DNA from: a virus
Strand: one strand, 5' to 3'
Virus record (IMG/VR): IMGVR_UViG_3300048037_000103
Location: 1-33,464 of that record
Length of the DNA: 33,464 bases
Of this stretch, positions 1-33,464 are shown piece by piece. Under the pieces are notes generated by a model. That model did not search any database. It was not told the DNA's origin and saw only the letters and a list, made by a program, of their open reading frames with translations. Each line of letters opens with the position of its first letter. The stretch's first letter is position 1. A program made the position numbers and the translations under genes.

Positions 1-156
1 TTGAATAAAATAGCTGGATATACTGGAACGTCAGCAGAGTTAAATGTATTAGATTTAAATGCAAATGAGATAGTTGGTGTATTTAAAGTAGCTACATCTG
101 TACCAACTCAAGCAAGTGATTTTACAGGTAATGTAAAAATAATAATGGTGTACTAA
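1..156 (+). CDS. Tail fibre protein, 3' fragment (cut by window start)
   Basis: An open frame runs from the first base to a TAA at 154-156 and gives 51 residues without a start. It opens LNKIAGYTGTSAELNVLD, a motif of the kind repeated in phage fibre stalks (ELNKxxGxTxTxAELN). It ends in a short beta-rich segment (FTGNVKIIMVY). The truncated gene at the right end of the window (33182-33464) stops within the related motif SATELNKV, so the two fragments are probably parts of one fibre gene split by linearisation of a circular or permuted genome. A direct end-to-start join gives a stop after only three more codons, so some repeat sequence is probably missing. The stop overlaps the start of the next gene (TAATG), which suggests translational coupling. 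Confidence 0.7.
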   Translation: MNKIAGYTGTSAELNVLDLNANEIVGVFKVATSVPTQASDFTGNVKIIMVY

Positions 157-1589
157 TGGTTCTGTCTGTACTTGATGGTTCAACATTAAGAACACCTCAT
201 AACATTTATGTATTAGATGGTTCTACTGTAAGAAGAGTAAGACAGATAAGAGCATTAGATGGCTCAACATTAAGGCACCCATTTACTAAGACAGACTTCT
301 TTGATTTTTCTGGTACAGCTAACACACTTAACCCAGCCGTTGCTGAAGTTTATCAATATACTATAAGTGGTGCTACAAATAGTGGAACACAAACTGTATA
401 TACTGGTTATCAGCAATCTAATACTGGAACTACATCTCAAACAAATAGTTATAGTTGGTACTTTGGTGCTGGAAATCCCGGCTCTTCAAATGGTAATAGT
501 TGGACAAGAGTATTCGGAAGTCAAACACAAGGTAGATATTTAACTGGTATAAATTACTGGCCTAATGCAAGCTCATCTTCTATGAATTATCAAGTCGGTG
601 GTTACATATATAACGCAAATACTTTTCGTTATGGTAACATTGGTGTCTATAGTAGTAATGCAAATATTGCTGGAGGTACTAACAACTGGAATACCTATAC
701 ACACTTTGTTGGTCCTACAACTTGGTCAACTAAATATCATGAACCACATGGAGGTCCAACTGTATCAGGTGGAACATCAGGTGCAAGTCCAAATCACGGA
801 TTAGTTTCTGGTTCTACTGGTGGATATGGTTATTACGGAGGTAGTTATTCTTTTAGTAATGGTTCTTCTGCTGGCGTAGGTGTTAGAGTTTATGCATCTT
901 TCTATGCTGGGTATGGAGCATCAATGCAAAGTAATGGATATATAAATGTTCAGATGTATGGCACACAATATTATACTTATTATACCAATCACGTTAGTTC
1001 ATCATCATCTACTGTAAATTTAGGTGCAACATTTTCTATTAGTGGTGCTGGTTGGAGTGTAGGTAGTACATCATTTAGTAATTCAAATACTGCTAGTACA
1101 CACGCAGAAACAATAAGAGCATCAATAGCAAGTGCGTTACCTAGTGGTTGGTCTGTTTCAAGAAGTAACGCTACTGTAACAATTACTGCTCCAGCAAGTT
1201 CTGGAAATGTAAACGATATGTCAGTAAGTATCTCTAATGGTAGTGGAGTTAATGGTGGAACCAATCCATCACCTGGCAATTCTTCTACAGTTAGAGGAGC
1301 ATCAAGCGTTAGTGGAAGTGGAAGTACAACAACTCAAGGTTCTGCACAATCTGGTAACTTAACATCTGCAACAGTAACAAGTGGTGGCAATTCAACTTCT
1401 GTGAACTTATCAAATGGTGCAAGTACAGATACAGCTGGAAGTGAGATAGCAAATGCAATGAATGGTTTAGCAGATACTACTGCAACCTATGATAGTGGAA
1501 CAAATAGAATGACAGTGCTTGCATCTGGTGATACTTCAGTTTCTTTAAGTAATCCTAATAGTTTAAGTGTATCGAAAGTGAGTTTATAA
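156..1589 (+). CDS. Gly/Ser/Tyr-rich tail tip or adhesin-like protein
   Basis: The product is 477 residues. It begins with three LDGST(L/V)R units spaced exactly 14 residues apart (residues 6, 20 and 34). A long Gly/Ser/Asn/Tyr-rich part (about 50-280) follows, with a composition typical of phage receptor-binding tips. The C-terminus has two related beta-type units with the pattern A-x-x-I-A-x-A followed by V-T-I-T-A or M-T-V-L-A (about 310-360 and 430-470). It lies directly after the fibre gene fragment and before the lysis genes. This supports a role as an accessory fibre, tip or host-recognition protein at the virion surface. No signal peptide is seen. Exact function is inferred from position and composition only. 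Confidence 0.6.
   Translation: MVLSVLDGSTLRTPHNIYVLDGSTVRRVRQIRALDGSTLRHPFTKTDFFDFSGTANTLNPAVAEVYQYTISGATNSGTQTVYTGYQQSNTGTTSQTNSYSWYFGAGNPGSSNGNSWTRVFGSQTQGRYLTGINYWPNASSSSMNYQVGGYIYNANTFRYGNIGVYSSNANIAGGTNNWNTYTHFVGPTTWSTKYHEPHGGPTVSGGTSGASPNHGLVSGSTGGYGYYGGSYSFSNGSSAGVGVRVYASFYAGYGASMQSNGYINVQMYGTQYYTYYTNHVSSSSSTVNLGATFSISGAGWSVGSTSFSNSNTASTHAETIRASIASALPSGWSVSRSNATVTITAPASSGNVNDMSVSISNGSGVNGGTNPSPGNSSTVRGASSVSGSGSTTTQGSAQSGNLTSATVTSGGNSTSVNLSNGASTDTAGSEIANAMNGLADTTATYDSGTNRMTVLASGDTSVSLSNPNSLSVSKVSL
171..296 (+). repeat. Three 42-bp in-frame repeats in the tail-tip gene
   Basis: Three copies of a 42-bp unit encode L-D-G-S-T-(L/V)-R plus seven variable residues. The DNA core is close to GATGGTTCWACWTTAAG in each copy. 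The LDGST cores are identical in protein while the intervening residues differ. Confidence 0.7.
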
Positions 1590-1795
1590 TGGCAAAAAAA
1601 AGAACTTGTGAGTGTGGTGAGGAAACCGAAGCTCTATATTATTACAAATCTATTGTTGAAGGAAAGTTTGATATATGGAGTGAAGTAAAATATGATACAG
1701 ACCCAGACGGATATAAATATGACCCAATACCTTGTGGTATAAATTGTAAGAATTGGGAGAACCTTGTTATTAAAGAAGAAGGTGTACCTTACTAG
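1589..1795 (+). CDS. Small Cys-containing hypothetical protein
   Basis: The product is 68 residues and unrecognised. The N-terminus has a C-E-C pair (residues 7 and 9) and a second pair, C-G-I-N-C, lies near residues 49-53. Four cysteines could coordinate a metal ion, though C-x-C is not the usual CxxC knuckle. The middle is rich in Tyr and Asp (YDTDPDGYKYDP). The ATG overlaps the stop of the tail-tip gene (TAATG), so it is likely translated with it. A role in late gene expression or as a minor structural factor cannot be told apart from the sequence. Confidence 0.6.
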   Translation: MAKKRTCECGEETEALYYYKSIVEGKFDIWSEVKYDTDPDGYKYDPIPCGINCKNWENLVIKEEGVPY

Positions 1796-1801
1796 AATGT
1801 T

Positions 1802-2284
1802 ATGGACCCTATTACAGCTCTCGCAACTGCCAGTTCGGCATTTCAATTAATAAAAAAAGGATTCCAAGCAGGACGTGACGTGGAATCTATGTATGGAGAT
1901 ATCGGAAAATGGCTTGGAGCTGTGTCTGATGTCAACCACGCAGAGAAGATGTCTAAGAATCCACCTCTGTTTAAGAAATTATTTCTTGGGTCAAGTGTAG
2001 AACAAGAAGCAATGGACGCTTTTGCCGCCAAAAAAAAAGCACAAGCAATGGAAGACGAGTTACGAAGTTGGATTAATATGGTTCACGGTCCTAATGCTTG
2101 GGCTGAACTACTGAAGATGCAATCGAAAATTAGAAAGCAAAGGCAAGAACAACTGTATGCTCAAGCAGAATTTCGTTCTAAGGTAATGAACATAGTTGGC
2201 ATTGTATTATTATGTACAGTATTAGGTGGTGCAATAATGTATATTGGATATTTATTTTATTTAAAAAGAACAGGTGACTTATGA
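1802..2284 (+). CDS. Membrane-anchored hypothetical protein (C-terminal TM)
   Basis: The product is 160 residues. It starts MDPITALATASSAFQLIKKGF, an amphipathic or hydrophobic N-terminal helix. A charged helical part follows (residues about 60-130, rich in K/E/Q). One clear membrane helix lies near residues 128-153 (IVGIVLLCTVLGGAIMYIGYL), followed by a short basic tail. I associate this type of protein with tail or lysis regions of marine tailed phages, but I know no function. It overlaps the next membrane-protein gene by 4 bp and leads a run of membrane proteins that ends with the endolysin, so a lysis or envelope role is plausible. Confidence 0.6.
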   Translation: MDPITALATASSAFQLIKKGFQAGRDVESMYGDIGKWLGAVSDVNHAEKMSKNPPLFKKLFLGSSVEQEAMDAFAAKKKAQAMEDELRSWINMVHGPNAWAELLKMQSKIRKQRQEQLYAQAEFRSKVMNIVGIVLLCTVLGGAIMYIGYLFYLKRTGDL

Positions 2285-2502
2285 CAAAGATGACAAAGAT
2301 AGTAGAAGATTGGACACACGCAATAGATTCTTTTAAGGTTATACCGAGAGCTTTAATACTGTTATATATGTATCTTACTTATAAAACTGTGTTTTGGTAT
2401 ATGGGTTTGGAGACACCAAGTTTTGAACAGAGTGGTATGGTGTCAGTATTGACAAGTGCAAACGCAGTTGCTATGGGTTTATTTATGGGTAGGTCTAGTT
2501 GA
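2281..2502 (+). CDS. Small two-helix membrane protein, holin-like candidate
   Basis: The product is 73 residues with two likely membrane helices: about 21-42 (VIPRALILLYMYLTYKTVFWY) and about 52-70 (MVSVLTSANAVAMGLFMG). A polar N-terminus begins MTKMTKIVEDW. Size, hydrophobicity and location in the lysis cassette fit a small class II-type holin or antiholin. A second, better holin candidate lies two genes downstream, so the two could act as a holin and modulator pair. It overlaps the preceding gene (ATGA) and its TGA overlaps a TTG start of the next. The function is inferred. Confidence 0.5.
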   Translation: MTKMTKIVEDWTHAIDSFKVIPRALILLYMYLTYKTVFWYMGLETPSFEQSGMVSVLTSANAVAMGLFMGRSS

Positions 2503-2678
2503 TATGGGTCTTAGTTGTTATACTACACGGAACGGAGATTAAAGAAAATGTCTACTTCAATGATTTGGATACGTGTCTTGGATATGCAGAGAAAGTTAGA
2601 AGTCAAAACACACACCAGCAAACTGCGTTTTCCAAAGTTTATGTTACAACTTATTGCATACCTCAAAAGGAAAAGTAA
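2499..2678 (+). CDS. Small hypothetical protein with N-terminal hydrophobic segment (TTG start)
   Basis: This 59-codon frame begins at a TTG that overlaps the upstream TGA (TTGA). It is preceded by GGGTAGG, an acceptable ribosome binding site, and an in-frame TAG sits immediately before the TTG. It ends at 2676-2678, where its TAA overlaps the ATG of the holin gene (TAATG). The protein begins (M)IWVLVVILHGTEIKENVYF, a hydrophobic start, then a charged segment, Cys35, and a tail with TTYCIPQKEK. It resembles a small family seen near lysis genes in marine phages (pattern ILVVxLNGxIKExxYFxDLxxCL), recalled from memory. The tight overlaps on both sides are the best support. Confidence 0.65.
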   Translation: MIWVLVVILHGTEIKENVYFNDLDTCLGYAEKVRSQNTHQQTAFSKVYVTTYCIPQKEK

Positions 2679-3076
2679 TGTTTAGTGCTATCATAGGTCC
2701 AATTAGTTCTCTTGCTGGTACTTGGCTGGAAGGTAAAGTCAGTAAAGCCAAAGCAGAAACAGATATTAAAGTAGCTAAAGCTCAAGCTGAAGCTGAAGTT
2801 TATCGTACCTCTGCTACATCTGAGATGCTTAACGAACAAGCTTTAACTGCACAAATGGCTGGTAGTTGGAAAGATGAGTTCTGGACAATTATTTTTGGTG
2901 CTATACTTGTTGCTTGTTTTGTTCCATACACACAGCCTTATGTAAAAGAAGGCTTTGACTTTCTTAATACATCAACTCCAACTTGGTTCTCTACTTGTTT
3001 ATATATTTGTATCGGTAGTTCATTCGGTTATCGCTTTGGTAAGACTGGGTTACAGCTTATGAATAAAGGAAAGTAA
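2678..3076 (+). CDS. Holin, 3-TM gene-transfer-agent-release type
   Basis: The product is 132 residues from the ATG at 2678. I prefer this to an in-frame TTG 24 bp upstream because the ATG overlaps the previous stop (TAATG). Residues about 20-60 form a charged Ala/Lys/Glu helix. The signature SWKDEFWTIIFGAILVAC begins near residue 65, followed by VPYTQPYVKEGF and a last hydrophobic stretch (TCLYICIGSSFGYRFG). This order matches the family known as holin of 3 TMs for gene-transfer release, which makes inner-membrane lesions that let endolysin reach the cell wall. The GH24 endolysin six genes downstream has no signal peptide, so it needs such a holin. Confidence 0.7.
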   Translation: MFSAIIGPISSLAGTWLEGKVSKAKAETDIKVAKAQAEAEVYRTSATSEMLNEQALTAQMAGSWKDEFWTIIFGAILVACFVPYTQPYVKEGFDFLNTSTPTWFSTCLYICIGSSFGYRFGKTGLQLMNKGK

Positions 3077-3077
3077 T

Positions 3078-3344
3078 ATGGCTACTCCTTTATGGCAAAG
3101 AAAAGCTGGTAAGAATCCAGAAGGTGGATTAAACGAAGCTGGTCGTAGGTCTTATAATGCTAAAGGTGGTAACTTAAAACCACCAGTATCGAAAGCTCAA
3201 GCAAAGAAAAGTCCTAAGTCGGCTAGTCGTAGAAAAAGTTTTTGTGCTAGAATGAGAGGTATGAAAAAGAAATTGACTTCTGCTAAAACAGCAAACAATC
3301 CTAATAGCAGAATCAATAAGTCATTACGTAAATGGGATTGTTAA
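3078..3344 (+). CDS. Small basic phage protein (WQRKxGKNPEGGLNxxGR family)
   Basis: The product is 88 residues and strongly basic. It contains LWQRKAGKNPEGGLNEAGRRSY at residues about 5-26, then NLKPPVSKAQAKK and SFCARMRGMKKKLTS. This motif set recurs as a small domain of unknown function in many phages, often near lysis or tail genes. Lys/Arg richness suggests nucleic-acid or virion-DNA contact, but nothing shows this directly. It starts 1 bp after the holin stop and is followed by three more small basic proteins of similar style. Confidence 0.7.
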   Translation: MATPLWQRKAGKNPEGGLNEAGRRSYNAKGGNLKPPVSKAQAKKSPKSASRRKSFCARMRGMKKKLTSAKTANNPNSRINKSLRKWDC

Positions 3345-3356
3345 AGGAGATAAGTT

Positions 3357-3503
3357 ATGCCAATGGGTAAAGGAAGCTATGGGTCACAAAAAGGTAGACC
3401 TTCTAATGATGACAAGATGTCAGGTAAACAAAAGAATTTACCTGAAGCTTTGAAGAAAAAAATTATGGCGTCAAAGAAAAGGAAGATGAAGCGTGGCAGT
3501 TAA
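3357..3503 (+). CDS. Small basic Gly/Lys-rich protein (MPMGKGSYGSQ type)
   Basis: A 48-residue frame starts at ATG 3357 with a good ribosome binding site (AAAGGAGA). The N-terminus MPMGKGSYGSQKGRPS recurs in short phage proteins. The C-terminus is almost pure Lys/Arg/Met (KKKIMASKKRKMKRGS). It overlaps the GTG start of the next gene by 11 bp in another frame. The function is unknown. Composition suggests binding to nucleic acid or to an acidic virion component. Confidence 0.65.
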   Translation: MPMGKGSYGSQKGRPSNDDKMSGKQKNLPEALKKKIMASKKRKMKRGS

Positions 3504-3660
3504 TGAAGCTGGTAACTACACTAAACCTACAATGCGTAAAAGAATCTTTGCACGTATAAAGTCTGGTACTAAAGGTGGCAAGGCTGGTCAATGGTCAGCT
3601 CGTAAAGCACAGATGTTAGCCAAAGAATATAAATCTAAAGGTGGAGGTTACACAGGGTGA
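3493..3660 (+). CDS. Small basic protein (NEAGNYTKPxMRKRIFxxIKxGxKGG family), GTG start
   Basis: A 55-residue frame starts at GTG 3493, with GGAAG about 9 bases upstream. The sequence AVNEAGNYTKPTMRKRIFAR followed by GTKGGKAGQWSARKAQMLAK is a pattern I know from many phages and some large viruses, usually in tail or lysis neighbourhoods and without assigned function. It overlaps the genes on both sides (11 bp upstream, GTGA downstream). The GQWSARKAQ core suggests a compact helical basic domain. Confidence 0.7.
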   Translation: MAVNEAGNYTKPTMRKRIFARIKSGTKGGKAGQWSARKAQMLAKEYKSKGGGYTG

Positions 3661-3902
3661 AGGCACCACAAAAAAGTTTACTCGATTGGGGTAAACAGAA
3701 GTGGCGTACTAAATCTGGTAAGCCTAGCACTCAAGGTTCTAAAGCTACTGGCGAAAGATACCTACCAACTAGTGCTATAAAATCTTTATCGGACGCTGAG
3801 TATCAACGCACTTCACGCAAGAAGAGAGAAGACACACGCAAAGGTAAACAGTTTTCTAAACAGCCAAAGAAGATAGCAAAAAAAACTAGGGGGCATAGAT
3901 AA
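3657..3902 (+). CDS. Small basic protein (KWRTKSGKPS / KGKQFxKQPKKIA family), GTG start
   Basis: The product is 81 residues from a GTG that overlaps the previous TGA. Recognisable segments are WGKQKWRTKSGKPS (about 11-24), TGERYLPTSAIKSLSDAEY (about 31-50) and KGKQFSKQPKKIAKK near the end. The same order occurs in a small family shared by phages and large eukaryotic DNA viruses (DUF5872, number from memory). The function is unknown. It is the last of four consecutive small basic proteins between holin and endolysin. Confidence 0.7.
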   Translation: MKAPQKSLLDWGKQKWRTKSGKPSTQGSKATGERYLPTSAIKSLSDAEYQRTSRKKREDTRKGKQFSKQPKKIAKKTRGHR

Positions 3903-4108
3903 TGGATTTAGTTCACATCATTGATGGTTTGATTGCATTGATTGTTATGGGTGGTGGTTGGTTTCTTGGCAGTCAATCAAGAGAAGTAAAGCGTATAGAT
4001 ATTTTATTAAATAAAACCAGAGAAGATTACGCAAAGAGAGATGATGTAACTGTATCTATTAATAGACTAGAAGAAAAGATAGATAGAATATTGGAGAAGA
4101 TAAAATGA
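3902..4108 (+). CDS. Small N-terminal TM plus coiled-coil protein, spanin- or holin-accessory-like
   Basis: The product is 68 residues. One membrane helix spans about 4-23 (VHIIDGLIALIVMGGGWFLG). A charged helix follows, ending in a coiled-coil pattern (INRLEEKIDRILEKIK). The typical KRDDV segment precedes the coil. This N-in, one-TM plus coiled-coil build is common next to endolysins in marine phages. It could be an inner-membrane spanin subunit or a holin modulator. No outer-membrane lipoprotein partner is visible, so the spanin idea is weak. It overlaps the endolysin gene by 4 bp (ATGA). Confidence 0.6.
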   Translation: MDLVHIIDGLIALIVMGGGWFLGSQSREVKRIDILLNKTREDYAKRDDVTVSINRLEEKIDRILEKIK

Positions 4109-4503
4109 ATTTAGTTGATGTTATAAAAAAACACGAAGGCTGTCGTCTTGATATGTATAAAGATACAGTAGGTGTATGGACAATCGGATACGGACACAAC
4201 CTTGCCGAAGGCATTGACCAAGAAACAGCAGACTTTATTCTTGGTAGAGATTTAGAAAAACATTCACAAGAGCTGGACAAACATAAACCTATATGGAGAG
4301 AGCTTCCAGACTCAGCACAAGTTGTATTATTATCTATGCAATTTAATATGGGTTGGAATAGATTCTCAAAATTTGTAAAGTTTTGGGACGCAATAGAGAA
4401 AAAAGATTTCAAAACTGCTGGGTTAGAGATGGAACAAAGCCGTTGGTGGGGTCAAGTTAAATCTCGTGGACCAGAGCTACGACAGTTATTACTGGATATT
4501 TGA
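4105..4503 (+). CDS. Endolysin, GH24 (T4-type) lysozyme
   Basis: The product is 132 residues. It hydrolyses the beta-1,4 bond between N-acetylmuramic acid and N-acetylglucosamine to lyse the host. The catalytic triad of T4 lysozyme (Glu11, Asp20, Thr26) is found at the same residue numbers: HEG (E11), YKDT (D20) and WTIGYGHN (T26). QFNMGWNRFSKF and SRGPELRQLLL are later conserved blocks of the family. No signal peptide or SAR anchor is visible, so release should depend on the holin. It is somewhat shorter than T4 lysozyme (164 residues). It is the last gene of the rightward unit before a convergent hairpin. Confidence 0.92.
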   Translation: MNLVDVIKKHEGCRLDMYKDTVGVWTIGYGHNLAEGIDQETADFILGRDLEKHSQELDKHKPIWRELPDSAQVVLLSMQFNMGWNRFSKFVKFWDAIEKKDFKTAGLEMEQSRWWGQVKSRGPELRQLLLDI

Positions 4504-4541
4504 GGGGTACAATCATACTAGAAGGTATTATTCCACCCCTC
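4502..4541. terminator. Hairpin at the convergence of the two transcription units
   Basis: The arms GAGGGGT (4502-4508) and ACCCCTC (4535-4541) pair perfectly. Inside them AATCATA and TATTATT can pair with one mismatch, which lengthens the stem. It starts within the endolysin stop codon and lies between the last rightward and last leftward genes, where a bidirectional terminator is expected. No clear T-tract follows on either strand, so efficiency is uncertain. Confidence 0.5.
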
Positions 4542-4555
4542 TGAGTGTCTTTATA

Positions 4556-4714
4556 TCAAGACGTTTTTCTTAACTTTCCTGTTAAAATCTTTATCTGGTT
4601 GTTTAGCCACGTAAAAAAAGGGATACTGGTTTGATTGCGAACTAAAGTACGTGATTCGGTACTCATTATTTTTTTTTTAGGTGGGCGACCTCTTTGTTTT
4701 GTACTTGCTTTCAT
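4556..4714 (-). CDS. Small basic protein with AT-hook-like motif
   Basis: The product is 52 residues from the ATG at 4714, preceded by GGAGATAAAT as ribosome binding site. A longer frame upstream lacks such a site. The N-terminus MKASTKQRGRPPKKK has the R-G-R-P core of an AT-hook, a minor-groove binding motif suited to AT-rich DNA. The rest is basic with a hydrophobic patch (SIPFFTWLNNQIKIL). It is the last gene of the leftward unit and overlaps its upstream neighbour by 38 bp in a different frame. A DNA-binding or regulatory role is inferred. Confidence 0.55.
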   Translation of the reverse strand: MKASTKQRGRPPKKKIMSTESRTLVRNQTSIPFFTWLNNQIKILTGKLRKTS

Positions 4715-4856
4715 ATTTATCTCCAATAAGTTTAACAACTTTTTGTTTATTAAGAACTGTTCGGTACATAATACCATTTATATTAGCTAACAAATCTTTT
4801 CCTATCAAGATATAGTCTATCCGTTTAGGCATCTTAGTGAAATCGTAAACAACCAT
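4677..4856 (-). CDS. Small hypothetical protein, 59 residues
   Basis: The ATG at 4856 overlaps the TAA of the upstream leftward gene (TAATG), the coupling used throughout this genome. The protein begins MVVYDFTKMPKRIDYILIG and ends in a basic tail (KYKTKRSPT). No family is recognised. It overlaps the start of the next gene (4714) by 38 bp, so one of the two could be spurious. The start overlap here and the ribosome binding site there support both. Confidence 0.5.
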   Translation of the reverse strand: MVVYDFTKMPKRIDYILIGKDLLANINGIMYRTVLNKQKVVKLIGDKYESKYKTKRSPT

Positions 4857-5083
4857 TAGTATTTTTTCTTAAACAAATGTTTAGGTGTACGTTTTCTAGC
4901 TTTAATAGATTCATCACCTAACCAAGCTTTTACTTTTGGTGGTTCTGTTCCATAATTATTATATACAGTTCCATTTTTATCATACGAATCTGCTCTTGGG
5001 TCATCTTCAAATAGTTTGGTTCCAATTTCTTTTTTGTTTTTAAGAATAATTTTATTATCCCACGTTGTTATTTGTCTTGGCAT
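4856..5083 (-). CDS. Hypothetical basic protein, 75 residues
   Basis: It starts at ATG 5083 behind a strong ribosome binding site (GAGGAGGG, spacing about 4). The protein has a polar N-terminus (MPRQITTWDNKIILKNKKEI), an Asp/Tyr/Asn middle and a very basic end (KARKRTPKHLFKKKY). No family is recognised. It follows a 59-bp gap that holds a strong hairpin (5104-5135), so its expression may be set apart from the genes upstream. Confidence 0.6.
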   Translation of the reverse strand: MPRQITTWDNKIILKNKKEIGTKLFEDDPRADSYDKNGTVYNNYGTEPPKVKAWLGDESIKARKRTPKHLFKKKY

Positions 5084-5103
5084 ATGCCCTCCTCAAGGTT
5101 AGT

Positions 5104-5135
5104 GAGGAAGGCTGACACCCCTGTAAACCTTCCTC
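5104..5135 (-). terminator. Hairpin between leftward genes, possible attenuator or processing site
   Basis: GAGGAAGG (5104-5111) and CCTTCCTC (5128-5135) form a perfect 8-bp stem with a 16-base loop in the gap between the genes at 5143-5358 and 4856-5083. No T-tract follows on the minus strand. It could be a weak terminator, an RNase III-type site or an mRNA-stability element. Confidence 0.45.
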
Positions 5136-5142
5136 GTAAATA

Positions 5143-5358
5143 TTATATTGATTGTTCTGAATAGATTTGTCTATGCAAAACTTTTAATGCTGTCTTCATA
5201 ATTTGTGTTTTAGTTAATTCTAAATTCATATCATTCTCATAATAAGATTGAAGCTCATTAACTAATCTCAAATCATCTGGTGTAAAAGGTATATTATAGT
5301 TGGTACTTTTAACAGTCTTCTTTGGGCGACCCCCACCTTTACTAACTTTACCAATCAT
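5143..5358 (-). CDS. Putative ribbon-helix-helix DNA-binding protein
   Basis: The product is 71 residues. A basic Gly/Arg arm (KGGGRPKKT, residues 7-15) precedes a short strand (NYNIPFT). Two predicted helices follow (PDDLRLVNELQSYYENDM and TKTQIMKTALKVLHRQ). Strand-helix-helix with a helix starting T-K-T-Q-I fits the ribbon-helix-helix (Arc/CopG-like) fold of small repressors. The GRPKK arm resembles an AT-hook. It overlaps its upstream neighbour by 11 bp and has an AAGGGG ribosome binding site. It is a candidate regulator of early or late transcription. The fold is inferred from pattern only. Confidence 0.5.
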   Translation of the reverse strand: MIGKVSKGGGRPKKTVKSTNYNIPFTPDDLRLVNELQSYYENDMNLELTKTQIMKTALKVLHRQIYSEQSI

Positions 5359-5767
5359 ACGTTTCCCCTTTCTCTTTCTTCTTTAATTCTACTGACATCT
5401 CATCTAGCTCTTTGCCAAATGGAACCTCATCATCAAGTTCACTTACATTTTCTTGTGGCTCTGTAAACCTAACAGATAGATACTCCATATCACCCTTGCT
5501 TTGTTTCCAACAAGCAATACGTTTCTCAAACATCTCAAGCTTACCAGTGTAGTGTGGTTTCTTGTCATTGGGTTCTTTGTAACTGTTGGTAAATACTGCA
5601 CCAGCTTTGACATACACTTCCATAAATGGTTTGCCATCACGTGATTCATCAGCCACTACTACAAACTTATGTGGCTTGTTATCAATCTCGCCATTACCTT
5701 GAAACAACATTTTTTGTTTTGGTCTTGGGGGAAATGTTGCACCCCTATTATTATTATCATATTCCAT
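5348..5767 (-). CDS. Putative ssDNA-binding protein with SSB-like acidic motif
   Basis: The product is 139 residues. Residues about 15-105 look like one beta-rich domain: KFVVVADESRDGKPFMEVYV, YTGKLEMF and CWKQSKGDMEYLSVRF, as expected for an OB-type or DUF736-like fold. An acidic linker then contains DDEVPF at residues 112-117, very like the DDDIPF tip of bacterial SSB, which docks partner proteins. Here the motif is about 22 residues before the end rather than terminal. It is translationally coupled (TAATG) to the putative annealing protein and near the exonuclease, which fits ssDNA binding in recombination. The function is inferred. Confidence 0.45.
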   Translation of the reverse strand: MEYDNNNRGATFPPRPKQKMLFQGNGEIDNKPHKFVVVADESRDGKPFMEVYVKAGAVFTNSYKEPNDKKPHYTGKLEMFEKRIACWKQSKGDMEYLSVRFTEPQENVSELDDEVPFGKELDEMSVELKKKEKGETYDW

Positions 5768-6198
5768 TAACGTACTCCTTTAGGTTTGGAATTTTTAAAA
5801 TCATCTGCTTCATCTTCTGAGTATGTATCTCCGTGCATACCAATCAGCTTTAAGATAACCCTATCTTTGGCACGTTTCTCTGCCATAGCATAAGGATAAC
5901 CATTCTTATTATTGTATGGTGTTGCTTCACCGAATGACCAATCAGTTACCTCAGTTACTTTACCATTCTCTGCAATAACATTACGTCGTCCACGTACAGT
6001 AAGGACAACACATTTATTTTTTTGGTCTGTTTCAATTATGATTGGGTCATCAAACTTGATACCAAATCTAACTGCTACTTTTTCTAGCGACTTGTGATTA
6101 ATAACCCAAGTACCGTGACAATCCCAAAGAGAAGTAGCTGGTGTTTCACCTATCTCTTTGAGTATTGTTGCTAAGTTTTCTGGAATTTTATTTGCCAT
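5767..6198 (-). CDS. Putative ssDNA-annealing recombination protein (Rad52-like pattern)
   Basis: The product is 143 residues. The N-terminal part has TWVINHKSLEKVAVRFGI, then a strand pair ending VVLTVRGRR. The best-conserved stretch is DWSFGEATPYNNKNGYPYAM followed by AEKRAKDRVILKLIGMHG and an acidic end. The aromatic YPYAMAEKRAKDR helix after a beta strand resembles the helix of Rad52/Sak-type annealases (A-x-T-D-A-x-KRA). I recall this family in phages beside exonucleases. It lies between the exonuclease block and the SSB-like gene, so a Red-beta-like role is plausible. The family assignment is uncertain. Confidence 0.45.
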   Translation of the reverse strand: MANKIPENLATILKEIGETPATSLWDCHGTWVINHKSLEKVAVRFGIKFDDPIIIETDQKNKCVVLTVRGRRNVIAENGKVTEVTDWSFGEATPYNNKNGYPYAMAEKRAKDRVILKLIGMHGDTYSEDEADDFKNSKPKGVR

Positions 6199-6409
6199 TA
6201 GTTACTCTCCCTAAATAATTATATCGACCCCACCACTTCTTACCATTATCAGAATGTTCTGGTGTCATTACGATATCATAACCATCATCTTTTAAATCAA
6301 ATATAATAGCTGATAATCTTGTAGCTTGGTACTGTCGGATAGCTTCCCAACTTGTTATAGATTTATACTCTTTTAAGTGTGCTAACACTTGTGCTTTTTG
6401 CGACAACAT
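6188..6409 (-). CDS. Helix-turn-helix domain protein
   Basis: The product is 73 residues from the ATG at 6409, chosen over a frame extending upstream because GAGGAG lies 7 bases before it and the previous gene ends 4 bp away. The sequence SQKAQVLAHLKEYKSITSWEAIRQYQATRLSAIIFDLKDDGYDI fits the small helix-turn-helix domain often found in phage early regions (HTH_39-like). In it TSWEAIRQ and RLSAIIFDL are the helices of a winged fold. It probably binds DNA, possibly as a regulator of the recombination genes around it. It overlaps the next gene by 11 bp. Confidence 0.65.
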   Translation of the reverse strand: MLSQKAQVLAHLKEYKSITSWEAIRQYQATRLSAIIFDLKDDGYDIVMTPEHSDNGKKWWGRYNYLGRVTNGK

Positions 6410-6413
6410 ATGT

Positions 6414-7289
6414 CTACTCCTCAATAAGTTTGATTGTTTTGCGACCAGCTTTAGATACGTTGACAGTGAGTAGGTCACAATATAACTCTCTGTCATTGTC
6501 TGTCACATTAGATGTAAGAAACTTCTTAGCATCTGCATTTGTTTTTGCATCATAGTAAGTACGCTTGTACTCGTGTGCCATATGCATAAACTCATTGTCG
6601 TGTGACATATTTCTTTTAACTTTATCATCAATAGGTACTAAGTCTGATGATGGTTTCATTACTTCAAAGTTTGTTGGTGCTTGTCCAGCTCGTAAACAAT
6701 CCCAAAACTCTTCAATGTAAACCCATATTTTATCAAAATATTTTTGACTCCAACCTACTTTGACATACTCATACTTGCTGTTGCCAAAGATAACAGATAA
6801 GTAACAAGCATCTGTTCGTGTAAGAAACATATACAGTTGCATCTGACCCATATAATAATCAGATACCTTACTCATATTACTAAATGCATTTGTATGTTTA
6901 CATTCAATGACAGCACTTACTTGTTCATACTTTTCTGCTTCTGTTATTGGACCAAGATTATGTCTGTTGACTACTTCTTTGGGATAACGTGGTCGCATTA
7001 TCAAACCATCTGTATGTCCGTGTAGTTGTACACCATTTAATTTATGTCCGTGTGTATTATAAAGAGCTTGTTTTTCTAACTCTCTACCATTCCATAATTC
7101 CTCTGGTGTATGGTCACGAAACCACTCAAGATTAAATTCTTCTGTTGCAATGCCAAGCTGTACTGGCAGTACATCAGATAAATCTTCTCGTTCTTTTGCT
7201 CCAGTTTTTTCTAGGAACAACTCATACCAGTTGCCATTGAGTAGTCTGTTTACGTCAGACCCACCGATACTATATTTATTTTTAACCAT
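6414..7289 (-). CDS. YqaJ-type (lambda exonuclease family) PD-(D/E)XK exonuclease
   Basis: The product is 291 residues. It is expected to degrade the 5' strand of dsDNA ends and leave 3' ssDNA for annealing. The family layout is visible: N-terminal IGGSDVNRLL (residues 8-17), an acidic helix QLGIATEEF (E50/E51), HGHTDG (D94), the catalytic strand VIECKH (E129, K131) and the helix QMQLYMF (Q149, Q151). The C-terminal 100 residues are charged and helical. A strong GGAGG ribosome binding site precedes the ATG. Together with the downstream annealing and SSB-like proteins it makes a Red-like recombination set. Confidence 0.82.
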   Translation of the reverse strand: MVKNKYSIGGSDVNRLLNGNWYELFLEKTGAKEREDLSDVLPVQLGIATEEFNLEWFRDHTPEELWNGRELEKQALYNTHGHKLNGVQLHGHTDGLIMRPRYPKEVVNRHNLGPITEAEKYEQVSAVIECKHTNAFSNMSKVSDYYMGQMQLYMFLTRTDACYLSVIFGNSKYEYVKVGWSQKYFDKIWVYIEEFWDCLRAGQAPTNFEVMKPSSDLVPIDDKVKRNMSHDNEFMHMAHEYKRTYYDAKTNADAKKFLTSNVTDNDRELYCDLLTVNVSKAGRKTIKLIEE

Positions 7290-7322
7290 AACTACCTCCT
7301 CAAGTAATTGTTTAATATTATT

Positions 7323-7850
7323 TTACATTGTATTTAATTTATTTTCAAGCGTTTTTATTAAGCTTAATCGTGATTCTAACTTACGATAAATAGGATTATA
7401 TAGTTCTTCATACGTAGACCAGAACTTATTATACTTAGAATTATATTTAATCGTATAGTTTGCTAAGTCTGCTGGTAACTCTAACATAAGTAATGCCATA
7501 AGCTTTGCTTTTTTCTTGGCTGTTATCTCACCAACCTTTGCTTGAATACTGTAAAGAACTTCAAGCTGTTTCTCCAATTCTACTTTTGGATATGGTTCAA
7601 TAGATTTTTTTGCAATGATATATGCTTCTTCAAGTTTGCTTCTGTCTATTGAATCAATGTCATAGCCTGTTACTATGTAATCAAAACCATACTCACCACT
7701 TGATGCAATGCCATTACGCTTGAAGCCTTTATCAAATAGTGTGTGAAGTTTTTTTTCTAGTTCGCGTGTTGTAGTTTCTGGTGTCTTCCCACCCAAACGT
7801 AACGCCCACGATTCATCACGTCTTATTGCTGGTAATTTTTTTGATTCCAT
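7323..7850 (-). CDS. Hypothetical protein, 175 residues
   Basis: The start is placed at ATG 7850, where GGAG lies 6 bases upstream. A nine-codon extension to ATG 7877 has no such site. A consensus GAGGAGG further up (7909-7915) is followed in the same frame by ATA codons only. The protein begins MESKKLPAIRRDESWALRLG. It has a Thr/Glu/Lys helix (ETTTRELEKKLHTLF), a hydrophobic middle (MALLMLELPADLANYTI) and a helical C-terminus. No family is recognised. Its position just upstream of the exonuclease suggests a part in DNA metabolism, without direct evidence. Confidence 0.55.
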   Translation of the reverse strand: MESKKLPAIRRDESWALRLGGKTPETTTRELEKKLHTLFDKGFKRNGIASSGEYGFDYIVTGYDIDSIDRSKLEEAYIIAKKSIEPYPKVELEKQLEVLYSIQAKVGEITAKKKAKLMALLMLELPADLANYTIKYNSKYNKFWSTYEELYNPIYRKLESRLSLIKTLENKLNTM

Positions 7851-7930
7851 TCTTATCTCCAAAGTTCTTGCACACATATGATTATGTATGATACGTATTG
7901 TTATGTTACCTCCTCAGTAACTAATATTAT

Positions 7931-7961
7931 AAGGGTAGTACTCCTCCATTGTACTACCCTT
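7931..7961 (-). terminator. Strong hairpin terminator after the nuclease gene
   Basis: An 11-bp perfect stem, AAGGGTAGTAC (7931-7941) with GTACTACCCTT (7951-7961), encloses a 9-base loop. On the minus strand it begins right after the TAA of the nuclease gene and is followed by an AT-rich stretch rather than a pure T-run. On the plus strand TTATT follows. It most likely separates two blocks of the leftward unit. Confidence 0.7.
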
Positions 7962-8324
7962 TTATTCTAGTAATTCTATTCCAAGAAGTTTCTTAATTTT
8001 TTCGTTCTTTATATTGAAACATAAGTACGCTTCACTATTCTTTTCTTTTAATAGCATCATATCAACACCAGATTTTTTACCAAGATATGATGATATCAAA
8101 GCAAAACCTTTTGCTCTGTACTTTGATTCGCATATTAACTTAATTGTTTTATGATTTGCTTTAGCTTCTTCTGTATTGTCTGGCACCCATAACTCTATGT
8201 CATTGGGAAAATCTTTTAAGATACCACTTAATGGTTGTCGCCTTGCAGACCAACGCCATTCTTTGAATAAAGAAACCCACCAGTTTTCGTGATAGGTTCC
8301 TTTTCTTTTTTCCTTACTTGACAT
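7962..8324 (-). CDS. PD-(D/E)XK nuclease, possible Holliday-junction resolvase-like
   Basis: The product is 120 residues from ATG 8324, with GGAGG 9 bases upstream and an 11-bp overlap with the previous gene. A TTG three codons further up is less likely. The pattern is HENWWVSLFKEW (helix), SARRQPLSG, DFPNDIELWV (the acidic residue of motif II), IKLICESKYRAKGF (E-x-K), SSYLGKKSGVDMMLLK and a last strand. This matches the small phage endonucleases with the archaeal Hjc-like arrangement (RxPxSG, DI, ExK, GxxxxxxYL). A role in resolving branched DNA before packaging is plausible. Substrate is inferred. Confidence 0.6.
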   Translation of the reverse strand: MSSKEKRKGTYHENWWVSLFKEWRWSARRQPLSGILKDFPNDIELWVPDNTEEAKANHKTIKLICESKYRAKGFALISSYLGKKSGVDMMLLKEKNSEAYLCFNIKNEKIKKLLGIELLE

Positions 8325-8517
8325 TGTTAACAACCTCCATATTTATTATGTCGACCAGTAAATTCAATTTGATTTGAAACTCAATGTTTGATGGTGTTTT
8401 ATTTTTAGCTTCACCTTTGTTAGTTATAGCATCACAACCCCATAGACTTCCAATGTCTTTTATTAAGTTGTACTTTACCTTATCAACTATCTCAGTTGGT
8501 GTATGTTTTCTATACAT
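8314..8517 (-). CDS. Hypothetical protein, 67 residues
   Basis: The ATG overlaps the stop of the upstream gene (TAATG). It begins MYRKHTPTEIVDKVKYNLIK and contains WGCDAITNKGEAKNKTP and a Leu/Ile helix at the end (FQIKLNLLVDIINMEVV). No known family is recognised. It is coupled to the nuclease gene downstream. Confidence 0.55.
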   Translation of the reverse strand: MYRKHTPTEIVDKVKYNLIKDIGSLWGCDAITNKGEAKNKTPSNIEFQIKLNLLVDIINMEVVNNVK

Positions 8518-8798
8518 TATTTACCTCGCTTTACTTTCCATACTCGTTTTGAATTTTCTTTATAACTTCTTGTGATGGCTGTAAAAGATTCTATTTTTTT
8601 AATAGCTCTTGCTAATCTTTGAGCTTGATTAGTTAATAGTATTACGCTTTCACCTTCTTTCATTTCTCTGGCTAAGTCTATCCAACGAAATAAATTAACG
8701 TGCGAATCGCTCACAGGTACGTCCTGTTCTATTGATACATTCGCCCAACCATTTATAGAAACACGTCTTGTTTTATATGCAGTAGTATCATCACCCAT
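8517..8798 (-). CDS. Hypothetical protein, 93 residues
   Basis: The protein has a mixed polar N-terminus (MGDDTTAYKTRRVSINGWAN). A segment WIDLAREMKEGESVILLTNQ follows, then a basic helical end (AQRLARAIKKIESFTAITRS, then RVWKVKRGK). The last part has the look of small phage proteins with an x-R-V-W-K/R end strand, which suggests a compact nucleic-acid-associated domain. No firm family is recognised. It overlaps both neighbours. Confidence 0.55.
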   Translation of the reverse strand: MGDDTTAYKTRRVSINGWANVSIEQDVPVSDSHVNLFRWIDLAREMKEGESVILLTNQAQRLARAIKKIESFTAITRSYKENSKRVWKVKRGK

Positions 8799-8979
8799 TG
8801 TCTGTTCCCCAATTTGGATTTTGCATATACTCTATTATTAAATCTCTGGCTGTCCAGCAATCAAGTTCAAAGTCATCTTCAAGAAAAGGTCTTACTTGTA
8901 GTACATTGTACTCACCTTTGTCTCTGAACCTTCTGATATAGTCAAAGATATCTTTCTTACATTCGTCATCAATAATCAT
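8791..8979 (-). CDS. Small acidic hypothetical protein, 62 residues
   Basis: The protein is acidic and starts MIIDDECKKDIFDYIRRFRD. The middle is VRPFLEDDFELDCW and it ends PNWGTDNG. Two cysteines are present without a motif. It overlaps the upstream ArdC-like gene by 4 bp (ATGA) and the next by 8 bp, so it is part of the same message. The function is unknown. Confidence 0.55.
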   Translation of the reverse strand: MIIDDECKKDIFDYIRRFRDKGEYNVLQVRPFLEDDFELDCWTARDLIIEYMQNPNWGTDNG

Positions 8980-9920
8980 ACTGCCCTCCTATAATTGACG
9001 TTTGATGTGTGATGTTGATAGTCTTCATACAATATGTTTGCTGAATATACAGCAGTCTCTTGTACTGGTACACTTTGCATAAGATAATCAACGGCTTTTT
9101 GTGCATCTGAACTTGCACTCCATAATACACTAGGCTTTTCTTTTAGTATCTTTATCCAAGATTTAAGATAGCTTAGTGTATCTGATTGACGTTCACTATA
9201 TATACCAAACTTTGCACATAGGAATGAAGCACCAAGCTCTGCAACTAATTCTTCTCTGGCATACACATCTTCATTACGAATCTTTTGTGTGATACCATCT
9301 CTGTCTAGCCTGTGCTTTGCTCCTGTTGCGTGTATATATTCGTGGAACATTGTACTGTAGTAACCATTGGTTGACTTGAACCATTTGGTTTCTGGTAAAT
9401 GAACAGCGTCTTCACTGATTCTATAGTATGCTCTGCGTGTATCGCTGTGTTTAGTTTTAATATCACAGCTCTTTAAGAAAGCATCTATGTCTTGGTTAGC
9501 TGTAAACTGAAGCTCAACCTCTGGCTTGTCTATATATTTCTCTGGCAAGTTTTCTACTTGGTCCTTGTTCCATACTGGATAGGCTGAGAAACCACCAGCA
9601 TATTTATCTCCAGTCTCTTCATCAGTCTTTATGTATGGACGGATAGCAAACTGTAGCCCAGCCTTACTACCTTTCTTAAGTTTACCACCTACACTATTCC
9701 ATTGTTTGATTGTCGCCCAATCATTACTGGAATAGTTATACATCTGTGATGCAAACCACAACCACATTGCATTGCCACCACTAAACTCTATGTTACTTAC
9801 AACATTTCTTGGTGGCGTAACTGCTCCGTGCCAGGGGGCTTCCCACCCACTGGCACTCGCAACACCTGATTCTAGATTCTTGATTATCTCCTCGACAATC
9901 TGTTGTTGTTTACTTGGCAT
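8976..9920 (-). CDS. ArdC-like antirestriction protein with zincin metallopeptidase domain
   Basis: The product is 314 residues in two parts. Residues about 5-125 match the N-terminal ssDNA-binding domain of ArdC proteins (QIVEEIIKNLESG, APWHGAVTPPRNVVSNIEFSGGNAMWL, YAGGFSAYPVWNKDQ). Residues about 155-300 are the peptidase part, with HEYIH (H193, E194, H197) as zinc site and EELVAELGASF (about 223-233) supplying a likely third ligand. ArdC proteins protect incoming DNA from host restriction. This suggests early expression and a host with restriction systems. It overlaps its neighbours at both ends. Confidence 0.8.
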   Translation of the reverse strand: MPSKQQQIVEEIIKNLESGVASASGWEAPWHGAVTPPRNVVSNIEFSGGNAMWLWFASQMYNYSSNDWATIKQWNSVGGKLKKGSKAGLQFAIRPYIKTDEETGDKYAGGFSAYPVWNKDQVENLPEKYIDKPEVELQFTANQDIDAFLKSCDIKTKHSDTRRAYYRISEDAVHLPETKWFKSTNGYYSTMFHEYIHATGAKHRLDRDGITQKIRNEDVYAREELVAELGASFLCAKFGIYSERQSDTLSYLKSWIKILKEKPSVLWSASSDAQKAVDYLMQSVPVQETAVYSANILYEDYQHHTSNVNYRRAV

Positions 9921-10215
9921 ATCTTTTCCCCCATTTCTTGTTTGATTTGACCAAAGCTTTACGTATTATTTCAGTGAAGTCTGCGATAGGAACTAACTCA
10001 AAGTCTTTGCTTACATCTTTAACTGAAAAGATTGGAAGCTTTCTATCATCATCTTTACTTGTATGAAGAAAGGTAGAGATAGTTAGCTCGTGGTCGTAAC
10101 TACTATTTGGTTCTCTACATTTAAACCTTATACTAATTACGTCGTCTGTTGGACTAACAACTATTGATATTGATGTTGGATTGAAAACATTTACACTTGT
10201 TTCTATGCGTTGCAT
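9910..10215 (-). CDS. Hypothetical protein, 101 residues
   Basis: The start is placed at ATG 10215 because GAGGAGG lies 5 bases before it. An in-frame start seven codons upstream lacks support. The protein is beta-rich (SVNVFNPTSISIVVSPTDDV, IRFKCREPNSSYDHELTIS) with a basic C-terminus (VKSNKKWGKRYAK). No family is recognised. It is the first gene after the hairpin at 10253-10281 and overlaps the ArdC-like gene by 11 bp, so the two may act together. Confidence 0.55.
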   Translation of the reverse strand: MQRIETSVNVFNPTSISIVVSPTDDVISIRFKCREPNSSYDHELTISTFLHTSKDDDRKLPIFSVKDVSKDFELVPIADFTEIIRKALVKSNKKWGKRYAK

Positions 10216-10252
10216 TTGTACCTCCTCGTACTGCAATTAAAATTAAATTAAG

Positions 10253-10281
10253 TGGGGGATAACACCCTACCTTATCCCCCA
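10253..10281 (-). terminator. Rho-independent terminator, leftward
   Basis: TGGGGGATAA (10253-10262) and TTATCCCCCA (10272-10281) form a perfect 10-bp stem with a 9-base loop. On the minus strand it is followed by CTTAATTTAATTTTAATT, T-rich as expected for an intrinsic terminator. It ends the block of small genes 10350-11135. Confidence 0.75.
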
Positions 10282-10349
10282 ACTACTAGATGTAATATTC
10301 ATTAGCGACTTAAATCACCCAATTTTTGACCTTTCCTAGTTGTTAATGT

Positions 10350-10550
10350 TTATATGTGAGGTGGGTCGTCATCATAGACTTCCCCAAAGTCTTCCCACTC
10401 TTGTTCCCAAGAGGGCTGACTATCTCCTTCGACTGTAGGGTCGCAGTCAAAACAGACATCAGGATTTTGAGAAGACATTTCGTCTGGCTTACACCAAGCT
10501 TTACATTCTGTGCATTGGTAACCAGTATTTGATTTATAAGTAGGACTCAT
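10350..10550 (-). CDS. Small acidic zinc-ribbon-like protein
   Basis: The product is 66 residues. Cysteines at 13, 16, 20, 33 and 36 include two CxxC pairs (CTEC, CFDC), the usual zinc-ribbon pattern. The C-terminal half is very acidic and Trp-rich (SWEQEWEDFGEVYDDDPPHI). Small zinc-ribbon proteins with acidic tails often bind nucleic acid or RNA polymerase, but none is known to me that matches this. It overlaps its upstream neighbour by 4 bp. The 68 bases between its stop and the terminator hold no visible gene. Confidence 0.6.
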   Translation of the reverse strand: MSPTYKSNTGYQCTECKAWCKPDEMSSQNPDVCFDCDPTVEGDSQPSWEQEWEDFGEVYDDDPPHI

Positions 10551-10765
10551 TCTTTGACCTCCCTATTTCTAAACTTATTAAGAACAGACACAGCTAAGTC
10601 ACGGTCTGTAAAGATTATAAACTTTTCACCACCTAACTCATACATAGAATCTGCATTGTGATATTGAATATACTTACTGACTGGCACGTGTTCTAAGTGT
10701 GGGTCATTAGGGTCATCTGTAAATAACAGATAGAACTTGTCGGTTTCGATATTGATATTGTACAT
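10547..10765 (-). CDS. Hypothetical protein, 72 residues
   Basis: The ATG at 10765 has GAGGAG 5 bases upstream. The protein is mixed alpha/beta (MYNINIETDKFYLLFTDDP, EKFIIFTDRDLAVSVLNKFR). No family is recognised. The stop overlaps the start of the zinc-ribbon gene. It lies 14 bp after the small membrane-protein gene. Confidence 0.55.
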   Translation of the reverse strand: MYNINIETDKFYLLFTDDPNDPHLEHVPVSKYIQYHNADSMYELGGEKFIIFTDRDLAVSVLNKFRNREVKE

Positions 10766-10779
10766 ATTAACTCCTCAGT

Positions 10780-10911
10780 TTAGTACATTGGTACATCAAA
10801 GTAGATGTATAATAATGTTATAATAAAATATAGAATTACACAAAGCATTAATAGTTTCAATGCTTCGATTGCGTAGAGTTTTATCTCTTCAATAATTTTA
10901 TCTATCTTCAT
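10780..10911 (-). CDS. Small single-pass membrane protein, 43 residues
   Basis: An ATG at 10911 opens a 43-residue frame ending at the TAA 10780-10782. The N-terminus MKIDKIIEEIKLYAIEALKL is amphipathic. It is followed by a membrane helix (LMLCVILYFIITLLYIYF). Only a weak AGAGA ribosome binding site precedes it, but the ATG lies within the end of the preceding small gene (14-bp overlap), so coupled translation is likely. The function is unknown. Early membrane peptides in phages often alter host membrane processes. Confidence 0.5.
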   Translation of the reverse strand: MKIDKIIEEIKLYAIEALKLLMLCVILYFIITLLYIYFDVPMY

Positions 10912-11008
10912 TGGTTCTCTTTCTATTAACGTTACGTTGCTTTTTATTTTCTACTTTCTTGCCATACTTTCTCATATGACCACGCTGTGATGTGATTCTT
11001 TTACCCAT
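10898..11008 (-). CDS. Small very basic protein, 36 residues
   Basis: An ATG at 11008, with GGAG 7 bases upstream, opens a 36-residue frame. It begins MGKRITSQRGHMRKYGKKVE and continues with an equally Lys/Arg-rich end. It overlaps the preceding frame by 11 bp and the following one by 14 bp. The composition suggests nucleic-acid binding. It is short, so it could be spurious, but the ribosome binding site and overlaps support it. Confidence 0.45.
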   Translation of the reverse strand: MGKRITSQRGHMRKYGKKVENKKQRNVNRKRTNEDR

Positions 11009-11135
11009 AAGTAATCTCCATTAAACTTTTTTTTGATATCATATTCAATACATATTTGTGTGCGTACCCACGCCTATGCCCTTTTCCTCTGAGCCAAACA
11101 AGCAAACCAAACCAACGACGAACTGGCGTTTGCAT
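11001..11135 (-). CDS. Small basic protein, 44 residues
   Basis: An ATG at 11135, with AGG nearby, opens a 44-residue frame. It begins MQTPVRRWFGLLVWLRGKGH, continues RRGYAHKYVLNMI and ends MEITYG. The first part is an amphipathic, basic, Trp-containing segment. It would be the first gene of the block after the terminator at 11183-11218 and overlaps the next frame by 11 bp. Evidence is the open frame, the tight overlap and the lack of another gene here. Confidence 0.4.
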   Translation of the reverse strand: MQTPVRRWFGLLVWLRGKGHRRGYAHKYVLNMISKKSLMEITYG

Positions 11136-11182
11136 GGCAAACCTAATAAGCTAGAGCTTTAGCTCCAATGGAAACACTCTTT

Positions 11183-11218
11183 AAAAAAAAGGAAGGAGGT
11201 GAAGAACACCCCCTACCT
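11183..11218 (-). terminator. Rho-independent terminator after the first leftward gene
   Basis: On the minus strand AGGTAGGGGGTG and CACCTCCTTCCT form a 12-bp stem (one mismatch, one G-T) with loop TTCTT, directly followed by a run of T (11190-11183 read leftward). It sits 10 bases after the stop of the 182-residue gene. It is the best intrinsic terminator in the window. Confidence 0.85.
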
Positions 11219-11227
11219 TTCGGTTAG

Positions 11228-11776
11228 TTACTTCTTTATGGCGAAAGAAGATACGTTGTCGAACTGACTCTGGTCTAGCACCTTGTTTCCATCTTTGGCG
11301 TCGTTATAAGCCTTGATAGCACCATCATAGTCAAAGTCACTCCATTGCACCCCATATGCAAGGAAGAACACTTCGTACCAGAAGGCTCTCTTTGCTACAG
11401 AAGCTGACCACTCACCTTTCGCAATTTGGTAGAATGAAAGTGTAGGTTCTGTTGGTGGGATTTTGCCAACGTCAACAATACCCTCGTCAGACATATAACG
11501 TTGTAACATTCTAGCTTTAACGTCAAGGTTACTCTTTGCTCTAGCTACTGTGTTTTCTGCTTTAACACAGTTTGCACCAGCATCAAACACAACACCAATC
11601 TTGTAGTATGGATTTGCTACTGGAGTAGCGTCACCATTTGGGTCGTCAAGAAGTTTCATATTAGGATTGTTCTGTAACTCCCCATCAACCATAAAAGATG
11701 TGATTTGTGTATCATTGTAACACGTATCAACCCATAGTTGAGCTAGTTTAGATGTTTCATTTAATTTATCAGTCAT
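11228..11776 (-). CDS. First leftward gene: hypothetical protein, 182 residues
   Basis: The start is at ATG 11776, where GGAGG lies 5 bases before it. An upstream in-frame extension is not supported. The protein is mildly acidic: KLNETSKLAQLWVDTCYNDT, DDPNGDATPVANPYYKIGVV, a Lys/Arg helix and an aromatic patch (AFWYEVFFLAYGVQWSDFDY). No family is recognised. It is the first gene leftward of the control region and is followed at once by a strong terminator, so it may be made in large amount as a separate early message. A role in host take-over or DNA protection is possible but not shown. Confidence 0.65.
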   Translation of the reverse strand: MTDKLNETSKLAQLWVDTCYNDTQITSFMVDGELQNNPNMKLLDDPNGDATPVANPYYKIGVVFDAGANCVKAENTVARAKSNLDVKARMLQRYMSDEGIVDVGKIPPTEPTLSFYQIAKGEWSASVAKRAFWYEVFFLAYGVQWSDFDYDGAIKAYNDAKDGNKVLDQSQFDNVSSFAIKK

Positions 11777-11824
11777 AATGACCTCCATTTTTAAAGTTAA
11801 GTTAAACCCAACAACAACCATCTG

Positions 11825-11971
11825 TTCTTGGATACAAGTCTTTCCGTGATATCAGGTCAAGGATTCGAAGAACGACTACGTCGTGTAGTGAGCCAGATGT
11901 AGAGAGATAACATATGCTACCACGAGCGAACGGAGTCCTTGAACGATATGCGAGGATTCCATATCCAAGAA
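11825..11971. other. Structured element A: nested inverted repeats, no convincing gene
   Basis: Outer arms TTCTTGGATA (11825-11834) and TATCCAAGAA (11962-11971) match perfectly. Inside them TCAAGGATTC (11857-11866) pairs with GAGTCCTTGA (11933-11942), with one T-G pair. Within that, ACGAC (11872-11876) pairs with GTCGT (11880-11884) across a 3-base loop. The element is visibly richer in G+C than the genome. An overlapping rightward frame (ATG 11914) looks incidental. It could be a structured RNA, an origin or a protein-binding DNA array. Confidence 0.5.
11832..11860 (-). promoter_or_regulatory. Candidate leftward promoter
   Basis: On the minus strand TTGACC (11860-11855) and TTGTAT (11837-11832) are separated by 17 bases. 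The -35 is near consensus but the -10 is poor (3 of 6). It would give a leader of about 50 bases before the 182-residue gene, which has a strong ribosome binding site. The -35 hexamer is identical to that of the rightward promoter at 12206. Confidence 0.3.
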
Positions 11972-12011
11972 GAGATGTTTCCCTACTCTCAGATATACAA
12001 TCACTATTCAA

Positions 12012-12138
12012 TTCCACATACAGATGTTCTTCTAGGCTTTCTCTGAGCTATGCTCAGCGAAGAAACCTTCTGTCAAGGGAACAAACGGAGGCTCTTGGGT
12101 ATGGTGTGGAGGGAGTTTTTCCCTTGATAGATGTGGAA
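12012..12138. other. Structured element B: second set of nested inverted repeats
   Basis: Outer arms TTCCACAT (12012-12019) and ATGTGGAA (12131-12138) match perfectly. Inside are the hairpin CTGAGC-TAT-GCTCAG (12043-12057), extendable by TTTCT and AGAAA, and a second stem TCAAGGGAA (12073-12081) with TTCCCTTGA (12119-12127), extendable by AAAC and GTTT. Flanking ATACAGAT (12018-12025) and ATCTGTAT (12143-12150) are also complementary. The TCAAGG/CCTTGA inner stem is shared with element A, so the two may be related copies. Confidence 0.5.
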
Positions 12139-12160
12139 GGTTATCTGTATATATTAACTA

Positions 12161-12187
12161 ACTAATCATAGCTTACTCTTGATTAGT
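12161..12187. repeat. Perfect 8-bp inverted repeat, operator candidate
   Basis: ACTAATCA (12161-12168) and TGATTAGT (12180-12187) are separated by 11 bases. The dyad axis is about one helical turn wide per half-site and ends 18 bases before the -35 box of the rightward promoter. It could be an operator for one of the small DNA-binding proteins encoded leftward. It could also be a weak hairpin. Confidence 0.45.
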
Positions 12188-12205
12188 CATTACATCATAA
12201 AGTTC

Positions 12206-12234
12206 TTGACCGATAGAAACTACAGCCATATATT
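12206..12234 (+). promoter_or_regulatory. Near-consensus sigma70-type promoter for the packaging/late unit
   Basis: TTGACC (12206-12211) and TATATT (12229-12234) are separated by exactly 17 bases, and each matches consensus at 5 of 6 positions. Transcription would begin near 12240-12243, at or just before the ATG of the small terminase gene (12243), which has no Shine-Dalgarno sequence. This suggests a leaderless or near-leaderless message made by host RNA polymerase. Confidence 0.65.
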
Positions 12235-12242
12235 ACTCGATA

Positions 12243-12608
12243 ATGACACGCCAACTAACAACAAAACAACAACTACTTGTTGATACTATCGTAGCAAATG
12301 GTTGTTCAATAACTGAAGCATCACAAATCGCTGGATATGCTAAAGGTGAATCTGGAAGAGTGACAGCTAGCAAGGCTTTGAAACAGCCACACGTGCAAGA
12401 GTATATGATGAAGCAAGTGCAAGATACAATAGGACTAGGTGCTACGAAAGCTGTGAATAGGATACTGACGCTATCATCTACAGCCAAGTCAGAGTATGTA
12501 CAACTGGAAGCTAGCAAGGATATCTTAGACAGAGCTGGATTCAAAGCTCCAGATAAGCAACTGCACCTACTGCAAGGTGACATAAGAGTCAACATAAATC
12601 TTAGTTAG
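12243..12608 (+). CDS. terS: Terminase small subunit
   Basis: The product is 121 residues. It should recognise the packaging site and load the large subunit. The N-terminal domain LTTKQQLLVDTIVANGCSIT followed by EASQIAGYAKGESGRVTASK has the helix-turn-helix layout of phage small terminases (LTxKQ, ITEAAxxAGY). A helix follows (KALKQPHVQEYMMKQV), then a conserved end seen in marine podovirus homologues: KSEYVQLEASKDILDRAGFK and PPDK-like KAPDKQLHLLQGDI. No ribosome binding site precedes the ATG, which lies about 8 bases after the -10 box. It is separated from the rest of the packaging genes by a strong terminator. Confidence 0.75.
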   Translation: MTRQLTTKQQLLVDTIVANGCSITEASQIAGYAKGESGRVTASKALKQPHVQEYMMKQVQDTIGLGATKAVNRILTLSSTAKSEYVQLEASKDILDRAGFKAPDKQLHLLQGDIRVNINLS

Positions 12609-12792
12609 AACCTATGGGGGGCAAAAACCACAAAGCCCAAGACACCATAAGGTCTAGCACTCAGATTATTTCTCAAAAGGTACGTTTAAGAATCTTCCTT
12701 ACTATATATGGCTTTACATTTTATTATGTTCTTGATAAGCTTGGTATGTAGTATTATTTTTTTATATTATAAATTCCTTCGACTCCCAACTT

Positions 12793-12828
12793 CCCCCTAG
12801 TTTGCGTATTGGCTAGGGGGTTCTTTTA
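12793..12828 (+). terminator. Rho-independent terminator after small terminase
   Basis: CCCCCTAG (12793-12800) and CTAGGGGG (12813-12820) form a perfect 8-bp stem with a 12-base loop, followed by TTCTTTTA. It would end or reduce rightward transcription from the small terminase promoter. Confidence 0.8.
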
Positions 12829-12856
12829 TGGGGAGGGGTTCATACCTTGCTCCCCA
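12829..12856 (+). other. Second stem-loop directly after the terminator
   Basis: TGGGGAG (12829-12835) and CTCCCCA (12850-12856) form a 7-bp stem, and GGT/ACC in the loop can pair as well. No T-tract follows. It stands immediately after the terminator tail, so it may protect the 5' end of a downstream message, reinforce termination or be part of a packaging site. Confidence 0.5.
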
Positions 12857-12921
12857 CCAAAGGTTCTTGCTAAAAATATTTTTATCTGTTATGGCTTTTA
12901 AATAACAAAAGGAGAATTGCA

Positions 12922-14259
12922 ATGGCATATGGTAGATTTGGTGGTGGTGGTCAAAGTAATCTGAGGGCGCCTGATGCTGGACAAGAGAGAGCTAATAAGA
13001 AAGACCAAGAGAGGAATGTTACGATTCCAAAGGTTAAGCTTCCAGTAAAGAAGAAAAAGAAACCAGTTACTATTTTTGGCTTTAAAGTTACAGCACCTAA
13101 GTCAGACCAAGAAAAAAAGGTAGAAGCTGGAGCTACAGTTATAGCAACTAAAAGTGGTGGTAGGATTGTAACTACACCTACAATGGATAATAAAAGTCTT
13201 ATAATGAGCAAGGCAACCCAAGATAAAACAAAGTTTGATTATCTTCGTGCAAGTAAAAATTATGGTAGTGCGAAACCAGCTATCGGTAAAGCTATTAGTG
13301 GAGGTCAAGCAGTAAGATTAAGTCAACTTGCAAATAAAACTGGAGGAACACCAGCTACATCTACAAGACTTTCTCAACTTGGAAGTAAGACTGGTGGTAC
13401 ACCTTTAACAGCTAAACCTAATGTGCTTTCTAAAAGAACTGGTGGTGCATTAGATAAAGATACAGGAATACCAAAAGTTAATACAGCACAACTGCAAAGT
13501 AAGACAGGTAGTTCACCAACATTGCTTAGAGGTAACAACCAAACATTAAAGTCTGGTGGTCAGTTTGGTTCATTACAAGAACGAACATTCTTAAAGACAT
13601 CAACAAAGGCTGGACGTAGTTTAGCAAATCCAAGTATTGGTTCTTCAGTAGCTAAAACATTAAGTAGTGCTGGCAACAAAGTTAAAAACTTTCTAGACCC
13701 ACTAGGAAAAGGTATGCCTAAACTAGGTGGTAGTAGTAAGTTAAGTATGCCATCTGGAACATCAACATCAGTAGATAAAATTAATACATCTACATTCTTT
13801 GACAGCAAAACTAAAACACCAACAACAACAAAAAAACCAACTAATATAAAAATGGTAACAAAATCTTTGCCGTCTAACTATACAGTAAGTTCTCAAAAGA
13901 AATCAAAGCCAATACCTATTGCACCTAAAAGTAGATTAGCTGGTGCAGACCTTAATACAAATATACTTTCACAAAACATTGCAAAGTCAGATGCTAAAAT
14001 GAATCCATCAACATATGCTAAAGAAGGACCAGAGGTTCCAGTATTTAATGTTAAGGCAAACAAAGTTCCAGCAAGTTTAATCAGACAATTAAGATTATCA
14101 ACAACGGCTGGATTAAATGCATATATGGTTCCAAATGTTTTAAGCACCTATAGTAAAGCAGAACAGAAAGCAATCAAAGCTGAGTTTAGAAAACGACAAG
14201 GTAATAAAAATAAGACTAAAAGTTTATTGACTAGACTAGCTGTTGGAGCTGTGATGTGA
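12922..14259 (+). CDS. Large basic low-complexity protein upstream of terminase, unknown
   Basis: The product is 445 residues with a good ribosome binding site (AAAGGAG). It is rich in Lys, Ser, Thr, Gly and Asn and looks mostly disordered. It starts MAYGRFGGGGQSNLRAPDAG. A Lys-rich stretch follows (KVKLPVKKKKKPVTIFGFK). Three imperfect repeats around residues 130-200 contain LSQLANKTGGTP, LSQLGSKTGGTP and LQSKTGSSP. The last 70 residues look folded (VPASLIRQLRLSTTAGLNAY and a basic helix). It has no recognised family. Its place at the head of the packaging genes suggests a DNA- or capsid-associated function. Confidence 0.65.
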   Translation: MAYGRFGGGGQSNLRAPDAGQERANKKDQERNVTIPKVKLPVKKKKKPVTIFGFKVTAPKSDQEKKVEAGATVIATKSGGRIVTTPTMDNKSLIMSKATQDKTKFDYLRASKNYGSAKPAIGKAISGGQAVRLSQLANKTGGTPATSTRLSQLGSKTGGTPLTAKPNVLSKRTGGALDKDTGIPKVNTAQLQSKTGSSPTLLRGNNQTLKSGGQFGSLQERTFLKTSTKAGRSLANPSIGSSVAKTLSSAGNKVKNFLDPLGKGMPKLGGSSKLSMPSGTSTSVDKINTSTFFDSKTKTPTTTKKPTNIKMVTKSLPSNYTVSSQKKSKPIPIAPKSRLAGADLNTNILSQNIAKSDAKMNPSTYAKEGPEVPVFNVKANKVPASLIRQLRLSTTAGLNAYMVPNVLSTYSKAEQKAIKAEFRKRQGNKNKTKSLLTRLAVGAVM

Positions 14260-14456
14260 GTGGAGATTTCCTTCATATTTTAAAGCCTAATGAAAGAAAG
14301 ATACTTAGAACGATTGTAAAGAAAGTTAACTTTAAACACTACCCAAAAGAATTTATTACCGATAGGGAAGCTGATAAGTTTATATCTGTTCTTGGTCCTG
14401 TTACAGTTGAAAAGCTATTGAAGGTAGGCAAGGACAACAATATTGCCAACCTTTAA
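14256..14456 (+). CDS. Small conserved protein before large terminase, GTG start
   Basis: The product is 66 residues from a GTG overlapping the previous TGA. The sequence contains KPNERKILRTIVKKVNFKHY followed by PKEFITDREADKFISVLGP and a basic end. I recall short proteins with HYPKEFITDxEADxFI immediately before the large terminase in marine podoviruses, with no function assigned. It overlaps the terminase gene by 14 bp. It could be a packaging accessory factor. Confidence 0.6.
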   Translation: MSGDFLHILKPNERKILRTIVKKVNFKHYPKEFITDREADKFISVLGPVTVEKLLKVGKDNNIANL

Positions 14457-15960
14457 TTACAAACCAGATGGTGTAACAATAAAGGAGTTTATGAAAGATG
14501 ACTCATTCTTCAGAGGATTACGTGGTCCAGTTGGAAGTGGAAAGTCGGTGGCGTGTTGTGTCGAAGTCTTCAGACGAGCATTGGCACAGAAAAAAAACGA
14601 AAAGGGTATTCGTAAATCAAGGTGGGCGATTATTAGAAATACCAATCCTCAGCTCAGAACAACGACGATTAAGACGTGGTTAGATTGGTTTCCAGAAAAC
14701 ACTTGGGGTAGATTTCGTTGGGAGGTTCCTTATACTCATTTCATTAAGAAAGGCGAAGTTGAACTTGAAGTTATATTTCTCGCGCTTGATAGACCAGAGG
14801 ACGTTAAAAAATTACTATCGCTCGAACTTACAGGAGTATGGGTTAATGAAGCTCGTGAGTTACCCAAGTCTATTATTGATGCTTGTACTATGCGTGTTGG
14901 TCGATACCCTTCAATGCGTGAAGGTGGTCCAAGTTGGTCAGGGGTTATATGTGATACCAACGCACCAGAAGAAGACCACTGGTGGTCAATAATGTCAGGT
15001 GAAGTTCCAGTACCAGACCATATACCAAAAGAAGAAATAAGAATGTTAGTTAAGCCAGACAACTGGAAGTTCTGGACACAGCCTAGTGGTATGCTTGAAA
15101 AGAAATTAGAAGACGGAAGCGTAGATGATTATAGACATAATCCAAAAGCAGAAAACACAAAGAATCTTTTAAAGACTTATTATGAAAATACTATTAAAGG
15201 TAAGACAAAGTCTTGGATAGATGTATATGTAATGAACAAACTTGGTACAATCGCAGATGGCAAACCAGTTTATCCTATGTTTGCCAGTGATGTTCACGTT
15301 GCAAAAGAAGAAATAAATGTAGCAAGTGGTATTCCAGTTTATGTAGGATTAGATTTTGGCTTGACACCAGCTTGTGTTTTTGGTCAAAAGGTTAGAGGTA
15401 GATGGTTAATACAATCCGAGATAGTTGCATTTGATATGGGGATTGTAAGATTTGCTGAATTAATTAGACAGGAGCTTGCAACAAAGTATGCTACCCAAGA
15501 TGCCCTTATCTATGGCGACCCATCTGGTGACTTCAGGGCGCAGACGGACGAGTCAACGCCATTCCAAATCCTTAGAGGTTGTGGACTCAAAGCACTCCCA
15601 GCGTCATCAAACGACGTATCGCTCAGAACGGAAGCAGTCAACAAAACCTTAACAACAATGGTAGAAGGTAACTCTGGATTGTTAATTGATTATAGATGTC
15701 GAACTATTATTAAAGGCTTTGAAGGTGGGTATCAGTATAGAAGAGTACAAGTATCTGGTGAAAGATATAGTGACAAACCAGATAAAAATATGTATTCACA
15801 TATACATGACGCTTTACAATATCTAATGTTAGGTGCTGGTGAAGGACGTAAGCTTATAAATAACCAGAAACCTTTACAGGCTTTTAATGCTAAAGTAGAG
15901 TATGATGTATTTAAACGTAGACCAAAGCCTAGACGTCAAGGTATGTGGGCGAGAATGTAG
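14443..15960 (+). CDS. terL: Terminase large subunit
   Basis: The product is 505 residues from a TTG start. It is the ATPase and nuclease that packages DNA into the prohead. Walker A is GPVGSGKS (residues 28-35). Walker B is VWVNEA (132-137, with E136 as catalytic Glu). The RNase H-like nuclease domain carries VGLDFGLTP (D304), YGDPSGDF (D359) and HDALQY (D456). The stretch IRNTNPQLRTTTIKTWLDWF is typical of this podovirus group. The TTG gives the conserved start PTFNYKPDGVTIKEFMKDD. It overlaps the upstream gene by 14 bp. Length is normal for the family. Confidence 0.93.
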   Translation: MPTFNYKPDGVTIKEFMKDDSFFRGLRGPVGSGKSVACCVEVFRRALAQKKNEKGIRKSRWAIIRNTNPQLRTTTIKTWLDWFPENTWGRFRWEVPYTHFIKKGEVELEVIFLALDRPEDVKKLLSLELTGVWVNEARELPKSIIDACTMRVGRYPSMREGGPSWSGVICDTNAPEEDHWWSIMSGEVPVPDHIPKEEIRMLVKPDNWKFWTQPSGMLEKKLEDGSVDDYRHNPKAENTKNLLKTYYENTIKGKTKSWIDVYVMNKLGTIADGKPVYPMFASDVHVAKEEINVASGIPVYVGLDFGLTPACVFGQKVRGRWLIQSEIVAFDMGIVRFAELIRQELATKYATQDALIYGDPSGDFRAQTDESTPFQILRGCGLKALPASSNDVSLRTEAVNKTLTTMVEGNSGLLIDYRCRTIIKGFEGGYQYRRVQVSGERYSDKPDKNMYSHIHDALQYLMLGAGEGRKLINNQKPLQAFNAKVEYDVFKRRPKPRRQGMWARM

Positions 15961-15969
15961 GAGAAGACT

Positions 15970-16173
15970 ATGTGTTTTTTTAGAAAAGTAAACGTACCAA
16001 TGCCAAAGCCAGAAGTAGACCCAGAGATAGAAAAGCAGAAAGCAGAAACTAAAGCTAGGTCGGAAGCTGAAAAGTTAAAGCAAGAGCAGTTTCAAAAAAG
16101 AGTACAGGGTGGCAAAGTTGGAAGGCGTTCATTAATCTCTGGTGAATCTGGAGGGATTGGATTTTATAAATGA
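15970..16173 (+). CDS. Small protein between large terminase and portal
   Basis: The product is 67 residues with GGAGA 6 bases before the ATG. MCFFRKVNVPMPKPEVDPEI begins it, a charged helix follows (KQKAETKARSEAEKLKQEQF), and the end GRRSLISGESGGIGFYK is a signature of a small family (GRRSLLT...GGxGFY) regularly found just upstream of portal genes. The function is unknown. It may be a minor head or connector-associated protein. The stop overlaps the portal ATG (ATGA). Confidence 0.65.
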   Translation: MCFFRKVNVPMPKPEVDPEIEKQKAETKARSEAEKLKQEQFQKRVQGGKVGRRSLISGESGGIGFYK

Positions 16174-17738
16174 TTACTTACAGCACAACAGAGTCTTTAA
16201 GTGAAGCTTCTGACGATACAGTAAAAAAACTTCTTGGTAAATATGAACGAGCAAAAAGTGTAAGAAAGAATTGGGTAGACCTTTTTGAAGAGTGTTACGA
16301 GTACGCTTTACCACAAAGAGAAAGTTTCTATCAAGAATCTGCTGGTCAACGAAGAGATGATAAAATATTTGATGAAACAGCAGTGGTTGGTGTACAAGAA
16401 TTTGCATCAAGATTACAGTCTGGCATGGTGCCAAACTTTGCAAAGTGGGCTGACTTTATGGCTGGTTCAGAAGTTCCAGAAGAAGAAAGAGATTCAGTTA
16501 ATTCAGAATTAGAAGGAGTTACAGAATATGTATTTGAAGTATTGCAACAATCAAACTTTGCACAAGAAGTACACGAATCTTTTTTAGACTTAGCTGTAGG
16601 AACAGGAGTATTACTTTGTGAAGAAGGCGACGCAATTAATCCAATTCGTTTCTCTGCGATACCACTACCACACGTTACACTTGATGTTGGTCCTGATGAC
16701 AGCATTGACCATATTTATAGAGAACGTCATCTGCGTGGGTCAGAAATATCTGTTGCTTATCCAAGAGCAAAAGTGCCACCTAAAGTTGCAGAAGAGAGTA
16801 GTAGAAATCCAGATGACAAAAGAAAAGTATTAGAAATAGTTTATAGAGATTATTCTAAAATGAATGTTATGGCACATATGTATTGTGTTATTGATATGAG
16901 AACTAAAGAAAAGATTATAGAAGAAAGATATGAGGGTATTGGTTCGTGTCCTATTATAGCCTATCGCTGGTCTAAAGCTAGTGGTGAAATATATGGGAGA
17001 GGTCCTCTAATCAATGCCCTCTCTGCAATTAAAACTACTAACCTCACAGTTGAGTTGATATTAGAAAATGCACAAATGGCAATCTCTGGTATATATCAAA
17101 TGGAAGATGATGGGATTATAAACCCAGATTCTATTTCTCTTTTGCCCGGCACTGTCATTCCTAAGTCTGCTGGAAGTGCTGGACTACAGCCAATTAATAG
17201 TGCTGGTAGATTTGATGTTGCTGATTTAGTTCTTGGTGATATGAGAAACAATATTAAAAGAGCTTTATATAACGATATGTTAGGTGACCCTAATAGAACA
17301 CCAGCTACAGCTACAGAAGTTGCTGAAAGAATGGCAGACCTTTCAAGAAGAATAGGAAGTTCTTTTGGTAGATTACAAGCAGAGCTAGTACAGCCAGTAT
17401 TACAAAGAGTTGTCCATGTATTAAAAAAACAAGGTCGTATTGAAGTTCCAACTATTAATGGCAGAGAAGTTAAGATAAGGTCTGTATCTCCATTAGCACA
17501 AGCACAAGCACAAGCAGATGTTGTATCTGTTGATAGATTCTTAGAGTTAGTTGGTGGTAGATTTGGACCACAGATGTTAAATATGTTAATTGATTCTGAA
17601 GAAGTATCTTTATATTTAGCAAGAAAGTTTGGTGTTCCTGATAATTTAATTAGAACACCTGAGCAAAGAAAAATGATACAGCAAATGGCACAACAGATGG
17701 CAATGCAACAAATGCAACAAGGGCAAGTTCAAGAATGA
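16170..17738 (+). CDS. Portal protein (T7-like head-to-tail connector)
   Basis: The product is 522 residues, close to T7 gp8 (about 535). Twelve copies would form the DNA channel at one capsid vertex. Family segments are RKNWVDLFEECYEYALPQRE (about 33-52), DETAVVGVQEFASRLQSGMV, SGEIYGRGPLINALSAIKTT and NDMLGDPNRTPATATEVAER. The glutamine/methionine-rich end (QQMAQQMAMQQMQQGQ) is common in this family. It overlaps the genes on both sides by 4 bp. Confidence 0.9.
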   Translation: MITYSTTESLSEASDDTVKKLLGKYERAKSVRKNWVDLFEECYEYALPQRESFYQESAGQRRDDKIFDETAVVGVQEFASRLQSGMVPNFAKWADFMAGSEVPEEERDSVNSELEGVTEYVFEVLQQSNFAQEVHESFLDLAVGTGVLLCEEGDAINPIRFSAIPLPHVTLDVGPDDSIDHIYRERHLRGSEISVAYPRAKVPPKVAEESSRNPDDKRKVLEIVYRDYSKMNVMAHMYCVIDMRTKEKIIEERYEGIGSCPIIAYRWSKASGEIYGRGPLINALSAIKTTNLTVELILENAQMAISGIYQMEDDGIINPDSISLLPGTVIPKSAGSAGLQPINSAGRFDVADLVLGDMRNNIKRALYNDMLGDPNRTPATATEVAERMADLSRRIGSSFGRLQAELVQPVLQRVVHVLKKQGRIEVPTINGREVKIRSVSPLAQAQAQADVVSVDRFLELVGGRFGPQMLNMLIDSEEVSLYLARKFGVPDNLIRTPEQRKMIQQMAQQMAMQQMQQGQVQE

Positions 17739-17998
17739 CACAACCAAAAAATTATACAGCAATAGATGGTTTTCAAAGAAAACAAGAAGATGATGTTAAG
17801 ATTTCTCACGAAGTAGCATCTGTTTTTAGTACACCAAGTGGACAACAAGTTATTCAATATCTTAGAAGTATAACTATAGATGCTGTATCTGGAGCTAACA
17901 TATCCGACAATGAACTTAGACATTTAGAAGGTCAAAGATATTTAGTTGGTTTAATTGTTAGAAGAATCAATCATAGTCATGGAGTTAAAAACAAATGA
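17735..17998 (+). CDS. Bbp19-like small phage protein
   Basis: The product is 87 residues. The pattern VFSTPSGQQVIQYLRSI, an acidic stretch, then HLEGQRYLVGLIVRRI matches the small Bbp19-like domain (VFxTxxGxxVLxxL...EGxRxLVxxI). These genes sit between portal and scaffold or capsid genes in many podoviruses. The role is unknown. Its conserved place suggests head assembly. It overlaps the portal and scaffold genes by 4 bp each. Confidence 0.65.
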   Translation: MTQPKNYTAIDGFQRKQEDDVKISHEVASVFSTPSGQQVIQYLRSITIDAVSGANISDNELRHLEGQRYLVGLIVRRINHSHGVKNK

Positions 17999-18696
17999 AT
18001 GAAGTAGCAGAAGAAATACAAGTAGAACAACCAGTAGTAGAAGAAAGACCAGAATGGTTAGCTGAAAAGTTTAACACACCAGAAGACTTAGCAAGTGCTT
18101 ATTCAAGTTTAGAAAGTAAATTAGGACAATCAGAAGAATCAATTAAAGATAGTATATGGCAAGAATACGAAGAAGAACTTAATAGTAGTAGACCATCTAG
18201 TGCTGGAGAGTATGAACTACCAGAAGCTATTGACCCAGAATTAGCAAATGATAATGAGTTATTGCAATGGTGGGCGAATGAAGCTTGGGAAAATGGATAC
18301 AGCCAAGAAGAGTTTAACACTGGGATTAATATGTATGTTAATGCTATTAATGCAAACCAACCAGATATAGAAGCAGAGTTTCAAGAGTTGGGAGATAATG
18401 CACAAGATAGAGTTAATGCAGTTGAGCTTTGGTCTAATGCAAACTTTGCTGAAGAACATATGGACGCAATAAGAATGTTAGGTTCTACAGCTAAAGGTAT
18501 AGAGGTTATAGAAATACTAATGGATAAATTAAAAGGTTCATCTGTTAATGGACAAGCTCAACCAGCTGGAGTTATTAGTGAAGCTGACCTCAATAACATG
18601 ATGAAAGACCCAAGATACTGGAATCCTAAAGACCGTGACCAAAATTATATACAACAAGTAAATGAAGGTTTTGGAAAGTTGTATGGCAATAAGTAG
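17995..18696 (+). CDS. Capsid scaffolding protein (T7 gp9-like)
   Basis: The product is 233 residues and very acidic at the N-terminus (EVAEEIQVEQPVVEERPEWL). It continues with KFNTPEDLASAYSSLESKLG, a motif typical of scaffold proteins of this group. Mostly helical middle; C-terminal DPRYWNPKDRDQNYIQQVNE with a basic end is the expected capsid-binding part. It should guide capsid assembly and then leave the particle. Its position between portal and capsid genes is standard. The last 14 bp overlap the next gene. Confidence 0.8.
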   Translation: MNEVAEEIQVEQPVVEERPEWLAEKFNTPEDLASAYSSLESKLGQSEESIKDSIWQEYEEELNSSRPSSAGEYELPEAIDPELANDNELLQWWANEAWENGYSQEEFNTGINMYVNAINANQPDIEAEFQELGDNAQDRVNAVELWSNANFAEEHMDAIRMLGSTAKGIEVIEILMDKLKGSSVNGQAQPAGVISEADLNNMMKDPRYWNPKDRDQNYIQQVNEGFGKLYGNK

Positions 18697-19177
18697 TATT
18701 GGTCCTATTGATATTGTACCAAGCATTACTAAACACGCAGACTACTTACACACTCGATTAAGAAAAACAGATATGCGTGAGATATGGTTGCACGAAGCAG
18801 ACCCAAGTGAAGCTTTGCATTGTCCATTACAATACAATCATAAGACAATGACAGCTTTAATTAATGGCAAACCTTTATGTATGTTTGGTACAGTTGGAAT
18901 AGATGATACCAATGATGCGATTGTTTGGGCGTTGGGTAGTGATTTAATAAACAAACATAAGAAAAGTTTTTATAAAGCATCACTTAAAGTAGTTCATATG
19001 CTTCAAGGTGACTATAAAACTATCTGGAATATTGTACCTTACGACCACTTAGAAACAATAAGTTGGCTTCAGAAGCTTGGATTTACTGTAGCCGAAGAAT
19101 ATATATCTTTAAAAAATATACCAATGTTATACTTTTCTCGTTGCAATAAAGAAAAAAGTATGACAACAGTACATTAA
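18683..19177 (+). CDS. GNAT-like T7 gp13-type internal virion protein
   Basis: The product is 164 residues from ATG 18683, with GGAAAG upstream; an extension seven codons further up is less likely. Segments that fit the gp13/DUF2833 group are LRKTDMREIWLHEADPSEAL, MTALINGKPLCMFGTVGI, ALGSDLINKHKKSFYKAS and WLQKLGFTVAEEY. The group resembles N-acetyltransferases: the last segment is the typical L-x-x-L-G-F of GNATs. In T7 gp13 is needed for virion assembly and its gene follows tail gene 12. Here it lies between scaffold and capsid. Confidence 0.65.
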   Translation: MAISSIGPIDIVPSITKHADYLHTRLRKTDMREIWLHEADPSEALHCPLQYNHKTMTALINGKPLCMFGTVGIDDTNDAIVWALGSDLINKHKKSFYKASLKVVHMLQGDYKTIWNIVPYDHLETISWLQKLGFTVAEEYISLKNIPMLYFSRCNKEKSMTTVH

Positions 19178-19252
19178 GTGACCTAATTCAGAGTGTAGAG
19201 GTCTTGAAAAAGGCAACCTCGCTGACACAAAAGAAGTAGATAATCATATGGT

Positions 19253-19266
19253 GATACGAAAGTATC
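19253..19266 (+). other. GAAA-tetraloop hairpin in the capsid leader
   Basis: GATAC-GAAA-GTATC forms a 5-bp stem with a GNRA loop, followed by an AT-rich stretch, 32 bases before the capsid ATG. A weaker stem GAGGT/ACCTC lies at 19198-19220. The 120-bp gap is one of the longest in the late unit and may carry control of capsid expression. Confidence 0.4.
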
Positions 19267-19297
19267 TTAAATTTTAATTGTTTAAAGGAGAAGTAAT

Positions 19298-20113
19298 ATG
19301 GCTAATACCATAGATATAGCCTTCATCAAACAGTTTGAAAGCGAAGTTCACTTGGCTTACCAACGTATGGGTTCTAAACTTAGAAATACTGTACGAACAG
19401 TAGGAAGTGTCAGGGGTAATACTGTACGTTTTCAAAAACTTGGTAAAGGTTCTGCTAACACAAAGAGCAGAAACGGAATCGTAACTCCAATGGAGCTTAC
19501 ACACTCAACAGTAGAAGCAACAATGGCTGACCATTATGCACCAGAATACATTGATAAGTTAGATGAATTGAAGACTAACATCAATGAAAGACAAGCTGTC
19601 GCTATGAGCGCGGCTGGTGCATTAGGTAGAAAGACTGATGAAATATTAGTTACAGCTATGGACTCTGGAGCTAACTCTACTCAGTTACACGATACAAGTT
19701 CAGCATTGCAAAGAGCAGATGTATTATCATTGTTTGAAACTTTTGGTACAGCAGATGTTCCAGAAGACGGACAAAGATACTGTGCTATGCACCCAAAAGG
19801 TTTTGCTGATTTGTTTACTATAGATGAGTTCTCAAACGCAGATTACATTGGAGATGCACAACTACCATATGCTGGTGGTATGACAGCTAAGAACTGGCTA
19901 TCATTTATGTGGTTTAGTACATCATCTGTAACTGCTGGTAAAAACTTATGTTATCATACTTCAGCCGTTGGTCTTGGTATCGGTGCTGATGTTTCAACAG
20001 AAGTTAACTATGTTCCAGAGAGAGTTTCTCATTTAACCACATCTATGATGTCTATGGGTGCTGTTGTTATTGATGACAATGGTGTCTATGAACTATTAGA
20101 TAATAACAGTTAG
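19298..20113 (+). CDS. Major capsid protein
   Basis: The product is 271 residues with a good ribosome binding site (AAAGGAG). The order of segments matches the capsid proteins of marine T7-like phages (HK97 fold inferred): MANTIDIAFIKQFESEVHLA, LRNTVRTVGSVRGNTVRFQK, APEYIDKLDELKTNINERQA, CAMHPKGFADLF and a C-terminal VIDDNGVYELLD. It is clearly shorter than T7 gp10A (345 residues). It is placed after the scaffold and gp13-like genes and before a decoration-type protein. It is probably the most abundant product. Confidence 0.88.
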   Translation: MANTIDIAFIKQFESEVHLAYQRMGSKLRNTVRTVGSVRGNTVRFQKLGKGSANTKSRNGIVTPMELTHSTVEATMADHYAPEYIDKLDELKTNINERQAVAMSAAGALGRKTDEILVTAMDSGANSTQLHDTSSALQRADVLSLFETFGTADVPEDGQRYCAMHPKGFADLFTIDEFSNADYIGDAQLPYAGGMTAKNWLSFMWFSTSSVTAGKNLCYHTSAVGLGIGADVSTEVNYVPERVSHLTTSMMSMGAVVIDDNGVYELLDNNS

Positions 20114-20122
20114 GAGGTTTAA

Positions 20123-20386
20123 ATGGCTTATAGTGCAAGTGGACTCTGTAGAATGGGTGGAGATTCAAATGGTAATAGTTGGACCTACACTTCAGCAGAT
20201 TCAATAGCTACTGTTAACAGTTCTGGTTATTTTAATGACTCAGCAAATATGTTGAAAGTTCGTGATACTATTGTTGTAAAAGATACAAACACACCAACTT
20301 CTCATCATTGTATTGTTTTATCAAATACTGGTACTGTTGTAGATATTTCAGATGGTACTGTTATAGCTGAAACAGATGGCGACTAA
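20123..20386 (+). CDS. Small structural protein after capsid, head-decoration candidate
   Basis: The product is 87 residues with a strong ribosome binding site (TAGGAGG). The protein is beta-rich and polar: MAYSASGLCRMGGDSNGNSW, TSADSIATVNSSGYFNDSAN, MLKVRDTIVVKD and VVDISDGTVIAETDGD. Short proteins with the MAYSASGL start and the xVxDxSDGT end directly follow capsid genes in related podoviruses and are usually annotated as virion proteins. A capsid surface or head-fibre role is inferred. Confidence 0.65.
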   Translation: MAYSASGLCRMGGDSNGNSWTYTSADSIATVNSSGYFNDSANMLKVRDTIVVKDTNTPTSHHCIVLSNTGTVVDISDGTVIAETDGD

Positions 20387-20415
20387 TTAGGAGTGGGGGG
20401 AGAAATCCCCCTAAT
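20386..20415 (+). other. Hairpin between decoration and tail genes
   Basis: GGGGGA-GAAA-TCCCCC (20396-20411) makes a GC stem with a GNRA loop, and the flanking ATTAG (20386-20390) and CTAAT (20411-20415) can also pair. No T-tract follows. It may mark mRNA processing, partial termination after the highly expressed capsid genes, or protect the 3' end of a capsid message. Confidence 0.5.
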
Positions 20416-20419
20416 CTAA

Positions 20420-21013
20420 ATGGCAGTAACAAGTACAACAGCGACCACACCTATTGATGTATGTAACAGAGCTTTAGTTCTTATTGGAGCTTCACCTATG
20501 ACATCATTTGAAGATGGTACGAATGAAGCACTTGTTGCTGTTAATTTATATGAAGATACAACACGCTCTGCTTTGGTAAATACAAGGTGGAGATTTGCGT
20601 CAAATCAATCTGTGTTAAATAGATTATCAGATGCACCAACTGGAAGGTATGATTCTGCTTATGCGATACCTTCTAGTTCAATATATGTTCATACATTAAC
20701 TGTAAACAAAAGTCCTATACAGTTTGATATATATGGTCGTACTGCATTTTGTGATGCAACAACGAATGATGAAGTTATTGCAGATTTTAGTTTTAGACAA
20801 ACAGAAGTAAACTTTCCATCATACTTTACTCAAGCATTGGTATATGAACTGGCTGGACAGTTTGCATTGGGTATAGCTCGTGATGAAGGATTATCTAGTA
20901 TGATGTTTAATAATGCACGTTTTTATATGCAGAAAGCTAGGACAATGGATAGTCAGCAACAAACAACAAGGAAACTTAATACAAGTAGATTTATAATAGA
21001 ACGAAGGTCGTAA
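20420..21013 (+). CDS. Tail tubular protein A (T7 gp11-like)
   Basis: The product is 197 residues, the same size as T7 gp11 (196). The start has IDVCNRALVLIGASPMTSFE, then EALVAVNLYEDTTRSALVNT and RWRFASNQ, all typical of this family, which forms the ring between portal and nozzle. The end has AGQFALGIARDEGL and a basic tail. It is followed 4 bases later by tail tubular B. No ribosome binding site is visible, so it may rely on the hairpin leader or upstream coupling. Confidence 0.85.
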   Translation: MAVTSTTATTPIDVCNRALVLIGASPMTSFEDGTNEALVAVNLYEDTTRSALVNTRWRFASNQSVLNRLSDAPTGRYDSAYAIPSSSIYVHTLTVNKSPIQFDIYGRTAFCDATTNDEVIADFSFRQTEVNFPSYFTQALVYELAGQFALGIARDEGLSSMMFNNARFYMQKARTMDSQQQTTRKLNTSRFIIERRS

Positions 21014-21017
21014 GCTG

Positions 21018-23009
21018 ATGAAGATTCGTATTCCTCAAAATAACTTTGAGAGAGGAGAAATCAGTCCAGCTATGACAATGCGTACTGACTTGAATACTTA
21101 TGTTCAAGGTGCAGAAGAAGTACGTAACTTATTTCTTTTAGCAGAAGGTGGAGTTAAAAGAAGGACTGGCTCAGAGTATATAGCTACATTACAAGGTACA
21201 CCAAATCTTTCTAATAGAGTAGAGCAAAGATTAGAACCATTCTTATTTAGTGATGATGAAAGATATATAATGGCATTTAGTAATGCACGAATAGATATCT
21301 TTAGAATCAATGCATCAACTGGAGCCATTACAACATTAACTGCTATTACTCAAGATACATCTAGTGCTTCCTTACCTTTTACACAAGCACGACTTGAGCG
21401 TATGACCATAACACAAAACGCTGATGTTATGTTTGTTGCTCACCCAGACTTTATGATACGAAAGATAACAAGAACAAGTGCTACTGCATTTGAAGTATCA
21501 ACCTTTGCATTTGATGAAACAGATGCCAATGACCAAAAGTTTCAACCTTACTTTGCTTTTGCTCCAAGTGGAATGACATTAACACCAAGTGCAACAAGTG
21601 GTACTGGTATAACATTAACAACGTCGGCAAACTATTTTGTTTCTGCACACGTTGGAACTATGATGAGATATCAAGGTAATGAAATACTTGTTACTGGATT
21701 TACAAGTGCAACAGTTGTTACTGGCAATGTAAGAAAAACTTTAGCTGGAACAACAGCTTCAACTAATTTTGATGAAGCAAGTTATTCTGATTACAGGGGA
21801 TACCCACAGGCTATTACATTTCACGAAGACAGATTATGGTTAGGTGGTACAACAAGTCAACCAGACGCTATATGGTCTTCAAAGACAAGTGAGTATTTTA
21901 ACTTTGACGTTGGTAGTGCTGGTGATTCAGATAGTATTCAGATTACTATTAATGTTGGTGAGTTTAATAATATACGTCACTTAACTGCTAATCGTGATTT
22001 ACAAATATTTACTACAACTTCAGAGCTGTATATACCATCATTTGCAGATAAAGGATTGACGCCTACTAATGCACAGATAAGAAGACAAACACCTTATGGT
22101 GCATCTTTTGTAAGACCACTTCCATTTGATGGTGCAACTATATATGTAGAAAAAACTGGTAAGACAGTAAGAGAGTTTTTATTTAGTGATAAAGAATCTG
22201 CGTATGTGTCAACTCCGTTATCTTTAATATCATCTCATCTAATAAGTAATCCAACACAAACAGCATCTATTAAAGGTGCCTTTGATAGACCAGAACAATA
22301 TGCTTTTATTATTAATGATGATGGTACTATGGCTGTGTTTCATTCTATTCGTAATGAAGAAAAGGCTGGGTTTACTAAGTGGACTACAAATGGAAGATAT
22401 CATTCAGTAGTTCCTATAGATGATAGAGTGTTTGTTGCAACAGTAAGAAACTTAGGTTCTGGTACAAACAGTTATGTATTAGAAGAATTAAAAACTACAG
22501 CTAAGTTAGATTGTTCTAAATCTTATACAGCAACGTCAACTGATAATGGAATATTTACAACAACAACCCCTTTTGCAAATGGTGCATCACTAGCTGTTGT
22601 AGAAGGTAATAACTTTATTGGAACATTTACAATGGGTAGTAGTCAGATAAATGTTTCAGCAGTTAAATTAATTAATAGTGCAGAGATTGGATATAGTTTT
22701 ACAAGTAGTTTAAAGACATTGCCTATTGATGCAAGTGTTGGAGGTGGTCCATTAACTGGAGAACCAAGAGCAATAACAAGAGTTAACCTTGACTTGATAT
22801 CTACTTTATCTGTATCAGTTAATACAATACCACTAATAATCCAGGGGGTTACTGATAATGTTACAAGTAGTGAAATGGTTTTTAATTCGTTTACAGGAAA
22901 GAAGGAGTTTAGATTGTTAGGTTATAGTCGTGACCCAAGAGTAGAGATAACACAAACAGCACCATTAGATTTACAGATTAATGGTATGATAGTAGAGGTG
23001 GCGTTCTAA
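21018..23009 (+). CDS. Tail tubular protein B, nozzle (T7 gp12-like)
   Basis: The product is 663 residues (T7 gp12 about 794). The family start NNFERGEISPAMTMRTDLNT and the segment VRNLFLLAEGGVKRRTGSEY are clear, followed by a propeller-like part with AFSNARIDIF, FHEDRLWLGGTTSQPDAIWS, SDSIQITI and FDRPEQYAFI. It forms the tail nozzle through which DNA leaves. The C-terminal part has a Thr/Ser-rich beta domain (about 500-600). Its stop overlaps the next ATG (TAATG). Confidence 0.9.
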   Translation: MKIRIPQNNFERGEISPAMTMRTDLNTYVQGAEEVRNLFLLAEGGVKRRTGSEYIATLQGTPNLSNRVEQRLEPFLFSDDERYIMAFSNARIDIFRINASTGAITTLTAITQDTSSASLPFTQARLERMTITQNADVMFVAHPDFMIRKITRTSATAFEVSTFAFDETDANDQKFQPYFAFAPSGMTLTPSATSGTGITLTTSANYFVSAHVGTMMRYQGNEILVTGFTSATVVTGNVRKTLAGTTASTNFDEASYSDYRGYPQAITFHEDRLWLGGTTSQPDAIWSSKTSEYFNFDVGSAGDSDSIQITINVGEFNNIRHLTANRDLQIFTTTSELYIPSFADKGLTPTNAQIRRQTPYGASFVRPLPFDGATIYVEKTGKTVREFLFSDKESAYVSTPLSLISSHLISNPTQTASIKGAFDRPEQYAFIINDDGTMAVFHSIRNEEKAGFTKWTTNGRYHSVVPIDDRVFVATVRNLGSGTNSYVLEELKTTAKLDCSKSYTATSTDNGIFTTTTPFANGASLAVVEGNNFIGTFTMGSSQINVSAVKLINSAEIGYSFTSSLKTLPIDASVGGGPLTGEPRAITRVNLDLISTLSVSVNTIPLIIQGVTDNVTSSEMVFNSFTGKKEFRLLGYSRDPRVEITQTAPLDLQINGMIVEVAF

Positions 23010-23482
23010 TGTGTATGCCTTCTGCTCCTTTATTAATGATGTCAACAATGGCTGGTGTTGCTGGTTCTATGGCAATGGGTGCTTCAGCTTCAAGGTCTGC
23101 TGTTAGTGGTGCAGTACGAGATGTTAAACAAATGCAGAAAGATAAAGAGTTAGCTGACCTTCAAGCACAAACAGAAATATCAGAAAGATTACGAGAGTTT
23201 AGTGAAGCTACAGCTTCTAATGTTGTGTCTACAGCAATGATGGGACGTAATATAACTGACCCATCTATGTTAGCTTTGTTTCAAAGAAACTATGACACAG
23301 TACAGCAAGACGTTTCTACTATGAAATTGCAACATAGAATGAATCAAGAAAAAAGAGATTTGATGATGGAAACAACATTAACTTCTGCTGGTGAAAGAGC
23401 AACTTATGCAAGACGTAGTTCAGCTCTAAATGCTCTTAATATAGGTACATCTGGTATAATCAAGGTAAGGGATATATCTTAA
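23009..23482 (+). CDS. Internal virion protein (T7 gp14-like)
   Basis: The product is 157 residues. The N-terminal hydrophobic Ala/Gly/Met-rich segment (LLMMSTMAGVAGSMAMGASA) is followed by a long charged helix. A second conserved part, VVSTAMMGRNITDPSMLALF, follows with basic helices. This matches gp14-type core proteins, which are ejected into the host membranes at infection and help form the DNA channel. It is located between the nozzle and the two large core proteins, as in T7. It overlaps both neighbours by one base. Confidence 0.75.
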   Translation: MCMPSAPLLMMSTMAGVAGSMAMGASASRSAVSGAVRDVKQMQKDKELADLQAQTEISERLREFSEATASNVVSTAMMGRNITDPSMLALFQRNYDTVQQDVSTMKLQHRMNQEKRDLMMETTLTSAGERATYARRSSALNALNIGTSGIIKVRDIS

Positions 23483-26334
23483 TGGCAATTAAAGTAATGA
23501 AAAGAAGAGCGAATGTAAGACCAGTCGGTGTAGTACAAAGAGATTCTTTTAATGCTAATGCAAAACTTGCACAAGATATAGCTAATGCTTCAACTGCAAT
23601 GATGGGTGTTGCTTATCAACAAGGAGTTGGTGAAGCAAAACAAAGAGGTATAGAGTCTGCACAACAAACACAACTAACTGTTTTAAATCCAGAAGAAGGT
23701 TTTATTGAAAGAGTAGAAGCTCCAGAATCATTTGGTCGTATTGCACAATCATCATTTAATGAAACAATGACTAGGCGTTATGCAAGTAGTATTAATCATT
23801 CTATTAAACAACAGATGTCTAGGTTACAAAATGAACCAGAACTAAGAGCTGACCCAACTGCATTTAAATTAAAAGCATCTGGGTTATTAGCAAGTTATGT
23901 AGAAAATTCTGACCCAGCATTTAAAGGTATAGTTCAAGATTCTGGTACTGAACTAATGGCATCTGCCTTAACTAATGTAACTATTAATCAACATAAAGAC
24001 GGATTTAAAAAAGTTGCATATAGAACAGAAAACGAAATTAGAAGTAATCTTGGTGAGATGGTTGCTCTTGTTAAATCTGGAGCAACACCTAATGATATAA
24101 TGTCAAACTATAATGCATTAGAAAAAGAAATAATAGATTCAAGTTCATTGCTTAGACAAGAACAATTTACTGGTTTGATGGACGACCTGACAAATAATGT
24201 TCTGCAAGGAATTATGTCATCATACTCTAATGGCAAAACTAAAAGCCAAATGACTGAAGTATTAGGATTATGGAATAGACGAGCATATCAAGAAGGCAAA
24301 ATGCCTAAACCAATACAAGATATAATAAGTGCATTACCTCAAGATGGACGTATGGACAAAATGCACGAAGAAATTAAAAGACATTTAGGAACTTTAATTA
24401 GTACATCAAGTGTTCCAACTGGCAAAATAAACTTTGGTTCAAGTGGAGCTGGAGATAATGTTGATGCAGTTATGTCTGGATTAAATAATGATGATTCTGG
24501 ACAGAGTGGACAGAGTGGACAGGCTGTAGTAAGTGACCCAAAAACTGGAGCAATAAATTTTGCTCACCCAAAATATGCACAACTTGTTAGAACAAACGGA
24601 CACGTTGGAACACAAATGTCTAACTATTTAAAAAGATTTATGGCGAATGGATATGATGACCCAACTGGTGAAATAGGTTTCGGTTTATATCAAGTATGGG
24701 CTAACTTAACTGTTAAACCAGACCCAAGTGGAAGAGGATTTATTATTAACTCAGCTCCGTATAAAAATGCTGGTAATGAGAATTTTCATAAAGCAATGAT
24801 GGGTATAAGACCGTATCTTGATATAGATACAAACCCAGACCAGTTTGCAAGAGCTTGGTCTTACTATAATAAAACACAACAAGAAAAAGATACTTGGTTA
24901 AATGCTATAGCAACACAGCTTGGCGTAGATAAAAATGAAACTGCTGTAAGGAATGATATACTTTCTAAATTAGAAAATCATAGTATGAGTCCAGAAGAAG
25001 CGAATCAATTTGTAGATGAAGTTATATTATATCAAGCTATGTCTTTTTTTGATGGTACAAATCTAAGCACAAAAGACGCAGTAGAAAAAATTGCTAATAC
25101 AGTAAGCAATGATTTTAAAGAAGATAGTGCCATAATAAATTCAAATGGTATGCCAGCTTTTAGTCATCAGGTTAATATAATTAAAAATCCTGATTCTGGT
25201 CCAGTATCATATATGGGTATGGTTGGATATTCACCACCAACGTTTGAAGAAAAAGTAAAACAACCATTTCATATGAGAACAAAGTTTGCTTTAGAAACAG
25301 TATTTGATGATATGGGATTCTCTGGTGGTGCTAATATATTTAAGATGGAAGCAGAACAACTAATTAAAAACTTAATGTTCACAGAAGGTGAACCACCATT
25401 AGATGGCGAAGAAGAAGCTCAACCTTATAAACTTGGTAAAGATTTATTTCTTATGCCAAACGTAGTATCAACTGTTGAAAACCCACAATATGCTGTTTTA
25501 TTTAAAGACCCAGACTCTGGTATGCTAGAACCAGTTATGAACAATGGTACACAAATGGTTTTAAATGTAGAAGATTTTAAGAATAGACAAGCACATATGG
25601 CAAAGATAGGATTTTCTACAGCTATGAAAGGTTATAATGAAGCTAATAAAAATATTATAGCTGAGATTAAAGCTGATAGAGAAAAAGCATTTATGAAAGG
25701 TTATAGTGGTATAGCAACTTCTGGTATGGTTGGATTAAATGCAAGTATAATGGAAGGTAAAACTTTAGAAGATATAGATTTAGATTTTGATTTTCCAGAA
25801 TTGTCATTTAACAATGAAGATATATTTGATTTCTTTGAAGACCAGTTAGACCAAACAAAAGATTTCTTTCATAATATGGTTTTTGGCAGACCTTCTAAAG
25901 CTCCAATAGGTGCTGGTATTAAATCAGTGCATAGATTTAATCCAACAAATATAAGATATGTAGACGCTAATAAATGGAAAGGTTCTATTGGAGATGATGG
26001 TAGTGGGTTTGAATCTTTTGATGATATGGCAAGTGGCTTTAGAGCTACTGGAATAATATTGCAAACATATAATAAGTATCACTTTAATCATTCAATGACA
26101 TTAAAACAAATGATTACAAGATGGGCGCCACCTAGTGAGAATGATACAAAATCATATATAGAATTTATGGAACAAAACACAGGATTTTCTGCAGAAGATG
26201 TAATAGATACAGGAGATAATGAAGTATTATTTGAAGTTATAAGAGCAATGACAAAGCTTGAGATTGGTGCAACAGCATATTCTTCTTATACAAACTGGGA
26301 CTCTGATATAAGAGATGGGTTAAATCTAATATGA
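23482..26334 (+). CDS. Internal core protein (T7 gp15-like) with C-terminal peptidoglycan-type domain
   Basis: The product is 950 residues (T7 gp15 is 747). The first 300 residues are helical and gp15-like (ALTNVTINQHKDGFKKVAYR, IIDSSSLLRQEQF). A GQSGQSGQ linker lies near residue 345. A 110-residue domain at about 812-925 has FNPTNIRYVDANKWKGSIGD, GFESFDDMASGFRA, ITRWAPPSENDTKSYIEF. This pattern (NPxNIR...WxG...RWAPPxENxT) is known from virion proteins thought to act on the cell wall. The gp16-like protein next door has no transglycosylase, so this domain may make the entry hole. The enzymatic role is inferred. Confidence 0.75.
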   Translation: MAIKVMKRRANVRPVGVVQRDSFNANAKLAQDIANASTAMMGVAYQQGVGEAKQRGIESAQQTQLTVLNPEEGFIERVEAPESFGRIAQSSFNETMTRRYASSINHSIKQQMSRLQNEPELRADPTAFKLKASGLLASYVENSDPAFKGIVQDSGTELMASALTNVTINQHKDGFKKVAYRTENEIRSNLGEMVALVKSGATPNDIMSNYNALEKEIIDSSSLLRQEQFTGLMDDLTNNVLQGIMSSYSNGKTKSQMTEVLGLWNRRAYQEGKMPKPIQDIISALPQDGRMDKMHEEIKRHLGTLISTSSVPTGKINFGSSGAGDNVDAVMSGLNNDDSGQSGQSGQAVVSDPKTGAINFAHPKYAQLVRTNGHVGTQMSNYLKRFMANGYDDPTGEIGFGLYQVWANLTVKPDPSGRGFIINSAPYKNAGNENFHKAMMGIRPYLDIDTNPDQFARAWSYYNKTQQEKDTWLNAIATQLGVDKNETAVRNDILSKLENHSMSPEEANQFVDEVILYQAMSFFDGTNLSTKDAVEKIANTVSNDFKEDSAIINSNGMPAFSHQVNIIKNPDSGPVSYMGMVGYSPPTFEEKVKQPFHMRTKFALETVFDDMGFSGGANIFKMEAEQLIKNLMFTEGEPPLDGEEEAQPYKLGKDLFLMPNVVSTVENPQYAVLFKDPDSGMLEPVMNNGTQMVLNVEDFKNRQAHMAKIGFSTAMKGYNEANKNIIAEIKADREKAFMKGYSGIATSGMVGLNASIMEGKTLEDIDLDFDFPELSFNNEDIFDFFEDQLDQTKDFFHNMVFGRPSKAPIGAGIKSVHRFNPTNIRYVDANKWKGSIGDDGSGFESFDDMASGFRATGIILQTYNKYHFNHSMTLKQMITRWAPPSENDTKSYIEFMEQNTGFSAEDVIDTGDNEVLFEVIRAMTKLEIGATAYSSYTNWDSDIRDGLNLI

Positions 26335-29300
26335 ATATAGGTCAGCTTGAAGGTTTATATAAACCACCATCATTAAGACCTAATTATTTTCCTAGAGGTA
26401 CTAGAGTATATGCAGATGACCCAATAGGTTTTTGGGGTCAAGTTGGTACAATGTTGAAGTATCAATACTCTCCAGCCTTTAGTGCTTTAGATAGCTTAAA
26501 CTATGAAGCCGACCCAGACTTTAAGCCAGAAGACCACATAGATTTTCGATATGAAGACCCTACCTATTTAATGAACGCTCGGTCTGAACAACACCTTGCA
26601 TTTATGAGAAGAAATCAAATAAAGCAAAGTCAAATTAAAAAAGATATGCAACAAGTTTCTTGGCAAGCAATGTTAGTAGGAGCATTAGCTGACCCATTAA
26701 CGTGGGCGATACCATTTAGTTTAACTGGTAAAGGAATATATGCTGGAATAAAATCTGGTATGAAAGCTGGGTTTGGTTATGGTGCTGTATCAGAAACTAT
26801 CCGTGCGCCCTTTGACCCTACAAATACATCAACAGAAACTTTATTAAATATTGGTGGTAGTACATTATTTGGTGGTGCAGTTGGTGGTGCGTTTAGAACG
26901 CCAAGTGCTATTATGAAGTATAGACGTTCAGTTAAAATGTCTAAGGTAGAAAATGACCAAGCCTTTTCAAAGTTTTCTGATGAAGCATTAAACTTTCCAG
27001 CCAACGAACAAGAACTTTCTAAACAATACAAAGTAAATATTAAAGTTGGTCCACAAAAGAAACCAGTAGAAACAGATGTTAAGTCACAACTTAGTAATGA
27101 TTATATTGTAGACTCTGCTAGAATAAAAAAACCAACAAGTGCAACTGGTTTTATTCTTCCATCTTTTGAAAACTATTTAGGTAAAATAGATACATTAGCT
27201 AAGAGTATGAATATAACTCGTAAGCAATTATTAGAACAATATAAAGGTGCTTTACCTAAAACAAAAAAACAATTTGAATTGGCAAAACAAAAAGAAATTG
27301 CAGAGTTTATAGAAGAACCAGCACAACCAGCATTACAACGTGTTTTAAAAAGAGGTGGTATTCCTTACAATTCAAATGCTTTTGGTAAAGGTCCGAAAGG
27401 TGTATGGTTTGATATTAATGATGGTGGACAAGATTTTCGTAAAGGTTTTGAACCTATTATTGAAGCAGATATAAAAGCAAAACCATATGTAGATGCAAGT
27501 ATTGATAGGAAAACAAGCACTATTAATATAGATAAGAAATCAGTATTAGATTCTTTTGAGCAAAAAAGATGGACTAAGCCTAGAGTAAAAGGTGTAAAGA
27601 AATTACCAGAAGATACATTTAAAACGCCACAACAATGGTATAACTTTGTACTTCATCAACAAATTACTAAAGCTAATACACCAAGAAAACCTAATGAACC
27701 TATTGCTAAGTATGAGAATAGAATAAATCGTAAAGCTTTAGAAATGACAGAAGACCGTATTTTAAAGTTAATGGAAACATTACCTATTAAAGATGAGTTT
27801 GATTTAGCATTGCCAAATACTTTTGGTAATTTAGTTTCTTCTGGATATAGAAGAGCTATACAATATGTTGGTCCAAAGTCTGGTAAAAAATTACCACAAG
27901 ATGTTAAAAGACTATTTCATTTATTACTGCAAGATGGGAGTGTTCTTACAAAAGGTATGATGGCTGGTCGTTCAATGCCTGATGGTTCTGTTTTAGCAAA
28001 TCAAGGACAGCTGTGGGGTAGACTTGGCGAATATCATATGAAGTTAGAAAATCTTCATTATCAATTTATTAGAAATTTAAAAAAAGCAGACCCACAACTA
28101 GAAGCTCCAAGAGGTTACTTCGGTTATAAGAATAGAGATAAGTTTTGGACAAGACCAGATGGTAAAACATTTGGTGAGTTCTTAGAACGTGTAACTAAAT
28201 ACTATGTTAATAGTGTTTCACCAGATAAAATGAGAAGTGTTGCTGATGATATTGACTTAGGGTTTTTAAAGTTTGACTCAGTAAAAGAGTTTGGAAGAGA
28301 ACTTAATAAATATGAATTAAAAGGCGTTGAAGTATTAAAAGAGTTTTTTGAAAAATATAAGCTTGAAGCTATGGACGCTGGTATGTTTACGCAAAACAAA
28401 CAACTACAAACTATGCGTAATAACATAGAAAACTTTGCTGTACCAAGAGTAAACGAAATGCGTTTAAAGGTAGCTAAAGCACAAGATGGTGAGTTTCAAG
28501 GTAAACCAGCAGTGTATTGGAAAAAAGCTTTACAAAATGCTGAAGCAGATGAAAAAAATCTAAGAGCAGAAGTTGGTAAGATAGAAGCAAAGATTGAAGC
28601 TGGTGAGTTTATGCCACCATTTGAAGAAAATTACTTTAGTCGTGTTTGGGATAAAGAAAAAATAACAAAGTATATGCCACAGTTTAGAAAGCTAGTGGAA
28701 AGAACATTTGAAGTTATACCATATAAATTAAAAAGAGATTTAAAAACTGGAGAGATACGTAAATTAGAATACGGAAAAGATTTTGGTAAAGGTAAAGATG
28801 GTCAACGTCGTATAGATGAAATGATTGAAGAGATTATTAATCCTACAACAGTAGAAGATATGTCTGAAGTAATGGCACCTTTACAAGTAGCTGGATTACA
28901 TTCACGAAATCTTATTGCACCTAACTGGTTTGGATATAAAGCACCAGATGGAACTGTGTGGAGAATATCTGACTTTATAAATACTGACCCTATGGACGTA
29001 ATGAGAAACTATACAGTACGTGTTGCACCAAAAATAGAATTTAAAAAATTACTTGGTGGTAGTGAAAGTCAAGTGCAACAATATATTAAGAATAGAATGA
29101 AAGATGAAGGCTTTGAGCCAGAGGAAATTACACAAATCACTACAGATTTTAATGTAGGTTATAGAAGAGAAGTTGGTGCAGTAGTAGATAGGCAAGGTGG
29201 TGTAGACCAAGAGGTTGCTAATAATTTAAAAGGCTTAGGTACAATTACTTTTCTAAGTGATAGTGGTAGAGCGTCTATTGTTGATGCTGGTAATGTTGTA

Positions 29301-30467
29301 TTTCAATATGGATTTCGTCCTTTTCAACAAGCTATAGAAACTTTTTCTGATAGAGGACAATATAATTTCAGTAAGGGAAATAGAAAAGCTGGTGAAGGTT
29401 TGATGGAAAGATACAAAGGTATTGTAGCTCAAAGAATAGTTGATAATGCAAACACACACCCTGTTACTCATACGTGGGGAAAGATAAGAGATAGAGCTGT
29501 AGATGTTTCTATGGATTTAAATTTACTAAGACCACTTACAATGTTTATGAAAGAACTTATTGGTGGGTTTGCACAACACGATATTATAGAAAAATCTTTA
29601 AGGTATCAAAATTTATCACCAGAAGAAAAAGCTAACTTAGCTCGTCACTTTATTGGACAGAAAGAAGCAATGGCTATAGCAAAGAACGCTAAAAAATATC
29701 CAATGATGGATAAATTAAAAAGATATTATATGGCTGATTTTGAAAGATGGGATAAAGATGCAACTAAATCTTTCTTGAGAAGTGTTACTACACATCAAAA
29801 TATAGGAAGCTTGACAGCAAACTCTGCTGATAAATTTAATTTAGTTGATGGACAGTTATGGGTAAAGTATAGACCTTTTATGCAAAAGTTTGGTTGGACA
29901 CCAGACCAAACAGTATCAGTTAATGGTTCTGAAATGATACGTTTTCAAAGTAATCTTATGGCTATACCATTTATGTTTTGGAATTATGGTTTGGCGGCGA
30001 ATCAAAAAATATTACAAGCTGGATTTGACCCAACAAGACCACTTACAAATAGATTATTTGGTGCTAGTATAATGATAGCATTAGGTTATTTTGTAACATC
30101 AATGCGTATGCCAGATTATTTATGGGAAAATATGAGTTACTCAAGAAGAATGGCAAGAGCTGTTCATATGTCTGGTGTAACTGGAATGTACACAGACCTT
30201 GCTTATATGGCAATACATATGACAAAAGGTGCTGGATTACAAGGACCACAAAATGAATTTGCAATGTATAACCCAGATACTTTTGATGCTTTTATGGAAC
30301 CTTTTGGAGCTGGTATTGGTTTAGCTGGTGATTATGGAAGAGGTTTTTATACAATGGCAACAGATAGTGTACCACAAGGACTAGCACAGATTCCATATCC
30401 TTTACAGTATAATATGTTTATACGTGATGAAGTAAGGGAAATGAGAAGAATGTTGCGTAATATGTAA
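26331..30467 (+). CDS. Large internal core / DNA ejection protein (T7 gp16-like)
   Basis: The product is 1378 residues (T7 gp16 is 1318), the longest in the window. The N-terminus has DDPIGFWGQVGTMLKYQYSP and a hydrophobic part near residues 105-195 (MLVGALADPLTWAIPFSLTG, then Gly/Ala-rich segments) that may insert in the membrane. The middle is charged and helical. The C-terminus has conserved aromatic segments (MAIPFMFWNYGLAANQKILQ, IMIALGYFVTSMRMPDYLW). No lytic-transglycosylase motif is seen at the N-terminus, unlike T7 gp16. The role inferred is the translocation channel and motor for genome entry. It overlaps gp15-like by 4 bp. Confidence 0.8.
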   Translation: MNIGQLEGLYKPPSLRPNYFPRGTRVYADDPIGFWGQVGTMLKYQYSPAFSALDSLNYEADPDFKPEDHIDFRYEDPTYLMNARSEQHLAFMRRNQIKQSQIKKDMQQVSWQAMLVGALADPLTWAIPFSLTGKGIYAGIKSGMKAGFGYGAVSETIRAPFDPTNTSTETLLNIGGSTLFGGAVGGAFRTPSAIMKYRRSVKMSKVENDQAFSKFSDEALNFPANEQELSKQYKVNIKVGPQKKPVETDVKSQLSNDYIVDSARIKKPTSATGFILPSFENYLGKIDTLAKSMNITRKQLLEQYKGALPKTKKQFELAKQKEIAEFIEEPAQPALQRVLKRGGIPYNSNAFGKGPKGVWFDINDGGQDFRKGFEPIIEADIKAKPYVDASIDRKTSTINIDKKSVLDSFEQKRWTKPRVKGVKKLPEDTFKTPQQWYNFVLHQQITKANTPRKPNEPIAKYENRINRKALEMTEDRILKLMETLPIKDEFDLALPNTFGNLVSSGYRRAIQYVGPKSGKKLPQDVKRLFHLLLQDGSVLTKGMMAGRSMPDGSVLANQGQLWGRLGEYHMKLENLHYQFIRNLKKADPQLEAPRGYFGYKNRDKFWTRPDGKTFGEFLERVTKYYVNSVSPDKMRSVADDIDLGFLKFDSVKEFGRELNKYELKGVEVLKEFFEKYKLEAMDAGMFTQNKQLQTMRNNIENFAVPRVNEMRLKVAKAQDGEFQGKPAVYWKKALQNAEADEKNLRAEVGKIEAKIEAGEFMPPFEENYFSRVWDKEKITKYMPQFRKLVERTFEVIPYKLKRDLKTGEIRKLEYGKDFGKGKDGQRRIDEMIEEIINPTTVEDMSEVMAPLQVAGLHSRNLIAPNWFGYKAPDGTVWRISDFINTDPMDVMRNYTVRVAPKIEFKKLLGGSESQVQQYIKNRMKDEGFEPEEITQITTDFNVGYRREVGAVVDRQGGVDQEVANNLKGLGTITFLSDSGRASIVDAGNVVFQYGFRPFQQAIETFSDRGQYNFSKGNRKAGEGLMERYKGIVAQRIVDNANTHPVTHTWGKIRDRAVDVSMDLNLLRPLTMFMKELIGGFAQHDIIEKSLRYQNLSPEEKANLARHFIGQKEAMAIAKNAKKYPMMDKLKRYYMADFERWDKDATKSFLRSVTTHQNIGSLTANSADKFNLVDGQLWVKYRPFMQKFGWTPDQTVSVNGSEMIRFQSNLMAIPFMFWNYGLAANQKILQAGFDPTRPLTNRLFGASIMIALGYFVTSMRMPDYLWENMSYSRRMARAVHMSGVTGMYTDLAYMAIHMTKGAGLQGPQNEFAMYNPDTFDAFMEPFGAGIGLAGDYGRGFYTMATDSVPQGLAQIPYPLQYNMFIRDEVREMRRMLRNM

Positions 30468-30491
30468 TTTTATGTATATAAGGATAGTATT

Positions 30492-33182
30492 ATGGCTTTA
30501 GATATTAGTGCAGAAACCCCCAGAGTTCAATACACAGTTACTTCTGCTGACTCTACGTTTGATTATGATTTTGAAATATTCCAAGATTCAGACATAAAAG
30601 TTTTTGTAGACTCAACATTAAAGACTTTGACAACTCACTATACAGTTAGTGGTGCTGGTACTACTGGTGGTGGTACAGTTACAATGACGAGTGGTAATGC
30701 AGTTACTAACGCAACAGTTACATTAGTGCGTGATATAACAATACAAAGAACTACTGACTTTCCAGCTTCAGGTTCATTTCAGGTAGACTCTTTAAACACA
30801 GAACTTGATAGAATTACAGCAGTACAGCAAACCCTTGAAGATAATATTGCACGTTCACTTAGACTAGCAGATGAAGATGCTACCTCAACTTTAACATTGC
30901 CATTAAAAGATGCACGAAAAGGTAGATACCTAGCTTTTAATGCTACAACTGGTAATGCAGAAGCTGGACCAACTCAAACAGATGCAACACTCATTGCTAC
31001 TGTCACTACTGATATTGCTCTACTTGCTGATATACAAGATGGCACAACAGCAACCAACACACTAACAACTCTCTCTCCTATTTCTGGAAATATAACAACT
31101 GTTGCTGGTGTAGCTAGTAATGTTACAACTATAGCTACTGGTACAACTGGTGGTAATTCTAATCTTACTAATTTAAATACAATCGCTACTGGTACAACTG
31201 GTGGTAATGCAAACCTAACTCAAATAAATGCTGTAGCTGGGAAAGTTACAGAGATTGGAAGATTAGGAACTGCTGATGCTGTAGCTGATATGGCATTACT
31301 TGGTCTAACTGATGTAATTGCTGATATGGCATTGTTAGGCGAAACAGCAGTTATTGCTGATATGGCACAATTAGCTAATTCAGATATTATTGCTGATATG
31401 GCACAACTTGCTAATCAAACAATAATAGATGATATGGCATTGTTAGCTAATAATACAATTACTGATGATATGGCATTACTTGCAGTACAAAATGTTATTG
31501 ATGATATGGCTTTATTAGCTGTACCAGCCGTAATAACTGATATGGATTTGATAGGTGCTAGTGGAGTTATTGCAAACATTGCTACTGTAGCTGGTAAAGA
31601 TACTGAAATTGGACAACTTGCACCAAAGGCTACTGACATAACTACTGTAGCTGGTAAAATTTCTGATGTTGAAGCTGTTGCACATTTAGAAGATGGAACA
31701 ACAGCAACAAGTGCTGTATCAACTTTATCTGCTAGAAGCTCTGACATTCAAACTCTTACACCTAGAGCTTCAGATATGCAATCACTTGCTACAAAAGCTA
31801 CAGAGATAGGAAGAATAGGTGCATCAACTGGTAACATAACAAATCTTAATACATTAGGCACGACTGACGCTGTTGCTGATATGAATACTCTTGCAAGTAT
31901 AAGCTCTGATATATCTGCTTTGGCTGGTGCATTAGAACAAACATACACAACAACTGTTGCTGGTGGAGTATTTGTATTAGGTGGTTCTAACAATCCAGCA
32001 ATAGAAATGTTTAGAGGTAGTAGTTATACTTTTAATCAAGATGATGCGACAAATGATGGACACCCATTAGTATTTAAAAATGGAAGTTCAGCTTATGAAG
32101 TTGGAGTTACTTATTATTTAAATGGTTCTGCTACAACTCAAGCTAACTATATTAACACAACAACATTTAATGCTGGTAGAAGCTCTGGTACTAGAAAGGT
32201 TGTAATAGAAGTTCAATCAACTGCACCTTCTTCTGGTCTTAGATATTATTGTTACATTCACGGAAACGGAATGGGTAATACTATTACAGTTAAAGATAGT
32301 AACATCTCATTGGTGGCAACAAATATTGCTAACGTAAATAATGTTGGAAATAATATTACAGCTTTGACTAATGTTAATACTAATCTTGCACACGTTACAA
32401 ATGTTCATAACAATATGTCTGACGTTAATGCTATTAATGGTTCAGGAGTTATATCAAACATTGGAACTCTTGCTACTGGTACTACTGGAGGTAATGCTAA
32501 TTTAACACAGATTAATGCTGTTGCTGTTGCAGTAGCAAATGTAAATACTGTTGCAACAAACATTAGTTCTGTAAATGATTTTGCTGATAAGTATAGAATA
32601 GGGTCAAGCGACCCATCATCATCAAATGATGAGGGTGATTTATTTTACAATACATCTTCTAATGTTTTAAAAGTTTATACTGGTTCAGCTTGGGAAGCTG
32701 GTGTAACTGCTGGTAGTGGATTTGCTTCTCTTACTGGAGCTACTTTTACTGGTAATGTAAGTTTTCCAGATAATGTAGTGGCACGATTTGGTGCTAGTAA
32801 TGATTTACAAATATCACACAATGGAAATAATTCAGTCATAAAAGATGCTGGTACTGGTAATCTTTCACTTCAGACAAATGGTACTAATATCAATTTGTGG
32901 GACGTTAGTAATGCTCAGCTTATGGGACAGTTTGATACTGGTGGTGGAGTAAATTTACATCATAATGGTACAAAGAAATTTAATACAACATCTACTGGAA
33001 TAGATGTAACTGGAAATGCAAAAGCTGATTCATTTTCAATCGACCATGCATCAAATGATTGGAACTTTGAATTAAGTGGTGCTGACTTAGTTATCAAAAA
33101 TGGTTCAACAACATTATTTAAATTAGACACTAGTGGAAACTTAACTGTTGCTGGTGACATAACTACAGATGGGAGCTTATAA
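30492..33182 (+). CDS. Tail fibre protein with T7-type N-terminus and plastocyanin-like domain
   Basis: The product is 896 residues. Residues 1-160 match the T7 fibre N-terminal domain that attaches to the tail (ISAETPRVQYTVTSADSTFD, RDITIQRTTDFPASGSFQVD, LPLKDARKGRYLAFN). A stalk follows with eight 12-residue repeats (about 265-360). A beta domain (about 490-605) carries FRGSSYTF, DGHPLVF (H524) and YYCYIHGNGMG (C587, H590, M594), the order and spacing of a type 1 copper site. Then come IGSSDPSSSNDEGDLFYNTS and beta-helix-like segments (RFGASNDLQISHNG). No intramolecular chaperone is seen. The stop overlaps the next fibre gene (TAATG). Confidence 0.85.
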   Translation: MALDISAETPRVQYTVTSADSTFDYDFEIFQDSDIKVFVDSTLKTLTTHYTVSGAGTTGGGTVTMTSGNAVTNATVTLVRDITIQRTTDFPASGSFQVDSLNTELDRITAVQQTLEDNIARSLRLADEDATSTLTLPLKDARKGRYLAFNATTGNAEAGPTQTDATLIATVTTDIALLADIQDGTTATNTLTTLSPISGNITTVAGVASNVTTIATGTTGGNSNLTNLNTIATGTTGGNANLTQINAVAGKVTEIGRLGTADAVADMALLGLTDVIADMALLGETAVIADMAQLANSDIIADMAQLANQTIIDDMALLANNTITDDMALLAVQNVIDDMALLAVPAVITDMDLIGASGVIANIATVAGKDTEIGQLAPKATDITTVAGKISDVEAVAHLEDGTTATSAVSTLSARSSDIQTLTPRASDMQSLATKATEIGRIGASTGNITNLNTLGTTDAVADMNTLASISSDISALAGALEQTYTTTVAGGVFVLGGSNNPAIEMFRGSSYTFNQDDATNDGHPLVFKNGSSAYEVGVTYYLNGSATTQANYINTTTFNAGRSSGTRKVVIEVQSTAPSSGLRYYCYIHGNGMGNTITVKDSNISLVATNIANVNNVGNNITALTNVNTNLAHVTNVHNNMSDVNAINGSGVISNIGTLATGTTGGNANLTQINAVAVAVANVNTVATNISSVNDFADKYRIGSSDPSSSNDEGDLFYNTSSNVLKVYTGSAWEAGVTAGSGFASLTGATFTGNVSFPDNVVARFGASNDLQISHNGNNSVIKDAGTGNLSLQTNGTNINLWDVSNAQLMGQFDTGGGVNLHHNGTKKFNTTSTGIDVTGNAKADSFSIDHASNDWNFELSGADLVIKNGSTTLFKLDTSGNLTVAGDITTDGSL
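31284..31571 (+). repeat. Eight 36-bp repeats in the fibre stalk
   Basis: Eight adjacent 36-bp units each encode 12 residues of the form (I/V/T)-(A/D/T)-D-M-(A/D)-x-(L/I)-(A/G) plus four variable residues. The core GATATGG is identical in all copies while third bases vary, so the array is old or under selection for protein. A longer repeat (TTGGNANLTQINAVA) occurs on both sides, near 31190 and 32480. Confidence 0.85.
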
Positions 33183-33464
33183 TGGTTTTTAAAATTGGTA
33201 GTACAACTTTTGATGGTGAAGTAATTGATGATTCAACTCCTCAACTTGGAGGTGCATTAGATGTAAATGGAAATAATATTACTTCTGCTTCTAACAACAA
33301 TGTAGTTATTGACCCAAATGGTTCTGGTGTAATTCAGTTAAATTCTTCTACTACTTTACAAGATGGTTCACACAATTTTGATGTAGCAAGTCACGATGGA
33401 ACAAATGGATTGTTATTAGGTGGTACTCTTGTTACTGCAAGTGCTACTGAACTAAATAAAGTAG
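33182..33464 (+). CDS. Second tail fibre protein, 5' fragment (cut by window end)
   Basis: The frame starts at ATG 33182 (TAATG overlap with the previous fibre) and runs to the last base, giving 94 residues. The sequence MVFKIGSTTFDGEVIDDSTP, PQLGGALDVNGNNI and IDPNGSGVIQLNSSTTLQDG is typical of phage fibre or baseplate-fibre modules (PQLGGxLDxNGxxI). It ends GTLVTASATELNKV, which matches the motif at the left end of the window. Most likely the same gene continues at position 1 after a missing stretch. Confidence 0.75.
   Translation, partial: MVFKIGSTTFDGEVIDDSTPQLGGALDVNGNNITSASNNNVVIDPNGSGVIQLNSSTTLQDGSHNFDVASHDGTNGLLLGGTLVTASATELNKV

Follow-up and report, generated by a model that had tools for sequence, protein, structure and literature searches.

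What does a phage keep in a conspicuous gap that holds no gene? The window, by which we mean the whole 33,464-nt stretch of DNA analyzed here, is a viral record and a relative of Pelagibacter phage EXVC031P Hodr (TerL 67%); it comes from a marine phage, probably one with a host among SAR11-type bacteria. Between its first leftward gene and the gene for the small terminase subunit (TerS) lie 466 gene-free nucleotides (11777-12242). An earlier note had singled them out as a structured region between divergent transcription units and had offered three readings: a replication origin, a packaging site, or a new phage non-coding RNA present as one or two related copies. The gap and its divergent setting are as described; at issue are whether its structure works as DNA or as RNA, and what it does.

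The gap and its flanking genes

The leftward genes at 4.5-11.8 kb encode recombination proteins (SSB-like, RecE/YqaJ exonuclease, RusA-like resolvase and an ArdC-like protein), and packaging and structural genes run rightward from TerS (Table 1). Both TerS and TerL are encoded in the window. Homologues of the first leftward protein were found at 52-68% in L003, L163 and L005 and at 23-30% in L007 and L088 (L numbers denote records of related phages). The ArdC-like anti-restriction protein (ArdcN plus metallopeptidase, 8976-9920) has a counterpart in Hodr, and a 445-aa protein encoded between TerS and TerL (12922-14259) is without a PHROG match.

Table 1. Positions of the features in and beside the gap.
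Feature	Position	Strand	Remark
First leftward gene, 182 aa, function unassigned	11228..11776	-	Gap boundary
Element 1, long nested hairpin	11819..11977	+	11819-11823/11973-11977, 11825-11834/11962-11971, 11837-11842/11953-11958, 11857-11866/11933-11942
Element 2 (module A), three-way-junction RNA of P1, P2 and P3	12018..12150	+	Fold z, covariance model, compensated pairs
P1 of element 2	12018-12026/12142-12150 and 12028-12033/12135-12140		
P2 of element 2	12034-12036/12066-12068, 12038-12042/12061-12065, 12043-12048/12052-12057		
P3 of element 2	12069-12081/12119-12131		
G-rich apical stretch of P3, GGTATGGTGTGGAGG (GG-N3-GG-N3-GG-N1-GG)	12098..12112	+	Candidate two-tier G-quadruplex, or a site for ligand or protein binding
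Small third hairpin, ACTAATCA/TGATTAGT, without U tract	12161..12187	+	Between RNA and TerS promoter
TerS promoter, TTGACC-17-TATATT	12206..12234	+	TTGACA common in relatives
Small terminase subunit (TerS)	12243..12608	+	PHROG 2538, E 1e-13; fixed neighbor of the RNA in relatives

As had been claimed, the gap is richer in G+C than its surroundings, if modestly (0.435-0.44, against about 0.35-0.41 in adjoining segments), and the rise recurs in most relatives. Its inverted repeats are 11816-11834/11962-11980 (89% complementary) and 11857-11866/11933-11942 on the left, and 12069-12084/12116-12131 and 12012-12019/12131-12138 on the right. The two nested sets are indeed unexpected by chance: folded as RNA, element 1 reaches a z of -4.2 and element 2 a z of -4.1, each better than 200 of 200 dinucleotide shuffles. 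The arms had been described correctly except for the outer stem of element 2, which is the first P1 helix of Table 1 and not the 12012-12019 pairing. In a scan of the whole window (25 shuffles per segment), two coding segments have a lower z than the elements, so that a single-sequence z is not unique and comparative evidence has to decide. The words shared by the two sets, TCAAGG/CCTTGA and AACGGAG, had been pointed out; relatives do not keep them. Nor do the elements appear to be copies of each other, since the next best score of an element 2 covariance model in the region is 6.3 bits.

Comparative evidence for a structured RNA

A similarity search with the gap DNA in phage records gave zero matches, and TerS, TerL and the leftward protein therefore served as the starting points for gathering relatives. 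Element 2 is kept upstream of TerS in the close relatives L004, L007, L003/L164, L005 and L163, and more distantly in L088. Its covariance model matches L165/L007, L003, L164, L094/L005 and L004, which are the training set or near copies of it, and also recovers L163 (E 6e-6) and L088 (E 3e-4), neither of which was used in training; module A comprises about six independent sequences. Six full sequences compared side by side form the same three-way junction, in which P1 closes the element, P2 combines a near-constant GCUUUCU...AGAAAC (L088 excepted) with a hairpin that varies, and P3 forms a long stem-loop whose loop is rich in G. The arms themselves are replaced wholesale. P1 reads AUACAGAUG in the window, AAUAUAAU in L007, GUAGCACGG in L003 and L005, and AUCAUGUCGAAUC in L088, each facing its own complement; the P3 arms are GUCAAGGG, GUCAUGGG, GUAAAGUC or UUUGUGU, every one of them paired. 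Indeed, both P1 and P3 are swapped outright with pairing intact in L007, L003, L005 and L088, and L004 combines P1 and P3 of the window type with a P2 of the L005 type.

Compensated base-pair changes of the kind that mark a structured RNA were thus found across homologues, as the earlier note had proposed to check. In a five-sequence alignment (inner P2 trimmed in three sequences, and in L004 the hairpin inside P3 as well), 16 of 29 P1/P2 pairs show two-sided compensated change, a count that none of 500 shuffles reached and that compares with 1-5 pairs in slid controls. P1/P2 cells are paired in 91.7% of cases, against 42-48% when partners are slid by 1-3 columns. A fold that survives such complete turnover of sequence among related phages very likely belongs to an undescribed phage RNA. 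Searching the window against Rfam 15 gave no match, even at E<=1 within 11700-12300, and the relatives yielded only a tRNA in L005 and one sub-threshold chance match outside the region. No published description of this RNA was found in the literature searched, which lay mostly outside subscription journals.

The G-rich layout of the P3 loop is identical in L007, L003 and L088, and at least four GG tracts are present in all six loops. From this spacing, and from ViennaRNA energies that favor a quadruplex in four of the six by margins of just 0.2-1.4 kcal/mol, we tentatively suggest that the loop may form a two-tier G-quadruplex. Element 1 varies still more: its sequence homologues are limited to the 3' arm, in L004, and different large 5' domains occupy its position in L003, L005, L163, L088 and Hodr. 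Its position, its z-score and a plus-strand fold 6.5 kcal/mol better than the minus-strand one suggest that it belongs to the same RNA as element 2. At the place of the third hairpin, L003, L004, L005 and L088 have unrelated hairpins by our reading, and L007 has none.

Most relatives have a non-coding gap of 300-900 nt before TerS, divergent from the leftward gene and higher in G+C than their own contig. For 64 non-redundant gaps, the 300-nt segments ahead of the promoter have mean folding energies 17.3 kcal/mol below those of shuffles on the plus strand and 15.3 below on the minus strand, compared with 2.5 for coding controls; the similar excess on both strands counts against a plus-strand RNA. 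The mismatches nevertheless distinguish the strands. In folds with Watson-Crick pairs only (G-U forbidden), single mismatches inside helices of the plus strand were G-U in 55 cases and A-C in 11; a minus-strand fold with its mismatches transferred to the plus strand gave 58 and 11, and the control 14 and 11. Base composition accounts for a G-U/A-C ratio of 1.2 only (composition-corrected P about 1e-6). This strand asymmetry, with G-U kept and A-C avoided, is of the RNA type, and it makes a good case that what is under selection is RNA-type base pairing on the plus strand. Because a DNA cruciform would not explain the bias, the element most likely works as an RNA, read rightward. We hold it quite probable that the gap contains a structured plus-strand RNA working as such; together with the covariation and the lack of an Rfam match, the asymmetry strongly supports the third reading of the earlier note. 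The RNA is presumably transcribed in its own right.

Terminase-upstream gaps of other phages and their signals

Word enrichment brought out a second module, module B (ACGTCCGTCA-hairpin-TGTCGCAACGG), also upstream of TerS. A pattern scan of viral contigs gave 39 matches, about 32 of them members, and every member with TerS in reach shares its strand and precedes it by 160-340 nt. Module B shows covariation of its own (21 sequences), and L088 carries both modules. A module B model gave no significant score in either the window or Hodr, and Hodr was also without a match to the element 2 model; the Hodr gap, structured at the same place (z -6.8), would therefore represent a different, third architecture. 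In bacterial genomes the module B pattern gave 99 scattered matches, about chance level, and a loose P2 pattern matched viral contigs mostly in coding sequence, by chance; both were set aside. Upstream of TerS in L011 and L013, another motif common to both (GCAAGGNCGAAGAACGC..GTGTGCCTTGC) sits within a differently shaped fold at the same place and is perhaps a third RNA module. The divergent layout also occurs without excess structure, in Cronobacter phage Ss1 and Vibrio phage VA-RY-3, and two gaps tested in MEP301 are unstructured.

Of 40 relatives, 34 have TTGACA within 90 nt upstream of TerS. In the window the TerS mRNA is probably leaderless (ATG at 12243), and with a promoter of its own after the RNA, TerS would not need the RNA as a leader. 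Scans for sigma-70-like consensus promoters of the gap RNA gave nothing consistent, and no intrinsic terminator was found for it, including between the RNA and TerS. After TerS, at 12793-12828, there is a terminator-like hairpin (CCCCCTAG-12 nt-CTAGGGGG-TTCTTTT); it lies beyond the stretch scanned for terminators, and its loop exceeds the size limit of that scan. TerS may have a transcript to itself. G-runs recur in the same area. AGGGGG is found within 90 nt ahead of TerS in 27 of 40 relatives, and AAGGGGGGTAAGGGGGGA lies between the TTGACA box and TerS in many of them (e.g., L013, L017 and L011); the window has GGGGGG (12616-12621) just after TerS instead. These runs are candidate packaging (cos/pac) or transcript-start elements.

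Possible roles of the RNA

The gap probably holds a structured non-coding RNA gene, read rightward in the sense of TerS and upstream of its promoter, whose product would join a 5' domain (element 1) to a three-way junction (element 2) at the 3' end, the latter with the G-rich P3 loop. Our leading guess for its role, drawn from gene content and possible rather than probable, is that it lets replication begin with enzymes of the host. The RNA would then assist the host machinery in initiating the copying of phage DNA at the early/late divide, perhaps by serving as a primer or by forming an R-loop, as ColE1 RNA II does. The role is proposed because phages with the RNA carry no DNA polymerase, DnaB-type helicase or recognized initiator. 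Profiles for Pol III alpha, Pol A, Pol B and DnaB (PF07733, PF00476, PF00136 and PF03796) found none in the window, whose contig may be incomplete, in Hodr or in 17 contigs of 31-36 kb; YqaJ exonuclease is present in 18 of these 19. Ss1 and VA-RY-3 encode Pol III alpha, a contrast that is in effect one phylogenetic split. This contrast and a mycobacteriophage precedent are why we put an RNA-dependent start first: prophage replication of mycobacteriophages without RepA requires a non-coding RNA, and in the RNA-based origins of cluster A (Alma, LadyBird) that RNA comes from a needed 400-500 bp segment (PMC7157519). Against the role, MEP301 has no annotated polymerase although its gaps are unstructured. 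The origin suggested in the earlier note thus stays possible by way of gene content; composition showed no DNA-structure origin, and GC skew at fourfold sites, a check it had recommended, gave no origin signal. Hodr encodes a helix-turn-helix (HTH) protein with a DnaT-like domain (L161:2009-2536; PF17948, just above the cut-off), which would fit host helicase loading.

Like plasmid ColE1 with its RNA II and the cluster A phages, this would be a small replicon that has no recognized initiator of its own and has a non-coding RNA some hundred nucleotides long, and, as in ColE1-type replicons, neither a replicative polymerase nor a helicase was found, with the proviso that the contig may be incomplete. 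The gaps of 300-900 nt compare with 400-500 bp deleted in cluster A mycobacteriophages. Unlike those systems, however, there is no parABS among the leftward genes scanned, the phages are apparently lytic and the RNA lies beside TerS; moreover, antisense RNA I and an RNA-DNA transition are part of the ColE1 picture, whereas the evidence here comes from sequence. The phi29 pRNA is similar in its three-way junction of about 120-130 nt, its variable sequence with conserved fold and its packaging context, but a TerS/TerL terminase is present here instead of phi29-type packaging, and on inspection the P2 and P3 loops of the six sequences lack conserved complementarity of the pRNA CE/D type. GOLLD, ROOL, OLE and other ornate large RNAs are likewise large and multi-helix, some of them phage-linked; the gap RNA matches no Rfam model, is shorter and is tied to TerS.

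A trans-acting RNA, serving host takeover, as a counter-defense decoy or in an RNA-protein particle, is also possible if doubtful, and ranks only slightly below the replication role. Turnover would then reflect an arms race and the TerS site would merely be convenient for expression, which agrees with folds conserved under very variable sequence, with swaps of helices, or of whole domains, among close phages (as in L004) and with a G-rich P3 loop that is kept. Adjacency to TerS is maintained in relatives despite strong divergence of the leftward gene, however, which suggests a link to that place. Somewhat unlikely, in our view, is a cis-acting leader of a longer rightward transcript that controls the late genes. 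The HK022 put RNA is an antitermination or processing element, and a similar part here would suit an RNA directly upstream of late genes, in the same sense, in relatives, with no terminator found from it to TerS; it fits poorly with a TerS promoter downstream of the RNA, an apparently leaderless TerS and the terminator-like hairpin after TerS (12793-12820).

The inverted repeats might instead act as DNA, as a pac/cos packaging site or a cruciform origin. They adjoin TerS, and G-run elements lie near TerS in many relatives, yet a DNA structure gives no reason for the G-U over A-C bias (55 v 11), and protein-binding sites would be lost by full replacement of the arms, so that we consider this very unlikely. 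That the folding is an accident of a small protein gene is close to out of the question. The 83-codon plus-strand frame (11914-12165), whose conservation would have spoken against an RNA, is open in the window; beyond identical copies it matches only L004, at 35% with gaps, and all three frames of the region are interrupted by stops in L004 and likewise in L007, which refutes a protein for the known relatives.

Returning to the replication RNA, such a molecule would go some way toward explaining DNA copying in 33-kb podoviruses that have no polymerase, and an RNA-based origin or primer, if true, would give tailed phages a new way to start replication with host enzymes only. It is rather improbable, though worth stating, that a fast-evolving modular RNA family in dozens of polymerase-less marine phages provides a lytic phage with its RNA-based origin or primer, or else has a natural G-quadruplex core of two tiers. 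Reports of structured RNAs under strong selection are few for small marine phages, and the gap RNA holds a fixed place in many related ones without an Rfam entry. As Hodr (EXVC031P), with its structured gap at the same place, is an isolate that was grown on HTCC1062, expression and function are testable. The Hodr record (L161 / OQ414635.1) bears locus tags EXVC032PBaldr_, possibly a labelling mix-up at deposit.
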